DNA of 64,000 bases, from positions 6,097,001-6,161,000 of the forward strand of contig NZ_CP034450.1 in assembly GCF_003952505.1 (NCBI RefSeq), given 5' to 3'. This DNA comes from Mesorhizobium sp. M4B.F.Ca.ET.058.02.1.1. Its GTDB lineage: Bacteria; Pseudomonadota; Alphaproteobacteria; Rhizobiales; Rhizobiaceae. This document shows, piece by piece, positions 1-64,000 of this stretch (positions are counted from its first letter, which is position 1; every line of letters begins with the position of its first letter). The translations under genes were made by a program, and so were the position numbers. The notes beneath the pieces are model-generated. The model saw only the letters and a program-made list of their open reading frames with translations. It was not told where the DNA came from and did not search any database.

Positions 1-228
1 CGGCTTCAGCGTGTGCCCGAGCGCCGAGAGGTCCATGATCAGCGCCTCGGCGATGGTGCCCATCGCCGGCTCGCTGCCGACATGGATCTGAAAGAGCAGG
101 CCGAACTGCGTGCCCTTCAAGCCCGATGGCGCCAGAGCGTCATCGTAGAAGCGCCCCAGCCTGCGCGCGGCGCGCCGCAGCGTCGCGTTGTTGCAGCGGC
201 TAAATCCTGGCTTCCGAACTCCGGTCAT
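1..228 (-). CDS. MarR-family transcriptional regulator, 3' part cut by window edge
   Basis: Reading leftward from an ATG at 226-228 gives 76 uninterrupted codons that run off the left edge. The protein begins MTGVRKPGFSRCNNATLRR and continues into RRLGRFYDDALAPSGLKGTQ, then QFGLLFQI and TIAEALIMDLSALGHT. This is the usual MarR layout: a dimerisation helix followed by the first helices of the winged-helix DNA-binding domain. A GGAGCGAAC ribosome-binding site precedes the ATG. The gene is divergent from an SDR gene, and the gap holds a 16-bp perfect palindrome, so it most likely represses itself and the SDR. The effector is unknown. Confidence 0.75.
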   Translation of the reverse strand, partial: MTGVRKPGFSRCNNATLRRAARRLGRFYDDALAPSGLKGTQFGLLFQIHVGSEPAMGTIAEALIMDLSALGHTLKP

Positions 229-269
229 GTTCGCTCCTTGCCGGCGAAAAGCTGCGCCGGCCAGCCGCA

Positions 270-298
270 GAAATAGTTTTCGCCGCCGCCGTTGACAA
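270..298 (-). promoter_or_regulatory. Promoter for the leftward MarR gene
   Basis: On the minus strand TTGTCA (293-298) and TATTTC (270-275) are separated by 17 bp, a good sigma-70 pair placed 42 bp upstream of the marR start. Its -35 hexamer overlaps the -35 of the rightward promoter, so the two promoters are back to back. Called by eye; no transcription start is known. Confidence 0.5.
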
Positions 299-320
299 GA
301 TAGTGGCATATACCTACTTC
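292..320 (+). promoter_or_regulatory. Promoter for the SDR gene
   Basis: TTGACA (292-297), a 17-bp spacer and TACTTC (315-320) form a plausible sigma-70 promoter reading toward the SDR gene. The -10 region lies between two copies of an operator-like half-site, so a bound regulator would block RNA polymerase. Confidence 0.45.
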
Positions 321-342
321 GGTGAAAGTGGCATATGCCACT
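302..342. promoter_or_regulatory. Tandem MarR-type operator
   Basis: A perfect 16-bp palindrome, AGTGGCATATGCCACT, lies at 327-342. A second partial copy begins AGTGGCATAT at 302-311 and ends in a diverged right half, 25 bp upstream of the first. Palindromes of this size in the gap between a marR gene and its divergent target are typical MarR operators. The partial site overlaps the -10 of the SDR promoter. Binding by the neighbouring MarR protein is inferred. Confidence 0.6.
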
Positions 343-420
343 AATATTAAATCGGACATGTCGGCGAATGGCGTGATCGTCGTCGCCGAACCAGAGCGAC
401 ACGAACAAGGGAACAGGACA

Positions 421-1215
421 ATGAGCACGAAGGACAACAAGGGCACGGCCGTGATCACCGGCGCCTCGTCGGGCATCGGCGCGGTCTATGCCGACCGGCT
501 GGCCGGGCAGGGTTACGACCTGGTGCTGGTGGCGCGGCGCGCCGACCGGCTGCAGGAGGTTGCGGACAGGCTGGCCTATGCCTATGGCCGCAAGGTTAAG
601 ACGATTGTCGCCGATCTCGCCGGCGACAGCGACCTGCGCCGGGTCGAGCAGGCGATCGCGGCCGACGAGAGCGTGACGCTGCTGGTCAACAATGCCGGCA
701 TGGGTGGGCTGCAAGTGATCGCCGAGGCCGATGCGGACTCCGCCGAGCGCATGATCAAGGTCAATGTCATCGCCTTGACGCGTTTGACCCGCGCGGTGCT
801 GCCGGGCCTGCTTGCGCGCAACCGAGGCGCCATCGTCAACATCGCCTCGGTGGTCGCCTACGGCATCGCCGTCGGTGGCATCTACAGCGGCACCAAGGCC
901 TATGTCGTCAACTTCACTGAAGCGTTGCAGAGCGAAGTCGCCGGCACCGAGGTGAGGGCACAGGTCGTGCTGCCCGGACCGATCCGCACCGAGTTCTGGG
1001 ACGTGTCCGGGATCAGCCTCGACAGGATCAACCAGGACTGGGTGATGACGGCCGACGATCTGGTCGACGCGGCACTTGCCGGTTTTGCCCAGGGCGAGAC
1101 CGTTACCGCGCCAGGCCTTGCCGACCCGGCCGGCTTGGATACATATCTCGGCGCCAGGGACCATTTCTACGGCAGCCTGTTCGCCGGCAAGCCGGCGGCA
1201 CGCTACGCCGTATAG
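421..1215 (+). CDS. SDR family NAD(P)-dependent oxidoreductase
   Basis: A classical short-chain dehydrogenase of 264 residues. TGASSGIG at residues 13-20 is the Rossmann dinucleotide-binding loop, LVNNAGMGG is the NNAG motif, NIAS supplies the catalytic serine and YSGTKAY the catalytic Tyr-x3-Lys. The ATG at 421 is chosen because the family N-terminus starts there and AACAGGACA precedes it; an upstream in-frame GTG at 322 would place the operator inside the gene. The substrate cannot be read from sequence. It is divergent from a MarR repressor with operators between, so it is probably induced by a small aromatic or electrophilic compound. Confidence 0.85.
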   Translation: MSTKDNKGTAVITGASSGIGAVYADRLAGQGYDLVLVARRADRLQEVADRLAYAYGRKVKTIVADLAGDSDLRRVEQAIAADESVTLLVNNAGMGGLQVIAEADADSAERMIKVNVIALTRLTRAVLPGLLARNRGAIVNIASVVAYGIAVGGIYSGTKAYVVNFTEALQSEVAGTEVRAQVVLPGPIRTEFWDVSGISLDRINQDWVMTADDLVDAALAGFAQGETVTAPGLADPAGLDTYLGARDHFYGSLFAGKPAARYAV

Positions 1216-1226
1216 TCCCCCTGCCG

Positions 1227-1826
1227 CTAGGTTGGCCGCCACATCTGCAGGATCGAGGCGGCCAGCAGCAGGCCAAGCGCAATGTTGAGCGCGCGCCACT
1301 GCCGCTCGGTCTTGAGCAGCCTCGCGAGCAGCGTGCCGGCCACGCACCACAGCGACAACGAGAAGGCCGCGGCAAGCCCGAACACCGCGCCGAGCAGCAG
1401 GGCGAGCCGCAAGGGTCCGTCGGCAAGCGCTGCGAAGGATGCGGCGGCGCCCAGCCCCATCGCCCAGCCCTTCGGGTTCATCCACTGAATGCCGGCGCCG
1501 CCGAAAAAGCTGTTCGGCCTGGCCATGGACACGTCGAGGTTCGGCGGGCCGCTGCGGCCGATCTTGACCGCCAGCCAGATCAGATAGAGCGAGCCCGCGA
1601 TCTTCATCGCCAGTTGCAGGGACGGGACGGCGGCGAGCAGGCCGGCGAGCCCGGCGGCACCCGCGGCCGCCACAGTAGCCAGGCCGGCGGCGCTGCCGGC
1701 CATCAGCGGCACGGATCGGCGAAAGCCGAACTGCGCGCCGGAGGCCGTCGACAGGGTCGTGGCAATGCCCGGCGTCGAGGTGGAGATGAGAGCGAACAGG
1801 GCGAGTGGAAGGATGGTTTTGAACAT
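1227..1826 (-). CDS. LysE/RhtB family amino-acid exporter
   Basis: A 199-residue very hydrophobic protein with about five or six membrane segments. It starts MFKTILPLALFALISTSTPG, the N-terminal helix with the STPG turn typical of LysE/RhtB exporters, and has the family-like IQWMNPKGWAMGLGA segment near the middle. The ATG at 1826 is preferred over an in-frame ATG 27 bp upstream because GGAGCC lies just before it. Members export amino acids or analogues across the inner membrane. It is divergent from a LysR regulator, the usual arrangement for an exporter controlled by its own LysR protein. The substrate is unknown. Confidence 0.85.
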   Translation of the reverse strand: MFKTILPLALFALISTSTPGIATTLSTASGAQFGFRRSVPLMAGSAAGLATVAAAGAAGLAGLLAAVPSLQLAMKIAGSLYLIWLAVKIGRSGPPNLDVSMARPNSFFGGAGIQWMNPKGWAMGLGAAASFAALADGPLRLALLLGAVFGLAAAFSLSLWCVAGTLLARLLKTERQWRALNIALGLLLAASILQMWRPT

Positions 1827-1877
1827 GCAGGCTCCTTTCGCGGGAACCTGCATGCTAAAGCGCGCTTCGCATCAGTA

Positions 1878-1904
1878 AATGCAATGTTTGATATGATTTG
1901 CATT
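1878..1904. promoter_or_regulatory. LysR-type operator between exporter and regulator
   Basis: AATGCAA (1878-1884) and TTGCATT (1898-1904) form a perfect inverted repeat with a 13-bp spacer, 19 bp upstream of the lysR start in the divergent gap. Size and position fit a LysR recognition site. Binding is inferred. Confidence 0.5.
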
Positions 1905-1922
1905 AACATCTATAATGCCAAA

Positions 1923-2792
1923 ATGATCCGCAATCTCGACACCGCGTTGATCCGAACCTTCGTCACCGTCACCGACAGGGCCAGCATGACGGCGGCGGCC
2001 AATGCGCTGAACCTGACGCAAGGCGCCGTCAGCCAGCAGATCAAGCGGCTGGAGGACGTTCTCGACTGCAGCCTGTTCGAGCGCGACCGGCGCGGCTTGC
2101 GGCTGACCAGGGCAGGCGAGCGGCTGTTCGGCAAGGGCAGGCGCCTGCTCTCGCTCAATGACGAGATCTGGGCCGAGATTGCCGGCAGCGCGGTTGCGGG
2201 GAAGGTCAGGCTCGGCGTGGCCTACGATCTTGTCGGCACCTTGCTCGCGCCGGTGCTCAAGGCCTATGCCGATACCTATCCGCAGGTCGAGATTTCGCTC
2301 CATTGCGCCGCCTCGCCGGAGCTTGCGGCGGCGCTCGCGGCCGGCATGATCGATCTCGCCGTCATCGAGGAACGGGTCGGTCCGTCCGCCGGCGAATGCC
2401 TGGCGGTCGACCGGCTGGTCTGGGTCGGCGCCAGGGGCGGCGCCGCGCACCGCAAGCGCCCGTTGCCGGTGTCGATGGTCGCCGACACATGCGCCTTCCG
2501 CCCGGCGGTGCTTTCAGCGCTCAGCGAGCAGGGGCTGGAATGGCGCACGGTGTTCGAGAACGGCAACATCGACGCGACGACGGCAACGGTGCGGGCGGAC
2601 CTTGCAGTCACCACCTGGCTGGCATCGACCGTGCCGGCGGACCTCGACATCCTGCCTTCTGGCCCTGACCTTCCGGCGCTGCCGAATTTCGCTATCAACC
2701 TGCATCTGCCGAAATACGGCACCGAGCCCGCTGCGCGAGAGTTTGCGCGACACATCCGCGACGGGCTGGCGCGGCGGCAGGTGGCGGCTTGA
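1923..2792 (+). CDS. LysR-family regulator of the divergent exporter
   Basis: A 289-residue LysR-type regulator. The N-terminal winged helix is clear: TAAANALNLTQGAVSQQIKR is the helix-turn-helix, followed by LEDVLDCSLFERDRRGLRLT. The C-terminal two-lobed effector domain follows. ATG at 1923 (MIRNLDTALIRTF) is chosen because the family N-terminus begins there; in-frame ATGs at 1884 and 1893 lie within or beside the candidate operator. Divergent from a LysE/RhtB exporter, it is likely an activator responding to the exported amino acid, like ArgP/LysG with their exporters. The effector is inferred only from context. Confidence 0.85.
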   Translation: MIRNLDTALIRTFVTVTDRASMTAAANALNLTQGAVSQQIKRLEDVLDCSLFERDRRGLRLTRAGERLFGKGRRLLSLNDEIWAEIAGSAVAGKVRLGVAYDLVGTLLAPVLKAYADTYPQVEISLHCAASPELAAALAAGMIDLAVIEERVGPSAGECLAVDRLVWVGARGGAAHRKRPLPVSMVADTCAFRPAVLSALSEQGLEWRTVFENGNIDATTATVRADLAVTTWLASTVPADLDILPSGPDLPALPNFAINLHLPKYGTEPAAREFARHIRDGLARRQVAA

Positions 2793-3026
2793 GACCTGGA
2801 AGAACTTGGGTTCCTCTCCCACGTCGATCGGGGAGAGGTGTCGAGCGAAGCTCGACGGAGCGGGGTCGACCTGGCTCGAGCGTTGTTGCTTCAAGCCGAG
2901 GCGATGCTTCGCCCTGATTGAGGCCCGTGGCGAGTTGTCAGCGGCGGTGCATTTGAGGACCGACTTCCCCCGCACCGTAGCTGCTCCGCAGCGCCACCTC
3001 TCCCGCTCCGGAGGGAGGCCGCCCCG
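2793..3026. repeat. Non-coding gap with palindromic intergenic repeat-like sequence
   Basis: No gene is visible here. The stretch is rich in short inverted repeats, for example GTCGAGC-GAA-GCTCGAC at 2840-2856. The motif CTCTCCC with its complement recurs at both ends (about 2815-2838 and 2997-3018). It looks like one of the mosaic intergenic repeats common in rhizobia, but no second copy was found in this window, so the repeat status is inferred. Confidence 0.35.
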
Positions 3027-3677
3027 CTACTTCCAGTTCATGCGCCGCTCGAGCTCGGCGTCGGACGGCTTGTCCTGCGCGAATGATCCGGTCCTAATCT
3101 CGCCGCCCCGCTCGTAGGTCGCCATGATGACGCCGGTGGTGGTGGCCTGCGACTTGGTGAGCTTGAAGGCGGCCGGCATCGCGCCGTCGTCGAACAGCCG
3201 CTTGCCCTTGCCCAGCAACAGCGGGAAGATCATCAACCTGATCTCGTCGATCAGCCCGTGGGCAAGCAGGGTCTGGATCAGACTGCCCGATCCCTGGATG
3301 AGCAGGTCAGGTCCGTCGTCCTGCTTGAGGCGGCGCAACGTCGCGACGATATCTTCCCCAAGCCATTGCGTGTTCTGCCAGGTGAGCGAATCCGGCCGAT
3401 GCGTCGCCACATATTTGGTCGCAGGGTTGAAGGCATCCGCGATCGAATCCTTCTGATACGGCCAGTAGGCGGCGAAGATGTCGTAGGTTCTGCGGCCGAG
3501 CAGCAGGGCGAACGGCTTGGAGAACAGTTCATCCAGGGCCGCGCCCGCCACCTCGTCGAAGTAATGGAACGTCCAGCCGCCGAACTTGAAGCCGCCGACC
3601 GGGTCCTCCTCCGGACCGCCGGGCGCCTGCATGACGCCGTCGAGGCTGACGAACGTGGCGGCGATGATCTTCCTCAT
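3027..3677 (-). CDS. Dihydrofolate reductase family protein (RibD C-terminal domain)
   Basis: A 216-residue protein of the RibD C-terminal / DHFR-like family. It starts MRKIIAATFVSLDGVMQAPG, has LLLGRRTYDIFAAYWP in the NADPH-binding region and DLLIQGSGSLIQTLL followed by PLLLGKGKRLF. These are standard landmarks of stand-alone YwjB/YyaP-like reductases. The role in the cell is generally unknown; true folate reduction is unlikely because the folA residues are absent. The ATG at 3677 follows a GGGAGAGTTCCA site. It lies 95 bp downstream of a PCMT-like gene on the same strand and may be cotranscribed. Confidence 0.85.
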   Translation of the reverse strand: MRKIIAATFVSLDGVMQAPGGPEEDPVGGFKFGGWTFHYFDEVAGAALDELFSKPFALLLGRRTYDIFAAYWPYQKDSIADAFNPATKYVATHRPDSLTWQNTQWLGEDIVATLRRLKQDDGPDLLIQGSGSLIQTLLAHGLIDEIRLMIFPLLLGKGKRLFDDGAMPAAFKLTKSQATTTGVIMATYERGGEIRTGSFAQDKPSDAELERRMNWK

Positions 3678-3772
3678 TGGAACTCTCCCTTTTCGTGGTC
3701 CGCGCCGTCGGGCCGGATTTCGGCCTTAGGACGCATGGACAGGCGACGGCTCGACAGCGGCCGCAAAAATAT

Positions 3773-4624
3773 CTACCGCAGCGCGCTCATCCCCCTGCCG
3801 CGGCCGACGCCGTGCGACGAGAACCAAACCTCGCCGATGATTGCCGTGGCAGTGCGGTCCGGCGCCTTGTCGCTGATCAGCCAGATCGAACGGCTGCGCG
3901 CCGCCTTCTCGCGATCGGGGATTTTCGCAGAGGGGTCCGGGGTCGATGCGCCGACGCAAGGGATAAACCACGAGCCCATGAACGGTTGGCAGGCGAAGCC
4001 GAATTCCGTGCTGGTCACCAGCACGGCCAGCGCAACGCGTTCGGCGGGACGCCATGGGAAGACCATGCGGCCTCCCGGCTTCAGCGCCTTCAGCCAGGCG
4101 GCCGGAGGCGCTGCCACGCCGGCATTGACATAGATGATGTCGGACGCAGGCAGCGGGCTAGTGACGGCATTGCCATGGATGACGGCCACATTCTCATAGG
4201 CCGTGAGGTTCTGCTCGGCGCTGGCGGCAAGTGCTGCGTCAAGCTCGAAGGCGGTGACCGGGCCGGGCGCGACCAGCTTCGCCAGCAGCGCCGTGTAGTA
4301 GCCAGTGCCGGCGCCGATATGGGTGACGGCCTCGCCTGGCCTGGGCGCGATCCGGCCGAACCACATTGCGTGCAGGCAGGGTTCGCCATTGTTGATGCCC
4401 TTGTCGGCGTCGAGCGTCACCAGCACGTTCTGGTAGATGTGGGCGGGATCGGCGCTCGGCGTCTTAACCCTGCCGTCGCCGGCGATGATGGTCCACGGTC
4501 CGGGACCAAGGAAGGCCTCGCGCGGAACGGTGGCGAAAGCTTCCCCGAGGCGCGGATCAGCCGAGCCGGCATGAGCGGCCATCAGTCGGGCGTAGAATTC
4601 GCGGGCCTCAGCGGTTCCGGTCAT
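3773..4624 (-). CDS. PCMT-like (protein-L-isoaspartate O-methyltransferase) methyltransferase
   Basis: A 283-residue methyltransferase related to protein-L-isoaspartate O-methyltransferases. Residues about 95-115 hold the SAM-binding motif I, GEAVTHIGAGTGYYTALLAK, followed by the acidic FELDAAL. Upstream, VPREAFLGPGPW resembles the PCMT substrate loop. The C-terminal third (after about 190) differs from classical Pcm and the protein is longer than the usual 210-220 residues. It may methylate something other than isoaspartate. It reads in the same direction as the DHFR-like gene downstream. Confidence 0.75.
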   Translation of the reverse strand: MTGTAEAREFYARLMAAHAGSADPRLGEAFATVPREAFLGPGPWTIIAGDGRVKTPSADPAHIYQNVLVTLDADKGINNGEPCLHAMWFGRIAPRPGEAVTHIGAGTGYYTALLAKLVAPGPVTAFELDAALAASAEQNLTAYENVAVIHGNAVTSPLPASDIIYVNAGVAAPPAAWLKALKPGGRMVFPWRPAERVALAVLVTSTEFGFACQPFMGSWFIPCVGASTPDPSAKIPDREKAARSRSIWLISDKAPDRTATAIIGEVWFSSHGVGRGRGMSALR

Positions 4625-4731
4625 AATGGCTAAAGAAGATAGCGCGGCCCGCGATTTTGTCGCGGTGCCGCGCGTTCAATGCGTGTCACGCCAGGAGGGA
4701 ATTAAGCGACAGGGTTTGAGTTTCCTGCTTC

Positions 4732-4780
4732 ATGCATGCCGTTGTCCCAAAACCGCAGCGCACTTTTGGGCGACATGCAT
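4732..4780. repeat. 49-bp palindromic intergenic repeat, copy 1
   Basis: An imperfect palindrome with ATGCATG outer arms and CCCAAAA / TTTTGGG inner arms. A second, nearly identical copy lies at 24753-24800. Copy 1 sits just after the mntH stop and could form a stem-loop at the mRNA end. Such elements are frequent in rhizobial genomes; function unknown. Confidence 0.75.
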
Positions 4781-4785
4781 TGTTC

Positions 4786-6147
4786 TCAGCCGAAGCCGGC
4801 GATGGTGTCGTAGAGCAGCTTGAAATTGAGCACCAGGATGATGGCGGCGACCACCCAGGCGAGCAGGGCGACGGCGCGCGGGATGGCGAAATTGCCCATC
4901 TTCTTCTTGTCGGAGACAAACTGCACCAAAGGGATGACCGCGAAGGGCAGCTGCATCGACAGGATCACCTGGCTGAACACCAGCAGCTGGCCGGTGCCCC
5001 TCTCGCCGTAGAGCGCGGTGACGATCACCACCGGCACGATGGCGATGCCGCGGGTCAGCAGGCGGCGTGCCCATTGCGGGATGCGCAGGCGCAGGAAGCC
5101 CTCCATGACGATCTGGCCGGCAAGCGTCGCGGTGACCGTGGAGTTGAGGCCGGAGGCGAGCAGAGCCACGGCGAACAGGATCGAGGCGATGCCGAGGCCG
5201 AGCAGCGGCGATAGGAGCTCGAAGGCCCGGCCGATCTCGGCGACGTCCTGGTGGCCGGTGCCGTGGAAGGCCACCGCCGAGACGATCAAGATAGAGGCGT
5301 TGACGAACAGCGCCAGGATCAGCGCGATGGTCGAGTCCATGGTCGCCCACTTGATCGCGTCGCGCCTGCCCCGGTCGGTGCGCTCATAGGCACGGGTCTG
5401 AACGATCGAGGAGTGCAAATAGAGATTGTGCGGCATGACGGTGGCGCCGATGATGCCGATGGCGATGTAGAGCATCGCCGGGTTGGTGACGATCTGAGAC
5501 GACGGCACGAACATCGAATGCAGGATCGAGCCGACCGGCGGAGCGGCGGCGAAGATCTGGATGGCAAAACAGCCGAAGATGATGATCAGCAGCGCGATGA
5601 CGAAGGCCTCGAGGTAGCGGAAGCCCCTGTTCATCAGCATGAGCACCAGGAAGGCATCGAGAGCGGTGAGCATGGCGCCGCCGATCAGCGGAATGCCGAA
5701 CAGCAGCTGCAGCGCGATCGCCGTGCCGATGACCTCGGCCAGGTCGCAGGCGATGATGGCCAACTCGCAGGCGATCCACAGCAGGAAGTTGACGGAGCGC
5801 GGATAGTAGGCGCGGCAGGCCTGGGCGAGGTCGCGGCCGGTGGCGATGCCAAGCCGGGCGGCAAGCGCCTGCAGCAGGATCGCCATCAGGTTCGACAGCA
5901 TGATGATGAACAGCAGTGTGTAGCCGAACTGGGCGCCACCGGCGAGGTCGGTCGCCCAGTTGCCCGGATCCATATAGCCGACGGAAACCATGTAGCCCGG
6001 GCCCATGAAGGCGAACAGGCGGCGAAACCAGATGCCGGTCTGCGGCACGGTGATGGAGGCGTTGACCTCGCGCAGACTGGGCTGTTCATCCTCGTCGGGC
6101 CGGGCAAAACGCCACGCGGGTCTGGATACGGCTGTTGCGTCGGACAT
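4786..6147 (-). CDS. mntH: Nramp-family divalent metal (Mn2+) transporter MntH
   Basis: A 453-residue integral membrane protein with about eleven helices. The Nramp signatures are present: [12 protein letters not shown] in helix 1 (metal-binding Asp and Asn) and [14 protein letters not shown] in helix 6. It imports Mn2+ (or Fe2+) with protons across the inner membrane. The start at 6147 (MSDATAV) gives the usual family length; an upstream ATG at 6228 would add 27 unlike residues. Regulation is probably by the divergent MntR repressor, with an AT-rich imperfect dyad at 6203-6226 between the genes. Confidence 0.93.
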
Positions 6148-6202
6148 CAGGGATTTTCCGCTGAAAAGGGTCGAGGATGTTCCCTGTCTATGCCATGGCT
6201 CA

Positions 6203-6226
6203 ACATTATGCAATAGGCTATATTTC
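6203..6226. promoter_or_regulatory. Candidate MntR-binding AT-rich dyad
   Basis: The sequence around AACATTATGC / GGCTATATTT forms an imperfect dyad in the mntH-mntR gap, 56-79 bp upstream of the mntH start. It resembles the general layout of MntR boxes (ATA-rich half-sites meeting at GC). Matching is loose, so this is only a candidate. Confidence 0.3.
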
Positions 6227-6324
6227 ATTGTTTATGCTTTTGCGACGACGCCAAGTGACAGGGGCAACCGGGTGCGGACCCCGTTGCGCATGGGGTGGAA
6301 TGCAAATAAACGGCCAGATAGTCG

Positions 6325-6349
6325 GGGTCCGTGCTATGACTACGGACCC
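6325..6349. promoter_or_regulatory. Perfect inverted repeat upstream of mntR
   Basis: GGGTCCGT (6325-6332) and ACGGACCC (6342-6349) form an 8-bp perfect stem around a 9-nt loop, 51 bp before the mntR start. It could be an operator, or a hairpin in the mntR leader. There is no T-run, so an intrinsic terminator is unlikely. Confidence 0.45.
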
Positions 6350-6399
6350 GATTCAACGTCGCGGGCACTTGGCTCGCGGTTAGCGTGGAGGAGCGCGCA

Positions 6400-6855
6400 T
6401 TGGCGCTGAGGAACAGACCGGTTCGACGCGAAGAGCCGCTTCCCGACGCCGATGTCCATTCGGCGGGCTTCCGGCAGACGCGCGAAGCGCGCCGCAGCGC
6501 CCTCGTCGAGGACTATGTCGAGCTGATCGCCGACCTGATCGAGGACGGCAACGAGGCACGGCAGGTCGACATCGCCGCCAGGCTCGGCGTCGCCCAGCCG
6601 ACGGTGGCGAAGATGCTGACCAGGCTCTGCGCCGAAGGTCTGGTTTCGCGAAAGCCCTATCGCGGCGTGTTCCTGACCGAGGCCGGCCGCAAGGTGGCGG
6701 AGGAAAGCCGCATCCGCCACCAGACGGTGGAAGCCTTCCTGCGCTCGCTCGGGGTCAGCGCCGAGACAGCGCGCATCGACGCCGAGGGCATCGAGCACCA
6801 TGTCAGCGCCGAGACGCTCGAGGCTTTCCGCAAGGCGATGATCGCGACGCGCTGA
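6400..6855 (+). CDS. mntR: Manganese-responsive regulator MntR (DtxR family)
   Basis: A DtxR/MntR-type regulator of about 151 residues. [20 protein letters not shown] then [18 protein letters not shown] form the N-terminal winged helix. The C-terminal part, including [16 protein letters not shown] and [13 protein letters not shown], is the metal-binding and dimerisation domain, with His and Glu residues in the usual places. A GTG at 6385 is possible, but GGAGGAG (6387-6393) lies six bases before a TTG at 6400, which makes TTG the likelier start. Divergent from mntH, it should repress mntH when Mn2+ is plentiful. Confidence 0.88.
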
Positions 6856-6952
6856 GTCTCGCCAGCCGCCGCCTCCGAGGCCGAATCCTCCGGAACCCAG
6901 TTACGTCCAGAGCGTTGCTCTTCGGCGCGATAGCCGCGCCAGGGAGGAAGAG

Positions 6953-7141
6953 ATGGGCGTAGAACAGGCACCGACCGCAAAAGGCAAACAGGCCGCAAAG
7001 GGACTGAGACGGGCGGCGGCAAAGGACGAGCGCAAGACGGAAGCCGAGACCGGCCGGCCGCTGCAGAAGGGCGCGGCGCGCTTCGAGGAGCGCTCGAAAA
7101 GTTCCGACGGCAAGAGCGCCGGCAGCAAGCAGAAGCCTTGA
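6953..7141 (+). CDS. Small basic hypothetical protein
   Basis: A 62-residue protein with no recognised domain. It is rich in Lys, Ala, Glu and Gly, has no hydrophobic stretch and is probably disordered. It is believed real because the ATG is preceded by GGGAGGAAGAG, a strong ribosome-binding site, and composition is uniform through to the stop. It follows mntR by about 100 bp and is convergent with a large exported protein gene. The role is unknown; small basic proteins of this kind can bind nucleic acid, but nothing here shows that. Confidence 0.55.
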   Translation: MGVEQAPTAKGKQAAKGLRRAAAKDERKTEAETGRPLQKGAARFEERSKSSDGKSAGSKQKP

Positions 7142-7163
7142 CGCTGCAGGCTGGCGGCGTTCA

Positions 7164-9212
7164 CTACTCGGTATCCTGCACCCAGCTGCGCGGGTGGCCG
7201 TCGACGCGGAACTGGAAGATGAAATAGGGCGGGATGCAGGTGCCCTTGCCGGGCTTGGCCTCGGCCAGGTCTTCATAGCCGGCGGTGCAGATATAGTCCT
7301 CGCGGCAGGGATGCGTTTTGTCACAGGCGCGCAGGCCGGCGGTCTTGGTGAACTCCCTGGTGCAATATTTGTGGTCCTTGCCGGACCCGATGCAATCGTT
7401 GAAGCCGGTCTTGGCGAGCCGCCCGCAGCTCGCCTCCTCGGGCAGCTTGTCGCAGCTCGCCTTGCGCAGCATGCCGCCGGGAAAGCCGCCGGTCTTCTGC
7501 TCGGGGTTGTCGTAGCGCTGGCGCGCCGCGCCGTAGCCGGCAAGCTTGATCGGCGGTTTCTTGTCCCTTGCCGAATCGATGGCGCAGGCTCTCGCCGTCG
7601 CCGGCGACAGGCGGCAATACTGGTCGCTGCCCCATTTCGACATTTTGATCTCGCCGAACTCCACGGGATCGCCGACCGCAGTACCGGCCTCGCTGACGCA
7701 AGTGCCGAAGCCCGGATGGATGGCGCTTTCGTGGACGCCGGCGCAGCGCAGGCCTTCGCCGCAGCTCCAGTCCTTGAAGCTTTCATCCGTGCCGCGATAG
7801 CAGATCGAGCCCCAGCCATTGTAGAGATCGGTGCCCTTCAGCACCTCGGCGAACTTCGCGTCCGGACGGGCGGCGAAGCCTCTGCTGAAATCGGGATGCT
7901 GGCCGGCGGCGAACTGCTCGACGATGGCGAGGCGACGCGGCAGGTCGGCGAAGAAGACCGCCGAGCCCGGCACGAAGACGGCGTTGCGGCGTGGCTCGCT
8001 GGCCGGATCGGCGCCGGTGTAGTGGAAGCCGGCAATGCCGTGGGTCTGGTGGCAGCCGGTGCAGCTCATCTCGTTGAGGCGCGGATTGAAGCCGGCCACT
8101 GACTTTATGGTGCGCAGCGCGTTGCCGCTGGCGACATAGTCCTTCAGCGCCTTGTCGACCGCGGCATCGTCGAGCAAGCCATAAGCGATGTTGTTCTGCG
8201 AGCGCGCCATGCCGCCCGGCGCCACGGAGACGGCGCTGGTTGCCAGGAATTTTTCGTCGACGATCAGCCGGCCGCGATCGAGATCGTAGATGTTGCGGTC
8301 GGTGAGCAGCCATTTGGCGAAGGCCTGCCGGTCGGCCAGCACCGTCTTGCGGTCGATCTGGTTCTCCATCCGCGATTCCTGGAAGGTGGCGGTGGCCGGA
8401 TCCCATTTGAAGATCTTGAGCAGATATTCGGCGTGGCCGCCGAAATCGCGGCGCGTCGAGGCCGACAGGCGCAGCACCTGCATGTTGAGCTCGAGCCGCA
8501 TGATCTGCGAGGAATTGAGCATGGCGCCCGACAGCGGGCCATCCTCGGAGCGCAGCCAAGCCGCAAGCTGCTCAGGTGGAAGGTCTTTTCCGCCGGCCGC
8601 CAACCAGCGCCTGGCGACGTCGGCGCAGGACCCATCGGCGGCGCGCGGGCGATCCTTGGAGGCGCGGCCCGTCGCGGTCTTCGGCCTGGCGTTGAAGACC
8701 AGGCTCATTGTCAGCGGCAGGCGCGAGGAGACACGCTCTCCGGGCTTTTCCTCGACCGAATAGTGGAAACGGTAGATCAGCCGGATCTCGCCGCATTCGG
8801 TGTGGCCGAGATAGCCGCGATCCATGCGGTTGACGACGCCGGTGAGGTCCAGCGTCGAGCCGTTGTCGTCGATGTATTTCGGATTGAACTTCTGGCTTGC
8901 GTCCTTGGACTTCGCCAATCCGGCAACATAGGGATCTGGGCTTGTCGCCGGCTCGTCGGCGATCTCCTGCTTGACGGCATTGCGCACCGGCGTCAGCGCG
9001 CGCACCGAAAACAGGCCGCGATTGTCGACATCGCGTGTCAGCCCGATCGCCGGCCCGAGCAAGCGGCTGATCGACAGACCGCCGCGCTCAAGCGCCTGCA
9101 GGGTCGCGGGATCGGTGACGGCGACGCTGGAATCGAGCGTAGCGGCAGGCGCCGCCCCAGCGCCGAAACCGGCCAACACCAGCAGAAACAGGAAACGGCC
9201 GATCGTCCGCAA
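7164..9212 (-). CDS. Exported Cys-rich protein with one CxxCH heme-type motif, unknown function
   Basis: A 682-residue protein. A signal peptide is clear: MRTIGRFLFLLVLAGFGAG followed by an Ala-rich cleavage region. The N-terminal half is Arg- and Asp-rich (NRMDRGYLGHTECGEIRLIYR). Near residue 390 is NEMSCTGCHQTHGIAGFHY, a CxxCH motif as in c-type cytochromes. The last 230 residues carry about 14 cysteines in short spacings (WSCGEGLRC, KASCDKLPEEASCGR, HPCREDYIC), suggesting a disulfide-rich periplasmic domain. No family is recognised with confidence. It could be a periplasmic c-type heme protein; whether heme is attached cannot be seen. It is monocistronic by position. Confidence 0.75.
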   Translation of the reverse strand: MRTIGRFLFLLVLAGFGAGAAPAATLDSSVAVTDPATLQALERGGLSISRLLGPAIGLTRDVDNRGLFSVRALTPVRNAVKQEIADEPATSPDPYVAGLAKSKDASQKFNPKYIDDNGSTLDLTGVVNRMDRGYLGHTECGEIRLIYRFHYSVEEKPGERVSSRLPLTMSLVFNARPKTATGRASKDRPRAADGSCADVARRWLAAGGKDLPPEQLAAWLRSEDGPLSGAMLNSSQIMRLELNMQVLRLSASTRRDFGGHAEYLLKIFKWDPATATFQESRMENQIDRKTVLADRQAFAKWLLTDRNIYDLDRGRLIVDEKFLATSAVSVAPGGMARSQNNIAYGLLDDAAVDKALKDYVASGNALRTIKSVAGFNPRLNEMSCTGCHQTHGIAGFHYTGADPASEPRRNAVFVPGSAVFFADLPRRLAIVEQFAAGQHPDFSRGFAARPDAKFAEVLKGTDLYNGWGSICYRGTDESFKDWSCGEGLRCAGVHESAIHPGFGTCVSEAGTAVGDPVEFGEIKMSKWGSDQYCRLSPATARACAIDSARDKKPPIKLAGYGAARQRYDNPEQKTGGFPGGMLRKASCDKLPEEASCGRLAKTGFNDCIGSGKDHKYCTREFTKTAGLRACDKTHPCREDYICTAGYEDLAEAKPGKGTCIPPYFIFQFRVDGHPRSWVQDTE

Positions 9213-9417
9213 GCGCCCCTCGCATCCCCTTGTCCGGGCGCCATGCTACAGGCCTTGTCCGGTCTCGGCCATAGTGCTCGAGCCGCTCATTCCAGCACCG
9301 GTTGCAAGCGAAAAATGCTGTGACTTGCTGCAACCATTGGGATAATTGTTGGTTGGGTCTGATTGGCACCAGGATGCCGGCCTGGCCGTTTGGAAATTCG
9401 CATCGCGAGGAGTTGCC

Positions 9418-10329
9418 ATGCTCTGGAGAGGCCGTCGTCAGAGTGACAACGTCGAGGACGAGCGCAGCGACACCGGTGGCGGCGGCGGATTCGGCGGCGG
9501 CAGCCCCGGCCAGTTCCGCATTCCGATCGGTGGGCGCGCCGGCGGCGGTTCCAGCCTCTTCATCGTCATCCTGGTTGTGCTGGCCGGATGGTATTTCGGC
9601 TTCGATCCTTCACAGATACTGGGCGGCGGCGACAGTGGCGGCCAGATCACCGACGACAGCGGCAGCGAAGGCGGCGGAGGAGAGCCGGCTTCCGACGAGA
9701 TGAAGCAGTTCGTCTCGACCGTGCTCGCCGAAACCGAGGACACTTGGAAAGGCATCTTCCAGGCCAATGGCCGGACCTATGAGGATCCGAAGCTGGTGCT
9801 GTTCAGCAGCCAGATCCGCTCGGCCTGCGGCTTCGCCTCGGCTGCGGCCGGACCGTTCTATTGTCCTGGCGACCACAAGGTCTACCTCGACATGACTTTC
9901 TTCCAGCAGCTCGACCAGCAGTTCGGCGCTTCCGGCGAATTTGCCCGGGCCTATGTGATCGCGCATGAGGTCGGCCACCATGTGCAGAATCTCACCGGCA
10001 TCCTGCCCAAATTCAACAAGATGCGGCAGGGGATGAGCGAGGCCGACGCCAACCACATGTCGATGCAGGTGGAGTTGCAGGCCGACTGCTTCGCCGGTGT
10101 CTGGGCGCATTACACCGCGCAGAAGGGCATTTTGGAACAGGGCGACATCGAGAGCGCTCTCAATGCCGCCAAGCAGATCGGCGACGACACGCTTCAAAAG
10201 AAGATGCAGGGCTACGTCGTGCCGGAAAGCTTCAACCACGGCACCTCGCAGCAGCGTCAGACCTGGCTGGCGCGCGGCTACAAGAGCGGCAAGCTTTCGG
10301 ACTGCGACACGTTCAACAACCCAATTTGA
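9418..10329 (+). CDS. Neutral zinc metallopeptidase, YpfJ/KPN_02809 family
   Basis: A 303-residue putative membrane-anchored zinc metallopeptidase. After a Gly-rich cytoplasmic segment, SLFIVILVVLAGWYFGF forms one membrane helix near residues 45-60. The catalytic AYVIAHEVGHHVQNLTG carries the HExxH zinc motif, and ELQADCFAGVWAHY supplies the downstream Glu. The ATG at 9418 follows GCGAGGAGTTGCC and begins MLWRGRRQSDN, the usual family start; in-frame upstream sequence lacks a comparable site. The physiological substrate of the family is unknown. Confidence 0.88.
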   Translation: MLWRGRRQSDNVEDERSDTGGGGGFGGGSPGQFRIPIGGRAGGGSSLFIVILVVLAGWYFGFDPSQILGGGDSGGQITDDSGSEGGGGEPASDEMKQFVSTVLAETEDTWKGIFQANGRTYEDPKLVLFSSQIRSACGFASAAAGPFYCPGDHKVYLDMTFFQQLDQQFGASGEFARAYVIAHEVGHHVQNLTGILPKFNKMRQGMSEADANHMSMQVELQADCFAGVWAHYTAQKGILEQGDIESALNAAKQIGDDTLQKKMQGYVVPESFNHGTSQQRQTWLARGYKSGKLSDCDTFNNPI

Positions 10330-10490
10330 GGCGACATCCGCTTCGTTCCGCGCGATCAAGGATCGGCCACCACGGCAACTGATGTCAGGATGAGGCAGTT
10401 GCCGTCGTTCCCTTATTGTTCTTGGCGGCGGGCTCGCCTATAAGGTGCACCCGCCTTTGCTGCAAGGCGGCCGAGGAGCTTGACACCAGT

Positions 10491-11759
10491 ATGATCGACC
10501 CGAAAACCGCCAGGCGGGGCCTTGCGCTCGTTTTCACGACGCTGCTGCTCGACATCATCGGCTTCGGCATCATCATGCCGGTGCTGCCGGCCTATCTGCA
10601 GGAACTGACCGGCGTCGGCGTCAGCGAAGCGGCGATCGAAGGCGGTTGGCTGTTCTTCGCCTATGCGGCGATGCAGTTCGTCTTCGCGCCGGTCATTGGC
10701 GGATTGAGCGACCGGTTCGGACGACGGCCGGTCCTGCTTGCCTCCGTGCTCACCTTTTCGATCGACAATCTGATCTGCGCCATCGCCTGGTCCTATCCGA
10801 TGCTGTTCATCGGGCGTGTGCTGGCCGGCATCTCGGGCGCCAGTTATTCGACGACATCGGCCTTCATCGCCGACATCTCGACCGACGAGAACCGGGCGAA
10901 GAATTTCGGTCTGCTCGGCATCGCCTTCGGCGTCGGTTTCGTCATCGGGCCGGTGCTGGGCGGCCTGCTCGGCACGTTCGGTCCGCGCGTGCCCTTCTAT
11001 TTCGCCGCCGGGCTTGCCTTGGTGAACTTCGTGATCGCGCTGTTCCTGCTGCCGGAGACGCTCGACGACAAGCATCGCCGCCGCTTCGAGTGGAAACGCG
11101 CCAACCCGGTCGGCACGCTCATCCAGATGCGCAACTACCACGGCATCGGCTGGATCGGCCTGGTCTTCTTCCTGATGACGCTCGGACACATGATGTACCC
11201 GGCGGTGTGGTCGTTCGTGTCCAATTATCGCTATGGCTGGAGCGAGCAACAGATAGGCTTCTCGCTCGGCGCCTTCGGAATGTGCGGGGCGATCGTGATG
11301 GCCACCGTCCTGCCGCGCGTCATCCCGAAGCTCGGCGAGTGGAAGACGGCGGCGATCGGCCTGACCTTCACCGCGCTAAGCGCCTTCGGCTACGCCTTCG
11401 CCTCGCAGGGCTGGATGATATATGCGGTGATCGTTGTCGGCTGCCTGGAGGCGCTGGCCGACCCGCCGCTGAGAAGCCTCGCCGCCGCCAAGGTGCCGCC
11501 TTCAGCGCAGGGCGAACTGCAGGGGGCGATGACGTCGATCTTTTCGATCACCTCGATCATCACACCGCTGCTCTACACGGGGATCTTCTCGTGGTTCACC
11601 GGGCCGAGCGCGCCGGTCGTGTTCGGCGGCGCACCCTATCTGCTGGGTGCGGTCTTCCTCACCCTGGCGGTGATCGTCTTCGTCACGAAAGTCGCCAAGC
11701 CGACGCCGAAGGAGGTTGAGCGCATGCACGCGCAGGAGGCCGTGACCGATCCGGCTTGA
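10491..11759 (+). CDS. TCR/Tet-type MFS multidrug efflux transporter
   Basis: A 422-residue MFS pump with twelve predicted helices. [20 protein letters not shown] in helix 1 and [14 protein letters not shown] (motif A, loop 2-3) match the DHA1 group that includes Tet[13 protein letters not shown] is the helix-5 antiporter motif C. ATG at 10491 follows CGAGGAGCTT. It probably expels a drug or metabolite in exchange for protons; true tetracycline resistance should not be assumed for a rhizobial chromosomal copy. It converges on carA with a palindromic repeat between. Confidence 0.85.
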
Positions 11760-11760
11760 G

Positions 11761-11898
11761 GCGTGTTGGTATTCATGTGATGCCGGCCTGCAAATAGCGG
11801 TTTCCTGCGCTTCCGGTGCTCACGTACTTCAAGTACGCTCCGCTCCGGTTCTCGGAAACCGCCATTTTCGACTCGGCCTGACCTGAATCTCAACACGC
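11761..11898. repeat. Long palindromic intergenic element, simple copy
   Basis: A 138-bp imperfect inverted repeat with ends GCGTGTTG (11761-11768) and CAACACGC (11891-11898). The inner arms pair GGCCTG with its complement and GGTTTCC with GGAAACC, around a centre containing CACGTACTTCAAGTACGC. A related copy at 41453-41693 has extra palindromes inserted. It lies between the convergent MFS and carA genes and would fold as a long hairpin in transcripts from either side, so it may act as a two-way terminator. It resembles rhizobial intergenic mosaic elements. Confidence 0.75.
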
Positions 11899-11907
11899 CT
11901 TGGGTCG

Positions 11908-13113
11908 CTAGGCGCGCTCGGCCAGCAATTCTTCGCCACGCTTCTCGCGGATGAGGTTGACGAAGCGGCGGAACAAATAGTGCGAATCCTGCGGGCCGGG
12001 CGAGGCCTCGGGGTGATGCTGGACCGAGAACACCGGACGGCCGGTGAGCGCGATACCGCAGTTCGAGCCGTCGAACAGCGAGACATGGGTCTCCTCCACG
12101 CCTTCCGGCAGCGAGTCGGCGTCGACCGCGAAACCATGGTTCATCGAGACGATCTCGACCTTGCCGGTGGTGTGGTCCTTGACCGGATGGTTGGCGCCGT
12201 GATGACCCTGATGCATCTTGGCGGTCCTGCCGCCCAGCGCCAGCGCCAGCATCTGGTGGCCAAGGCAAATGCCGAACACCGGGATTTCGGTCTTGAGCAG
12301 GTCCTGGATCACAGGCACCGCGTAGTCGCCGGTGGCTTCCGGATCGCCGGGACCGTTGGAGAGGAAGATGCCGTCCGGCTTCATGGCGAGGATTTCCTCC
12401 GCGCCGGTCTTGGCCGGCACGACGGTGACCTTGGCGCCGAGGCCGGCGAGCAGGCGCAGGATGTTGCGCTTGACGCCGTAGTCAATGGCGACGACATGCA
12501 GCGACGGCTTGTCCTGTTCGCCGAAGCCTTCGTTCCAGACCCAGGGCGTCTCGCGCCAGACGGAGGATTGGCCCGAGGTGACGTCCTTGGCGAGGTCGAG
12601 GCCGATCAATCCCGACCAGGCGGCGGCGCGCCGCTTCAGATCGTCGAGGTCGAAGACGCCGTCCGGCGCATGCGCGATGACGGCGTTGGGCATGCCTTTC
12701 TCGCGAATAAGCGCGGTCAGCGCGCGCGTGTCTATGCCCGTGAGCGCGACGATGCCGCGCTTCTTCAGCCACTGGTCGAGATGGCCGGCGGCGCGGTAGT
12801 TGGACGGGTTGGTGACATCGGCCTTGAACACGGCGCCGACGGCGCCGGCGCGGGCGACCGGGTTGAGGTCCTCGATGTCCTCGTCATTGGTGCCGATATT
12901 GCCGATATGCGGGAAGGTGAAGGTGACGATCTGGCCAGCATAGGAGGGATCGGTGAGGATCTCCTGGTAGCCGGTAAGCGCGGTGTTGAAGCAGACTTCG
13001 GCGACCGCCGATCCGGTGGCGCCAAGGCCGCGGCCTTCGATGACGGTACCGTCGGCAAGCACCAAAAGCGCAGTCGGCTTTTCGGTATTCCAGGGGGCAG
13101 TCATCGTCGCCAT
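11908..13113 (-). CDS. carA: Carbamoyl-phosphate synthase small (glutaminase) subunit
   Basis: A 401-residue CarA. The N-terminal domain includes ALLVLADGTVIEGRGLG and EVCFNTALTGYQEILTDPSY. The C-terminal class I glutamine amidotransferase has FLSNGPGDPEATGDY, the nucleophile elbow PVFGICLGHQMLALALG (catalytic Cys) and FSVQHHPEASPGPQDS with the His and Glu of the triad. It releases ammonia from glutamine for carbamoyl phosphate used in arginine and pyrimidine synthesis. Start at 13113 is set by ACAGGAG seven bases upstream. It is divergent from yqeY, an arrangement common in Rhizobiales. CarB is not in this window. Confidence 0.97.
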   Translation of the reverse strand: MATMTAPWNTEKPTALLVLADGTVIEGRGLGATGSAVAEVCFNTALTGYQEILTDPSYAGQIVTFTFPHIGNIGTNDEDIEDLNPVARAGAVGAVFKADVTNPSNYRAAGHLDQWLKKRGIVALTGIDTRALTALIREKGMPNAVIAHAPDGVFDLDDLKRRAAAWSGLIGLDLAKDVTSGQSSVWRETPWVWNEGFGEQDKPSLHVVAIDYGVKRNILRLLAGLGAKVTVVPAKTGAEEILAMKPDGIFLSNGPGDPEATGDYAVPVIQDLLKTEIPVFGICLGHQMLALALGGRTAKMHQGHHGANHPVKDHTTGKVEIVSMNHGFAVDADSLPEGVEETHVSLFDGSNCGIALTGRPVFSVQHHPEASPGPQDSHYLFRRFVNLIREKRGEELLAERA

Positions 13114-13370
13114 GGCGGCACTCCTGTCAACCTGCGCGCTTCGGATCCATTCGCGCAGCAAACGGCGCGAAGCAGCGATTTCTCCGGCTTCCGCGCGTCA
13201 ATTCATTGTCTCATGCAGGACCGAGTACATAGGCGAAGGCGCAAGAGTGGTCAATGAGGAGGCCGCAAACCGGCCTGAATCTGTTTCGTCAAGCAATATC
13301 AGGGGCTTGCTGGGATTTGCCTTACGGGTTCGGCAAAGCTATTGTCCGCCGCGTTCGAAGGAGAAGCACG

Positions 13371-13820
13371 ATGCGCGAAAAAATCGCCGAATCCCTGAAG
13401 AGCGCGATGAAGGCGCAGGACAAGCACCGCTTGCCCACCCTGCGGCTGATCCAGGCCGCCATCCACGACCGTGACATCGCCAATCGCGGCGCCGGCAAGC
13501 CGGCCGCGAGCGAAGAAGAGATCCTGCAGATCCTGGCCAAGATGGTGAAGCAGCGCGAGGAATCGGCCAAGGCTTTCGAGGACGGCAAGCGGCCGGAGCT
13601 CGCTGCGCAGGAGCGTGGCGAGATGGAGATCATCCGCGGCTTCCTGCCGACGCAGCTCGACGATGCGGCCGTTACCGCCGCGGCACGCGCGGCGATCGCG
13701 GCGATGGGCGCCGCCAGCCAGAAGGACATGGGCAAGGTGATCGGCGTGCTCAAGCAGAAGTACGCCGGCCAGATGGACTTCGCCAAGGCAAGCGCGATCG
13801 TAAAAGGACTGCTGCAGTAA
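13371..13820 (+). CDS. GatB/YqeY domain-containing protein
   Basis: A 149-residue YqeY-type protein. MREKIAESLKSAMKAQDKHR, LPTLRLIQAAIHDRDIANRG, FLPTQLDD and QKDMGKVIGVLKQKYAGQMD follow the family pattern; the C-terminal part resembles the tail domain of GatB in the tRNA amidotransferase. As a stand-alone protein its role is unclear, perhaps a tRNA-linked accessory factor. ATG at 13371 follows GAAGGAGAAGCACG. Its place between carA and dnaG-rpoD is conserved in related bacteria, although here about 6 kb separates it from dnaG. Confidence 0.9.
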   Translation: MREKIAESLKSAMKAQDKHRLPTLRLIQAAIHDRDIANRGAGKPAASEEEILQILAKMVKQREESAKAFEDGKRPELAAQERGEMEIIRGFLPTQLDDAAVTAAARAAIAAMGAASQKDMGKVIGVLKQKYAGQMDFAKASAIVKGLLQ

Positions 13821-13853
13821 TCTGCGCTTGCCCACTTCATGGGTGCGGCGGGC

Positions 13854-14840
13854 TCATGAGCCCTTGCAGATTGGCAGCGCCTGTGGCGGCGGTGCCGGAT
13901 GGTCCTTCTTGTACTGGGCAATGATCGGCTCGAGGGTCGTCCTCGGCCAGAATTTCGGCGTGCCGATCTCCTTCAGACAGGATGCGTTCCAGTAGGAGCT
14001 CGAAGCGGAATGGCCGCTCGCCGCGGCGGCGATGTCGCGCGATTCCGGATAGATGTAGAGCGTCGTCGGGTTGCCCTTGACCATCGCGATGAGCTGCGTG
14101 GCATCGGCCGCCGACCAGCTGGTGCAGCCATTGCTGCGGCCGCCGGCATAGTCCACCAGCTTGCCGAACGGCACCATGCCTTCATGGTCGGCGTAAGAAC
14201 TGTTCGGGTTTTTGCGCAGGCACATGCCGCGCAGCACCTGGGCCGCGTGGCCGCCAATAACACGCTGCCTGGCATTGGCGGCTTCGCCTTCGCCATCGAA
14301 CTGGATGAAGGTGCGCAGGAAAGCGGTGTCCTGTTTTGCGCCGGTGCGATAGAAGCCCTTGAATGAGGTTTTCGCCTCGCGGGTCATATAGGCGCCACCG
14401 GCGGTCAATTCCGAATCCATCGCATTGCCGAAGTTCTTGGCGCATCGCCTGCCGTTTGAGAAATTGACGTTGCCTTTCAGGTTGCGGCCGCCGCCGTGGC
14501 CCGACGAGATCGCGCGAAACGACTGGCTGGCTTCGCAGATGATGTAGTAGCGGCGCCCCAGCACGCCATTGCCGAGATCGCCGGGACGCGTCGCATCCAT
14601 GGCGAAGTAGCAGGGGTTCTTGACGGCGCCGGCGGCCACTTTTTTCAGGTAAAGCGCGCGCGCCCGCTCCAGGACGACCGCTGCGATCTGACCATCGCCC
14701 TCGCCAACATGGGCGTGCAGCCAGGCCGGAATGTTGGACGGTTGCAGGGCGGCGAAGGATCGCGCCGATACCGTCACGGCGACGACAGTGGCCAGGAGGC
14801 CGAGGATAGCGACACCCAGCGGGACATATCTCAATCGCAT
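13854..14840 (-). CDS. Exported murein L,D-transpeptidase catalytic-domain (YkuD_2-like) protein
   Basis: A 328-residue exported protein starting MRLRYVPLGVAILGLLATVV, a signal peptide or anchor. The rest matches the YkuD_2 type: FAMDATRPGDLGNG, then GGRSNGCTSWSAADATQLI, where the S-x-G-C motif near residue 255 carries the putative nucleophile cysteine. Extra cysteines elsewhere (CYFAMD, YYIICEA, GMCLRK) could form disulfides. The expected role is peptidoglycan cross-linking or attaching proteins to peptidoglycan in the periplasm; members of this subgroup are little studied. ATG at 14840 follows GGGGGAACT. It is divergent from a GNAT gene. Confidence 0.75.
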   Translation of the reverse strand: MRLRYVPLGVAILGLLATVVAVTVSARSFAALQPSNIPAWLHAHVGEGDGQIAAVVLERARALYLKKVAAGAVKNPCYFAMDATRPGDLGNGVLGRRYYIICEASQSFRAISSGHGGGRNLKGNVNFSNGRRCAKNFGNAMDSELTAGGAYMTREAKTSFKGFYRTGAKQDTAFLRTFIQFDGEGEAANARQRVIGGHAAQVLRGMCLRKNPNSSYADHEGMVPFGKLVDYAGGRSNGCTSWSAADATQLIAMVKGNPTTLYIYPESRDIAAAASGHSASSSYWNASCLKEIGTPKFWPRTTLEPIIAQYKKDHPAPPPQALPICKGS

Positions 14841-14959
14841 AGTTCCCCCATCAACGCAGTGTCTCAGCGGTGAATCACCACGAGCCAATCATAAAAGGCC
14901 TCGCGCCAATCTGCGAAACACTTCTAGTTTAGCTGCCCACCCCAAAGCCGGAATACATC

Positions 14960-15517
14960 ATGGTTGAAATCGTCAAACCAGCGCTCGAACATCTGCCGTC
15001 CTACAAGGCGGCGCTGGAGCGCGGCTGGTCGCCGGACAATGTGCGGCTTGAGGAAGCGACCCGCGAACAGCTTGCGGCAATAGAGGAAGACCCGGCCGCC
15101 TTCCTCGCCAGCCTCGACGATCCCGAGGGCAGGGGGCCGCCGATCACCTTGCCGGACGGCACAACGGTGCCGCGACTGCCCGGCTTCCGGCGCTGGATCT
15201 GGGACGGCGAGGCCGCCGGCTCGATCGGCTTCCGCTGGCAACCCGGCACGGCGGCGCTGCCGTCTCATGTGCTTGGCCATATCGGCTATGCGGTGGTGCC
15301 GTGGAAGCGCGGGCGCGGCTATGCGACGGAGGCGCTGCGGCTGATGCTCGGCGAGGCGAGGGCGGTCGGCCTGCCCTTCGTCGAGATTACCGCCAAGCCC
15401 GGCAATCCGACCTCGCACAAGGTGATCCTGGCTAATGGCGGCAAGCTCGTCGGCCGCTTCTTCGAGGATGCCGCCTATGGCGGCGCCGAGAGCCTGCGCT
15501 TCCGCATCGACTTGTAA
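14960..15517 (+). CDS. GNAT family N-acetyltransferase
   Basis: A 185-residue acetyltransferase. The acetyl-CoA site is visible as GYAVVPWKRGRGYATEALRL (motif A, R/Q-x-x-G-x-G/A) near residues 113-132, followed by LGEARAVGLPFVEITAKPGN and SHKVILANGGKLVGR, the typical end of RimJ-like GNAT proteins. The acceptor is unknown. It stands alone, divergent from the L,D-transpeptidase-like gene, with a 119-bp gap. Confidence 0.85.
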   Translation: MVEIVKPALEHLPSYKAALERGWSPDNVRLEEATREQLAAIEEDPAAFLASLDDPEGRGPPITLPDGTTVPRLPGFRRWIWDGEAAGSIGFRWQPGTAALPSHVLGHIGYAVVPWKRGRGYATEALRLMLGEARAVGLPFVEITAKPGNPTSHKVILANGGKLVGRFFEDAAYGGAESLRFRIDL

Positions 15518-15610
15518 TCCTGCCGGTCTGAAGAATTGATTCAGGGCGGTGTCGCAACGCGTTGTTTTGCCGGGCTTCCTGGCGCGCAGCGGCTCGCGAC
15601 AACGGCGTCG

Positions 15611-16792
15611 CTACTCAGCCGCCGCCGGCAGCGGCGGCGCCACGCGGCTGCGTCCTTCCCAGACCTGCGATGCGACCGCCACGACGACCGCGACCAGCAT
15701 GGCCAGCGCGCCGACCACCGGCAGGCTGCGATAGCCATAGCCGGCATTGAGCATGGCCGCACCCAGCGACGCAGCGAGCGCGATGCCGACATTAAAGCCT
15801 GACGGGATGAGCGAGGAGGCGAGGTTGGAGGCGTCCGCCGTCCAGGCCAGGATGCGGGTCTGGATCGGCGCGCCGATGGCAAAGTTGAGGCCGCCCCAGA
15901 TGACGATGGCAACGACCATCGGCACGGGGTAGGGGCTGACGGCATAGATGACGCCAAGCATCAGCGCCTGCAGGAACAGCATGGTGATCAGCGACGGCAT
16001 CAGCTTCCAGTCGGCGAGCTTGCCGCCGAGGAAGACGCCGATGGTCGCGCCGACGCCATTGAGCAGCAGCACCCAGGGCACCAGGCTCTCATCGAGGCCG
16101 GTGACTTCGAGCAAGGTCGGGGTGATGTAGGTGAACAGGCCGAACTGGCCGATCATCAGCATGAGCATCAGGATCAGCGAGGTCCAGACCTGCTGACGTC
16201 CCAAAACGCGGACCTCGTGCGACAGGCTGGCGGGGCTGTTCGACGACCCCGCCGTGCGCGGCAACAAAGCAAGCATGGCGGCAATTGCCGCTACGCCCAG
16301 CCCGCCCATCACCCAGAAGGTGGCGCGCCAGCCCCAGAGATTGCCGATCGCGGTTCCGGCCGGCACGCCGATGACGTTGGAAACGGTGAGGCCGGACAGG
16401 ATGACCGCCACCGCCATGCCGCGCTTGTCTTCCGGCACGAGGCCGACGGCAACCACCATGGCGACGCCGAAATAGGCGCCGTGCGCCACAGCCACCGCAA
16501 TGCGCAAAAGCAGCATCGAGGTGAAATCTGGCGCCAGCGCGCAAGCCGCCTGGCCGATGGTGAAAGCTACTGCCAGGCCAATGAGCAGAGCCTTGCGCGA
16601 GATCCCTTTGGTGGCGAGCGCCAGCAGCGGACCGCCTATGGCGATGCCGCAGGCATAGCCGGAGACGAGGTAGCCGGCGCTGGGAATGGAGACACCAAGG
16701 CCATCGGCGACCTGCGGCAGCACGCCGGCAATGACGAACTCCGTGGTGCCGAAGGCAAAGGCGGCGATGAACAGGGCAATGAGAGGCAGCAT
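15611..16792 (-). CDS. MFS transporter, AraJ/sugar-efflux-like (DHA1)
   Basis: A 393-residue MFS protein with twelve helices. It begins MLPLIALFIAAFAFGTTEF, where the GTTEFVIAGVLPQVADGLGV segment is typical of the AraJ/YdhP/NepI efflux group. GVPAGTAIGNLWGWRATFWV corresponds to the helix 5-6 region. Likely a proton-driven exporter of a small metabolite or drug. It lies 31 bp downstream of a DUF2061 gene on the same strand, suggesting cotranscription, although no link in function is known. Confidence 0.85.
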   Translation of the reverse strand: MLPLIALFIAAFAFGTTEFVIAGVLPQVADGLGVSIPSAGYLVSGYACGIAIGGPLLALATKGISRKALLIGLAVAFTIGQAACALAPDFTSMLLLRIAVAVAHGAYFGVAMVVAVGLVPEDKRGMAVAVILSGLTVSNVIGVPAGTAIGNLWGWRATFWVMGGLGVAAIAAMLALLPRTAGSSNSPASLSHEVRVLGRQQVWTSLILMLMLMIGQFGLFTYITPTLLEVTGLDESLVPWVLLLNGVGATIGVFLGGKLADWKLMPSLITMLFLQALMLGVIYAVSPYPVPMVVAIVIWGGLNFAIGAPIQTRILAWTADASNLASSLIPSGFNVGIALAASLGAAMLNAGYGYRSLPVVGALAMLVAVVVAVASQVWEGRSRVAPPLPAAAE

Positions 16793-16823
16793 AGCGCGGC
16801 AAGCGATCCCGGATGAGCAGGCC

Positions 16824-17132
16824 TCAAACCACGGATAAGCGCCGCCGGCAATGCAGAAAATGTCGATGCCGCTTTAGCTTTTCTTGAGTGGGCCAATCCA
16901 GTCGGTCAGCTGCCGATGGGGCCAGGAAGGCCGTCTTCCTGCCGTAAGGGATTTTCAGCCATGCCCGTTCATGGAGATAGTAGAGCAATGACTTGGTGAC
17001 GACCTCGGTGGCGCCGATGGCGGCGGCCAGCTTGACGCTGCCCGTTACCACCAGTGAAATGATCATCGTGTCGATGGTGCCGGTGGCGCGCCAGGAAAGC
17101 GCCTTGGCGAAGCTGCGTGAATGGGTGTCCAT
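16824..17132 (-). CDS. DUF2061 family small membrane protein
   Basis: A 102-residue protein with two hydrophobic segments. The pattern SFAKALSWRATGTIDTMIIS, then GATEVVTKSLLYYLHERAWL, is characteristic of DUF2061. The last 35 residues are basic and not conserved in the family as remembered, so the gene may run slightly long. Function unknown; located in the inner membrane. It probably heads a two-gene unit with the MFS transporter. Confidence 0.8.
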   Translation of the reverse strand: MDTHSRSFAKALSWRATGTIDTMIISLVVTGSVKLAAAIGATEVVTKSLLYYLHERAWLKIPYGRKTAFLAPSAADRLDWPTQEKLKRHRHFLHCRRRLSVV

Positions 17133-17249
17133 CGCCGATCATCCTCCCAGTAGACCTCACACGATCCTTAGCCGAACGACGAGAGGATGAGCAAAGGCAA
17201 ATTCTCGTGGGACCGAGGTGATGTCGCCGCACCCGGTATGGCCCAGCCC

Positions 17250-18914
17250 CTAGCTGGCCTTCAACCTCGAACCGCCGAGCAGACCGCGCTCCTCCAGCAC
17301 CGGATAGGCCATGGAGGCGAGCAGCGAGTTGATCTGCTTCAGGTCGCGGATGGTGTCGAGATGGATGGAGCTGGTCTCGACGCTCTTGGCGGTGCCGTCG
17401 CGCAGCCGCACGAAATGGCTGGCGCTGGTTTCCTTCTCGCGGTCGCGCAGCCGGTCCTTTTCCAGCACCAGCTGGCGGGCGGCCTCGGGGTCGCGCGAGA
17501 CCAGTACGTTGAAGGCAAGGCGCGCATTGGCGAGCACCGAGGCATGGAAGGCGCTGAGCTCGCGCCAGCCTTCGGGCGTGAACTCCAGCCCGCGTTCTAG
17601 CTTCTTCCTGACATGCACCAGCATGTTGCGCACGATGATGTCGCCGACCTGCTCCAGCTTGACGCAGGCGCCGATCAATTCCTGGCAGCGCAGCGCTTCG
17701 TCCTCGCTGAGCGGGTTTTTGGTAACCTTGGCCAGATAGAGCTTTATCGCCGCGTGCTTCTTGTCGACGCGATCGTCGAGCGCGGCCAGCGCCTTGATCT
17801 TGTCGCCGTCGGCGCTCTCATAGAGCTCGATGATGCGCTTCAGCATGATCTCGACGGTCTCGCAGACCCGCACCACCTCGCGGGTGGCGTTGGCCAGCGC
17901 CTGGCTCGGCGTATCAAGCGCGCTTTCGTTGAGCGCCGACAGTTCGACGATGTCGAGCGCCGAAGCCTGCTCCGGCTTGGCGCCGAGCGCCACGATCTTC
18001 TCCGAGGCGCGGTAGACGAGGCTGGCGAGCGGCAGGCCGGCGAGCAGGACGATCACATTGAACAGGATGTGGGCGTTGACGATCTGGTCAGGCACGCTGG
18101 CGCCAAGGAAGCCGACAGGCGGCTTCAGCGTCATGAACAGGATCAGCATGAGCAGCGAGCCCATGCCGCGCATCAGCAGATTGCCGATCGGCACGACGCG
18201 CACGCCGGGCTCGGCGTTGCGAGTGAGCAGTGGCGCGATGATCGAGGAGCCGAGATTGACGCCGAGCACCAGCACGATGCCGAGCTCGGGAGGGATGAAG
18301 CCACGGCCAGCCAGCGTCACCAGCAGCAGCACCGCCGCGATCGAGGAATGGAACAGCCAGGTGACCAGCGCGGCGAGCAGGTAGGCGGTGACGAAATCGC
18401 CGGAGAAATAGTTGACGATCATCGGCATCAGCGTGCTCTGGCGCAACGGCTCCGACGCCTGGCCGATCATCTCCAGCGACAGAAGCAAGAGACCGATACC
18501 GACCAGGATGCGGCCGAACTGGCGCCAGTCGCGCCGCTCGGTGGCCATGAACATGACGGTGCCGGCGACCAGGCACACCGGCACCAGCAGGGAGAGGTCG
18601 AAGGTGAGGAGCTTGACCACCAGCGCCGAGCCGATCTCGGCGCCGCGCACCGCCAATTGGCCGGACATGCCGGAGACGATGCCGGCGCCGGCGAAGGAGC
18701 CGACCAGCAAGGTCACGGCCGTGGAGCTCTGCAGTGCGACCGACAGGCCGCAACCGGCGAGAACCGCCATCAGCGGATTGCGCATGGTGGCGCGCAGCCG
18801 ATGGCGCAGCGCATCGCCATAGGCACGCTCGACGCCCGTCTTGACCATGCGGGTGGCAAACAGCATCAGCGCCACGGCGCCGGCAAGATGCAGAAGGACG
18901 ACGGAACCGCTCAT
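17250..18914 (-). CDS. Na/Pi cotransporter family protein with PhoU-like domain
   Basis: A 554-residue protein in two parts. Residues 1 to about 300 are membrane helices with the paired QSS repeats of the Na+/Pi symporter II family: ALQSSTAVTLLVGSFAGAGI and, in the second repeat, LGVNLGSSIIAPLLTRNA. Residues after about 340 are helical and PhoU-like (ATREVVRVCETVEIMLKRII, CVKLEQVGDIIVRNML). It imports phosphate with Na+, or acts in phosphate sensing, at the inner membrane. ATG at 18914 is preferred to an upstream TTG at 18974 because the first helix begins right after it; the ribosome-binding site is weak. It is divergent from the broken RcnB-like gene. Confidence 0.88.
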   Translation of the reverse strand: MSGSVVLLHLAGAVALMLFATRMVKTGVERAYGDALRHRLRATMRNPLMAVLAGCGLSVALQSSTAVTLLVGSFAGAGIVSGMSGQLAVRGAEIGSALVVKLLTFDLSLLVPVCLVAGTVMFMATERRDWRQFGRILVGIGLLLLSLEMIGQASEPLRQSTLMPMIVNYFSGDFVTAYLLAALVTWLFHSSIAAVLLLVTLAGRGFIPPELGIVLVLGVNLGSSIIAPLLTRNAEPGVRVVPIGNLLMRGMGSLLMLILFMTLKPPVGFLGASVPDQIVNAHILFNVIVLLAGLPLASLVYRASEKIVALGAKPEQASALDIVELSALNESALDTPSQALANATREVVRVCETVEIMLKRIIELYESADGDKIKALAALDDRVDKKHAAIKLYLAKVTKNPLSEDEALRCQELIGACVKLEQVGDIIVRNMLVHVRKKLERGLEFTPEGWRELSAFHASVLANARLAFNVLVSRDPEAARQLVLEKDRLRDREKETSASHFVRLRDGTAKSVETSSIHLDTIRDLKQINSLLASMAYPVLEERGLLGGSRLKAS

Positions 18915-19301
18915 ACGCGATCTCGCGATCCGACGGGCGCGCGCGGCGCGCGAGCCGAACCGTCGACGAGGCAAAAGAGGGTGCGAATCATGGACATTTC
19001 AGAAACCGAGGATACGCCGATTTACTTTAGCCGGATAATAGATTTTGGCTCTCTGGCGACGGCTGGCGCACGACGGGGCGTGTCGGAAATGGATGGACGG
19101 CGATTTGGTTGCATCGCCCACCGGCGCCGATGGCGTCATGCCGTCCGGCGCTTGCGCGCGCATCAGACGCCTATCTGACGATGCTATTGAATTAGATATC
19201 ATAAATATAGGAAATCATTATATAATTGTAATTCTACTGTTCAGTTTCGGTTCATCGCCGGCACCCTATCGCTTGCGCATCGACAACCAAGGAGTACCGC
19301 C
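18915..19301. other. Intergenic gap, no gene recognised; AT-rich promoter region
   Basis: This 387-bp gap between divergent genes holds no convincing coding region. The stretch 19180-19245 is strikingly AT-rich for this genome and includes TATAAT at 19221-19226, a likely -10 for the RcnB-like gene downstream. GC-rich inverted repeats around 19120-19150 may fold but match nothing known. Confidence 0.4.
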
Positions 19302-19670
19302 ATGAATCGTCTCGTTCTTTCCGCGGTCGCCGCCTCGATTCTGGCCGCTACGTCCGTCTCGGGCCAGGCCGCGCCGCTCAATGCGCCGATCGCGCCGCAG
19401 TCGAACTACAACCAGGTCGACTGGCAACAGCCCGGCAAGCACATCGACGTGAGGAAGCGCGTCGTCTAGAAGAAGGTCGTGGTGAAGCGCAGCCATTGGC
19501 GCAACGGCCAGAAGTATTCCAGCTGGAAGCGGCACCAGCCGGTCCGCGATTACGGCCGTTTATGGCCTGCGCCGTCCAGGCCCCGGGCAGGAGTGGATCC
19601 GCGTCGGCAACGACTATGTGCTGGTCAGCATTCTTTCGGCATCATCTTTGGCGCCTTCGCCGTGCAATAA
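19302..19670 (+). pseudogene. Broken RcnB-like exported protein gene
   Basis: The reading frame starts with AAGGAG and a signal peptide (MNRLVLSAVAASILAATSVS) but stops at a TAG at 19467-19469 after 55 codons. Past the stop the same frame gives KKVVVKRSHWRNGQKYSSWK, typical of RcnB-family proteins. The conserved tail then appears in a different frame (GQEWIRVGNDYVLVSI) and returns to the first frame for GIIFGAFAVQ before TAA. That is one nonsense codon and two compensating shifts in about 120 codons. RcnB proteins are small periplasmic proteins linked to nickel and cobalt export in E. coli; this copy is probably non-functional. Confidence 0.7.
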
Positions 19671-19806
19671 GCCGGCCAGCACTGGACTTGAAGGAAGGCG
19701 GCCGGCGACGGCCGCCTTCCTTCGCCCTGTGGAAACCGGGCATCGTCCGTATTTGGGGTCGTGCGGACCGGCACGCGTGCTTATATGGACGGGAAAAGAG
19801 TTTCCG

Positions 19807-21750
19807 ATGCGCTTTCCGCCCGCCTTCCTCGACGAGATCCGCGACCGTGTGCCGATTTCCTCGGTCATCGGCCAGCGCGTCGCGTGGGACAGGAAGAAGA
19901 CCAATGCGTCGCGCGGCGACTATTGGGCCTGCTGCCCGTTCCATGGCGAGAAGAGCCCGTCCTTCCATTGCGAGGACAAGAAGGGCCGCTACCATTGCTT
20001 CGGCTGCTCGGTGTCGGGGGACCACTTCAAGTTCCTGACCGAGCTCGACGGCATGAGCTTTCCCGAGGCGGTCGAGAAGATCGCCGACATGGCCGGCGTG
20101 CCGATGCCGGTTCGCGACGAACAGGAGGAACGGCGCGAGAAGGAACGCGCCAGCCTGACGGATGTCATGGAGATGGCGACCGCCTTCTTCCAGGAGCGGT
20201 TGCAGGGGCCGGAAGGCGCAAAGGCCCGCGCCTATCTGAGGGAGCGTGGTCTGACCTCGGCGACACAGCAGTCGTTTCGGCTGGGTTATGCGCCGGACAG
20301 CCGCAATGCGCTCAAGGAACATCTTGCCGCCAAGGGCGTGCCGAAGGCCGACATCGAGGCCTGTGGGCTGGTGCGGCATGGCGACGACATTCCGGTCTCC
20401 TATGACTGGTTCCGCGACCGCATCATGTTCCCGATCCCGGACTCGCGCGGCAAGATCATTGCCTTCGGCGGCCGGGCGCTGGCGCCCGATGCGCTCGCCA
20501 AATACATGAACTCGCCGGACACCGAGCTCTTCCACAAGGGCAACGTGCTCTACAATTTCGCCCGCGCCCGCAAGGCTCTCGCCAAGGGCGGCACCGTCAT
20601 CGCGGTCGAAGGCTATATGGACGTGATCGCGCTGGCGCAGGCCGGCTTCGAGAACGCCGTGGCGCCGCTCGGCACAGCGCTCACCGAAAACCAGCTGGAG
20701 CTTCTGTGGCGCATGGCGCCGGAGCCGGTGCTCTGCTTCGACGGCGACAAGGCCGGGCTGAAGGCGGCGTGGCGGGCCGCGGATATGGCGCTGCCGGCCG
20801 TCCAACCTGGTCGCTCGGCGCGCTTTGCGCTGCTGCCGGAAGGAAAGGATCCCGACGATCTGGTCAAGGCCGAGGGGCCGGACGCTTTCCGCGCCGTGCT
20901 CGCCGACGCGCGGCCGCTGGTCGACCTTTTATGGATGCGCGAGACGGCGGGCGGCGTCTTTGACACCCCCGAGCGGCGGGCGGAACTCGAAAAGACGTTG
21001 CGCGAGTTGACCAGTCGCATCCGCGACGAGAGCCTGCGCTATCACTATCAACAGGAGATGCGCGAGAGGGTGCTGAGCTTCTTCGGCTCGCAGCGCGGCC
21101 CGCGGCAGGGCCGTCATGATGGCGGTCGACCGGGCGAGCGCGGCCAGGGCAAGGCTGCGGCACCCGGCGGACAATTCGCCAAGGGTGGCGGCGGCCGCAT
21201 CGCGATCACCGAGAGCCTCGGCCAGTCGGCGCTGGTCAAGCGCGGCGAGGGCATGTCGGTGCGCGAGGCGACGATCATCGTGGCGCTGATCAACCATCCG
21301 GCGCTGATCGACGAGAATTTCGCTCACGTCGAATTCCTCGACCTTGCCAACAGCGATCTGAGGCGGCTGCATGCCGCCATCCTCGATGCCATGGCGCATG
21401 ACATGGCCAATGATCGCGGCGCCGTGATCGCGACGATCGAGCGTGCTGGCTGCGGCGAGGTTTGGGAGCGCGCGGTGGCGCTGATCAAGCGCGCCAGGCA
21501 ATGGCCGGCGCTGGAGACCGCCGCGCTCGAGGATGCCCGCGATGCCTTCAACCAGGCGCTGCACTTGCAGCGCAGCGCGCGCACCTTACATAGAGAACTG
21601 AAACAGGCGCAGGCAGCGCTCGACGCGGATCCATCGGACGAAAATTTCCGGCATCTGGTCGAGATTCAGGCGCAATTCAACGATGTGCAGGCAACGGAAG
21701 CGCTGATCGAAGGGTTCGGCGTGTCCTCGGGCAGGGTTGGACGCGTATAG
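19807..21750 (+). CDS. dnaG: DNA primase
   Basis: A 647-residue DnaG. The N-terminal zinc finger is YWACCPFHGEKSPSFHC with CFGC downstream. The catalytic core has RDRIMFPIPDSRGKIIAFGG (basic RNA-polymerase motif), the TOPRIM VIAVEGYMDVIALAQAG and CFDGDKAGLKAAWRA with the metal-binding acidic residues. The C-terminal helicase-binding region follows a Gly/Arg-rich linker near residue 435. It makes RNA primers for DNA replication with DnaB. ATG at 19807 (MRFPPAFLDEIRDRV) is the standard start. It precedes rpoD as in the macromolecular-synthesis operon, but a 366-bp gap suggests rpoD has its own promoter. Confidence 0.97.
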   Translation: MRFPPAFLDEIRDRVPISSVIGQRVAWDRKKTNASRGDYWACCPFHGEKSPSFHCEDKKGRYHCFGCSVSGDHFKFLTELDGMSFPEAVEKIADMAGVPMPVRDEQEERREKERASLTDVMEMATAFFQERLQGPEGAKARAYLRERGLTSATQQSFRLGYAPDSRNALKEHLAAKGVPKADIEACGLVRHGDDIPVSYDWFRDRIMFPIPDSRGKIIAFGGRALAPDALAKYMNSPDTELFHKGNVLYNFARARKALAKGGTVIAVEGYMDVIALAQAGFENAVAPLGTALTENQLELLWRMAPEPVLCFDGDKAGLKAAWRAADMALPAVQPGRSARFALLPEGKDPDDLVKAEGPDAFRAVLADARPLVDLLWMRETAGGVFDTPERRAELEKTLRELTSRIRDESLRYHYQQEMRERVLSFFGSQRGPRQGRHDGGRPGERGQGKAAAPGGQFAKGGGGRIAITESLGQSALVKRGEGMSVREATIIVALINHPALIDENFAHVEFLDLANSDLRRLHAAILDAMAHDMANDRGAVIATIERAGCGEVWERAVALIKRARQWPALETAALEDARDAFNQALHLQRSARTLHRELKQAQAALDADPSDENFRHLVEIQAQFNDVQATEALIEGFGVSSGRVGRV

Positions 21751-22116
21751 GGTCCAACCTCGTCCAGGGAGCGAAATGGAAATGTCCCCGCGTCGAATCG
21801 ACGCCTCTAAGTCGGGTAATTGATTCGCTTTTTTCATGCGAATCATGCGAGAGGCGCTTGACCTTCTGGCAGAATGGCGGAATCAGGACGATTCGAAATA
21901 TTAACCCGTGCCAGGCGTCGACGGGAAAATTGAGCGATGCCGGGTACTGGTCACTGGACGGGCAAAAGGCCTGCCACAGATATCAGGGTTAATCTGGACT
22001 TAACGAGAGATGCGGTTACTGGCCCGGTGAAGAGCGTTCTGGTGCGAGCGCATCCGATTTGACCGGCACTGCAGCTTACGCGGCTTCGCTAGAAAGCCGC
22101 TTGGAGACGACAAAGA
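21751..22116. other. dnaG-rpoD intergenic region, probably holding the rpoD promoter
   Basis: No gene is seen in these 366 bp. GCGTCGAATCGACGC at about 21797-21811 is a short palindrome. TTGACC at 21858-21863 is a possible -35, but the matching -10 is poor. The long AT-richer leader suggests separate transcription of rpoD, whose ATG at 22117 lies 11 bp after a GGAGACG site. Confidence 0.4.
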
Positions 22117-24147
22117 ATGGCGACAAAGGAAAAGGAAGAGGTCGAGACCGAACGTGAAGGCGCCACTGATGGCCCTCTGCTCGACCTTTCCGATGATGCT
22201 GTCAAGAAGATGATCAAGGCCGCCAAGAAGCGCGGCTACGTCACGATGGACGAGCTGAACTCGGTGCTGCCTTCGGAGGAAGTGACCTCCGAGCAGATCG
22301 AGGACACGATGGCGATGCTTTCCGACATGGGCATCAACGTCGTCGAGGACGACGAGCAGGGCGAGGAACCCGAAGGCGGCGACTCTGGCGCCGACGCCGA
22401 GGAAGATGCCAATGAGCTCGCCGAGCAGACCGGCACGGCGGTCGCCACCACGACCACCAAGAAGGAGCCGACCGATCGCACCGACGATCCGGTGCGGATG
22501 TATCTGCGCGAGATGGGCTCGGTCGAGCTTCTGTCGCGCGAGGGCGAAATCGCCATCGCCAAGCGCATCGAGGCCGGCCGCGAGACGATGATCGCGGGCC
22601 TGTGCGAAAGCCCGCTGACCTTCCAGGCCATCATCATCTGGCGCGACGAGCTCAACGAATCGAAGATCCTGCTGCGCGAGATCATCGACCTGGAAGCCAC
22701 CTATGCCGGGCCGGAAGCCAAGCAGGCGCCGGTGGTCGAGCGGATCGAGGAAGCCCCCAAGGCCGAGGAAAAGCCGCGCGGCCGCGCCGCCGCGCGCGAA
22801 GAAGAGGACGACATCACCAATGTCGGCGCCGACACCCGCGGGCTGGAAGAGGACGAGGACGACGAGGACGAGGCGAGCCTGTCGCTGGCGGCGATGGAAG
22901 CGGAACTGCGTCCGCAGGTGATGGAGACGCTCGACGTCATCGCCGACACCTACAAGAAGCTCCGCAAGCTGCAGGACCAGCAGGTCGAGAACAGACTGGC
23001 CGCCGCCGGCACGCTGTCGCCAAGCCAGGACCGCCGGCTGAAGGAGTTGAAGGACCAGCTGATCAAGGCGGTGAAGTCGCTGTCGCTCAACACGGCGCGC
23101 ATCGAGGCGCTCGTCGAGCAGCTCTACGACATCAACAAGCGGCTGGTGCAGAACGAAGGCAAGCTGCTGAGGCTCGCCGAGAGCTATGGCGTGCGCCGCG
23201 AGGAATTCCTCAAGGAGTACCAGGGCTCCGAGCTCGACCCGAACTGGACGCGCTCGATCGCCAACCTGACCTCGCGCGGCTGGAAGGAATTCACCAAGAA
23301 CGAGAAGGACGCGATCAAGGACCTGCGCGCCGAGATCCAGAACCTCGCCACCGAAACGGCGATCTCGATCTTGGAATTCCGCAAGATCGTCAACCAGGTG
23401 CAGAAGGGTGAGCGGGAAGCCGCCATCGCCAAGAAGGAAATGGTCGAGGCGAACCTTCGCCTCGTCATCTCCATCGCCAAGAAATACACCAACCGCGGCC
23501 TGCAGTTCCTCGACCTGATCCAGGAAGGCAATATCGGCCTGATGAAGGCGGTCGATAAGTTCGAATACCGCCGCGGCTACAAGTTCTCGACCTACGCGAC
23601 ATGGTGGATCCGGCAGGCCATCACCCGCTCGATCGCCGACCAGGCGCGCACCATTCGCATTCCGGTGCACATGATCGAGACGATCAACAAGATCGTGCGC
23701 ACCTCGCGCCAGATGCTGCACGAGATCGGCCGCGAGCCGACGCCGGAGGAACTGGCCGAGAAGCTCGCCATGCCGCTGGAAAAGGTGCGCAAGGTGCTGA
23801 AGATCGCCAAGGAGCCGATCTCGCTCGAAACGCCCGTGGGCGACGAGGAGGATTCGCATCTCGGCGACTTCATCGAGGACAAGATGGCGATCCTGCCGAT
23901 CGATGCGGCGATCCAGGCCAATCTGCGCGAGACGACGACCCGCGTGCTCGCCTCGCTGACGCCGCGCGAGGAACGTGTGCTGCGCATGCGCTTCGGCATC
24001 GGCATGAACACCGACCACACGCTGGAAGAGGTCGGCCAGCAGTTCTCGGTCACCCGCGAGCGCATCCGCCAGATCGAAGCCAAGGCGCTGCGCAAGCTCA
24101 AGCACCCGAGCCGGAGCAGAAAACTGCGGAGCTTCCTGGATAGCTGA
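22117..24147 (+). CDS. rpoD: RNA polymerase primary sigma factor (sigma-70)
   Basis: A 676-residue primary sigma factor. Region 1.1 is at the N-terminus ([20 protein letters not shown]), region 1.2 is [20 protein letters not shown], and a long acidic non-conserved insert lies near residues 215-265. Region 2 is unmistakable ([20 protein letters not shown], then [20 protein letters not shown]). Region 3 contains [20 protein letters not shown], and region 4.2 is [20 protein letters not shown]. It directs RNA polymerase to housekeeping promoters. A strong terminator follows at 24170-24195. Confidence 0.98.
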
Positions 24148-24169
24148 TACCGGCTTGGACATATCTTCG

Positions 24170-24195
24170 AAAGGGCGCCTTTGGCGCCCTTTTTT
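24170..24195 (+). terminator. Intrinsic terminator after rpoD
   Basis: AAAGGGCGCC, a TTT loop and GGCGCCCTTT, running into TTTTTT, form a textbook GC-rich hairpin with a U-run 23 bp past the rpoD stop. Confidence 0.9.
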
Positions 24196-24364
24196 CGTGG
24201 AGACATGGACGATGGCGGCCCAGCGGCAGGCTCTTGCCGCCTCGGTCTTTCAGGCGGATAATTTCCACGTCGGATGCGTTTTCCGGGCGACAAACCGGAT
24301 GCCCGCCCCGGTGGAAGGTCCGCGACCTTAACGCCGTGCTCCGTGGCGCCGGAGGAGGTGTGCC

Positions 24365-24658
24365 ATGACGACTTACATCATGCTGCTCAACTGGACCGAG
24401 CAGGGTGCCAGAAATGTGCGCGAGTCACCGAAGCGGCTCGACGCCGCCAAGAAGCAGCTGGGCGACATGGGTGGATCGTTCAAGGCGTTCTACCTGACCA
24501 TGGGCGAATGCGACATGGTGGCCGTCGTCGAGGCGCCGGACGATGCGGTGCTCGCGCGCTTCGCGCTGATGCTGGCGGTGGGCGGCAGTGTAAGGACGCG
24601 AACCCTGAAGGCATTCCCGGAATTCGCCTATCGCGAGATCATTACCTCACTGGGATGA
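24365..24658 (+). CDS. GYD domain-containing protein
   Basis: A 97-residue protein matching the GYD family: [20 protein letters not shown], then [20 protein letters not shown], where GECD replaces the usual GxYD, and [16 protein letters not shown]. The ATG at 24365 follows GGAGGAGGTGTGCC. These are small ferredoxin-fold proteins of unknown function. It is a single gene after the rpoD terminator. Confidence 0.85.
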
Positions 24659-24752
24659 ATCGCGGCCCGGGTGAATCCGGGCTAGTCCTCACCGCATGTT
24701 CAAGCGCGGCGTGCCCGAGCGGTTCACACGGCGCGGCTTAGGCTGTTGTCTT

Positions 24753-24800
24753 ATGCATGTCGATGTCCCAAAACCGCTGCGCACTTTTGGGCGACATGCA
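24753..24800. repeat. 48-bp palindromic intergenic repeat, copy 2
   Basis: Near-identical to the element at 4732-4780, with ATGCATG and CGACATGCA ends around CCCAAAACCG and CGCACTTTTGGG. It lies between the GYD and DCC genes. Two copies 20 kb apart in unrelated gaps show it is a dispersed repeat. Confidence 0.75.
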
Positions 24801-24840
24801 CTGGGGCATTGCCGGATCGTGCGGGAGGTCGCGCCTCGAC

Positions 24841-25221
24841 ATGTCCAAGCCATCGCTCACCGTCTGGTACAACACGCGCTGCCCGGTCTGCGATGCCGGC
24901 ATCAGCAGGCAGAAGCGGCGACTGGTCGAGGCGGTCAAGGCGGGCCGGATCAAGTTCCGTGACATCAATCTCGAGCCGTCGGCGCTTGCCGGATACGGCG
25001 CCTCGCTGGAGGATATCCGCCGCCGCCTGCATGCCACCGACGCGGAGGGCAGGCTGCTGGTCGGCGCCGACGTCGCGATCGCGGTGTGGCGGAGAACGCC
25101 GGGCGAGGGCTGGCTGGCGGCGCTGCTCGGCAACCCCGTCCTCCTGCCGCTGACACGTCTTGCCTACGATCGCTTCGCCGATCTTCTCTACGTCTGGAAC
25201 CGGCGCAAGGGCCGCTGGTAG
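24841..25221 (+). CDS. DCC family thiol-disulfide oxidoreductase (DUF393)
   Basis: A 126-residue protein of the DCC/DUF393 family. It starts MSKPSLTVWYNTRCPVCDAG, with the CPVC redox pair near residue 14, followed by IKFRDINLEPSALAGYG and the conserved RLLVGADVAIAVWRRTPGEG. The fold is thioredoxin-like; partners are unknown. ATG at 24841 follows GGGAGG with a rather long 12-base spacer. It is convergent with a DUF2798 gene. Confidence 0.85.
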   Translation: MSKPSLTVWYNTRCPVCDAGISRQKRRLVEAVKAGRIKFRDINLEPSALAGYGASLEDIRRRLHATDAEGRLLVGADVAIAVWRRTPGEGWLAALLGNPVLLPLTRLAYDRFADLLYVWNRRKGRW

Positions 25222-25273
25222 ACGAAGGGCTCGCCGATGAGGGGAGGCCCGGATCCGGTCCGGGCCTTGCCGG

Positions 25274-25531
25274 CTATCTGGAGGCGGGGTCGCACAGCCA
25301 GCCGACGATGCGGCGCACCACCGGCAGAACCATGAGCAGCGTCGGAAACGCCACCAGCCAGGAGAGGCCCCAGGCCGTCAGCCAGACGGCCGGCAGGCCC
25401 GGCTGAAGCCCAAGGCTCTTCAGCGTCGAGATGAACGAGACGATGAAGGTCATCAACAGCGACAGCACCAGCGGAGTGAGAACAGCGGCATAGCGCGCGG
25501 GCAATCTGCCGCGCTTGCGGGTCGTGGTCAT
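25274..25531 (-). CDS. DUF2798 family small membrane protein
   Basis: An 85-residue protein with two membrane helices: VLTPLVLSLLMTFIVSFIST and WLTAWGLSWLVAFPTLLMVL. This two-helix pattern with FIVSFISTLKSLG is typical of DUF2798. The N-terminus is basic (MTTTRKRGRL), which fits an N-in topology. Function unknown. It is convergent with the DCC gene, so the two are probably transcribed separately. Confidence 0.75.
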   Translation of the reverse strand: MTTTRKRGRLPARYAAVLTPLVLSLLMTFIVSFISTLKSLGLQPGLPAVWLTAWGLSWLVAFPTLLMVLPVVRRIVGWLCDPASR

Positions 25532-25718
25532 TGGGATTTTCCCTGAGGTGTCCGGTCGAGCGCATAGGCATCCGTTGGCCGCTTGCGGCGCAATTGCCCG
25601 GAACGACCGGGGATGGATGCGTTGTTTGACGTCAGACGCTTACGGAGCGGTCGTCGACCCTCGCGCGCCTTTTAGCGGCGAGCTTTTGCGAAATCAATCC
25701 CGCTGGCGCCATTTTCAG

Positions 25719-25786
25719 ATACATCGTAAGATATATCTTGACTCGAGGAAACGGCGGGCCTAATTGAGATATATCGTAAGACATAA
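25719..25786. promoter_or_regulatory. padR promoter flanked by two PadR-type operators
   Basis: Two copies of an ATAyATCGTAAGAyATA motif lie at 25719-25736 and 25769-25786, exactly 50 bp apart. Each is an imperfect palindrome centred on ATCGTAAGAT. Between them is a good promoter, TTGACT (25738-25743), 17 bp, TAATTG (25761-25766). One site abuts the -35 and the other follows the -10, as expected for autorepression by the PadR protein downstream. Confidence 0.65.
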
Positions 25787-25801
25787 CTCAAGGAGCAATC
25801 C

Positions 25802-26470
25802 ATGCACAGACATCATCCTTTCGGCGAGCGCGCCGAGCGCGCTTTCCTGCATATGGCCGGCAAGTTCGGCGGTCGCGGCGGCGGTTTCGGTCCGTTCGGG
25901 GCGGGCATGCGCGGCGGCGGCCGCGGCGGCCCGGGCGACATGTTCCGCGCCGGGCGCATGCTGGCCGACGGCGATCTCAAGCTGATCACGCTGTCGCTGC
26001 TGGCCGAGGCGCCGCGCCACGGCTACGACATCATCAAGGCGCTGGAGGAGCGCACCAGCGGCATCTACAGCCCAAGCCCGGGCGTGGTCTATCCGACGCT
26101 GACCTTCCTGGAAGAGGCGGGCTATGCCATCTCCTCGGCGGAGGGCAACAAGAAGGTGTTCTCGATCACCGAGGCCGGACAGGCGCATCTCGACGAGAAC
26201 CGCGAGATGATCGACCACGTGCTCGACCATCTCGAACGCTTCGGCCGCAAGATGGCCAAGGCGCGCGACTGGTTCGGCTGGAACGACGACGGCGAGGAGG
26301 GCGGCCGGCATCGCGGGCGCCACGAAAAGCGCGATGCGTTCCGTGCCGTGCGCCACCGGCTGCGCGCGGCGCTCAGCGAAATCGTCGATGCGCCGGAAGA
26401 CAAGCAGGCGCAGGCGATGAGCATCCTGGAAGATGCCGCCGCGGCGCTTGAAGCGCTGTCGCGCCGCTGA
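25802..26470 (+). CDS. PadR-family transcriptional regulator with Gly-rich N-terminus
   Basis: A 222-residue PadR-type regulator. Residues 1-50 form an unusual His/Gly/Arg-rich extension (GGRGGGFGPFGAGMRGGGRG). The winged helix follows: LKLITLSLLAEAPRHGYDII, SPGVVYPTLTFLEEAGYAIS and KKVFSITEAGQAHLDEN. The C-terminal helix drives dimerisation. It is preceded by a promoter bracketed by two operator-like repeats, so it almost certainly represses itself. The His/Gly-rich tail could bind metal; that is only a guess. No target operon is adjacent, since the next gene is convergent. Confidence 0.88.
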   Translation: MHRHHPFGERAERAFLHMAGKFGGRGGGFGPFGAGMRGGGRGGPGDMFRAGRMLADGDLKLITLSLLAEAPRHGYDIIKALEERTSGIYSPSPGVVYPTLTFLEEAGYAISSAEGNKKVFSITEAGQAHLDENREMIDHVLDHLERFGRKMAKARDWFGWNDDGEEGGRHRGRHEKRDAFRAVRHRLRAALSEIVDAPEDKQAQAMSILEDAAAALEALSRR

Positions 26471-26490
26471 AGCCGCCAGCAACCCACGCA

Positions 26491-26519
26491 AAAAAAGCCC
26501 GGAAGATCCGGGCTTTTTT
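26491..26519. terminator. Two-way intrinsic terminator
   Basis: AAAAAAGCCCGG (26491-26502), loop AAGAT, CCGGGCTTTTTT (26508-26519). The perfect stem with A and T tracts on both sides serves padR on the plus strand and the convergent YiaA-like gene on the minus strand. Confidence 0.92.
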
Positions 26520-26561
26520 CGTTGCTGGAGCCGCACGTATCTGGGACGTGCCTGCCGGCGG

Positions 26562-26822
26562 TCATTCCTTGCCGACATATTCGCTGATCAGCTTTTCGTT
26601 GCGCGCCTTTTCGATCTTGGCAGTCGTCTCGGCGGCGACGCGCTCGTCGGTGCGGTATTTGACGAGGTTGACCAGGCTGCCGGTGAGCAAGAGCACGCCC
26701 ATGCCCCAATAGCCCTTGGTCGACAGGTCGACCGGAGCGAGCCACAGCGACAGGCCAAGCATGAAATAGGCGATGCCGACCGAGATGGTGTTGAACATGA
26801 TGTAGGTCTGATTGGCGTTCAT
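26562..26822 (-). CDS. YiaA/YiaB-family small inner-membrane protein
   Basis: An 86-residue protein with two helices, NTISVGIAYFMLGLSLWLAP and GYWGMGVLLLTGSLVNLVKY, and a charged tail (EKARNEKLISEYVGKE). The two-helix module resembles the yiaA/B domain found in rhizobia. It lies 39 bp downstream of a PspA-like gene on the same strand, so both are probably one envelope-stress unit under the TetR operators upstream. Function unknown. Confidence 0.7.
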   Translation of the reverse strand: MNANQTYIMFNTISVGIAYFMLGLSLWLAPVDLSTKGYWGMGVLLLTGSLVNLVKYRTDERVAAETTAKIEKARNEKLISEYVGKE

Positions 26823-26861
26823 TGTCGTTGTCCCTTTGGTTGGTGAGGTAGGTTTCGTGGA

Positions 26862-27537
26862 TCAGTGCGTGGATTTCAGGCGCTCGAGCACGTCCTGTGC
26901 CCGGACCTTGGTCGAGGGGCCGTGGCCTGCCTCCTCCAGCTTGCCGCGGATGGCTTCCTGGCTGAGGCCGCATCGATCTCGTCGAGGATGCTGGCTTCCT
27001 CGAACGGGTCGCCGCGCTCCCGGATGCGGGCGAGCAGCGCCTCTGCCTCGTTGAGGCTGGCCGTCCGGCCGATGGAACGGTTGAGGCGTCGCTGCGCCTT
27101 CTGCTCGGCGTCGATGGCGCGCGCCGAGATCATGCCCTGGTTGAGGTCGACGATGCGTCGGTGCGCCTGTTCCAGCGACAGGCGCATGCGCAAGGTATTC
27201 TCGGTCAGGCTGCGCACGGTGGTGCGGCGGCCCTCGCGTTCGTTCTCCAGTTCGGCGATGGCGGAAGCGCCATCGTGGGCGAGGGCCTCGGCTCCCGCGG
27301 CAAGGGCGCTGCGGGTGCGCGTCTCCAGATCGGCGATGCGGCGGTCGAGTTGGTCGAGGCTGGCCTGTTCGGCGCGCTGACGCACGATCAGCGAGGCGAG
27401 CGTCTGCTTGGCGCAGGCGAGGCCGGCTTCGGCATCGCGGATGTGCTGGGCGAGAGGTCGACGGCGAACTGGTCCTTCAGCCGGTCCTCGGCCTTGGCGC
27501 CGGCGCCGTCCAGCAATGTCCTGATAAGACTGAGCAT
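26862..27537 (-). pseudogene. PspA/IM30-family envelope-stress protein, two frameshifts
   Basis: Joining three frames gives a 225-residue PspA-like coiled-coil protein. It starts MLSLIRTLLDGAGAKAEDRL at 27537 with GGGAG upstream. Near 27457 the frame breaks after DQFAVD and resumes as AQHIRDAEAGLACAKQTLAS, which needs one extra base. Near 26973 it breaks again after SILDEIDAA and resumes as SQEAIRGKLEEAGHGPSTKV to a TGA at 26862; restoring CCC from CC repairs this. PspA proteins bind stressed membranes. Two single-base losses mean either a pseudogene or assembly error. It is divergent from a TetR gene with three operators between. Confidence 0.7.
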
Positions 27538-27555
27538 TTGTTCGTTCTCCCTTTA

Positions 27556-27625
27556 TGAACGTTGTTCACAAAAGGAATGTAGCAGAAGATGAACATTGTT
27601 CAAGATGTTTTTTGAACGCTGTTCA
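27556..27625. promoter_or_regulatory. Three TetR-type operators
   Basis: Three 13-bp palindromes of the form TGAAC-NNT-GTTCA lie at 27556-27568, 27590-27602 and 27613-27625, with centre spacings of 34 and 23 bp. They fill the gap between the pspA-like gene and the divergent tetR gene and would control both. Sequence and placement are seen directly; binding is inferred. Confidence 0.75.
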
Positions 27626-27681
27626 TGCAGAATGGATTATGGTAAACCGGCATCCGTTGCCGCGCCCGAGAGGCGGCGGAG

Positions 27682-28341
27682 ATGATGCGGAGACAAGGTT
27701 TGGCACTGGACAAGGAAGAGATGAGCGAGCGCGTCATCGCCATCGCGGAGAATCTGATCGAAGCCGGCGGGGCGGAGAACCTGAAGGCCAGGACCATCGC
27801 CACCGAGGCCGGCATCGCGGTCGGTTCCATATACAATCTGTTCCGGGATATCGACGACCTGCATCGCGCCGTGAACATGCGGCTGCTCGATCGGCTGGGT
27901 GAAGCCGGCGCCGCAGCGATGGCCGAACTCAAAAAGGCGGGGGTGACCGACACGCGGCAATGCCTGCTGGCGCTGGCGCGCGCCTATGCCGGCTTCGTGG
28001 AGGCGCATCCGGCGAGCTGGCCGGCCTTGCTTGCCTTCAACCGCCGCCAGCCGGCGCATGCGGAGCCGGACGCCTATGAGGCGCGGCTCAGCGAACTGCT
28101 GCAGATCATCGCCAGGGTGCTCGCCGACGGCCGCTTCGGCCTCGACGAAAACCGCCTGCGGATCGCCGCCCGCACCTTGTGGTCAAGCGTGCATGGCATC
28201 GTCACCAGCGGCTATGCCGCGAATTCCGCCGGGCGCCAGGCGGACGAGACTTGGGAGCAGATCGAGCTCCTGGTCGCCGTCTTCATCAAGGGGCTGGAAC
28301 GGGGCGGGACATTGGATCATGCTGGCGCGGCACCGTCGTGA
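27682..28341 (+). CDS. TetR/AcrR-family regulator
   Basis: A 219-residue TetR-type repressor. The helix-turn-helix is NLKARTIATEAGIAVGSIYN, followed by LFRDIDDLHRAVNMRLLDRL. The C-terminal ligand domain contains RTLWSSVHGIVTSGYA, which resembles the WHG group. Two consecutive ATGs (27682, 27685) follow GGCGGAG; the first is used. Divergent from pspA/yiaA-like genes with triple operators between, it probably represses them and itself. The inducing signal is unknown. Confidence 0.88.
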   Translation: MMRRQGLALDKEEMSERVIAIAENLIEAGGAENLKARTIATEAGIAVGSIYNLFRDIDDLHRAVNMRLLDRLGEAGAAAMAELKKAGVTDTRQCLLALARAYAGFVEAHPASWPALLAFNRRQPAHAEPDAYEARLSELLQIIARVLADGRFGLDENRLRIAARTLWSSVHGIVTSGYAANSAGRQADETWEQIELLVAVFIKGLERGGTLDHAGAAPS

Positions 28342-28408
28342 CGCCTAAATGCGATAATGAGAACCGGCGCAGGCATTTTGCGCCGAGGTGAAAGTGGAGA
28401 TTTGAACC

Positions 28409-28702
28409 ATGTCTTTTCTGAAAAAGCTTTTCGGCGGTGGCGGCGGCGATGCGGGCGAACCCAAGAACGCGGCGCCGGCAAAGCAGGTCGAGCACAAGGG
28501 TTTCCTGATCAGCGCCACGCCCTACAAGGCCGACGGCCAGTACCAGACCTGCGGCGTGGTCTCGAAGGAAATCGACGGCGTGACGAAGGAACACCGTTTC
28601 ATCCGCGCCGACCGTTTCGCCGGCCTGGACGATGCCGTCGACATCTCGATCAAGAAAGGCATCCAACTGGTCGACGAGCAGGGCGAGCGAATCTTCGGCT
28701 AG
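28409..28702 (+). CDS. HlyU-family protein
   Basis: A 97-residue protein matching the HlyU family: MSFLKKLFGGGGGDAGEPKN, then EHKGFLISATPYKADGQYQT, CGVVSKEIDGVTKEHRFIRA and DRFAGLDDAVDISIKKGIQL. In Vibrio, HlyU is annotated as a virulence activator, but that name covers two unrelated proteins and the role of this fold is not settled. It lies 67 bp after tetR and may be cotranscribed, or read from its own promoter. It is convergent with the pnkp gene, whose stop is 12 bp away. Confidence 0.8.
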   Translation: MSFLKKLFGGGGGDAGEPKNAAPAKQVEHKGFLISATPYKADGQYQTCGVVSKEIDGVTKEHRFIRADRFAGLDDAVDISIKKGIQLVDEQGERIFG

Positions 28703-28713
28703 GACTATCATTG

Positions 28714-31289
28714 CTACAGCCTTGGGTCGATCGGCTCGCTTTCCAGTGCCAGCACGCCGAACACACACTCGTGTACCCGCCGCAGCGGTTCCTGTGCCAC
28801 AAACCGCTTCAGCGCCTCGTGACCGAGAGCGAACTCCCTGTGCGCCAGACTGCGCTTGCCGCCCAGCCCACGTTCCCGCAGGCGAACGAGGTTATCCTGC
28901 GCATCGTATTCGGGGCCGTAGATGATGCGCAGATACTCCCGGCCGCGCACCTTCAACGCCGGCTGGATCAGCCCCTTTTTGCCGCGGCTCACGAAGTCGC
29001 GCGGCTTGACGACCATGCCTTCCCCGCCCGAACCGGTCAGCGCCTCCCACCAAGCGATCGTTTCCGCGCACGCATTGGCGTCGGCCAGATCGAGCGTACG
29101 CCACCGCGTGCCGGTCACCACGCCATCGTCGGCAGTCAGACGGGCCGCAAGCGTCATGTGCCAGACGTGGTCCTTGTCGAACCAGACATGTCCTTCGCTG
29201 GCGAGTAGGTGGAACGGCGCGACCTTCAGGTCGTCGATGCCAGTGACCGGCCATACGTAGGGTGCCCAGGCGGTGGCGTATTTGGTCGCGCGCGCGGCCC
29301 GGTCATCGAACCGGGCATTCAGGCCGGCGGCATCGACGCCGCGCGCCAATGCCCGGGCCAACGCCTCGCGGCTCGCCTGGAAGCCGGCGGCCGAGGAGGT
29401 CGCCACCGGCGCATACTGGCTTTCGATCAGGCTGCCGGCTTTGGCCGACCAGGGCATTATCTCGGCGTCCAGCAGCAGCCAGTCACTGCTCAGTTCGTTC
29501 CACAGGTCCGCCGCATCGACGCTCGCGCGAAGACGGGCGAGCAGGCCTTCCGTCGTGGCGGATCCTTGAAAAAGGAGCGCCCCGTCCGGGTCCAGATCGC
29601 GCCGGTCTCGTTTCCTGACACACCGAAGCGCTCGCGCGCCGCCCTTGCGTTCCGGCACAACGCGATGACGGCTCGCGAACCCATATGCTTTTCCTCGCAC
29701 ACGACCTGAGCGACGCCACGTTCGCGAAAATGAGCGAAGGCTTCCTCTGGGCGCTCGAGCCAGTCGCTTTGGTTGCTGGTCTCGGACGGCGACATCGTTG
29801 GCGGCAGATACACCAGCCATTGCGGCGCCAGCGCGAAGCGGCTCATCACTTCCAGTGCCGCCGCCGCGTTCTCTTCGGCCACGACGATCCGGCCCCTTAG
29901 TTCGGTCTCGATCCAGCGGCGACCCGAGACGTCCTGATAGTCGAGCACGCCGTCGGCGTCGGCCTGGGCCGATTTGCCGGGATCGGATCCACCCAAAGGA
30001 CGTATCGGTTCGGACCAGACCTGGATTGCCGGCACCTCGACAAGTTCGCGCTCCGGCCAGCGCAAGGCCGTCAGCTTGCCGCCGAAAACGCAGCCGGTGT
30101 CGATGCACAGGGTGTTGTTGAGCCATTCCGCCGACAGCATCGGCGTATGCCCGTAGATCACGGCCGTCTTGCCGCGATAGGCTGTGGCCCAGTCGGCGCG
30201 GACGGGCAGGCCGAATTCATCGATCTCGCCCGTGGTCTCGCCATAAAGGGCGAATTCGCGCACGGCGCCCGAACCACGTCCGATCATCTCTTCCTTGAGG
30301 CCGGCGTGGGCAACCGCCAGGCGTCCACCGTCCAGCCAGACGTGGCTGCGCAGACCGTCAAGGAAAGCCGGCAGAGCCTCTCGGAGGCCGCGATCCTGAG
30401 CATCCAACTGGTCGATGGTTTGCTGCAGGCCGTGGGCGACCGTGACCTTGCGGCCTTCCAGCCAGCGGCCGAGCTTGCGTTCGTGATTGCCCTGGACACA
30501 GTAGGCAGTGCCGGCCGCCACCATGCCCATGACGATGCGCAGCGCGTCGGGCGAGTTGGGACCGCGATCGACGATATCTCCGACAAAGACGGCCTTGCGT
30601 CCCTCCGGCGGGGTGACGACGACCGTTCGGTCGCCGCGATCCTCGGACCAGGCGACGCTGTAGCCGAGTTGGCCAAGCAGGGTCTGAAGTTCGTCGGCGC
30701 AGCCGTGGATGTCGCCAATGATGTCGAACGGACCGGAGTCGTCCCGCTTGTCGGTCCACAGCGGTTGGCGCGAGACCTTGGCGGCATCGACGCTGGCCTC
30801 GCTGCCAAGCTTCCAGACCTGGCGGAAGCCCTCGCGTTGCAGGCCGCCAAGACCCTTGCGGATCTCGGTCGTCATGCGTTGGGCCACACCGGCGCCGAAT
30901 TGTCGGTCAGGTCGCGCTGCATTGCGCGCGATGCAGACGTCGACGCCTGGATCGATGACGACGGCGACTGGTAGAGCATGCCACTTGCGCGCCAATTCGA
31001 TCCACGCCTTGCGGTCGGCTGCGCGCACGTTGGTGGCGTCGACAACTGCCAGCTTGCGATGCTTGAGTCGTTTGCCAACGATCTCGCGCATCAACTCGAA
31101 GGCGTCCGCCGAAACGTCCTGATTGGTCTCGTCGTCGGACACAAGCGCGCGGCAGCGATCCGAGGAGATGACTTCGGTCGGCAGGAAGTGCTTGGCGGCA
31201 AAGCTCGATTTGCCCGATCCGGTCGAGCCGATCAGCACCACCAGCGAGAAATCGGGAAGGGCAAGGTCGGTCTTGTCGGGCTCTCTCAC
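28714..31289 (-). CDS. pnkp: Polynucleotide kinase-phosphatase-ligase Pnkp (RNA repair), frameshifted in this sequence
   Basis: A three-domain bacterial RNA-repair enzyme. The kinase has the P-loop IGSTGSGKSSF at residues 20-30 and VVDATNVRAADRKAW. The metallophosphatase shows FDIIGDIHGCADEL, VFVGDIVDRGPNSPDALRIV and CVQGNHERKLGRWL. The adenylyltransferase (ligase) has CEEKHMGSRAV near residue 533 and a C-terminal part with SGGEGMVVKPRDF. The frame is broken near 29560 inside the ligase domain; adding one base to a CC run (giving DPATTEGLLARLRAS) restores about 858 residues. Pnkp heals and, with Hen1, seals cleaved RNA. It starts with GTG overlapping the hen1 stop by 4 bp. Confidence 0.88.
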
Positions 31290-32668
31290 CGCGTGAACAC
31301 CGCCATTTGCGTGGGCGCGCCCAGGACGGCGTCAACAGCCCCGATACCGCTGAAGGCGGCGGCATAGCCATAGATCTTACCGATTTTGTCAGCCCAGGCT
31401 TCGAACTGCGCCCGGCTCCATTCGAAGCGATGGTCCGGGTGGCGGAAGTTGCCCGGGGCCAGGTTCGGAAACAGTGCGTTGTACTCCGCATTCGGAGTGG
31501 TGACGATCACGGATTTTGGCGCCGTCTCGCCAAAAACGATGCGTTCGATCAAGGGCAGCCTGTCTTGGTCGAGGTGCTCGATGACCTCGACCAGCACGGC
31601 GACGTCGGCCTCGGCCCAGCGGCCGTCTCGGTATGTCAGCGATCCATGCAACAGCGTGACCCGACCTTCGGGCGGTCCACCGAACTCGTTCAGCTTGAGA
31701 CGCTTCGCAGCCCATTCCAGTTCGCGCACTGCGGGGTCGAGCCCGAACAGCTTGTGGACCCATCGCTCGCGCACGAGGCGATAGAGCAGCTTGCCTTCGC
31801 CGCATCCCAGATCGGCGATGACGGTTCCGCCGGTCGCCCGAATGGCATCGACCACCGCGTCCATGCGCAGGTCGTTCAGCCGAATAGGCACCTCCAGCGC
31901 TTCCTCGGGCGCGTCCCTGACTTCGGGGGGCAGTGCCTCGTCGGCCGTCTCGGGAGCGAGCCGCTCCAGGGCGATGCGGGCCAACGCACCGCGATTGCGC
32001 AGATAGCGGCGCACGATCAGGTCTTTGGCGGGATGGTTTTCCAGCCAGCCTTCACCCTTTGACAGCAGCTTGTCGATCTCGGCCTCGCCGACCCAGTAGT
32101 GCTTTGCGTCGTCCAACACAGGGATCAGGACATAGAGGTGGTTCAGCAAGCCGCTCAGCCGGCCTGTCCCGGTCAGCTTGAGATGACCGTATCGCCATTT
32201 GCCTGCCCGATGCCCGACATTCTCGATCGGCGTCAGATCGACGGTCCACCCCAAGGGCTCGAACAGGTCTCGAACCAGAGCCTCGCCCGCATGCATCGGC
32301 AGCGGTGTCACCACGGCCTCCAGCGGCAGCGCACTTTCGGCCAGTTCCTGGCGCTCCTTTGAAATGCCGGTCATCGCGGTCCGCAGCATTTTGTTGAGCG
32401 CCACCGACAGGAAGGACGATGCCGCATATGGCCTGTCGTTTACATACTGGTCCAGCAGGCCTTCCGCCTGGCCCTTGCCCCGTACGAGCCCGATCGGGTC
32501 GACATCGAGGAGAAGTGCGGCCTCGCAACGCTCCTCGGTTGCCTCGGGATAGAACAACCACGCCTTTCCGAAAGCGAGCTCAGTCTCGTGCAGACGATCG
32601 GGATGCTTGTGCAGCAAGAAACCGAGGTCTGTGGCCGGACCATGTGTTGTAGCAACGGACAGGAACAT
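31286..32668 (-). CDS. hen1: Bacterial Hen1: 3'-terminal RNA ribose 2'-O-methyltransferase
   Basis: A 460-residue bacterial Hen1. The N-terminal half, starting MFLSVATTHGPATDLGFLLH and including the DRPYAASSFLSVAL segment, is the domain that activates the Pnkp ligase. The C-terminal half is the methyltransferase, with SAM motif VIADLGCGEGKLLYRL and the Mn2+ site EVIEHLDQDRL plus downstream FRHPDHRFEWS. It marks the repaired junction with a 2'-O-methyl group so the RNA resists a second cut by ribotoxins. It is the first gene of a two-gene unit with Pnkp. Rare in rhizobial chromosomes as far as recalled, so possibly acquired. Confidence 0.92.
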   Translation of the reverse strand: MFLSVATTHGPATDLGFLLHKHPDRLHETELAFGKAWLFYPEATEERCEAALLLDVDPIGLVRGKGQAEGLLDQYVNDRPYAASSFLSVALNKMLRTAMTGISKERQELAESALPLEAVVTPLPMHAGEALVRDLFEPLGWTVDLTPIENVGHRAGKWRYGHLKLTGTGRLSGLLNHLYVLIPVLDDAKHYWVGEAEIDKLLSKGEGWLENHPAKDLIVRRYLRNRGALARIALERLAPETADEALPPEVRDAPEEALEVPIRLNDLRMDAVVDAIRATGGTVIADLGCGEGKLLYRLVRERWVHKLFGLDPAVRELEWAAKRLKLNEFGGPPEGRVTLLHGSLTYRDGRWAEADVAVLVEVIEHLDQDRLPLIERIVFGETAPKSVIVTTPNAEYNALFPNLAPGNFRHPDHRFEWSRAQFEAWADKIGKIYGYAAAFSGIGAVDAVLGAPTQMAVFTR

Positions 32669-32776
32669 CAGCGACCGATAGCGCAGACCGGCAGAATAAC
32701 CAATGGCGTTGCACGGCTATCTACTGAATCTGGACTGGGCGCAATGCCCTGGCCGAATGAGCAGGCACCACGGGCA

Positions 32777-32811
32777 AAAAAGGCAGGCGCCGCGCTGGCG
32801 CCTGCCTTTTT
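32777..32811 (-). terminator. Intrinsic terminator for azoR
   Basis: The arms AAAAAGGCAGGCGCC (32777-32791) and GGCGCCTGCCTTTTT (32797-32811) surround the loop GCGCT. Read leftward it lies 26 bp past the azoR stop and ends in a U-run. It also works on the plus strand. Confidence 0.9.
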
Positions 32812-32836
32812 GCTTCGGTCGGGATGGCGTCGTGCG

Positions 32837-33478
32837 TTACGCCGCTGCCGCAACCTGCTTGCCGGCGGTTCCGGCCACCACCGCGTTGACCTTGGCAGAC
32901 GCCTTGGCGATCGCGGCATCAACGGCGTCCGGGCCCATGCCGACGCCTTCGATGCGGATGACGTCGACATCGGTCATGCCGAGGAAGCCGAGCACGCCAC
33001 GCAGATAGGGGATGGCGTGATCCATCTGCACGGCCGCGCCCTCGGAATAGATGCCGCCGGAAGCGAGCACGATATAGACCTTCTTGCCGTTGACGAGACC
33101 CTTCGGCCCGCCTTCGCCGTAGGAGAAGGTCTTTCCCGAACGGGCGACGTGATCGACCCACGACTTCAGGGTCGAGGAGATGCCGAAGTTGATGAAGCCG
33201 GTGGCGAGGATGATGGTGTCGGCGGCGAACAGCTCGTCGAGCACCGCGTCGGAGACGCCGACGACTTCGGCCTGGCGCTGGCTGCGCGCCTCGGCGGGCG
33301 TGTTGATGCCGGTCGAATAGTCGGGATCGATATGCGGCAGCGGATTGGCGACGAGATCGCGCACGACAAGCGTGTTCGACGGATCGGCGGCAAGCAGCTT
33401 GTTGGCAAGCTCGGTGGCGATGCGGGTCGAGTGCGAGGCGGCGCCGCGCGGGCTCGAGGTGACAAGAAGAATGGACAT
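32837..33478 (-). CDS. azoR: FMN-dependent NADH-azoreductase
   Basis: A 213-residue flavodoxin-fold quinone/azo reductase. MSILLVTSSPRGAASHSTRI carries the FMN phosphate-binding loop. FINFGISSTLKSWVDHVARS and SYGEGGPKGLVNGKKVYIVL are strongly AzoR-like, as is the ASGGIYSEG loop. It reduces quinones and azo compounds by two electrons with NADH, protecting against electrophile stress. The ATG at 33478 follows GGAGAGCCCCGCA; the longer in-frame extension lacks family similarity. It is divergent from a LysR regulator, a frequent pairing. Confidence 0.92.
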   Translation of the reverse strand: MSILLVTSSPRGAASHSTRIATELANKLLAADPSNTLVVRDLVANPLPHIDPDYSTGINTPAEARSQRQAEVVGVSDAVLDELFAADTIILATGFINFGISSTLKSWVDHVARSGKTFSYGEGGPKGLVNGKKVYIVLASGGIYSEGAAVQMDHAIPYLRGVLGFLGMTDVDVIRIEGVGMGPDAVDAAIAKASAKVNAVVAGTAGKQVAAAA

Positions 33479-33546
33479 TGCGGGGCTCTCCAGTGGGATT
33501 GAACTGTCCCGCTGAATATGGGTCGCTCGACTCATTCGAAAAACTG

Positions 33547-33561
33547 GTATATTTTCTATAC
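33547..33561. promoter_or_regulatory. LysR-type operator between azoR and its regulator
   Basis: GTATATTTTCTATAC is a 15-bp palindrome that satisfies the T-N11-A rule (33548 and 33560). It lies in the 109-bp divergent gap, 27 bp from the lysR start. Confidence 0.6.
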
Positions 33562-33587
33562 GATCCATCCACAAAATAGATATAACG

Positions 33588-34544
33588 ATGCAGCCCAATC
33601 CGACGCTCGACCAGTTGCAGATCCTGGTGGCGGTTGCCGACACCGGCAGTTTCTCGGCCGCCGGCCGCAAGCTGAACCGGGCGCAATCCGTCATCAGCTA
33701 TGGTATCGCCAACCTGGAGGCGCAGCTTGGGCTGAAACTGTTCGAGCGCGAGGGGACGCGCGAACCGCAACTGACCGATGTCGGACGGGCGATGCTCGAA
33801 GATGCGCGGCGCATGATCGGCGTGCTGCAGCGGATGCGCTCGCGGGTCGACGGCCATCATCAGGGACTGGAGGCCGAAGTTGCGCTGTCGGTCGATGCGG
33901 CGCTGCCGTCGCCGGTGCTGGTGCGGGTGCTGAAGGCGTTCGAGGCGCAGTTTCCGACCGTGATGCTGCGCCTGCATATCGGCACGCTTGGCGTCATTCC
34001 CGATCATGTGCTCAGCGGGCAGGCCGACCTCGGTATCGGCGGCATGCTGGGCGAGGTCGACGTCCACCTCGTGCGCATCGGCTTCATGTCGATCGTGCTG
34101 GCCGCCGCGCCCAGCCATCCACTGGCGCTGCTGCCGAAGCCTGTGACGCTCGAGGATGCGCGCGAACATACGCAGCTCGTCGTCACCGACCAGTCCGAGC
34201 GCACCAAGGGACGCGATTTCGGCGTCTTCGCCTACCGCACATGGCGGCTGACCGACATGCGCACCAAGCATATGCTGATGCGGGAGGGGCTTGGCTGGGG
34301 AGGCCTGCCGCGCTGGCTGATCGCCGACGATCTGGCAAGCGGCAGGCTGGTGGAGCTCGACCTCGAGGTCTTCAGGGAGGCGCGTTCGCCGCTTTTTGCC
34401 ATGCATCGCAATGACAGCAGCCCGAAGCCGGCTGCGGCCTGGCTGATCGACCGGTTCAAACGAGGGCTCGGCTGCTTCAACGAGATGGAGCCGGGCGTGT
34501 GGACCGAGGAGGAGCCGGAGACAGACCGTCGATCAGCGCCATGA
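33588..34544 (+). CDS. LysR-family regulator of azoR
   Basis: A 318-residue LysR-type regulator. [40 protein letters not shown] and [17 protein letters not shown] form the DNA-binding domain. The effector domain follows, with [20 protein letters not shown] near the end. It probably activates azoR in response to a quinone-like or oxidising compound. Its 3' end overlaps the convergent tetR gene by 68 bp, so the two transcripts are antisense at their ends. Confidence 0.88.
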
Positions 34545-35103
34545 GCACGGCGCGGTAGTCGCCGCTCGATGCTCCCGCTTCGACGGCAAGCGCGGCGCGG
34601 TCGAAGGCAGCGGCGAGCAATGCGGTCAGCGGCTCGATTGGCAGTCTTGCCATGGACTGCTCGCGCATCGCCGCGACGAGGCCTTCGCGCAGCGAACGGT
34701 TGCCATGGCGGTTGTCGATCTCATCCATGGCGGATCGGCCGAGCACGGCAGGCCCGTCCAGCAGCAGCAGCCGAGTGCGGCCCGGCGCCCGCATCGCCGC
34801 CAGATAGGCGTCCGAGCCGGCGATCAGCGCGTCGCGGGCAGGGAGCGAGGCGGGCGAGGCGCGCTCGACCTCTTCGGCCACCGCGGCAGCCTCCTGCTCG
34901 ACCACGGCGGCAAACAGCGCCTGCTTGTCGGCGAAATGGTGATAGAGCGCGCCGCGGGTGACGCCGGCGGCGGCGACGATCTCCGGCGTGCCGGTCTCGG
35001 CATAGGACTTTTCGGTGAACAGTTTTCGCGCGGCGTCGATCAGGTCGGCGCGCGTCGCCTCGGTGCGATCGCGATTGGAGCGGCGCGCGGATTCTCGTTG
35101 CAT
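34477..35103 (-). CDS. TetR/AcrR-family regulator
   Basis: A 208-residue TetR-type repressor. It starts [20 protein letters not shown], with the helix-turn-helix [20 protein letters not shown] and [14 protein letters not shown]. The ATG at 35103 is chosen because upstream in-frame ATGs lie within or beyond the two operators. It faces a VOC-family gene across a gap holding two 17-bp palindromes, so it likely represses itself and that gene. The last 20 residues are Pro/Arg/Ser-rich and lie in the 68-bp overlap with the convergent lysR gene. Confidence 0.87.
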
Positions 35104-35148
35104 ACATGCAGCCTGTATGTTAATTGCATTTACATGCAGACTGTATGT
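35104..35148. promoter_or_regulatory. Two TetR-type operators
   Basis: ACATGCAGCCTGTATGT (35104-35120) and ACATGCAGACTGTATGT (35132-35148) differ at one base and share the dyad ACAT-CAG-N-CTG-ATGT. Centres are 28 bp apart. The first abuts the tetR start codon. Together they should shut off both tetR and the VOC gene. Confidence 0.75.
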
Positions 35149-35169
35149 TGTTTGACGGGAGAAGGAAAG

Positions 35170-35595
35170 ATGAAGACGACGAGCTACTATCCGGTGCTGA
35201 TGACAGGCGACGTCGCCGGTACGAAAGAATTTTATGTCGAGCATTTCGCCTTCAAGCCGCTGTTCGAGAGCGACTGGTATGTGCATCTGCAGTCGACCGA
35301 GGACCGCCGGGTCAATCTCGGCATCGTGCACGGCGACCACGAAACGATCCCGGAGGAAGGACGGGGCCGCACATCAGGTTTGCTGATCAATTTCGAGGTT
35401 GGCGACCCCGACGCGGTCTATGAGCGTGTCGTGGCGGCCGGCCTTCCGATCCTTCGCTCGCTACGCGATGAACCGTTCGGCCAGCGCCATTTCATCACCA
35501 GCGACCCGAACGGCGTGCTGATCGACGTGATCAAGCCGATCCCATTGAGCCCGGAATTTCAGGCGCAGTTTGTGCAGGAAGTGGAGGGCGGCTGA
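35170..35595 (+). CDS. VOC-superfamily (glyoxalase/bleomycin-resistance-like) protein
   Basis: A 141-residue vicinal-oxygen-chelate protein. [40 protein letters not shown] and [20 protein letters not shown] form the two beta-alpha-beta-beta-beta modules; the [10 protein letters not shown] ending is typical. It has few of the usual metal ligands, so it may be a binding or resistance protein rather than a true glyoxalase. ATG at 35170 follows GGGAGAAGGAAAG. It is controlled by the divergent TetR protein. Confidence 0.85.
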
Positions 35596-35853
35596 ATGGG
35601 GATAGCGGGAAAGCAGGCGCGTTGCGGGCTCCGCCGCCTGAGCGAACGTCTTGCCCCACAAGTGATGAACCATAGTCAGCGCGCTGATCTTCTCCCATCT
35701 GCGAAGCAAGGCGCCTGATGCCGTCAAAATCGCTTGTGATTTTCAAGTTACGGATGATCTTGGTGACGGATTCACTTTCCAGACGGCGCTAATCCTTGCG
35801 AAAATGCTTGTGGCCTGTTGTATTGATCAGCAATAGCGGTGTCGGGGACAGCT
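35596..35853. other. Intergenic gap, nothing recognised
   Basis: These 258 bp carry no convincing gene on either strand, no clear dyad and no repeat shared with the rest of the window. The last part must hold the promoter of the patatin gene. Confidence 0.4.
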
Positions 35854-38741
35854 ATGGCCGGTCAAGGAGAGAAATCCGATTCTATCTTGTATACCGACGA
35901 ATTCGAGACGGTTCTGCGATCAGAGTATGACGCCATCCTCGCTCGCCGCAAGGCGCTTGGCGTGGATGCTTCGAAAGATGCTGGGGTGGCAAGCCCGATT
36001 CCGTTGCCAAGGGTGATCCGGCCTGGCTGTTTGGCGTGGCGCTTTCGGGTGGCGGGATAAGATCGGCTTCGTTCTGCCTCGGCGCGCTTCAGGCACTCGA
36101 CCAGTACAAGCTCATACCGCGGATCGACTATCTGTCGACGGTATCGGGCGGCGGCTACATCGGATCGGCGATGATCGCCGACATGACGCGCCAGGAACTC
36201 GAGCAAGCGAAAAGTCTGGAACTCGATCCAGCGAAGAAAAGCGAGGACGGGCCGCTCGATTTTCCCTTCGCCTCGGGCGACGACGTGCGCGACAACGCGT
36301 TGGTCGGCCACATCCGCGACAACAGCCGTTTCCTGGCGCCGCGCGGCTTCCAGGATATCACGCTGTCGATCGGCATTCTGATGCGCGGCTGGATGGTCAA
36401 TGTCCTGCTGTTGCTGACGCTGATCCTGCCGTTGGCGACATTCGTCATCCTGACCAACCCGACCACCGATCATCTCGGGCACAGCATCGTGCTCGACGTC
36501 GCCAACTGGCTCTTCGGCGACGATTGGGGCAAGGCGGGATGGGCCGCCAGCCTGCGATCGCTGGTGGCCAACCCGTTCGTGCTCTCGCGGTCGATGATGG
36601 TGGTTCTCGCCGTCTGGCTGGTCGTCTGGGGATTGCGACGGTCCTATACCGACAGCTATGCCTTTGCGCGCAAAGGCGAGCGCCTGGAACAGGACAGTAG
36701 ATGGGCCAAGGGCGGTCGCACCCTGCTGCTGGTCACCGCCGGCCTGCTCCTGATTGAAATTCAGCCCAAGATCATTCTGTGGCTGATCGAGGTGACCTCT
36801 CCGAAGGCTGGTCATCGGCAGACGACAATGGAGACGCTCAAGGCGCTGATCACGGCGGCGGCGGCCATCGTCACAGCCACCGCCGCCTTCAGGGGCATTC
36901 TGATTTCCTGGCTGCAGAAGGCCCTGAATTCGCCGGGGATCGGACACCAGCTGCGCGGCTATCTGGCGCGCGCGGCGTTTCTCGCACTCGGTCTCGCCCT
37001 GCCCCTGCTGATCTACGGCTTCTTTCTGTTGATCACGATCTGGGGCATCAAGATCTTTTCGCCGATCACGATCTGGGGCTTCGACGTGTCGTGGCTGTTT
37101 GGCCGCGACAGCGGCTATGCCTACGGTCCAGCCTGGCTGACGGCCGACAATCGCGTCCTGTTCACGATCCTTGTCATATCGATGGCGCTGTTTCTGGCGG
37201 CGCGAACCTTTGTGGTTCGTTATCTCGCGGACGATCTGGCCCCCGGCCGGCTCAGTGGCTTCTTTGGCGCGATGAGGCATGACTATAGCGGATCGGTGGT
37301 CATCAAGGTGCTGCTGCTTATTGCATGCTCAGCCATTTTCGCCGTGGCAGCCAGGATGGCGAAAGGTGTCTGGCAGCATGACGAATCCACCGTACTGCTC
37401 AACTATTTGGCCATCAGCGCCATCGTCACATTTGTGGCCTTCAACTTCACCGAGAACGCCAATGGGTTGCACCGCCTTTACCGCGACCGGCTTCGGCAGG
37501 CATTTCGCCTCGGCGGCAGCGAAGATCAGGCCGACATCGCTCTGGATGCCCTCGGCGCGATGGCGCCCTATCTGTTGATAAACGGCACGTTGAATGTGCG
37601 CCGCGCCAGGGATGCCGGGCAAACGGCCGAGCCTCCGAAGAGGTCCGTTCTCGTCCGCGCGATTCGCTGGGTGGGCGCCAAGGTTGCCGCAGCCATAAGG
37701 TTGAGGGCCTGGTGGGGCGGGCCGGATATCATTCTGCCGGGCCACCATCGGCCAATCGCGCCCCCACCTGCCGTGCAAGTCCACAGCCTTCCCGAGGCCG
37801 ACCCGAGCAAGAGAGGGCGCAACGCCGAATTCTTCCTGTTTTCAAAACATTTCGTCGGCAGCACCTCGACCGGATATGCGTCCTCGACAGCGATGGCCAA
37901 GGCGGAGGGGCAGCTGGACCTCGCGGCGGCGGCGGCGATTTCGGGCGCCGCCATCTCGTCGAGCATGGGTCGCACCAGCCTCGGCCTGCTTGGGCCGACG
38001 CTTGCCCTGCTCAACCTGCGCCTGGGGTTCTGGCTTCCAAACCCGAGCGGGATTGCGCTTGGAAAGCGGCCCTCGCGGCGCAGTTGGGAAGACATCCTGC
38101 GGCTGTATCTGCTCGCGGAGGCGACGGGGCAGCTGAGGTCCGACAGTTCGCGGGTCTACATCACCGATGGCGGCCACATCGACAATATCGGCCTCTACCA
38201 ACTGCTCAAGCGCAGGTGCAAGCTGATCATCGTGGTCGACGCCGAGGCCGATGCCGGCGTGAATTTCGGCGCCTTCACCGACGTCCAACGCTTCGCGCGG
38301 ATCGATCTCGGCGTGCGCATCTCGCTCGACTGGCGACCGGTCAGGGACGCGGCGCTGGCGCGCGACGCCAACCGCACCAAGATAGTCCCGCCGGAATCGG
38401 ATTTGCATCTGCGGCATTTCGCGGTCGGCAAGATCCTCTACGAGAATGATCCGGTCGAAGGCATCCTTGTCTACGTCAAGGCGTCGGTTACCGGCGATGA
38501 GCCCGACTATGTCCTCGATTACGAGCGCCGATACCCGCTTTTCCCGCATGAATCGACCAGCGATCAGTTCTTCTCGGAAGAGCAGATGGAGGCCTATCGC
38601 GCACTTGGATTCCACGCCATGCGGGTAGCGCTTCGCGAACGGCCGCATACGGCTGAGATCAACGCCGAGGACAGCGCGCAGGCAAGTCTGGTTGCCTTGC
38701 TGAAGATGCGTCTGGGCAATCAGGGGCAAGAGATCAGATAG
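35854..38741 (+). CDS. Membrane-bound patatin-like phospholipase, frameshifted near its N-terminus
   Basis: A protein of about 962 residues once one base is restored near 35984. The first 43 codons (MAGQGEKSDSILYTDEFETV onward) are in one frame. After a GGGG run the frame becomes GKPDSVAKGDPAWLFGVALS, leading into the patatin motif GGGIRSASFCLGALQAL (oxyanion hole) and YLSTVSGGGYIGSAM (nucleophile serine). The catalytic Asp is in YITDGGHIDNIGLYQLLKRR, more than 600 residues later. Between them are about eight membrane helices, so the patatin domain is split by a large membrane insert. Expected activity is lipid acyl hydrolysis at the inner membrane. The physiological role is unknown. Confidence 0.8.
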
Positions 38742-38751
38742 CGCATCGAGG

Positions 38752-38775
38752 ACGCCCCGGTGATTACCGGGGCGT
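38752..38775. terminator. Hairpin between convergent patatin and HtrA genes
   Basis: ACGCCCCGGT (38752-38761) and ACCGGGGCGT (38766-38775) form a perfect 10-bp stem with a GATT loop, just past the patatin stop and 14 bp from the htrA-like stop. There is no long T-run, so termination may be partial. Confidence 0.6.
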
Positions 38776-38789
38776 TGCGAGCAGGTCGC

Positions 38790-39740
38790 TCAGTTCGGCC
38801 TTGCCACCGGCGTCACCGCGACCTGGCTGACGCCGGTCCGCCGCACCACGGTGCAAAGCGTCTCGCGGCCGATGCGCTCGGCGTCGAGCATGCGCACGAG
38901 GTCGTCGACGCCGGTGACCGGACGGCCATCTATCGCGGCGATGATGTCGCCTTCCTTCAGCCCGGCCCTTGCTGCCGGGCTGTTCTTCTCGACGCTGCGC
39001 AGGCGCACGGCGGTGCTGCTCGAGACCTGCGACAGAAGGGCGGCGCGGCGCGGCAAATTGGTGGTGTCGGCGGAGACGCCGATAAAGGCGCGTCGCACGC
39101 GGCCGAAGCGGATGATCTCCGAAATGACGAAATTGGCGGTGTTGGAGGCGACGGCGAAGGCAATGCCTTGCGCGCCGTGGATCATGGCGGTGTTGACGCC
39201 GATCACCTCGCCCGCCGACGACACCAGCGGCCCGCCGGAATTGCCGGGGTTGAGCGCCGCGTCGGTCTGGATGACGTCGTCGATCAGTCGCCCGGTCGAG
39301 GCGCGCATCGAGCGGCCGAGCGCGGAGACGACGCCGGCGGTGACCGTCCATTCGAAGCCGAGCGGATTGCCGATGGCGATCGCGATCTGGCCGCGCCTCA
39401 GGCGCTTGGAGTCGCCGAGCGGTGCGACGTCGGCGAAGCTGCCGTCAGCGCGCACCAGCGCTATGTCGGTGTCGGGGTCGCGGCCAAGCACGCGGCCTTC
39501 GCGCGAGGCGCCGTCCGGCATGGTGACGCGCACGGCGCGCGCGTCGCCGACGACATGGAAATTGGTGACGATCAGCCCGTCCGGCGTGATGACGAAGCCG
39601 GAGCCATGGCCGCCCGCGCCGCCGATGCGCTCGATGCGGCAGACGGCAGGGCCGATGCGGTCGACCGCGTCGGCGACGGTCGTCGAATAGGCGTCGAGCA
39701 GCGTGTCGTCGGTTTGGAGTTTGGCGGCGGCGAGGGCCAT
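38790..39740 (-). CDS. HtrA/DegP-like S1C serine protease with PDZ domain
   Basis: A 316-residue trypsin-like protease. The catalytic triad is complete: His62 in IVTNFHVVGD, Asp92 in DTDIALVRAD and Ser168 in ALNPGNSGGPLV. A single PDZ domain follows at about 225-310 (VRLRSVEKNSPAARAGLKEG, DIIAAIDGRPVTGVDDLVRM). No signal peptide or membrane helix is visible, which is unusual for HtrA and suggests a cytoplasmic location or non-classical export. It is divergent from a second, catalytically dead family member, across a gap with a 30-bp dyad. It may regulate, or be regulated by, that neighbour. Confidence 0.9.
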   Translation of the reverse strand: MALAAAKLQTDDTLLDAYSTTVADAVDRIGPAVCRIERIGGAGGHGSGFVITPDGLIVTNFHVVGDARAVRVTMPDGASREGRVLGRDPDTDIALVRADGSFADVAPLGDSKRLRRGQIAIAIGNPLGFEWTVTAGVVSALGRSMRASTGRLIDDVIQTDAALNPGNSGGPLVSSAGEVIGVNTAMIHGAQGIAFAVASNTANFVISEIIRFGRVRRAFIGVSADTTNLPRRAALLSQVSSSTAVRLRSVEKNSPAARAGLKEGDIIAAIDGRPVTGVDDLVRMLDAERIGRETLCTVVRRTGVSQVAVTPVARPN

Positions 39741-39813
39741 GAGCGGGCTCCGTGATATCAGGCTTGATCGTGACTATATGTGCGGAGCGGCTGCGACAGC
39801 CGCGACCTGACCA

Positions 39814-39843
39814 GATGGCCAGTCGTGAGGCCAACTGGCCATC
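39814..39843. promoter_or_regulatory. 30-bp dyad between the htrA-like genes
   Basis: GATGGCCAGT (39814-39823) and ACTGGCCATC (39834-39843) are perfect 10-bp arms around a 10-bp spacer. The dyad sits midway in the 165-bp divergent gap. Such a long perfect dyad is likely a dimer or tetramer binding site, perhaps for the LuxR-type regulator encoded two genes away. Confidence 0.6.
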
Positions 39844-39905
39844 AGGCGAGTACCGGCCAGCGCGCTGTCGAACGATATCTGGGTAACCGCAAACCCAGGA
39901 GAACC

Positions 39906-40781
39906 ATGATGAGCGACTTCAATTTGAGCGCATTTTCCGACGCAATCGCCGATCTCGCGGCAGCGGCCGCGCCGGCGACGGCGAGCCTTGCAACCCATCA
40001 TCATCGGACAGCGAGCGCCTTCCACTGGCGCGACGGCTATTTCGTCACCGCCGAGGAAGTCGTGGAGGCGGGCGAGGAGATCGAGCTGACGCTGACTTCG
40101 GGCGAAACGGTCAAGGCCGAGCTTGTCGGCCGCGATCCCTCGACCGGGGTCGCCCTACTGAAGCCGGCCGACGCGGCAAATGCGCCGTCGCTCGCCAGAG
40201 CGGATGCGGTGCGGCCGGGCCATGTCGCCATCACCGTCGGCAACAGCGACGGCGCGGCGCTTGCCGTGTTCGGCTCGGTCGGCGAGGTCGGTCCGGCCTG
40301 GCGCTCGATGCGCGGCGGCACGATCGACCGGCGCATCAATCTCGCCGTCAATGCCGGCTCTCGCTTCGAGGGTGGTCCCGTGCTCGATGCCAAGGGCGGG
40401 CTGATCGGCATGCTCCTGTTCGGGCCGCGCCGGCGGGCACTGGTCATGCCTTACGAGACGATCGAGCGGGCGGTGGCGACGCTGCGCGAGAAGGGCCACG
40501 TCGCGCGCGGTTATCTCGGCGCCGGCCTGCATCCGGTCCACAACAGCGACACCCACGGCGCGATGGTGATGAGCCTCGACGACAACGGTCCGGCCAAGGC
40601 CGCCGGCCTGCATCTCGGCGACATAATCGTGGCATGGAACGGCGAGGCGGTGCAGGGCCCGCGTGACCTGATCCGCAAGCTCGGGCCGGACAGCGCCGGA
40701 GCGTCGGTGACGCTCGGCGTCGTGCGCGCCGGCGAGGCGCGCGATGTTGCCGTGTCCATCGGCGAAAAGCCGCTGAGCTGA
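39906..40781 (+). CDS. Catalytically dead HtrA-like protein with PDZ domain
   Basis: A 291-residue homologue of HtrA proteases that aligns along its length with the divergent active protease. All three catalytic positions are replaced: His becomes Glu51 (YFVTAEEVVEAG), Asp becomes Gly81 (DPSTGVALLK) and Ser becomes Glu155 (NAGSRFEGGPVL). The PDZ domain is intact (HGAMVMSLDDNGPAKAAGLH, LGDIIVAWNGEAVQGPRDLI). It cannot be a serine protease and is better seen as a peptide-binding sensor or decoy. ATG at 39906 follows CCAGGAGAACC. The LuxR-type regulator gene begins 5 bp after its stop, so the two are one operon. Confidence 0.85.
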   Translation: MMSDFNLSAFSDAIADLAAAAAPATASLATHHHRTASAFHWRDGYFVTAEEVVEAGEEIELTLTSGETVKAELVGRDPSTGVALLKPADAANAPSLARADAVRPGHVAITVGNSDGAALAVFGSVGEVGPAWRSMRGGTIDRRINLAVNAGSRFEGGPVLDAKGGLIGMLLFGPRRRALVMPYETIERAVATLREKGHVARGYLGAGLHPVHNSDTHGAMVMSLDDNGPAKAAGLHLGDIIVAWNGEAVQGPRDLIRKLGPDSAGASVTLGVVRAGEARDVAVSIGEKPLS

Positions 40782-40785
40782 GGGC

Positions 40786-41451
40786 ATGATGGCGGTCGCG
40801 GCGATAGCAAACCACAGGAAGGCGGATCAGGCCGCCGCAGAGCGGCGGCTGACCGTGCTGATCGCGCTCGGCAGCGCCGCGCGGGCCGAGCAACTATCCG
40901 AGGCGCTCGCCGCAACCGGCGATCTGCTGCCGGTCATGGCCGGGAACCGATCAGGACAGGCCGTGGATGTCGCCATCATCGACGAGGATGGCCTGGAGGG
41001 CAGGGCGATCGATGCTGCGCTGCCCAGGGTGCTGCTGTCGCGGCGTCCCGATCATGAACAGCCCGCCGACAGCGTGCTTGCCGTGCTGCCCGCTTCGTCC
41101 GACGAATTGCTGATCGCCGCTGCCGCGCGGCTTGCAGCCGCCGGCTACCGTATTTCGGGCGCGGGCGGGCCGCTGGCCGGTCGGCACGACGACCTCTCCT
41201 TCCATGACAGCGATCCGTTCGACGAGGATCGTGCCGACACAAACCATGCCCGGCCAACGCTTTCGCCTCGCGAGGCGGAAGTGTTGGCGCTCCTTGCCGA
41301 GGGCGCGCCCAACAAGGTGATCGCCCGACGGCTGAACATTTCCGTGCACACGGCGAAGTTCCATGTCGCGGCGATCCTGATCAAGCTCGGTGCCGCCAAC
41401 CGCACCGATGCGATCGCCATCGCCATGCGGCAGGGGCTGGTGCTGGTCTGA
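40786..41451 (+). CDS. LuxR/NarL-type regulator with degenerate receiver-like domain
   Basis: A 221-residue regulator. The C-terminal helix-turn-helix is standard: LSPREAEVLALLAEGAPNKV, IARRLNISVHTAKFHVAAIL. The N-terminal part (LTVLIALGSAARAEQLSEAL, QAVDVAIIDEDG, VLAVLPASSDELLIAA) folds like a receiver by pattern, but the early acidic pair and the conserved Lys are missing. It probably does not work by normal phosphorylation; no sensor kinase is nearby. It is translated 5 bp after the dead HtrA homologue. A signal from that PDZ protein, or the 30-bp dyad upstream, are plausible links. Confidence 0.85.
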   Translation: MMAVAAIANHRKADQAAAERRLTVLIALGSAARAEQLSEALAATGDLLPVMAGNRSGQAVDVAIIDEDGLEGRAIDAALPRVLLSRRPDHEQPADSVLAVLPASSDELLIAAAARLAAAGYRISGAGGPLAGRHDDLSFHDSDPFDEDRADTNHARPTLSPREAEVLALLAEGAPNKVIARRLNISVHTAKFHVAAILIKLGAANRTDAIAIAMRQGLVLV

Positions 41452-41452
41452 G

Positions 41453-41693
41453 GGCCTATTGATATTCCGGTGAGGCCGGCCTGCGAATGGCGGCTTCCTG
41501 CGCTTGTACGGCGCCGCGCGTCCTGTTGGACGCGCTAAGGACGCCGTACCACTCATACTTTGCGCATGATCCTTTCCAAAAATCGTACCGATTTTGGGGT
41601 CATGCGCGTGCTCACGTACTTTAAGTACGCTCCGCTCCGGTTCTCGGAAGCCACCATTCTCGACTCGGCCTGACCGGAATCTCAATAGACCCT
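41453..41693. repeat. Long palindromic intergenic element, expanded mosaic copy
   Basis: The outer parts match the simple copy at 11761-11898, including the shared core GTGCTCACGTACTT and the CTCGACTCGGCCTGACC arm. In the middle two further palindromes are nested. One has GTACGGCG (41516-41523) / CGCCGTAC (41542-41549) outer arms. The other, at 41562-41607, starts GCGCATGATCC and ends GGGGTCATGCGC, a motif widespread in rhizobia. The element lies between the luxR-type and SDR genes and is non-coding. It shows how these repeats insert into one another. Confidence 0.75.
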
Positions 41694-41820
41694 GTTCCGC
41701 CTCACCTCGTTTCTGGACCCTACGCAGCGTAACCCGCTCGCGGCGGGTCGGGCCTTGCGCTCTGGTCGCCTGCCGCGCAAAGGTTCGCGCCTGCGATGTA
41801 GTTAAGGAAGCGGAGAAAAA

Positions 41821-42687
41821 ATGTCGCTCAAGGGAAAGACGCTGTTCATCTCCGGCGGGTCGCGCGGCATCGGGCTGGCGATCGCGCTGCGCGCGGCGCG
41901 CGACGGCGCCAATGTGACGATCGCCGCCAAGACGGCGGAGCCGCATCCGAAGCTGCCGGGCACGATCTACACGGCGGCGGAGGAGATCGAGCAGGCCGGC
42001 GGCAAGGCGCTGCCGGTGCTATGCGACATTCGCGAGGAGGCGCAGGTGGCCGAGGCGGTCGCCAAGACGCTGGAGCGCTTCGGCGGCATCGACATCTGCG
42101 CCAACAATGCCAGCGCCGTCCAGCTTACCGGCACGCTGGAGACCGACATGAAGCGCTACGATCTGATGCACCAGATCAACACGCGCGGCACCTTCCTGGT
42201 CTCAAAAATGTGCATTCCGCACCTGAAGTTGGCAAAGAATCCTCATATCCTGAATCTGGCGCCGCCGCTCGACATGGTGGCCAAATGGTTCAAGAACCAT
42301 GTCGCCTACACCATGGCCAAGTTCGGCATGTCGATGTGCACGCTGGGCATGAGCGCGGAATTCGCCAAGGACGGCATCGCCGTCAACTCGCTGTGGCCGA
42401 TCTCGACCATCGACACGGCCGCGGTGCGCAATCTTCTGGGCGGCGCGTCGGTGGCGGCGATGAGCCGTTCGCCCGACATCATGGCCGATGCAGCGCATGC
42501 GATATTCCTGCGTCCATCGCGCGAGGCGACCGGCAATTTCTACATCGACGAGGAGGTGCTGCGTGCCGAGGGCGTCAGCGATTTTTCCATCTATTCGCCG
42601 GGCGCGACAGGGCCGCTCGCCGGCGACTTCTTCGTGCCGGACGAGGTGTTTGCCCGGACGGAAAGCAAGATCAAAACCATCTACTGA
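41821..42687 (+). CDS. SDR family oxidoreductase, HSDL2-like
   Basis: A 288-residue SDR. TLFISGGSRGIGLAIALRAA is the nucleotide-binding loop, DICANNASAVQLTGTLETDM replaces NNAG by NNAS, and HVAYTMAKFGMSMCTLGMSA carries the catalytic Tyr-x3-Lys. The NAS variant, the long AAKTAEPHPKLPGTIYTAAE insert and the C-terminal SREATGNFYIDEEVLRAEGV are typical of the HSDL2/SCP-linked subgroup thought to act on lipids or steroids. The substrate is unknown. ATG at 41821 follows GGAAGCGGAGAAAAA. Confidence 0.87.
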   Translation: MSLKGKTLFISGGSRGIGLAIALRAARDGANVTIAAKTAEPHPKLPGTIYTAAEEIEQAGGKALPVLCDIREEAQVAEAVAKTLERFGGIDICANNASAVQLTGTLETDMKRYDLMHQINTRGTFLVSKMCIPHLKLAKNPHILNLAPPLDMVAKWFKNHVAYTMAKFGMSMCTLGMSAEFAKDGIAVNSLWPISTIDTAAVRNLLGGASVAAMSRSPDIMADAAHAIFLRPSREATGNFYIDEEVLRAEGVSDFSIYSPGATGPLAGDFFVPDEVFARTESKIKTIY

Positions 42688-42705
42688 CGGGCAGCGGGCG
42701 AGGTC

Positions 42706-43221
42706 TCAGTCCTCAACTTTCTTGCCTTTGGCCAGACCCATCAGCCGGTCGATATAGGCCAGCATCAGCGCCGAGAGGACGAAGGCGAGGTGGATGATGG
42801 TCAGCCACATCAGCTGGTCGGTGGTGTAGGAGACGGAATTCAGGAAGACCTGAAGCAGGTGGATCGAGGAGATGGCGACGATGGTCGAGGCGACCTTGAC
42901 CTTGAGCGAGCCGACATCGATCGTGCCCAGCCAGTGCACCTTGCCGTCATTTTCGTCGAAGCGACTGACGAAGTTCTCGTAGCCGGAGATGATCACCATC
43001 ACCACCAGCGAAGCGACCAGGGCGGCGTCGATCAAGCCGAGTATCTTCAGGATGGTGTCGGTGTCGCCGAGCGACAGCGCGTTAAGGACGAACTCGTAGA
43101 GCTTCTTGCCGAACGACACCGCATAAATGGCGAGCGCGAGGCCAAGCCCGATATAGAACACGACCAGCAGCCAACGCGAAGCGAGGATGATCGATTCGAT
43201 CGCGAGTTCGAGACGTTTCAT
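42706..43221 (-). CDS. YqhA/UPF0114 family membrane protein
   Basis: A 171-residue inner-membrane protein with about four helices. ESIILASRWLLVVFYIGLGL, LGLIDAALVASLVVMVIISG and YENFVSRFDENDGKVHWLGT followed by DVGSLKVKVASTIVAISSIH are the family landmarks (TIGR00645). Function unknown. It follows the OmpA-domain gene on the same strand, but a terminator-like hairpin lies between, so it probably has its own promoter. Confidence 0.88.
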   Translation of the reverse strand: MKRLELAIESIILASRWLLVVFYIGLGLALAIYAVSFGKKLYEFVLNALSLGDTDTILKILGLIDAALVASLVVMVIISGYENFVSRFDENDGKVHWLGTIDVGSLKVKVASTIVAISSIHLLQVFLNSVSYTTDQLMWLTIIHLAFVLSALMLAYIDRLMGLAKGKKVED

Positions 43222-43261
43222 GCGCCGGTTCCGCTTTTGGTTTCAGTTCGCAAGGTCAAAC

Positions 43262-43495
43262 AAAACCCCGCCGGAGAGGGCCGGCGGGGCTCATGTGTCC
43301 CGCTGGAGTCGGGACAGGGCAGGGAACGCCCTGTCCCGAATCTGGGTACATCAATCCGGCAATTCAATGATTTCGCTCGAATCGAAGCTGAATTCTTCTT
43401 GAGCCCCAAACCCTTGTGAGCATTGCCCATCCCGGCAGGATCGGGATGGGCGCGCTGTTGTCGCACTGAATCCAGAAGCCGCACTATGCTTCTGG
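43262..43495 (-). other. Four successive perfect hairpins in the 3' region of the OmpA-domain gene
   Basis: Four unrelated perfect stems occupy this gap: 9 bp at 43266-43289 (CCCCGCCGG), 12 bp at 43309-43339 (TCGGGACAGGGC), 10 bp at 43425-43451 (GCCCATCCCG) and 8 bp at 43472-43495 (CCAGAAGC). On the minus strand the last one read (43289 to 43262) ends in TTTT and is a likely intrinsic terminator for the OmpA-domain transcript. The others suggest a structured 3' UTR or a small RNA. Confidence 0.6.
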
Positions 43496-43504
43496 AACGG
43501 CGGG

Positions 43505-45766
43505 CTAATTCGCGCTGGCCACTGGCGCCACCAGCGAGGTGATGCGGCGGATGGCAACACGACGGTTCTCGCGGTTTGGCCCTTGCGTGTCGACCTTGAG
43601 ATACTCCTCGCCATAGCCCTGCGTCGTCAGGTTTTCGGGTGGGATGCCGAAGGCATTGGTGAGCGCCTCGGCGACCGCCTCCGCTCGCCTGTCCGACAAG
43701 GCAAGGTTCGCCTCGGGCGTGCCGACCGCATCGGTATGGCCCTCGATCAGGAAGGTTTCCGCCGGGTTCTTCTTCAGCAGCTTCTCCATGGCAGTGGCTA
43801 CGCCTTCCAGCTTCTGCACCTCGGTGTCCGAGATCGTCGCCGAGCCGAACTCGAAGTTCAGCGTGTCGAGGTCGATGCGGCGGGCGATGTCGCGCACGCG
43901 GGCAGAGCGCTTGACCTCGTCGACCGAGTAGAGGCGCTGCACCCTTTCGACGGGCGGCTGTTCGAGGAAGGTATAGTACTCGTCCGGGTCCTCGACATCC
44001 TCCGAATCCAGGATGTAATCGCGGCGCGAGATGGTGAGCCGCATCGGCGGCAGGTCGTCGCCGGGATCGCGCCAGTCGTCGACATCACGGTAGTAGCGCT
44101 CGTCGACATAGCTCAGCACATATTCGCGGCCGTCGGGCGTGATGCGCGAACGTTGGATGACGTCGCCATAACGGTTGCGGATGGTGACGATCTGCACGCC
44201 GTTGTCACGCTCGACGATTTCGCGAATGCGGCCGCCGGACAGATCTTCATAGTAGACATTCCTGGCGCCGCGATGCATGCGCGGCGCATCGTTGCTTTCG
44301 ACGATCGTCTGGTTGTTGAATTGGATGATGACGCGGTCGCCGAATTGCTTGAGGACGTCGGCGCCTTGCGGACGCGGACGGCGGCTTACGTCTTCCTCTT
44401 CAGGCGCGCGCTCGACGCGCGTGCCTTTTTCCTCGGTCACCGGAACGATCTTTTCAGGCTGGATTGCCTGCTGGGCCGACTTGTCGTCGGTTGGCGGCGG
44501 TCCCTGATCGACAGGAGCCGGCTTCGGAGCTTGCGCCTGCTCGCCGTTCTGCCGAACGGGCTGACCGGCTCCCTCGGCGTTCTGGCCTTCGGTGGTCTGT
44601 CCGCCGGCACTCTGGCCGGCCTGATCCTTACCGCCCTTGTGCTTGCGTCGGGCGTCCTTCTGGCTGTCCAGAAGCGGCGCTTCGTCCGGGTTGGCCGTGG
44701 CCTCGCCCTGGGCCGGGGTTTCACCCTGCGCGGGCTGGGTCGCCTGTTCGCCAGCGGCAGGCTGCTCGCCGGTTGCGGGCTGTTCTTCCGTCACCGGCTG
44801 CTCGCCGACAAGTTTCTTGCCAAGCTTCTTCTTGTCCTGAGGCTGTTCGCCCTGGGCGGGAGCTGCCTGCTGCTCGGTGGGCACGGGAAGCGGTTCAGTC
44901 TGCGGGACAGGCTCGCCGGGTGCCGCCTGTTTGGCCGGCGCCTGCTCGGCGGGCGCAGCCTCGATCTGCTGATCCTGCTTGCGCTTCTTCTTGCGCAGAT
45001 TGTCCTGCCGATTGTTGTCGTTTGCCGGCGCGACCTGGTCTGAAGGCTGTTCGGCGGGTGCCGCTTCGATCTGTTGCTGGTCGCCTTTCTTCTTGCGCAG
45101 TTTGAGCGGCTGCTCACCGTTCGACGGAGCCGCCTGTTCAACTGGCTGATCCGCTGGAGCTGCTTCGATCTGCTGCTGGTCACGCTTCTTCTTGCGCGGC
45201 TTGATCGGCTGCTCGTCGTTAGCCGGAGCCGCCTGCTCGGCGGGCTGTTCGGCGGGTGCTGCTTCGATTTGCTGCTGCTGTTCGCGCTTCTTCTTGCGCA
45301 GGTTGTCCTGCCGGTTGTTGTCCGCCGGCGCGATCTGTTCGGCAGGAGCCGCTTCGATCTGCTGCTGGTTGCGCTTCTTCCTGCGCGGCTGCTGCTCTTC
45401 GGCGGCAGGCGCGGCTTGTTCGGCCGGCGCCTGTTCCGTTTCCTGCTGTTGCTGTTCTACCTTGCGCTTGCGTGGTTTTTGTTCCTGCTCGGCGGGTGCG
45501 GCCTGCTCGGCCGGCGCGGATTCGGTTTGCTGCTGCTGCTCGCGCTTCTTTTTCTTGGGCTGTTCCGGTTCAGCCTGCTGGTTCTGCGCGCAGGCTTCGG
45601 CTGATTCCCCCTCGGCGCAGCTCGCTTGCGCAAGAATCAATGGCGCGGCGGCGTGCTGCATGGAGCCGAAAACGGCACCGCCCTGCAGCGGGTACGCGCC
45701 CAACGGCGCGGATGCCATCAGCAGGCCGATCGCGGTGCCTGCCAGAATCCGTGGTTGGCGTTTCAT
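43505..45766 (-). CDS. OmpA-family protein with long Gln/Lys/Glu/Pro repeat region
   Basis: A 753-residue exported protein. [20 protein letters not shown] is the signal sequence. Residues about 60-330 are a degenerate tandem array of roughly 40-residue units of the type [10 protein letters not shown] followed by LRKKKREQ, and the region to about 480 is low-complexity Pro/Gln/Gly. A central globular part follows ([20 protein letters not shown] onward). The C-terminal OmpA domain has [20 protein letters not shown] and [20 protein letters not shown], which bind peptidoglycan. It likely links envelope and cell wall, with the repeats spanning the periplasm or the outside. ATG at 45766 follows AAGGAG. 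Confidence 0.85.
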
Positions 45767-45965
45767 TTCAAATTCTCCTTGTGGGGTCCCATCCCTGCCC
45801 AAAACTTTCATCATCGGGATTTGGTTCCGACGTGTGGGCATTAGCGGCAACGAAGGACGATTGACCGGCGTTTTGAAGGCAACTTCGTGTTTTTCATATG
45901 ATGCATGTGTCATTTACGCCACTGCCGCGCTTGACCTTGGCGCCGGCCGGGGCCACATCCGCGCA

Positions 45966-46412
45966 ATGGGTGCGCCGTTCTGGAAAACCAAGACTCTTGA
46001 GGCGATGACGCCGGTCGAGTGGGAATCGCTCTGCGACGGTTGCGGGAAGTGCTGCCTGTCGAAGCTCGAGGACGAGGACACCGGCGAGATCTACTGGACG
46101 AGCGTCGGCTGTCGGCTGTTCGACGCCGAAAGCTGCCGCTGCGCCGATTATGCCAACAGATTGGCCCGGGTTCCGGACTGCGTTGGGCTGACTCCGCAGA
46201 ATGTGCGCACTATCAGCTGGCTGCCCAGGACCTGCGCCTATCGGTTGATAGCTGAGGGGCATGACCTCTATTGGTGGCACAGGCTGGTCTCGGGGAGCGA
46301 CGAGACGGTGCACGAAGCCGGCATCTCGATCCGCGGTCGGGTCAAGGCCAAGGAAACCGACCTTGCCGAGCCGGACGACTATTTTGACTATATGCTCGAC
46401 GACGAGCCCTGA
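45966..46412 (+). CDS. YcgN/UPF0260 family cysteine-cluster protein
   Basis: A 148-residue protein of the YcgN type. Starting [20 protein letters not shown], it has a metal-binding-type cysteine cluster: [39 protein letters not shown] and [20 protein letters not shown] with TCAYRL. The pattern CxxCxxCC is strongly conserved in this family and probably binds iron-sulfur or zinc. Function unknown. ATG at 45966 gives the family length; an upstream extension lacks similarity. Confidence 0.88.
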
Positions 46413-46633
46413 ACCGATTTTCGCCGCAAACCGATAGGAAATAGCACGCGCCGGATCGGCCTCGGCCGGAACCGGCGGGGCCGTGGGGCGTTTGGGGTCC
46501 GGCCGCTCACAACCGATGGCTTGCCGGATGAACCGAAGATGAATGGACGGTTCGCAGAAGGTTCAGACAGGCAGGCGCATTCTCGCACCATCGGCTCACA
46601 AGGGGCGAGAGCCCTCAACAAGGAGAGAAAACG

Positions 46634-47017
46634 ATGTTCAACACGATCAAGACGGCAGCCCTTTCGGCGCTGGTCGGCCTCGGCACGCTTGCCGCCATTC
46701 CCGCCGCCCATGCCGACAGCCTCTATCTCGGTTTCGGCAACAACCAGGATCCCCGCTTCGGCGTCTACACCGGGGACGATGACGGTTACTACCATCGCCG
46801 TCACCGCTCGGATGATAACGATTGGCGTGACGACCGCGGCTGGCGCCGGGGCTGTTCGCCGGAGCGCGCGCTCGACAAGGCCGAGCGCATGGGCTTGCAC
46901 CGTGTCCGCATCGTCGATGTCGGCCGCCGCACGGTCAAGGTTATGGGCCGCCAGTACGGCGATCGCGTCGTGGTGGTATTCGCCAATGTGCGCGGCTGCC
47001 CGATCATCTATCGCTAA
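46634..47017 (+). CDS. Small exported hypothetical protein
   Basis: A 127-residue protein with a clear signal peptide: MFNTIKTAALSALVGLGTLA, then AIPAAHADSLYLGFG, cleaved after AHA. The mature part is Asp/Arg-rich (GDDDGYYHRRHRSDDNDWRD) with two cysteines (RGCSPERALDKAERMGL and NVRGCPIIYR) that may form a disulfide. This matches small periplasmic proteins seen in Mesorhizobium and relatives, with no known function. ATG at 46634 follows AAGGAGAGAAAACG. A good terminator follows at 47096-47123. Confidence 0.75.
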   Translation: MFNTIKTAALSALVGLGTLAAIPAAHADSLYLGFGNNQDPRFGVYTGDDDGYYHRRHRSDDNDWRDDRGWRRGCSPERALDKAERMGLHRVRIVDVGRRTVKVMGRQYGDRVVVVFANVRGCPIIYR

Positions 47018-47095
47018 GGAACACAAGCCGGCCCCGGCTTGAACGCCTAGCAGAGCCCCTTTCCGCCAGGGCGGAAGGGTGCGGCTCAAGAAGAA

Positions 47096-47123
47096 CCCCG
47101 GAGGACTGGTCCTCCGGGTTTTT
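47096..47123 (+). terminator. Intrinsic terminator after the small exported protein gene
   Basis: CCCGGAGGA (47097-47105) and TCCTCCGGG (47110-47118) pair around CTGG, followed by TTTTT. It lies 80 bp past the upstream stop codon. Confidence 0.88.
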
Positions 47124-47198
47124 CATGCGCAGCAGGGGTCGGTCACAGCCGGCCGGACCTGCGTCCGGCCCCGCCGACGCAAGCCGGCCGGACCACGC

Positions 47199-47918
47199 TC
47201 ACTTCAATTCGAAGGTGACGGTAACCTGCACGGCGTAAGCGTTCTCGCCCGCCTGCACCGGGACCGACGCGCCCGCGGCATCGAAGGCCTTGGCGTTGAT
47301 CGGCATCGGCGGCGGCGCGATGTTCTGGTCGGTAATCTCCAGCACCCGGCCGATGCTGACACCGGCGGCCTCGGCCAGCGTCCTGGCCTTGGCCATGGCG
47401 TCGGCGACCGCCTTCTTGCGGGCCTCGGTGACAGCGGCGGACGGGTCTTCGTTGGAGAAGGCAATGCCGCCACCCTGGTTGACGCCGAGCGACACCGCCT
47501 TGTCGAGGATATCGCCGGTCTTGTCGATGTCGCGGATGCGCACCGAAAGCGTGTTGGTCACCTGGTAGGCGACAAGCTCGGCCTCCTGGCTGCCGTCCGG
47601 CTTGTTGGTGTAGTTGTAGCGCGGATTGATCTGGATGCCCGCCGTCTGCAGGTCGCGGTCCTTGATGCCGGCCGATTTCATCGCCGCGATCACCGCGGCC
47701 ATGGCGTCGTTGTTGGCGTCGAGCGCGGCGCGCGCGGTCTTGGCCTCGCGCATGACGCTGAGCGTCAACAGCGCGAGATCGGGCGCTGCGGTCGCATGGC
47801 CTTCGCCCGACACGACGATGCGGGGCGCGGCTTGCGAATCGGCGGCGCCGGCCGCCGCCGGCAAGGCGATGGCGGCAGCAAGCGCCAGGGGCATGAGGGG
47901 CAAAAGACGTCTGGTCAT
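47199..47918 (-). CDS. SIMPL-domain periplasmic protein (BP26/Omp28-like)
   Basis: A 239-residue exported protein. The signal peptide is MTRRLLPLMPLALAAAIALP. IVVSGEGHATAAPDLALLTL, AMKSAGIKDRDLQTAGIQIN and YQVTNTLSVRIRDIDKTGDI belong to the SIMPL (DUF541) fold, and the layout is that of Brucella BP26, a periplasmic immunogen. Members form ring-like oligomers; function is unsettled. ATG at 47918 follows GAGGAGATTTTC. It is divergent from tRNA-Ile. Confidence 0.88.
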   Translation of the reverse strand: MTRRLLPLMPLALAAAIALPAAAGAADSQAAPRIVVSGEGHATAAPDLALLTLSVMREAKTARAALDANNDAMAAVIAAMKSAGIKDRDLQTAGIQINPRYNYTNKPDGSQEAELVAYQVTNTLSVRIRDIDKTGDILDKAVSLGVNQGGGIAFSNEDPSAAVTEARKKAVADAMAKARTLAEAAGVSIGRVLEITDQNIAPPPMPINAKAFDAAGASVPVQAGENAYAVQVTVTFELK

Positions 47919-48051
47919 GAAAATCTCCTCGGTCTGCGAACCAGTCGCATCTGGCAACTAGAGCGCGAATATGGGCTGATTTGGGCGATCGCTGCCAGCC
48001 CGCCCGGAAAGCCTTGTGCCGAGGAAGGAAAAACACTAAGCCAGCCGCGTG

Positions 48052-48127
48052 GGGCCTGTAGCTCAATGGTTAGAGCCGGCGGCTCATAACCGCTTGGTTG
48101 GGGGTTCGAGTCCCTCCGGGCCCACCA
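48052..48127 (+). tRNA. tRNA-Ile (anticodon CAU, lysidine type)
   Basis: A complete 76-nt cloverleaf. The acceptor stem GGGCCTG pairs with CGGGCCC (one G-U), the D-arm is GCTC / GAGC, the anticodon stem-loop is GGCGG-CTCATAA-CCGCT and the T-arm contains GGTTCGAGTCC. CCA is encoded (48125-48127). The anticodon is CAT. The CTCATAA loop and the following CGCTTGGT match the minor tRNA-Ile2 (E. coli ileX) rather than elongator or initiator Met. C34 is expected to be changed to lysidine by TilS so that it reads AUA. Confidence 0.92.
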
Positions 48128-48136
48128 TTGTTGTTA

Positions 48137-48521
48137 CAAGGCATAGTTTTCCGCTCCGCGTCGCGTGCGGTGGACACTCACGCCGCGGCGGTCTTGCGGA
48201 TCGACATGCCGCTCGATCAGCCCCTTTGTTTCCAGATCACGCAGCACCGGCGACACATTGGTGCGCTGCAGGCCGGTCGCGCCGGCGATCTGGCTGGGCG
48301 TGGCCGAGGCGTGCAGGACGAGGTGGCGCATCGCCATGACCTCCGACTGCGACAGCTGCACGGCGCGCTCGTCCGCGCGGTCGATGGCCCGAGCCGGCGG
48401 GCTGCATGACCTTGGCGTGCATGTGCTGCTCGCCGGTGCCTTCCTGCCGATCGCCGATTTCTTCATCGTCAACGTGGCGCTGCCGACGATCCAGGCCTCG
48501 CCCAAGGCGCCGGCGGCGCTC
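48137..48521. pseudogene. Decayed partial copy of the marR/MFS pair, with internal deletion
   Basis: Bases 48137-48373 match 55528-55764 without gaps and 48374-48521 match 56010-56160, apart from scattered substitutions and a 3-bp gap. The remnant therefore keeps the middle of the marR gene (minus strand, including LVLHASATPSQIAGATGLQR) fused to codons 18-67 of the MFS gene (plus strand). It has lost the marR start, the operator region and the MFS start, 245 bp in all, with a short TCC microhomology at the join. It lies 9 bp after tRNA-Ile and cannot be functional. Confidence 0.85.
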
Positions 48522-48783
48522 GATTTCGGCCACTGCTTGAGGGTTCGGCCTTCCTTGTTAGCCTGCGCCGGCCTTCCAGCATGTCGCGCATCGTGTCCAG
48601 CAGGGGTTATTCAAGGGAGTAATAAGGCCGCCCCTGACAATGAAATTAGACGGGCTTGCTATTTCCGGGAACAGTACGCGCACGAGATCGCGGCCCGGAT
48701 GCAAGACTTCGGCAACGAGGAACTTGCGGAAGGGCTTCCTTCCATCCGCAGTGCCGCGCCAGAGCGCAGACAGAGGTTGGAAA
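48522..48783. other. Gap between the remnant and the MBL gene, nothing recognised
   Basis: These 262 bp match neither copy of the marR/MFS segment and no known family. The left part may be debris from the recombination that created the module. The promoter for the MBL hydrolase must lie near the right end. Confidence 0.4.
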
Positions 48784-49821
48784 ATGGTCGCCCCCCGGCT
48801 AACGCTTGATCGCCTGTTCAACGACACCGACGCCCCTGTCCAGCCCGGGTCGAGCAATAGCGATGCCGTCAATCCCACCCGTCGCGCCTTTTTGGCTGGC
48901 GGCTGCCTTTGCCTTGCCTGCAGCTTTGCGGGGCCTGTGCTCGCTGATGCGCCCATGGCGAAAAGCCGGGCGCCCGGTTTCTATCGCCTGACGGTCGGCG
49001 ACTTCGAGGTGACGGCGCTGTCCGACGGCACCAATATGCTGCCCGCCACGAAGTTGCTGCGAGGCGACCCGGCGCGGATCGAAGACGCTTTGAAGCGCGA
49101 CTACCTCGGCGACGTCGTGGAGACCTCGCACAATTCCTTCCTCGTGAACACCGTAGCCAAGCTGGTCCTGATCGACGCCGGTGCGGGCTCGCTGCTGGGA
49201 GCAACTACGGGCCAGCTGGTGGGCAATCTGCGCGCGTCGGGGTATCGACCAGAGCAGGTAGACGAGCTTTACCTCACGCATCTGCACACGGATCATGTCG
49301 GTGGTCTTATGGCCGGCAACGATCGGGTCTTTCCCAATGCAATCGTGCGTGTCGACAAACGGGACACGGACTTCTGGCTTAGCGAGGCAAGCCTGCGCGC
49401 TGCTCCGGCAGAGGCGAGGCGGTTTTTTGAAGCCGCGGTCGCATCGATCACGCCCTATATGCGAGCCGGCAAGCTCGCCGTCTTCGAAGGCGACACCGAC
49501 CTCGTGCCCGGCGTGCGCGCCCAGGCAGCCTACGGGCACACTCCCGGGCACACCATGTACGTGGTCGAGAGCGGGTGCGAGAAGGTCGTGCTGTGGGGCG
49601 ACGTCGTGCATGTCGCTGCCGTGCAATTCAAAGATCCCTCCGTCACCATCGGGTACGATGGGGACGCTTCGGAGGCCGAAAACGTGCACAGGCTGGCTTT
49701 CGCGGATGCGGCAAAGAACGGCTACATCGTCGGCGGCGCGCACATATCGTTTCCCGGCCTGGGTCGCGTGCGCCACGACGCCGAGAATGTCTACACCTAT
49801 GTGCCCTTGAACTACGGCTAG
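48784..49821 (+). CDS. Exported MBL-fold metallo-hydrolase with Tat-like signal
   Basis: A 345-residue metallo-beta-lactamase-fold protein. The N-terminus has NPTRRAFLAGGCLCLACSFA, a twin-arginine-type signal followed by GPVLADAP. The zinc-binding LYLTHLHTDHVGGLMAGNDR is the HxHxDH motif, and AAYGHTPGHTMYVVES plus VVLWGDVVHVAAVQ supply further ligands. Substrates in this group include lactones and esters; none can be assigned. ATG at 48784 is preferred because the signal sequence follows; the ribosome-binding site is weak. It is convergent with the LysR gene and is the left end of the catabolic module. Confidence 0.85.
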   Translation: MVAPRLTLDRLFNDTDAPVQPGSSNSDAVNPTRRAFLAGGCLCLACSFAGPVLADAPMAKSRAPGFYRLTVGDFEVTALSDGTNMLPATKLLRGDPARIEDALKRDYLGDVVETSHNSFLVNTVAKLVLIDAGAGSLLGATTGQLVGNLRASGYRPEQVDELYLTHLHTDHVGGLMAGNDRVFPNAIVRVDKRDTDFWLSEASLRAAPAEARRFFEAAVASITPYMRAGKLAVFEGDTDLVPGVRAQAAYGHTPGHTMYVVESGCEKVVLWGDVVHVAAVQFKDPSVTIGYDGDASEAENVHRLAFADAAKNGYIVGGAHISFPGLGRVRHDAENVYTYVPLNYG

Positions 49822-49873
49822 ACGTTTGCCGGGAGCACAGTCGCGCGTAAGTCGTTCCGCTTCGCAAGGCAGG

Positions 49874-50830
49874 CTACACCTGCCCAGCGGAGGCTTCTTT
49901 TCCACTCGGCGGGACACCCAAGGGTGATCCGCAAACGTCTGCTACCAGTGCCCGAAACCATTGGTGGGCGGGGTGGGTGTGCAGTCGTTCGTGCCAGATC
50001 AGCTTGTAGAGCAGTTTCTCCGTCTCGAACGGCAGGTCTCGCACCACCAACCGGGGCTCATCAGTGACGGCGCGCCAGGGCCCGCTGAAAAAGCCAAGCG
50101 GCACGCAGGTGAGAAGGTCACTGCGCGAGACGATCCTCAGCGCGTCGGAAAAATGATTGACCACGGCAGCGATCGTCCTTGTGCGCCCCGTCAGGCTGAG
50201 CCAGCCATCCACCAATCCCAGCCCCAGGCCTGATGGGGTCACCAGAACATGCGCCGCAGCGGTGAACTGGTCCAGGGTCAGGCCCTGGGCCAGATCGTGC
50301 CCGCTGCGCATGACGCAGACATAGCGATCCGTCCGCAGACTTTGCACATGCACTTCTCTCGGCAGCGAGGCAAACATGCCTACCGCGCAGTCGAGCGTGC
50401 CGCGATCGATTGCGTCCAGCGAGGCCTCATGGGTATGGATGGCGAAAGAAACGCGGGCGCGTGGGGACGCTGCCTGTAACCTCAGTGCGATCGCGCTGAC
50501 CGCTTCCATCGCCAGACTGTCTGTGATCGCGATCCGGAAACTGGTCGCGCCCGATGCGGGATCGAAGTCGTCGGGCGCGAAGGAGGCACGGATTGCCGTA
50601 AGCGAACGATGAAGTTCAGGCCACATCGCGACCATGCGTGAAGTAGGTTCGACCCCGGACGCGGTCTTGAGAAAGAGCTGGTCCTTGGTCAGCTTGCGGG
50701 CGCGCCGCAGGGCATTGCTGACCGCAGGTTGACTCATCGCCAGGCTCGAGGCCGCGCGCGTTACATTTCTTTCCAGCATGATGGCTTCAAGGACTGCGAT
50801 CAGGTTCAGATCGAGGCGCACGTTATTCAC
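49874..50830 (-). CDS. LysR-family regulator, NahR/NodD-like, of the catabolic module
   Basis: A LysR-type regulator of about 318 residues. VRLDLNLIAVLEAIMLERNV and TRAASSLAMSQPAVSNALRR are the DNA-binding domain in the NahR/NodD style, followed by KLTKDQLFLKTASGVEPTSR. A GTG at 50830 (VNNVRLDLN) is chosen; a longer frame reaches a GTG at 50914 but the extra 28 residues do not look conserved. It is divergent from the rraA gene and probably activates the rraA-dehydrogenase-SDR-MFS-ridA operon in response to an aromatic or hydroxy acid. Confidence 0.83.
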   Translation of the reverse strand: MNNVRLDLNLIAVLEAIMLERNVTRAASSLAMSQPAVSNALRRARKLTKDQLFLKTASGVEPTSRMVAMWPELHRSLTAIRASFAPDDFDPASGATSFRIAITDSLAMEAVSAIALRLQAASPRARVSFAIHTHEASLDAIDRGTLDCAVGMFASLPREVHVQSLRTDRYVCVMRSGHDLAQGLTLDQFTAAAHVLVTPSGLGLGLVDGWLSLTGRTRTIAAVVNHFSDALRIVSRSDLLTCVPLGFFSGPWRAVTDEPRLVVRDLPFETEKLLYKLIWHERLHTHPAHQWFRALVADVCGSPLGVPPSGKEASAGQV

Positions 50831-50979
50831 CTGGGAAATGATGCTCGTGTCTAAATCTAAATTGGACGCGCCGAACCGGACAGGCAATCCTGTTTCGAAC
50901 GAGCAGCCGAACACATGCGAGTGAATACGTGAACCTCGCAGCCGGTGGTAAAAGCTCCGTACAAAACAGAGGACACGTC

Positions 50980-51726
50980 ATGAATGATCTCGCTTTCGCG
51001 GACGTATTGCCGAAGCTCACCGGCAAGATCAGCGCCGAGCGCATCCGATTGATGCGAACGCCGCGGCCGTCGAAGGAATTGATCGACGGCTTCAAGCGGA
51101 TCGGCGACGCCACGAGCGTCATTTCGGATATTATGGATGAGCTTGGCATCACCGGTGTCGTCGGCGCATCGACGCTGAAGCCGACCTTGCCCTCGGCTTC
51201 GATTGTCGGTCCGGCGCTCACGGTGCGCAACATCCTGCAGCGCGAGCATGTCTACGAGACGGCGAGAAACCACGTCAATCGCATGGCGGAGTTCGAAGCT
51301 CACAACCTGGCGCTGCCGGGCGACGTGATCGTCATAGACGGCGTCGCCGGCGTTTCCAACATGGGCGGGATTTCGGCCCAGACGGGAAAGAGGCAGGGGG
51401 AAGCCGGAGCAATCGTCTTCGGAGGGATTCGCGACCTCGGGCATTCGCGCCGGGTCGGATATCCGCTTTGGGCCACGGAGGTCACGCCGGCGACGGGCAA
51501 ATGGCGTATCGAAACCGTGGAGATCAATGGCGACATCCAGATCGCCGGCATAAGGGTAGGGGCGGGCGACATCGTGGTCGCCGACGAAACCGGTGTCTGC
51601 TTCATCCCGATCGCGCGAGCCGCCGAGGTTCTCGCGAAAGCGTTGAAGAAGTCGGCGTTCGAAGAGGCAAAGTGCGAGGCGATCGACTCCGGCGTCGCCG
51701 TAGCGGACCTGCCCAGCAATGCGTAA
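50980..51726 (+). CDS. RraA-family protein (HMG/CHA aldolase-like)
   Basis: A 248-residue RraA-family member. The active-site pattern is visible: SVISDIMDELGITGVVG, GPALTVRN, GDVIVIDGVAGVSNMGGISA and AGAIVFGGIRDLGHSRRVGY (the GGxRD loop), ending DIVVADETGVCFIPIARAAE. Members with these residues are class II 4-hydroxy-4-methyl-2-oxoglutarate or 4-carboxy-4-hydroxy-2-oxoadipate aldolases, or unknown enzymes; the RNase E inhibitor role belongs to E. coli RraA only. ATG at 50980 follows GAGGACACGTC. Its last codons overlap the next gene by 8 bp. Confidence 0.87.
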   Translation: MNDLAFADVLPKLTGKISAERIRLMRTPRPSKELIDGFKRIGDATSVISDIMDELGITGVVGASTLKPTLPSASIVGPALTVRNILQREHVYETARNHVNRMAEFEAHNLALPGDVIVIDGVAGVSNMGGISAQTGKRQGEAGAIVFGGIRDLGHSRRVGYPLWATEVTPATGKWRIETVEINGDIQIAGIRVGAGDIVVADETGVCFIPIARAAEVLAKALKKSAFEEAKCEAIDSGVAVADLPSNA

Positions 51727-52729
51727 CGCGACAAGAAATTCATCGCGAAAACTGCGCGTCGCCATCATCAACGATTACCAGGACGTGGTTCGCACGCTGG
51801 ATTGCTTTTCCAAGCTGGAGGGCCATGACGTCAGCATCTGGACCGACATCGTCGCGGATATCGACGTCCTGGCGGACCGGCTGTCCGATGCGGATGTGCT
51901 GGTACTGATGCGCGAGCGAACCCGGGTCGGTGAAGACCTGCTCTGCCGCCTGCCCAACCTGAAGCTCATCAGCCAGAACGGCCACATTCCCCACATCGAT
52001 CTGGGCGCCTGCGACAGGCACGGCGTCATCGTTTCCTCCGCGGTCACAGCGCGCCCGTCCTATTCCACGGTTGAACTTACCTGGGGGTTGATCATCGCAG
52101 CGATGCGCAACATCCCGTTTGAAACCGCATCGCTGCGCCAGGGCCACTGGCAGACGACCATCGGGCTTGGTCTGAGGGGCCGTGTTCTCGGCATCTACGG
52201 TTTCGGCAGATTGGGCTCGATGGTCGCGCAGATCGGCAGGGCCTTCGGCATGGAGGTGCTGGTTTGGGGCCGCCAAGGCTCGCTTGCCCGCGCCCAGTCC
52301 GAGGGCTTCAAAACCGCTTCCGACAGGGCCACGTTGTTCAGGCTGTCGGATGTTCTCAGTTTGCACCTGCGGCTGACTGCCGAGACCGCCGGTGCGATCG
52401 GTCCTGATGACCTGGCCCTGATGAAGCCGACCGCATTGCTGGTGAACACCAGCCGCGCCGAATTGATTCAACCCGGAGCGCTGGTGGCGGCGCTGAAGAG
52501 CGGCAGCCCCGGAAAGGCCGCCATCGACGTCTTCGAACGCGAGCCGCTTACCGATGCGGCCGATGCCCTGCTCGGGCTTCCCAATGCGCTGTGCACGCCG
52601 CACCTCGGCTACGTTGAACGGGACAATTACGAATTCGCCTACGGCAACGCGTTTGACCAGATCGTCGCGTTCGCCGAGGGGAACCCGATCAACGTCCATA
52701 GTGTCCATGACCTGAGACAGGATCACTGA
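51719..52729 (+). CDS. D-2-hydroxyacid dehydrogenase family protein
   Basis: A 336-residue NAD-dependent 2-hydroxyacid dehydrogenase. RGRVLGIYGFGRLGSMVAQI is the Rossmann motif (GxGxxG), SRAELIQPGALVAALKSGSP includes the catalytic Arg region, and AIDVFEREPLTDAADALLGL followed by NALCTPHLGYVERDNYE holds the Glu and His. It interconverts a 2-oxo acid and a D-2-hydroxy acid. It overlaps rraA by 8 bp and is followed by an SDR gene starting 2 bp after its stop, so the genes are cotranslated. Confidence 0.9.
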   Translation: MRNATRNSSRKLRVAIINDYQDVVRTLDCFSKLEGHDVSIWTDIVADIDVLADRLSDADVLVLMRERTRVGEDLLCRLPNLKLISQNGHIPHIDLGACDRHGVIVSSAVTARPSYSTVELTWGLIIAAMRNIPFETASLRQGHWQTTIGLGLRGRVLGIYGFGRLGSMVAQIGRAFGMEVLVWGRQGSLARAQSEGFKTASDRATLFRLSDVLSLHLRLTAETAGAIGPDDLALMKPTALLVNTSRAELIQPGALVAALKSGSPGKAAIDVFEREPLTDAADALLGLPNALCTPHLGYVERDNYEFAYGNAFDQIVAFAEGNPINVHSVHDLRQDH

Positions 52730-52730
52730 A

Positions 52731-53519
52731 ATGAACCTCGAACTCGACGACAAGGTCGTCCTGATAACCGGCGGCAGCAAGGGAATAGGGCTGGCTTGCG
52801 CGCGCGCCTTCGCGAGGGAAGGTGCCCGCGTGGTGATCGTATCGCGCAGCCAGCAGAACCTGGACGCCGCAAAGGCGAAGCTTGCTGCCGATGGCCTGTC
52901 GGCGGCGAGTTTCGCCGCCGATCTGTCGGACGGGCTTGCCGCGAAGCAAATGGTCGCCATCGTCGAGGACCAGGTGGGCCCGATTGCGTCACTGGTCAAT
53001 TCGGCTGGAGGCGCCAGGCGAGTTCCTCCCGACGAGCTGACGCCAGACAAGTGGCGCATTGCGATGGACGCCAAATTCTTCACCTACATGAACGTCATGG
53101 ACTATGTCCTGCCTCTGATGGTGCAAAGGCAGGCCGGCACAGTCGTCAACATCGTCGGCACGGGCGGCAAAGTCGCCTCACCCATGCATCTGCCCGGCGG
53201 AGCCGCCAACGCAGCACTGATGCTCGCCTCGGCGGGGCTCGCGGCTGCCTGGGGGCCGGCGGGCGTGAGGGTCAACGTGCTCAATCCCGCCGCTACCATG
53301 ACCGAACGTCTGCAATTGTCGCTCGAAGTGGAATCCAGGATGACCGGCAAGACGCCGGAAGAGCTGCTGCGGCTCAATGAGCAGCGGATACCGCTGCGGC
53401 GCTACGCACGGGCCGAAGAAGTGGCCGACGCCGCGCTTTTTCTCGCCAGCGCAAGATCCTCATACGTGACCGGCGCTTCGCTGACCATGGACGGAGGCCT
53501 CACACCATTGGTCGTTTAG
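52731..53519 (+). CDS. SDR-fold protein lacking the usual catalytic Tyr and Lys
   Basis: A 262-residue SDR. ITGGSKGIGLACARAFAREG binds the nucleotide, LVNSAGGARRVPPDELTPDK is the NxAG region, and YVTGASLTMDGGLTPLVV is the normal C-terminus. At the position of YxxxK the sequence reads MHLPGGAANAALMLASAG, so Tyr and Lys are replaced by Gly and Asn. It may bind NAD without standard dehydrogenase chemistry, or use another mechanism, as in other divergent SDRs. It lies tightly between the 2-hydroxyacid dehydrogenase and the MFS gene. Confidence 0.82.
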   Translation: MNLELDDKVVLITGGSKGIGLACARAFAREGARVVIVSRSQQNLDAAKAKLAADGLSAASFAADLSDGLAAKQMVAIVEDQVGPIASLVNSAGGARRVPPDELTPDKWRIAMDAKFFTYMNVMDYVLPLMVQRQAGTVVNIVGTGGKVASPMHLPGGAANAALMLASAGLAAAWGPAGVRVNVLNPAATMTERLQLSLEVESRMTGKTPEELLRLNEQRIPLRRYARAEEVADAALFLASARSSYVTGASLTMDGGLTPLVV

Positions 53520-53552
53520 CGGGCCGTCGCGAGGAAACTACGGGAGGAAGAA

Positions 53553-54869
53553 ATGTTCACTTGGTACAAAGAGTTGACGGAGCGAGAGCGGAACACCTTC
53601 TGGGGCTGTTTTGCCGGCTGGGCCGTCGATGCGATGGATGCACAGCTCTTCAGCTTCGTGCTGCCAATTCTCATCGCGGCCTGGGGAATGTCGACGGCAC
53701 AGGCTGGCTATCTGGCAACGGCAACGTTGCTCTCCGCGGCAATTGGAGGATGGGCCTGCGGCTACCTCGCTGACCGCTTTGGCCGGGCCCGCATCATGCA
53801 GCTCACGATCCTGTGGTTCTGCAGCTTCACCTTCCTTGCTGGTTTCGCGCAGGATTTTCAGCAGCTGATGTTCCTGCGCATCCTGCAGGGGCTGGGCTTC
53901 GGCGGCGAGTGGGCCGCCGGCGCGGTTCTCATGGGCGAGATCATCCGCGCCGAGCATCGCGGCAAGGCCGTCGGAACGGTCCAGAGCGGCTTCGGCGTTG
54001 GATGGAGCGCGGCCGCCATATTGGCAGGATTGGTCCTGGCGTATTTTCCCCAGGACTATGGATGGCGTGTTCTGTTGATGATTGGCGTCCTTCCTGGCCT
54101 TCTGGTTCTCTATCTGCGCCGTAAGCTCGAGGAGCCGGAGATCTTCGTCAGAACGCGCGAGCTCGTCGAGAAGACCGGAAATCGTCCGGGATTGGGCGCG
54201 ATCTTCCAGCCGGAAACATTGCCGACAACGGTGCTCTCGTCGTTGCTTGCATTCGGCGTGATTGGTGTCGGTGGCGCGATCGTCAACTGGCTGCCGACCT
54301 TCATGAAGACGGTGCGCGAGCTGTCGCCGGGCGCCTCGGGATATTATGTCTTCGTGGTGACCGGCGGTTCGTTCTTCGGATTCCTGGCGAGCGCATATCT
54401 GGCCGATCGCCTGGGCCGGCGGCGGACGTTCCAGCTGTTTCTGCTGTGCTCCTGGTCGATCACCATCGCCTATATGTTCCTGCCGCTCTCGGGTTGGCCG
54501 CTGATTGTCCTCGGCGCGCCGTTCGGCTTCTTCACGATCGGAAACTATGCTGCGCTGGGGCCATTCTTCACCGAGCTTTTCCCCTCCGCCATTCGCGCGA
54601 GCGGTCAGAGCTTCGCCTATAATTTCGGTAAGGCGGCCGGCGCGGCGGCTGTGTCGATGATCGGGATACTGGCGCAGCATATAGGCCTGGCGGAGGCCAT
54701 CGGCCTGGTCGCACTGCTGGGCTACAGCATCGCGTTTGCCGCAACCCTCATGCTGCCTGAGACGCGCGGAGTTCAACTGACCTCCAGCTATGAGCCTTCC
54801 GCGCTGCGTTCCGATATCGGTGCCGCTTCGCCGCAGGGCCAGACCCCGGCCTTGCGCGCGAGACGATAG
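53553..54869 (+). CDS. MFS transporter, aromatic acid/sialic acid:H+ symporter-like
   Basis: A 438-residue MFS importer. FWGCFAGWAVDAMDAQLFSF in helix 1 has the D-x-x-D signature of the AAHS and sialate symporter groups. CGYLADRFGRARIMQL is motif A, RILQGLGFGGEWAAGAVLMG is helix 4 with GGEWAAG, and ASAYLADRLGRRRTFQL repeats motif A in the second half. It likely imports the substrate of the module, an organic or aromatic acid, with protons. It follows the SDR gene by 33 bp with a GGGAGGAAGAA site. Confidence 0.88.
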   Translation: MFTWYKELTERERNTFWGCFAGWAVDAMDAQLFSFVLPILIAAWGMSTAQAGYLATATLLSAAIGGWACGYLADRFGRARIMQLTILWFCSFTFLAGFAQDFQQLMFLRILQGLGFGGEWAAGAVLMGEIIRAEHRGKAVGTVQSGFGVGWSAAAILAGLVLAYFPQDYGWRVLLMIGVLPGLLVLYLRRKLEEPEIFVRTRELVEKTGNRPGLGAIFQPETLPTTVLSSLLAFGVIGVGGAIVNWLPTFMKTVRELSPGASGYYVFVVTGGSFFGFLASAYLADRLGRRRTFQLFLLCSWSITIAYMFLPLSGWPLIVLGAPFGFFTIGNYAALGPFFTELFPSAIRASGQSFAYNFGKAAGAAAVSMIGILAQHIGLAEAIGLVALLGYSIAFAATLMLPETRGVQLTSSYEPSALRSDIGAASPQGQTPALRARR

Positions 54870-54950
54870 CCGTGCGGATGCACACGCGGGCGCCGGGATC
54901 GCAAGATACCAATCGTTTCATCGAACACACCTCGCGAGGTCAGCAAAGCG

Positions 54951-55337
54951 ATGCGCAAGAGCATATCGGTAAAGGGACTGAGCCACCGGCATCCAGTTCC
55001 CAATGCCTGCCGGATCGGCAGCATGGTGTTTTCGGGAGCGGTTCATGCCGTGAACCCGATCACGCACGATTTGCCGTCCGAAATGGCGGATCAGTCGGCC
55101 AACCTATTTGCCAACATGCGTGCCATCATCGAGGCCGCCGGCGGCAGCGTGGAGAACATCGTCAAGGTGGACATCTATCTCCGCGACAGCGGCGACCGGA
55201 ATGCCGTGAACGAAGAATGGCTGCGAATGTTTCCCAATCCCGAGTCACGGCCGGCACGACATGTTCAACCGCTGCCGCCAGACAGTCCGTTCCTGGTGCA
55301 ATCAGAATTCATCGCAGTTATCAAGGAAACTTCTTGA
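54951..55337 (+). CDS. RidA (YjgF/YER057c/UK114) family protein
   Basis: A 128-residue RidA-family protein. GSMVFSGAVHAVNPITHDLP, QSANLFANMRAIIEAAGGSV and ENIVKVDIYLRDSGDRNAVN with ESRPARHVQPLP follow the fold. The Arg in SRPARH corresponds to the conserved catalytic Arg of RidA; the surrounding residues differ from classical RidA, so it may be one of the Rid subfamilies tied to catabolic operons. These proteins hydrolyse reactive imines/enamines. It ends the module, facing the convergent marR gene. Confidence 0.85.
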   Translation: MRKSISVKGLSHRHPVPNACRIGSMVFSGAVHAVNPITHDLPSEMADQSANLFANMRAIIEAAGGSVENIVKVDIYLRDSGDRNAVNEEWLRMFPNPESRPARHVQPLPPDSPFLVQSEFIAVIKETS

Positions 55338-55359
55338 TCTCGGCACAAGAGCCTGGGGG

Positions 55360-55878
55360 CTAAATGTCGTGCCGGCGGACCGGGTCTCGCACCGGCTTGT
55401 CGCTGACGTTTGGCCGCGTCGCGGTGAGGCCAGCTTCAATAGTCTTGAGAAGCGCGACCGCGGCGTCGAGACCGGCGGTATCGCCTCCGGCGGCGGCGGA
55501 GACGGCGGAGCCCCATTCCTTGCGCACCAAGGCATAGTTTTCCGCTCCGCGCCGCGTGCGGTGGACACTCACGCCGCGGCGGTCTTGCGGATCGACATGC
55601 CGCTCGATCAGCCCCTTTGTTTCCAGATCTCGCAGCACCGGCGACACATTGGTGCGCTGCAGGCCGGTCGCGGCCGCGATCTGGCTGGGCGTGGCCGAGG
55701 CGTGCAGGACGAGGTGGCGCATCACCATGCCCTCCGACTGCGACAGCTGCACGGCGCGCTCGTCGCTGTAGCCCCGGAACTGGATCTCACGCGCAACGAT
55801 CAGGATGAGGTCGGCCAGGTCGGCCCAGCGGACCGTCAAGGGGCGAGCTTTGCGGGCGGTAGAATCGTCTTTGGTCAT
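55360..55878 (-). CDS. MarR-family regulator of the adjacent efflux pump
   Basis: A 172-residue MarR-type repressor. ADLADLILIVAREIQFRGYS is the dimerisation helix. LVLHASATPSQIAAATGLQR, TNVSPVLRDLETKGLIERHV and DPQDRRGVSVHRTRRGAENY form the winged helix with the DxRxxx wing. It is divergent from an MFS drug-efflux gene with an AT-rich dyad (55914-55932) between, a classical repressor/pump pair. Codons roughly 39-117 are duplicated in a decayed copy near tRNA-Ile. Confidence 0.9.
   Translation of the reverse strand: MTKDDSTARKARPLTVRWADLADLILIVAREIQFRGYSDERAVQLSQSEGMVMRHLVLHASATPSQIAAATGLQRTNVSPVLRDLETKGLIERHVDPQDRRGVSVHRTRRGAENYALVRKEWGSAVSAAAGGDTAGLDAAVALLKTIEAGLTATRPNVSDKPVRDPVRRHDI
55528..55764. 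repeat. Right direct repeat flanking the catabolic module
   Basis: These 237 bp inside the intact marR gene match 48137-48373 without gaps, in the same orientation, 7.4 kb away. Homologous recombination between the two could delete the MBL-to-ridA segment. Confidence 0.8.
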
Positions 55879-55913
55879 GGAAGTGGAGTTTACAGACCGC
55901 GCGCGAATATGTA

Positions 55914-55932
55914 TATAACCATAATGATTATA
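55914..55932. promoter_or_regulatory. MarR-type operator in the marR/MFS gap
   Basis: TATAACCATAATGATTATA is a 19-bp palindrome with one mismatched pair, inside a 60-bp AT-rich stretch that also supplies TATAT-rich promoter elements for both divergent genes. It is the best operator candidate for the MarR protein. Confidence 0.55.
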
Positions 55933-55959
55933 TAAACATAACTATCGTCATATAAGTAT

Positions 55960-57438
55960 ATGGAGACTCCCGTGACCCATCCGACATCTGCCGGTCCTGT
56001 CCGGCATTCCGCGCGGTCGATGGCCCGCGCCGGCGGGCTGCATGACCTTGGCGTGCATGTGCTCCTCGCCGGCGCCTTCCTGCCGATCGCCGATTTCTTC
56101 ATCGTCAATGTGGCGCTGCCGACGATCCAGGCCTCGCTCAAGGCGACGCCGGCGGCGCTTGAGCTGGTGGTGTCGGTGTATGGCGTGGCCTATGCGGCGA
56201 TGCTGGTGCTGGGCGGCCGGCTCGGCGACCGTTTCGGCCGCCACAGAGTGTTTCTCGCAGGGCTTGCCGGCTTTATCCTGGCGTCGCTCGCCTGCGGCTT
56301 GGCGCCGACCATCAATGCGCTGATCGCGGCCCGGCTGCTCCAGGGCGCGACGGCGGCGATGCTGGTGCCGCAGGTGCTGGCGACCTTCCAGGCGACCTTG
56401 CCGGGAGAGCGCAAGACAAGGGCGATCGCGCTTTACGGCGCGACCTCGGGCATTGCCGCGATTGTCGGCCAGCTCGCCGGCGGGCTGCTGGTCAGCGCCG
56501 ACCTGTTCGGCACCTCCTGGCGGCCGATCTTTCTCGTCAACATCCCGCTCGGCATCATCGTCTTCTTCGCTTCCCGGCTGGTCGTGCCGGCCAACCGCTC
56601 GCCGCATCCGGCCGGCATCGACCTGCCCGGCACCGTGCTGTTCGCGGCGACGTTGACGGCCCTGCTGGTGCCGCTGACCGAAGGCCATTCGCTCGGCTGG
56701 CCGGCTTGGACCAAGGCGATGCTGGCCGCCGCCGTGATGCTCGCAATGCTCACCGCCATGATCGAGAAGGCCACGGAAGCGCGGGGCGTGGTGCCGCTTC
56801 TGCCGCCCTCGCTGCTCAGCCTGCCCTCGATGGCGCGCGGGCTTGCCATGGTCACCGTGTTCAGCGTCGGCTTTGGCGCCTTCATGTTCGTCTTCGCGCT
56901 CACCGTCCAGAACGGGCTCGGCGCCAACGCGCTGCAAAGCGGATTGGCCATCCTGCCGATGGCAATCATGTTCTTCATAGGCTCGGTGGTTAGCCCGCGC
57001 GTGATCGGGCGCTTCGGCCGCGCCGCGCTGGCGGCGGGCGGCATCGTCCAGGCGCTCGGCCTGGGATTGCTGATCGGCATCACGCTAGCCGGCTGGCCGA
57101 GGGTCAGCCTGGTTGAACTGGCGCCGGCCCTGGTGCTGATCGGCGCCGGCCAGTCGATGCTGTTTTCAGGCCTGTTCCGCGCCGTTCTGGGCGACGTTCC
57201 CTCCCATCTTGCCGGCGTCGGCAGCGGTGTGCTGATCACGCTGCAGCAGTCCGGCCTGGCGCTCGGCGTCGCGACGCTCGGCACGCTCTATCTGGCGTTG
57301 GAACCAACGGGCATCGCGCAGGCCTTCGCCACCGTCATCGCCAGCCAGCTTCTGATCATTGTTGCGCTGGTGCTGTGCATCGGGCTGCTGCCTCGGTTCA
57401 ACAAGCACCAAGGACATGCTCAGCCAGTGGAGCTGTGA
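55960..57438 (+). CDS. DHA2-type MFS multidrug efflux transporter (EmrB/QacA-like)
   Basis: A 492-residue MFS pump with about fourteen helices. FLPIADFFIVNVALPTIQAS is the DHA2 helix-1 signature (D-x-x-I-V-N-V-A-L-P), GGRLGDRFGRHRVFLAG is motif A, and LNFRAT-like helix-5 sequence appears as GATSGIAAIVGQLAGGLLVS. It likely exports drugs or aromatic compounds with proton exchange. It is controlled by the divergent MarR protein. Codons 18-67 are duplicated in the remnant at 48374-48521. Confidence 0.88.
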   Translation: METPVTHPTSAGPVRHSARSMARAGGLHDLGVHVLLAGAFLPIADFFIVNVALPTIQASLKATPAALELVVSVYGVAYAAMLVLGGRLGDRFGRHRVFLAGLAGFILASLACGLAPTINALIAARLLQGATAAMLVPQVLATFQATLPGERKTRAIALYGATSGIAAIVGQLAGGLLVSADLFGTSWRPIFLVNIPLGIIVFFASRLVVPANRSPHPAGIDLPGTVLFAATLTALLVPLTEGHSLGWPAWTKAMLAAAVMLAMLTAMIEKATEARGVVPLLPPSLLSLPSMARGLAMVTVFSVGFGAFMFVFALTVQNGLGANALQSGLAILPMAIMFFIGSVVSPRVIGRFGRAALAAGGIVQALGLGLLIGITLAGWPRVSLVELAPALVLIGAGQSMLFSGLFRAVLGDVPSHLAGVGSGVLITLQQSGLALGVATLGTLYLALEPTGIAQAFATVIASQLLIIVALVLCIGLLPRFNKHQGHAQPVEL

Positions 57439-57471
57439 CCCTAAAACAGCGTCGAAGCCGCTACCGTCCGC

Positions 57472-58632
57472 TCAGGCTGCAGGGCAATCGGTGGTCGTCG
57501 ATTCCTTGCTGCTTCTCCAGGCGCGGCTGAAGCGGTCGACTCTGAAATCGTCCAGCGGCGTTTCGCAACGGCCGGTCGTGATGAGTTCGGCCATGGCGTC
57601 GCCGACGCCCGGACCGAGTTGGAAGCCGTGTCCGCAGAAGCCGAAGGCGTGGAACAGGCCCGGCGTCGTCGCCGAGCATCCCATGACCGGCAGCATATCC
57701 CGCACATAGCCCTCGCAGCCGGACCAGGTGCGGATGACCGCGACCTTTGCGATTGCCGGCAGTAGCCGTGCGACGGCGCGCAACTGTAACGGCAGGCGCA
57801 TGGGGTCGGCTTTTGCATGGCCGGGTTCGAGGTCCACCGGCGCCCTTTCGGCCGCGCCGCCGAAGACGATGTTGCCGCGCTCGACCTGGCGCAGATAGGC
57901 GCCGTACTCCTTGTCGCGGGTCCAGATGCCGACTACGGGGAGAATTCTGTGCGGCAGCGGCTCGGTCACGCCCATCTGCGGGCCGCGGGCGTCGAGCGGG
58001 ACCTCTTCGCCGAACTGCGCGGCGATGCGCGCGCCCCAGGCGCCGGCGGCATTCAGCAAACACTCGGCGGCGAACGCCCCTTTTGAACTGGCGACGACGA
58101 AGCCGGAGCCATTGCTGCTGATCCTCTCGACCTCGGCTTCCTCGATGATTTCCGCGCCCAGCCCGCGGGCTGCCTCGGCAAAGGCTGGCGCGATCAGCCG
58201 CGGATTGCCACTGCCGTCCCGCGGCGAGAACGACGCCGCGATCGCGTCGTGGCCGAGGCCGGGAAAGCGGGCACGGATCTGGCGCGGGGTCAGTTCCTCC
58301 AGATCGAGCCCCCAGGGCCGCGCGGCTTGAGCATAGGCCCGCATGTCGGCGAGACCGCCCTTATCGAAGATCAGCCGGAGGTGTCCGGTGGCGCGGAACT
58401 CCACGTCACGGCCAAGCATCCTATCGGCCTCGCCCCAGAGCCTGAGCGAGCGGTGGGCCAGCGGCAGCTGGGACAGATGGCGCCCGCTGCGGCGGATGTT
58501 GCCGAAGGAGGCGACGGTTGCCCCGGTGCCGATTCGGTTGCGCTCGATCAGCGTCACGCGCGCGCCGCGCCTGGCCAGGAAATAGGCCGAAGCCGTCCCC
58601 ATCAGGCCGCCGCCCAGCACGATCACATCCAT
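57472..58632 (-). CDS. FAD-dependent oxidoreductase, DAO/D-amino-acid-oxidase-like
   Basis: A 386-residue DAO-family flavoenzyme. MDVIVLGGGLMGTASAYFLA is the FAD dinucleotide site with ERNRIGTGATVASFGN after it, LNAAGAWGARIAAQFGE is the second FAD contact and FHAFGFCGHGFQLGPGVGD is the C-terminal FAD motif. Members oxidise amino acids or N-methyl amino acids such as sarcosine or glycine derivatives. It is divergent from a LysR gene and the hydantoinase operon, whose third gene is a [2Fe-2S] protein of the kind that partners such oxidases, so a joint amine or amino-acid pathway is plausible. Confidence 0.88.
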   Translation of the reverse strand: MDVIVLGGGLMGTASAYFLARRGARVTLIERNRIGTGATVASFGNIRRSGRHLSQLPLAHRSLRLWGEADRMLGRDVEFRATGHLRLIFDKGGLADMRAYAQAARPWGLDLEELTPRQIRARFPGLGHDAIAASFSPRDGSGNPRLIAPAFAEAARGLGAEIIEEAEVERISSNGSGFVVASSKGAFAAECLLNAAGAWGARIAAQFGEEVPLDARGPQMGVTEPLPHRILPVVGIWTRDKEYGAYLRQVERGNIVFGGAAERAPVDLEPGHAKADPMRLPLQLRAVARLLPAIAKVAVIRTWSGCEGYVRDMLPVMGCSATTPGLFHAFGFCGHGFQLGPGVGDAMAELITTGRCETPLDDFRVDRFSRAWRSSKESTTTDCPAA

Positions 58633-58702
58633 AGCGGCCCCTTGCAAACAGTGCCCGAATTCTGACGGATCTTGTCGGCGCCGCGCCGATGCGTCAAAGA
58701 TG

Positions 58703-58718
58703 GGTTTGGACGCAAACC
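58703..58718. promoter_or_regulatory. LysR-type operator upstream of the hydantoinase regulator
   Basis: GGTTTGGACGCAAACC is a 16-bp palindrome with a GACG centre, in the 110-bp gap between the FAD oxidoreductase and lysR starts. Its location suits control of both divergent units. Confidence 0.5.
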
Positions 58719-58742
58719 ATAAGCTTGACCTATGGAGTGGCA

Positions 58743-59648
58743 ATGCGGGCGCGGCAGCTCGAAGTGTTCATCGCAGTCATGCGCGCCGGCACCGTGACCG
58801 CCGCGGCGCGGATGCTGAACATCTCCCAGCCTGCGCTCAGCCAGATCCTGCTCCACACCGAGGACGAACTTGGCTTCACGCTGTTCGAGCGCGTCAAGGG
58901 ACGGCTGCGGCCGACGCCGGACGCGCTTGAGATTTTCGCCGATGCCGAAAGGCTGTCGGCGGGGCTGGAGGGCCTGCGGCGCAAGACCACCGACCTGCGC
59001 CTGGGTCGGGCTGGCCTCGTACGTGTCGCGGCCTCGCCGCCGCCGGCCATGGCGATATTGCCGCGCGCTTTCACCAGTTTCGGCGCGCAGCATCCAGGCA
59101 TTCTGCTGCGTTCCCACATGGCGCCGATCGCAGCCATCGTCGACATGCTGCGCGCCGGCGACGCCAGCCTGGGCGTCGCCTTGGACGACCGCCTGCCTCC
59201 CGATATCGAGGCGGAGGTGATCGGCAGTGTAGGCTTCGCCTGCCTGCTGCCGGCCGGGCATCCGTTGGCCAGGAAAACCGAGTTGACGCTCGCCGATCTT
59301 GCCGGAGAGGAGCTGATATCCTATCGCGGAAACACCCGTCCGGCAGACGAACTCGCCCACGCATCCCGCGCGCAGGGCGTGGCGCTTTCGCCCTCGCTCG
59401 AGATCGACGTCTCCATCTCCGCCGTCGGCTTCGTCCAGGCTGGTCTCGGCATCGCACTCGTCGACGCCCTGCTGCCTTGGCAGCAGTTTGCCGGGCTTGC
59501 CGTCAGGCCGCTGGCGGCGGGGCCGGAATTTCCGATCGCGCTGCTCACCTCGCGCACACGCGCCCTTGCACGGGCCGATGAGATGATGCGCGACCAGATC
59601 CGCGCCGCTTGCTCCGCCGTTCTGGGCGGCGGCAGGGCAAAGGCATAA
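58743..59648 (+). CDS. LysR-family regulator of the hydantoinase cluster
   Basis: A 301-residue LysR-type regulator. MRARQLEVFIAVMRAGTVTA, AARMLNISQPALSQILLHTE and DELGFTLFERVKGRLRPTPD form the DNA-binding domain. The effector-binding part includes AAIVDMLRAGDASLGVALDD and EIDVSISAVGFVQAGLGIAL. ATG at 58743 is the natural start for the family. It sits between the divergent FAD oxidoreductase and the codirectional hydantoinase genes and likely controls both. Confidence 0.88.
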   Translation: MRARQLEVFIAVMRAGTVTAAARMLNISQPALSQILLHTEDELGFTLFERVKGRLRPTPDALEIFADAERLSAGLEGLRRKTTDLRLGRAGLVRVAASPPPAMAILPRAFTSFGAQHPGILLRSHMAPIAAIVDMLRAGDASLGVALDDRLPPDIEAEVIGSVGFACLLPAGHPLARKTELTLADLAGEELISYRGNTRPADELAHASRAQGVALSPSLEIDVSISAVGFVQAGLGIALVDALLPWQQFAGLAVRPLAAGPEFPIALLTSRTRALARADEMMRDQIRAACSAVLGGGRAKA

Positions 59649-59738
59649 GCAAGCCTTATATGTTTGCCCATCTTCCATCTTGGACCCGGACCGGCCAGCC
59701 GTGCCAGCTTTCTGCAGGCAGACAGGAAGGGACGAACC

Positions 59739-61816
59739 ATGGATGGGGTCATCATTGGGGATGAGGCGCAAGGCGGAGCCGACTGGAAGGTCGGCGTCGA
59801 TATCGGCGGGACATTCATCGATTTCTGCGCGCTCGAAGCAAACTCCGGACGCGTCGCCTCGCTGAAAGTGCTGACGACGCCGGAGGACCCGGGCGCCGAG
59901 CTGATGACGGGTCTCACCCTTCTGGGCGAACGCGAAGGTTTCGATCCGACCCATATGACGCGCTTCGTGCACGGCACGACTGTCGGCATCAACACCATCA
60001 TCCAGCGCAAGGGCGCGCCACTGGCGCTGTTCACCAATGCCGGCTTCGAGGACGTCATCGAGCTGGCGCGGCTTCGCATGCCGGACATGTATTCGCTGTT
60101 CTGCGCGCGGCCGGATCCGCTGATCCCGCGCGACATGGTGTTCGGCATTCCGGCCCGCATGCGTGCCGATGGAAGCGAATCCGAGGCACCGGACATGGCG
60201 GCGGTGGAGCGTGCGGTGACGGCGGCAAAAGCGAACGGGGCGCAGGGGATTATCGTGTCCTTCCTCCATGCCTGGCGCAACTCCGCGCAGGAAGCCTCGG
60301 TGAAGGCGGCGATCACCCGTCTTGCGTTCGACCTGTTCGTCTTCACCTCGGCCGAGGTTTGGCCGGTCATCCGCGAATATGAGCGCAGCTCGACCGCCAT
60401 CCTCAACGGCTATGTTCATCCACGCGTCTCTGGCTACCTGACGGCGCTGGAAGAGCGGCTGAAGCGTCGTGGCGTGCCGGCCCGGCCGATGCTGACCAAG
60501 TCGAATGGCGGGCTCATGAACGCCGCCGAAGGCAAGCGCGCCTGCGTCAACATGCTTTTGTCGGGAACGGCCTCAGGCGTCATCGGCGCCTCGTGGCTGG
60601 CGCGCCAGGGGGCGAAGACAAGGTGCTGACCCTCGACATCGGCGGCACCTCGGCCGACTTCGCGCTGATCATCGGCGGCGAGGCGCAGTTCGGCACCGGC
60701 GAGCTGATCGGCGAATTTCCGCTCCACATCCCCTCCGTGTCGGTGAGCTCGATCGGCGTCGGCGGCGGCTCGATCGCCAGCGTCGATGCGCAGGGCGTGC
60801 TGCGCGTCGGACCGGAATCGGCGGGTTCGACGCCGGGGCCGGCATGCTACGGCCGTGGCGGCACGCAGGCGACGGTCACGGACGCCATGGTGGTGTGCGG
60901 ATGGCTCGGTCACAGCGAGATGGCCTATGGCCAGCTCCGGATCGATACCGGGCTGGCGCATAGCGCGGTCGGCGAGCTTGCCGCCCGGCTCGGCCGCCCG
61001 GTCGAGCAGACCGCGCAGGCGATCCTCGACATCGCGGTGTCGGAGATGTTCGTCGAGGTCGAAAAGCTGGCCTCGCGCGCCGGCGTCGACCTGCGAGAAT
61101 TCACGCTCATGCCCTTCGGCGGCGGCGGCCCGATGCTCGGCGCCTTCCTTGCCCGCGAACTCGGCATGAAACGTGTCATGGCGCCGCGCCGCCCCGGCGT
61201 GGTGTCGGCGCTGGGCGGGCTGGTGGCGGACCTGCGCGGGGATTTCATACGCACCATCTTCAGCCCGCTGACGGCTGCGTCGCTCCCCGAGATTCGCGAG
61301 GCCTTCGATGCTCTCGCGCAAGAGGGGCGTGACTGGCTCGCGGCGCAGGGGCACGACGCGGCGGCTGAGCTCACTCTCTCCTGCGACATGCGCTATCTCG
61401 GCCAGAGCTATGAGATCGAGGTCGTCCTTTCACCGCAATGGCTGGCGGGCGCCAACCCGGAGGCAATCAAGCAGGCCTTCCACCGCACTCATGAGCAGCT
61501 CTACGATTTTCACGACCCCGTGGGCGAGATCGAGCTTGTGAACGTGCGGCTGTCCGCCATAGGCGCGGGGCCGAAACTCTCCTTCCCGGAGACAGACGAG
61601 ATCGGCGCCGCCGCCATCCCGGCGCGCCGGCTCCCTGTCTACACCGGCGTGAGCGTCGAGACCGTCGACCTCCACCAGCGGCAGACCCTGGTGCCGGGCA
61701 GCACCTTCCGAGGGCCTGCCGTGGTCGTGCAGGAAGACACCACCTTCGCCATTCCCGCGGGAGCGCAGGCGCGCGTCGACCGCCACCTCAACCTTCTGCT
61801 GACCTTCGCGGAGTGA
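59739..61816 (+). CDS. hyuA: Hydantoinase/oxoprolinase subunit A (HyuA), frameshifted in this sequence
   Basis: Joined across one frameshift this is a 692-residue HyuA-type ATPase subunit. The first part has WKVGVDIGGTFIDFCALEAN (phosphate-binding loop) and VHGTTVGINTIIQRKGAPLA. At about 60607-60613 a GGGGG run shifts the frame; adding one G restores the reading to GGEDKVLTLDIGGTSADFAL. The second part has SVSVSSIGVGGGSIASVDAQ and PFGGGGPMLGAFLARELGMK. HyuA with HyuB hydrolyses hydantoins, 5-oxoproline or similar lactams with ATP. The next gene begins 4 bp after its stop. Confidence 0.87.
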
Positions 61817-61820
61817 CGCC

Positions 61821-63806
61821 ATGTTTGACCGGACAAACCTTCAGGTTCTGGCGAACCACGCCCGCGCGGCCGCCGAAAACATGGCCCACACGCTGCACCG
61901 CACCGCGCACTCCGCCTTCGTCAAGGAGACGCAGGATTTCACCGTGATGCTGATGGACTGTGCGGGGGCGACCTTCGCCGTGCCGATGGAACTCGGCGCC
62001 ACGTGGTATCCCGGACTTTCCTACCACCGCGCGATCGCGATGGTCGACGACTACCGACCTGGAGACGTCGCCTTCACCAACGATCCCTATTCGGGCCATG
62101 TCGCCACGCACGCACCCGACACGCATCTGTGGAAGCCGGTCTTCGTCGACGGCGAGATCGTCGCCTGGACCGGAGGTCACATCCACAACACCGACATGGG
62201 CGGGGCGGTGCCGGCTTCGCTCAGCCGGGCGCTGACCGAGATCCATCAGGAAGGCATCCGCTTCCCGCCGATGAAACTGGTGCGGGAGGGCGTCTTCGAC
62301 GAGACGATCCTGCGCATCATGAGCACCAATGTGCGCAAGCCCGACCTCAACATCGGCGACATCAAGGCGCTTGTCGGCGCGCTCAACACCGGCGAGCGCA
62401 AGATCCAGGCAATGGTGCGGAAGTTCGGCAAGGCCGGCTTCATCGAAGGGGTTGCCGCGCTTCTCGATCATGCCGAGGCGCAGGCGCGCGACGTGCTGCG
62501 CGCCATGCCCGACGGCACCTGGGAATTCGCCGATTACGCCGACGAGGATTCGGTCGAGGCCAATCCCTGCCGGCTGAAGCTGACGCTGACGATCAAGGGC
62601 GACGAGGCGGTGCTCGACTTCACCGGCTCCGATCCGCAGTTGGGCTCCTCGCTCAACGTGCCTTCAGGTGGCGACCCGCGCCACACCATGCTGCTGGTCG
62701 GCGTCTACTACGTGCTCTACACGCTCAACCCGAAGATCCTGCTCAACACCGGCCTTACCCGGCCGTTCACCTGCATCACTCCCGAGGGATCGGTGCTGAA
62801 CCCGGTCCACCCCGCAGCCGTCGGCATGCGCTCGCTCACCTGCGCCCGACTGCGCTCGGTCATCTTCGGCGCCTTCTCGCAAGCAGTGCCCGAGCGCCTG
62901 CCCGCGGCGCCGGCCGGCAACAACTGCATCGTCAACGTCATGACTGTCGACGAGCGCAGCAGCCGGACGGTCATCGCCGCGGTTAACCCGGTGGTCGGTG
63001 GCGGCGGTGCGATGCCGCATCGCGATGGGACCAACGGATCGGGCGCCGATGCCGCCTATCTCAAGAACACGCCGATCGAAATCACCGAGACCGAGACCCC
63101 GGTCGAATTCGTGAAATACGGGCTCGCCAGGGACAGCGGCGGGGCGGGCCGCTGGCGCGGCGGGCTGGCGACCGAGATGGCCTTCCGCGTCTTCGCGCCC
63201 GACTCCAGGATCACGGCGCGCAACCGCGACCGCAGTTTTTTCCGTCCCTGGGGCGTGCTCGGCGGTAAGGCGGCCGGCCTGTCGGACATGGTCGTCAATC
63301 CGGGGACCGAGCACGAGCGGCGGCTGGGCAACATCGACACCGCGGTGCTGCAGCCCGGCGACCTGCTCGATATCCGCTCCGCCGGAGGCGGCGGGCGCGG
63401 CGATCCGCATCTGCGCGAACCCTGGCGGGTCGCACAGGACGTTCGGCGCGGCTATGTTTCGGAGGCATCGGCGGAGCGCGACTATGGCGTCGTCCTACGC
63501 GACGGCGAGGTCGACGAGCAGGCGACGGAAAGGCTACGCGCGCGGCACAAGCCGTCCGCTGGCCATTTCCATTTCGGTCCAGAGCGCGACGGCTACGAAG
63601 CGCAATGGACCCCTGCGGCATACGACCGGCTCACCGCCATACTGAGGGACCTGCCGATCCACTGGCGGTTCTTCGCCAAGACCGAGATCTTCCGCCGCAT
63701 GAGAGGGCGCTCCGGGCCGGAGGGCGTGCAGGCGGCCTTCGATGCGGCGTGCGAACGGTTCCCCGAACTGCCGCGTCCTCGCCCGGTGCGAGAGGCCGCT
63801 GAATGA
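61821..63806 (+). CDS. hyuB: Hydantoinase/oxoprolinase subunit B (HyuB)
   Basis: A 661-residue HyuB-type subunit. LANHARAAAENMAHTLHRTA, HSAFVKETQDFTVMLMDCAG and AFTNDPYSGHVATHAPDTHL plus WTGGHIHNTDMGGAVPASLS are the conserved metal-site segments. The middle has DPQLGSSLNVPSGGDPRHTM and the C-terminal part PVVGGGGAMPHRDGTNGSGA. It is the hydrolytic partner of HyuA. The last bases overlap the next start (ATGA), so translation is coupled. Confidence 0.92.
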   Translation: MFDRTNLQVLANHARAAAENMAHTLHRTAHSAFVKETQDFTVMLMDCAGATFAVPMELGATWYPGLSYHRAIAMVDDYRPGDVAFTNDPYSGHVATHAPDTHLWKPVFVDGEIVAWTGGHIHNTDMGGAVPASLSRALTEIHQEGIRFPPMKLVREGVFDETILRIMSTNVRKPDLNIGDIKALVGALNTGERKIQAMVRKFGKAGFIEGVAALLDHAEAQARDVLRAMPDGTWEFADYADEDSVEANPCRLKLTLTIKGDEAVLDFTGSDPQLGSSLNVPSGGDPRHTMLLVGVYYVLYTLNPKILLNTGLTRPFTCITPEGSVLNPVHPAAVGMRSLTCARLRSVIFGAFSQAVPERLPAAPAGNNCIVNVMTVDERSSRTVIAAVNPVVGGGGAMPHRDGTNGSGADAAYLKNTPIEITETETPVEFVKYGLARDSGGAGRWRGGLATEMAFRVFAPDSRITARNRDRSFFRPWGVLGGKAAGLSDMVVNPGTEHERRLGNIDTAVLQPGDLLDIRSAGGGGRGDPHLREPWRVAQDVRRGYVSEASAERDYGVVLRDGEVDEQATERLRARHKPSAGHFHFGPERDGYEAQWTPAAYDRLTAILRDLPIHWRFFAKTEIFRRMRGRSGPEGVQAAFDAACERFPELPRPRPVREAAE

Positions 63807-64000
63807 TCAGCGCCGGCCGCATCGTCCGGCTGGCCGAGCGCGACCGGGTAGAGGTGAATTTCTTCCTCGATGGCGAGATGCGCAGCGCGCTGGCCGGCGA
63901 TACGCTGCTGACCGCCATGCTGGCGTCGGGACAAGCCTTACGAAAGTCCGAGTTCGGGCCTGAACCCCGCGCGGGCTTCTGCCTGATGGGAGCCTGCCAG
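63803..64000 (+). CDS. (2Fe-2S)-binding protein, cut by window edge
   Basis: The first 66 codons of a gene that runs off the right edge. MISAGRIVRLAERDRVEVNF is followed by FLDGEMRSALAGDTLLTAML, then the start of a ferredoxin cysteine loop, GFCLMGACQ. This matches the small [2Fe-2S] subunits (HcnA-like) that accompany two-subunit amino-acid or opine-type oxidases. It overlaps hyuB by 4 bp. Its oxidase partners probably lie just beyond the window. Confidence 0.75.
   Translation, partial: MISAGRIVRLAERDRVEVNFFLDGEMRSALAGDTLLTAMLASGQALRKSEFGPEPRAGFCLMGACQ

Follow-up and report, generated by a model that had tools for sequence, protein, structure and literature searches.

A catalytically dead HtrA homologue paired with a LuxR-type regulator, together with a DNA switch in front of the pair, suggests an undescribed intracellular stress-sensing unit. 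The set occurs in Mesorhizobium sp. M4B.F.Ca.ET.058.02.1.1 and across many distantly related bacteria, frequently joined by an active sister protease. In the window (the whole 64,000-nucleotide stretch of DNA that was analysed) the locus is, as an evenly balanced judgement, one copy of a widespread and compact HtrA/LuxR unit predicted to be cytoplasmic. The cassette and its operator are well supported, and the sensing step is one which we infer. The following features were assigned:

38790..39740, minus strand: active HtrA-type S1C protease with a PDZ domain (P0001, group H3, labelled ACT; Trypsin_2 8.8e-35, PDZ_6)
39775..39780, minus strand: candidate -10 element of the active HtrA gene, CATATA on the minus strand, suggested by the conserved ACTATATGTGCG
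39807..39822, no strand: operator box 1, CTGACC-AGAT-GGCCAG, from the phylogenetic footprint, on the active HtrA side
39814..39843, no strand: 10-10-10 dyad with perfect arms, GATGGCCAGT-N10-ACTGGCCATC
39835..39850, no strand: operator box 2, CTGGCC-ATCA-GGCGAG, from the phylogenetic footprint, on the pseudo-HtrA side
39874..39879, plus strand: candidate -10 element of the pseudo-HtrA operon, GATATC, suggested by the conserved GCGATATCTGGG in the intergenic alignment
39906..40781, plus strand: pseudo-HtrA with a PDZ domain (P0002, group H1, labelled DEAD; Trypsin_2 6.2e-15, PDZ_2 (PF13180) 6.1e-14)
40786..41451, plus strand: LuxR/NarL-type regulator with a degenerate receiver (GerE 1.1e-17, Pfam)

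The two HtrA genes are divergent, the active one on the minus and the pseudo-HtrA on the plus strand, with the coordinates and features given in the preliminary description. The regulator ATG stands 4 nt past the stop codon of the pseudo-HtrA, and a second ATG at 40789 fits better the start used by most relatives. According to the alignment P0001 has H62, D92 and S168 in HtrA context. The fold, the PDZ domain and the intact triad of the HtrA/DegP (S1C) family are all present, and the protein scores under the NCBIfam cut-offs for DegP, DegQ and DegS. Across the 82 loci all 42 H3 proteins (42/42) have His, Asp and Ser. GNSGG was present in all 45 further orthologous H3 loci (44 distinct sequences) and the His motif in 44 of them, the 45th being a partial match only. 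At L009 the match to the active HtrA is split between two reading frames, apparently by a frameshift.

It had also been claimed that the second HtrA carries Glu, Gly and Glu instead of His, Asp and Ser and keeps its PDZ domain, and the alignment and the Pfam match to PF13180 bear this out. A trypsin-like fold followed by PDZ was recognized by Pfam, AlphaFold2 (mean pLDDT 93) and Foldseek (top matches MucD, DegP and Deg1). The protein belongs to the HtrA/DegP family in fold and lacks its His-Asp-Ser triad. Among the H1 profile matches listed, none of 120 had His at the His position or Ser at the Ser position; Glu occupied the former in 100 and the latter in 115. The pseudo-site is thus fixed and not drifting. 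The alignment also revealed W, R and G residues that never vary, those of the RGYLG loop among them. The triad is kept in 4/80 named H1 proteins (the best 80 of 581 confirmed), so the module needs no dead H1, and in the H1 of G496 (L062) the His and the Asp are missing while a Ser stands in its usual place. In the tree, calculated from a hand-picked part of the loci with the exclusion of rows containing X or stops, rows below 200 aa and HtrA frames of at least 450 aa, H1 forms a well supported clade (98/90) spanning several phyla. Two independent losses of the triad could not be taken as proven: the best tree has two changes, but a single dead clade is not rejected by the topology test (AU p 0.34), where four long-branch rows were additionally excluded.

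The preliminary description proposed to check the conservation of the three genes across Hyphomicrobiales, and the outcome was positive far beyond that order. A LuxR gene lies just downstream of H1 on the same strand in 78/80 named loci, directly in 66 of them and after a second HtrA in 12; these loci, the best 80 of 581 confirmed, had been chosen by the pseudo-HtrA alone. In the other two no regulator is present in the stretch (L200, and L132, where the contig ends 219 nt downstream). An active HtrA adjoins H1 in 41/80, thus the co-occurrence is tightest for the dead protease and the regulator. Where an adjacent H3 is lacking, an orthologue was found elsewhere in 14/16 genomes tested, with a best E of 7.2e-77 or lower in all 14. 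The carriers belong to the Alpha- and Betaproteobacteria, Cyanobacteria, Acidobacteriota and Ca. Acetothermia, and include Mesorhizobium, Bradyrhizobium, Variovorax and Nostoc. The cassette is a minority trait in the phylum (17/398 at E <= 1e-60, 2 genera), class (4/385 at 1e-34) and order (23/397 at 1e-36) samples, all including the own genome, although its spread may be understated there since scoring was confined to the top 5 or 6 candidates of each genome.

The perfect 10-10-10 dyad, around which the preliminary description saw the two HtrA genes diverge, is real and is found at a single place in the 6.46-Mb genome; nevertheless its perfect arms recur in 0/31 relatives, where they reach 8 of 10 in 23, 7 in 7 and 4 in one. 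As a functional unit it was therefore rejected as an accident of this genome: it consists of the inner half of box 1 and the inner half of box 2, which are separate boxes. A lack of co-conservation together with a freely varying dyad had been named as what would speak against the proposal; this is not the pattern seen, since the genes are co-conserved, although the exact dyad does vary. The conserved pieces are two 16-bp LuxR-type boxes, CTNNCC-N4-GGNNAG, and the commonest base has a mean frequency of 0.99 within the boxes, compared with 0.73 between the two and 0.80 elsewhere. LuxR-type operators are dyads of about 16-20 bp of the form CT-N12-AG. The boxes have this form and are putative binding sites of the regulator. 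Taking 39874-39879 as the -10 element would place the centre of box 2 at about -43. The idea of a consensus sigma-70 promoter was discarded, since the promoter scan gave 0 sites.

The number of boxes goes with the arrangement of the genes: two in 31/31 loci with a divergent H3, one in 9/9 loci with a downstream H3 (at least 38.5% identity). L142 has two boxes although no divergent H3 is present. An exact box stands at most 150 nt upstream of H1 in 56/82 loci against 0.56% of the shuffles, which test sequence and not descent, so that loci within Mesorhizobium do not count as independent cases. At 38-50% identity the exact box was still detected in 26/33 loci. In 16/82 loci no box within one mismatch was found in the 150 nt; 13 of these 16 are below 38% identity, and many of the box-less loci in this range have a cyanobacterial variant. 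This related box, CTAGCCATNTTTCYAGG (at most one mismatch), a motif picked after the sequences were seen, was found at 13/19 distant loci, 12 cyanobacterial and one of Ca. Acetothermia, against 0/760 shuffles. The box was absent from 4/4 H3-only loci (one 2-mismatch site), and an exact box precedes the regulator in 2/4 regulator-only loci.

Among the 14 genomes with an unlinked H3, an exact box lies upstream of that gene in 5, all within the group resembling the named Bradyrhizobium loci (f35/g41, n=11), in which two more genomes have weaker sites and the left half-site shares bases with the stop codon upstream. The remaining 9/14 have no exact box, and 7/14 have nothing beyond scattered 2-mismatch sites. 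For one box form in ten genomes all 7 exact sites are at the cassette, and RCTNGCCNTCAGGCNAGT (box 2) has a single exact match in its own genome. That this box-2 form serves a wide regulon was rejected: at up to 2 mismatches it has 22 matches, this locus among them, whereas the reversed control pattern has 91. The regulon may still be somewhat larger, since other box forms exist and the scan covered only some of them. Altogether these data support the presence in the intergenic DNA of putative regulator-type operators which turn up again at distant loci that carry the unit.

The regulator had been described as lacking key receiver residues, which holds for the acidic pair and the Lys, while the phosphoacceptor Asp (D66) is retained. 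Among 34 regulators the first residue of the acidic pair is acidic in none and the second in 7; no Lys was seen by eye where strand 5 ends in the alignment. The predicted structure has a NarL-type HTH and an N-terminus that resembles a receiver. The GerE-type HTH of the NarL/FixJ family is present and the full receiver domain is not: at E <= 0.1 Pfam gave no receiver match, nor any Pfam match to the autoinducer-binding domain of LuxR quorum-sensing receptors, and the NCBIfam matches, as shown, sit on the HTH end. As for cell location, bacterial HtrA/DegP proteases are usually exported by means of a signal peptide or a membrane anchor. The HtrA proteins of the window are without apparent signal peptide, judged on N-terminal hydropathy only: 1.47 for the pseudo-HtrA (first 50 aa) and 0.75 for the other window protein, against 2.32-2.77 (first 70 aa) for three paralogues from this genome that are of the exported type. 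Across 82 H1 proteins the maximum is 2.30, and six at 2.0-2.30 come near the exported paralogues.

We propose, with a probability of roughly one in three (0.35), that these elements make up an undescribed cytoplasmic quality-control circuit of several phyla, in which a pseudo-site HtrA acting as PDZ receptor would directly gate a LuxR-type regulator whose receiver is vestigial. In the evenly balanced reading given at the outset, the core is H1, encoded just ahead of the regulator with its degenerate or truncated receiver, and the intact H3, divergent, downstream or unlinked, is the usual third member. The regulator may bind the CTNNCC-N4-GGNNAG boxes, which would lie near -43 relative to the H1 operon and at this locus also ahead of H3, and would in this way control the protease together with its own operon. 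A receiver of this kind is unlikely to act as a classical phosphoswitch, so the signal would most likely enter through H1, whose PDZ domain and pseudo-site might bind the exposed termini of proteins, or clients that are misfolded; loading of H1 would alter its hold on the regulator by titration and lead to more H1 and H3, that is, presumably to activation and not repression.

Alternatively, H1 might act on H3 in the manner of MamO, by activating it allosterically, joining it in hetero-oligomers or serving as its substrate adaptor, the LuxR protein setting only the dose of both. We regard this as doubtful, though with real arguments in its favour: H3 is present in 14/14 genomes having H1 and the regulator without an adjacent H3 and in 7/9 H1 genomes of the family sample, H1 and H3 have the N-terminal helix region and the domain order in common, and the dead-site MamO activates MamE-dependent proteolysis according to PMC4794232. 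The tie of H1 to the regulator (78/80) is nevertheless closer than to an adjacent H3 (41/80, both for the best 80 of 581), and G496 and G551 have H1 but no H3 at E <= 1e-70.

That the regulator itself is the sensor, responding to a small ligand, redox state or residual phosphorylation of D66 with H1 and H3 as mere output genes, seems unlikely to us. The Asp is kept in 20/24 aligned regulators having that column; regulators without H1 occur in 4/13 family genomes having a regulator, two of the four with a box and two without, so the regulator need not depend on H1; and a crude motif scan found kinase-like frames beside 3/102 loci (L118, L171, L176). The same scan of predicted frames, however, detected none at 99/102, the acidic pair and the Lys are missing, and in Bradyrhizobium, Variovorax and others the regulator is about 120 aa long with only the first part of the receiver. 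HtrA proteins are able to act as chaperones, and the strongly conserved Glu at the His and Ser positions among the listed matches fits a kept pocket, so that H1 might be a cytoplasmic holdase or chaperone or have other hydrolytic chemistry without a signalling role; this is highly improbable, as it leaves the constant pairing with one regulator unexplained. Chance survival of a decaying paralogue next to the regulator would account for the loss of the triad, but is scarcely credible given the single clade over several phyla, the invariant positions and the conserved operator.

Our preferred reading, the gating of the regulator by H1, can be compared with known systems. In DegS/AlgW the PDZ of an HtrA fold reads protein C-termini and relays the state to transcription, to which the cassette can be likened; those proteins are periplasmic, catalytically active and cut an anti-sigma factor, unlike the cassette, whose pseudo-HtrA lacks the triad and an apparent signal peptide and whose regulator is of the LuxR type. 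In HspR-DnaK and HrcA-GroEL feedback a quality-control protein releases or engages its regulator according to its load of clients, a logic which the cassette may share by analogy with different proteins. The regulator resembles the NarL/FixJ type in its GerE HTH, overall model and symmetric operator, and differs in the missing Pfam receiver match, the lost acidic pair and the pseudo-HtrA partner. VpsT, whose ligand is c-di-GMP according to the PDB title, was among the Foldseek matches of the regulator model and reportedly has a degenerate receiver as well. In MamO/MamE, too, an inactive HtrA homologue works together with an active one, and pseudo-copies of HtrA arose repeatedly; the consulted text of that source describes a role in magnetosome biomineralisation and mentions no LuxR-type partner or operator (PMC4794232), and P0002 is no MamO, with 15.3 bits against the cut-off of 800 of model NF040961. 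Inactive, mutated Deg homologues were reported from Nostoc punctiforme and Anabaena variabilis with the suggestion of neofunctionalisation; they are probably the cyanobacterial branch of H1, and the part of the account consulted gives no regulator partner, operator or non-cyanobacterial relatives, the word LuxR occurring 0 times (PMC4877387). A full-text literature search, to which subscription papers and preprints did not belong, found no description of the HtrA/LuxR cassette.

Bacterial HtrAs have been studied mostly as envelope proteins. If the proposed circuit is true, the cassette would add a cytoplasmic quality-control or peptide-sensing branch to them, in which a protease turned into a signal-transduction domain replaces phosphorylation and its active paralogue is the output. 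Since H1 members with the triad and with E/D/A, E/D/E and E/G/E are found across the cassettes, they would offer a natural series leading from an enzyme to a signalling part.

All three genes and the dyad of the preliminary description are present in the window, which comes from a 6.46 Mb genome, and comparison with homologous loci (L-numbers) demonstrated a conserved gene unit with a dead catalytic site and a conserved operator accompanying the unit:

38790-39740, minus strand: P0001, active HtrA with PDZ and complete triad (orthologues, H3)
39807-39822: box 1
39814-39843: dyad, 10-10-10 bp inverted repeat
39835-39850: box 2
39906-40781, plus strand: P0002, pseudo-HtrA (orthologues, H1)
40786-41451, plus strand: P0003, LuxR/NarL-type regulator

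P0002 had been described as dead and PDZ-bearing; it indeed carries E, G and E at the catalytic positions and keeps the HtrA fold with the PDZ. In P0003, Pfam matched the GerE HTH and no receiver domain. Adjoining the active HtrA, a large protein (36036-38741) has a patatin-like start (ALSGGGIRSASF..., GTG start); by eye, no such neighbour was noticed in the fetched stretches from other genera.

The co-conservation of the genes was followed at several levels. A strong H1 orthologue was found in 33 of 37 same-genus genomes, and a strongly matching divergent active HtrA and a LuxR gene accompany it at 30/30 fetched same-genus loci (own genome counted in both); the active HtrA of L009 was matched as two pieces in different frames. 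The named homologues of the pseudo-HtrA among the matches listed are almost all Mesorhizobium. Across 151 genomes sampled from the family and scored for all three genes, the regulator was detected in 13, H3 in 11 and H1 in 9; H1 and H3 occurred together in 7, the regulator was present in 9/9 H1 genomes, four genomes had the regulator without H1 and four H3 without H1, and H1-bearing G496 and G551 had no H3 at E <= 1e-70. Named genomes were also scanned with the H1 alignment, and among the best 80 of 581 confirmed loci, picked by H1 alone, 78 have a LuxR gene closely following H1 in the same orientation; it is the very next gene in 66 of them and comes behind a second HtrA gene in the other 12 (L170, scored as direct by script, was placed with the latter by view, its HtrA frame overlapping). 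The unit is kept across several phyla: the hosts of these 80 loci include Bradyrhizobium, Microvirga, Methylobacterium, Rubellimicrobium, Acetobacteraceae, Telmatospirillum, Variovorax, Paraburkholderia, Nostoc and further cyanobacteria, one Terriglobia MAG and one Ca. Acetothermia MAG. Only 2 of 72,556 plasmids gave a match at E <= 1e-25, and RefSeq gene calls on both show the H1-regulator pair.

Gene order is not constant among these 80 loci: 31 (Mesorhizobium) have a divergent H3, another 10 carry it downstream in the same orientation (Variovorax, Microvirga, Rhodopila, Telmatospirillum, Rubellimicrobium, a Rhizobiales MAG, Ca. Acetothermia), and a second intact HtrA (H2) lies between H1 and the regulator in 10 of the 14 cyanobacterial loci. 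Of the genomes with H1 and regulator and no adjacent H3, 14/14 carry an unlinked H3 orthologue, at 50-60% identity and with a best E of at most 7.2e-77; the count becomes 14/16 when G496 and G551 are added. Three HtrA-type genes flank the LuxR gene in L202 and L211 (a Ca. Acetothermia MAG and an alphaproteobacterial genome). The regulator stands without either HtrA gene in L112 (5152-5685) and L113 (5092-5565), with no box upstream in either; L112 may represent the same locus as that of the window, since its SDR neighbour resembles the SDR gene at 41821. Small HlyU-like genes adjoin the regulator or the pseudo-HtrA in L112 (4787-5071, MSFFKKLFG) and L116 (6007-6300, MSFLKRLFG...).

The catalytic triplet was read in 82 loci (the best 80 of 581 named and two further): E/G/E in 31, E/D/E in 28, E/D/A in 13, H/D/S in 4, E/D/Q in 2, and E/A/E, H/D/A, N/D/E and D/G/G once each. 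Among the profile matches listed, His or Ser at their catalytic positions was found in 0/120, and the H3 triad is H/D/S in 42/42 of the 82 loci having H3. Since the triad-intact members (L170, L199, L202, L193) sit near the base of a single H1 clade (support 98/90, 64-row tree), catalysis was lost inside an already existing module, once or twice; the single-loss tree gave an AU p of 0.34. H1 has also kept the RGYLG loop preceding the PDZ and, around W132, G137 and G138, an unusual segment; its predicted structure is confident (pLDDT 93).

The perfect dyad exists in the window; intergenic comparison changed its reading to two 16-bp boxes, CTNNCC-N4-GGNNAG, found at 31/31 loci with divergent H3, spaced start to start by 28 bp in 30 and 23 bp in one. 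Exactly one box was present in 9/9 H3-downstream loci of at least 38.5% identity and none, by this pattern, in the more distant L202 and L211. Where the stretch held no H3, loci of at least 38.5% identity (n=23) had one box in 19, two in 1 and none in 3, and more distant loci (n=17) one in 5 and none in 12. The single box starts 67-74 bp ahead of the start codon in 26/28. Upstream, an exact box occurs at 56/82 loci versus 0.56% of shuffles, and one with up to one mismatch at 66/82 versus 7.9%. A variant, CTAGCCATNTTTCYAGG, picked after inspection, was found with up to 1 mismatch at 13/19 distant loci (12 cyanobacterial and Ca. Acetothermia) versus 0/760 shuffles.

As negative controls, 4/4 H3-only loci lacked the box, save one 2-mismatch site; of four regulator-only positive controls, two had an exact upstream box and two none. 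Exact boxes at 5/14 unlinked H3 genes all fall within genome group f35/g41 (11 genomes, probably Bradyrhizobium), a count weakened by shared descent and by a left half-site overlapping the upstream stop codon; the group's remaining genes have sites of 1 and 2 mismatches (2) or no site (4), and the 3 genomes outside it have none. Genome-wide searches covered the box-2 form in the own genome, whose sole exact match is the cassette site, and one form across ten genomes, with 7/7 exact matches at the cassette (positions compared by hand).

Two further elements were noticed. An inverted pair, CTGGGT / ACCCAG (39879-39901), sits immediately ahead of and across the AGGAG ribosome site of the pseudo-HtrA and could possibly form an RNA hairpin over the start of this gene; it is kept in most Mesorhizobium with variable loop length (insertion within in L027) and is, by eye, broken or lost in L041, L058, L060 and L061. 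An imperfect palindromic element of ~50-60 bp (around CCCAAAACCG..CTTTTGGG) is inserted in part of Mesorhizobium (intergenic in L009, L011, L013, L017, L018, L023, L030, L033), between the active HtrA start and its candidate promoter, leaving the boxes untouched, as judged by eye.

NarL proteins with a dead receiver are already known, and the regulator model resembles NarL-type regulators. The claim that key receiver residues are missing holds for the acidic pair (first residue acidic in 0 and second in 7 of 34 aligned regulators), though the phosphoacceptor-position Asp is kept in 20 of the 24 having the column. In Mesorhizobium the N-terminus varies and the HTH is almost invariant; in Bradyrhizobium, Variovorax and others the protein is ~120 aa with only the receiver beginning, and L112 and L113 lack the first receiver strands and keep the last helix. 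Because of the lost acidic pair and the receiver truncated in several genera, phosphorelay is unlikely as a general mechanism. A crude motif scan gave kinase-like frames in the flanks of 3/102 loci. In L118 (6030-7779, f35/g41), kinase-like and receiver-type frames adjoin the cassette on the opposite strand; none were noticed in the viewed stretches L119, L120, L123 and L125 of this group.

Dead/active HtrA pairs such as the magnetosome pair MamO/MamE have been described (PMC4794232), and inactive cyanobacterial Degs were remarked in passing (PMC4877387). Full-text searches of open-access papers found no description of a dead HtrA, an active HtrA and a LuxR regulator combined.

The regulator would bind the boxes, since CT-N12-AG is a typical LuxR-family operator form, and the centre of box 2 would lie near -43 relative to the start suggested by GATATC at 39874, as is usual for activators. 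As a rival reading, H1 might serve H3 as MamO serves MamE (PMC4794232), which is compatible with a role of H1 as input to the regulator. For that input H1 is the best candidate, because it is usually encoded beside the regulator and has a domain of peptide-binding type.
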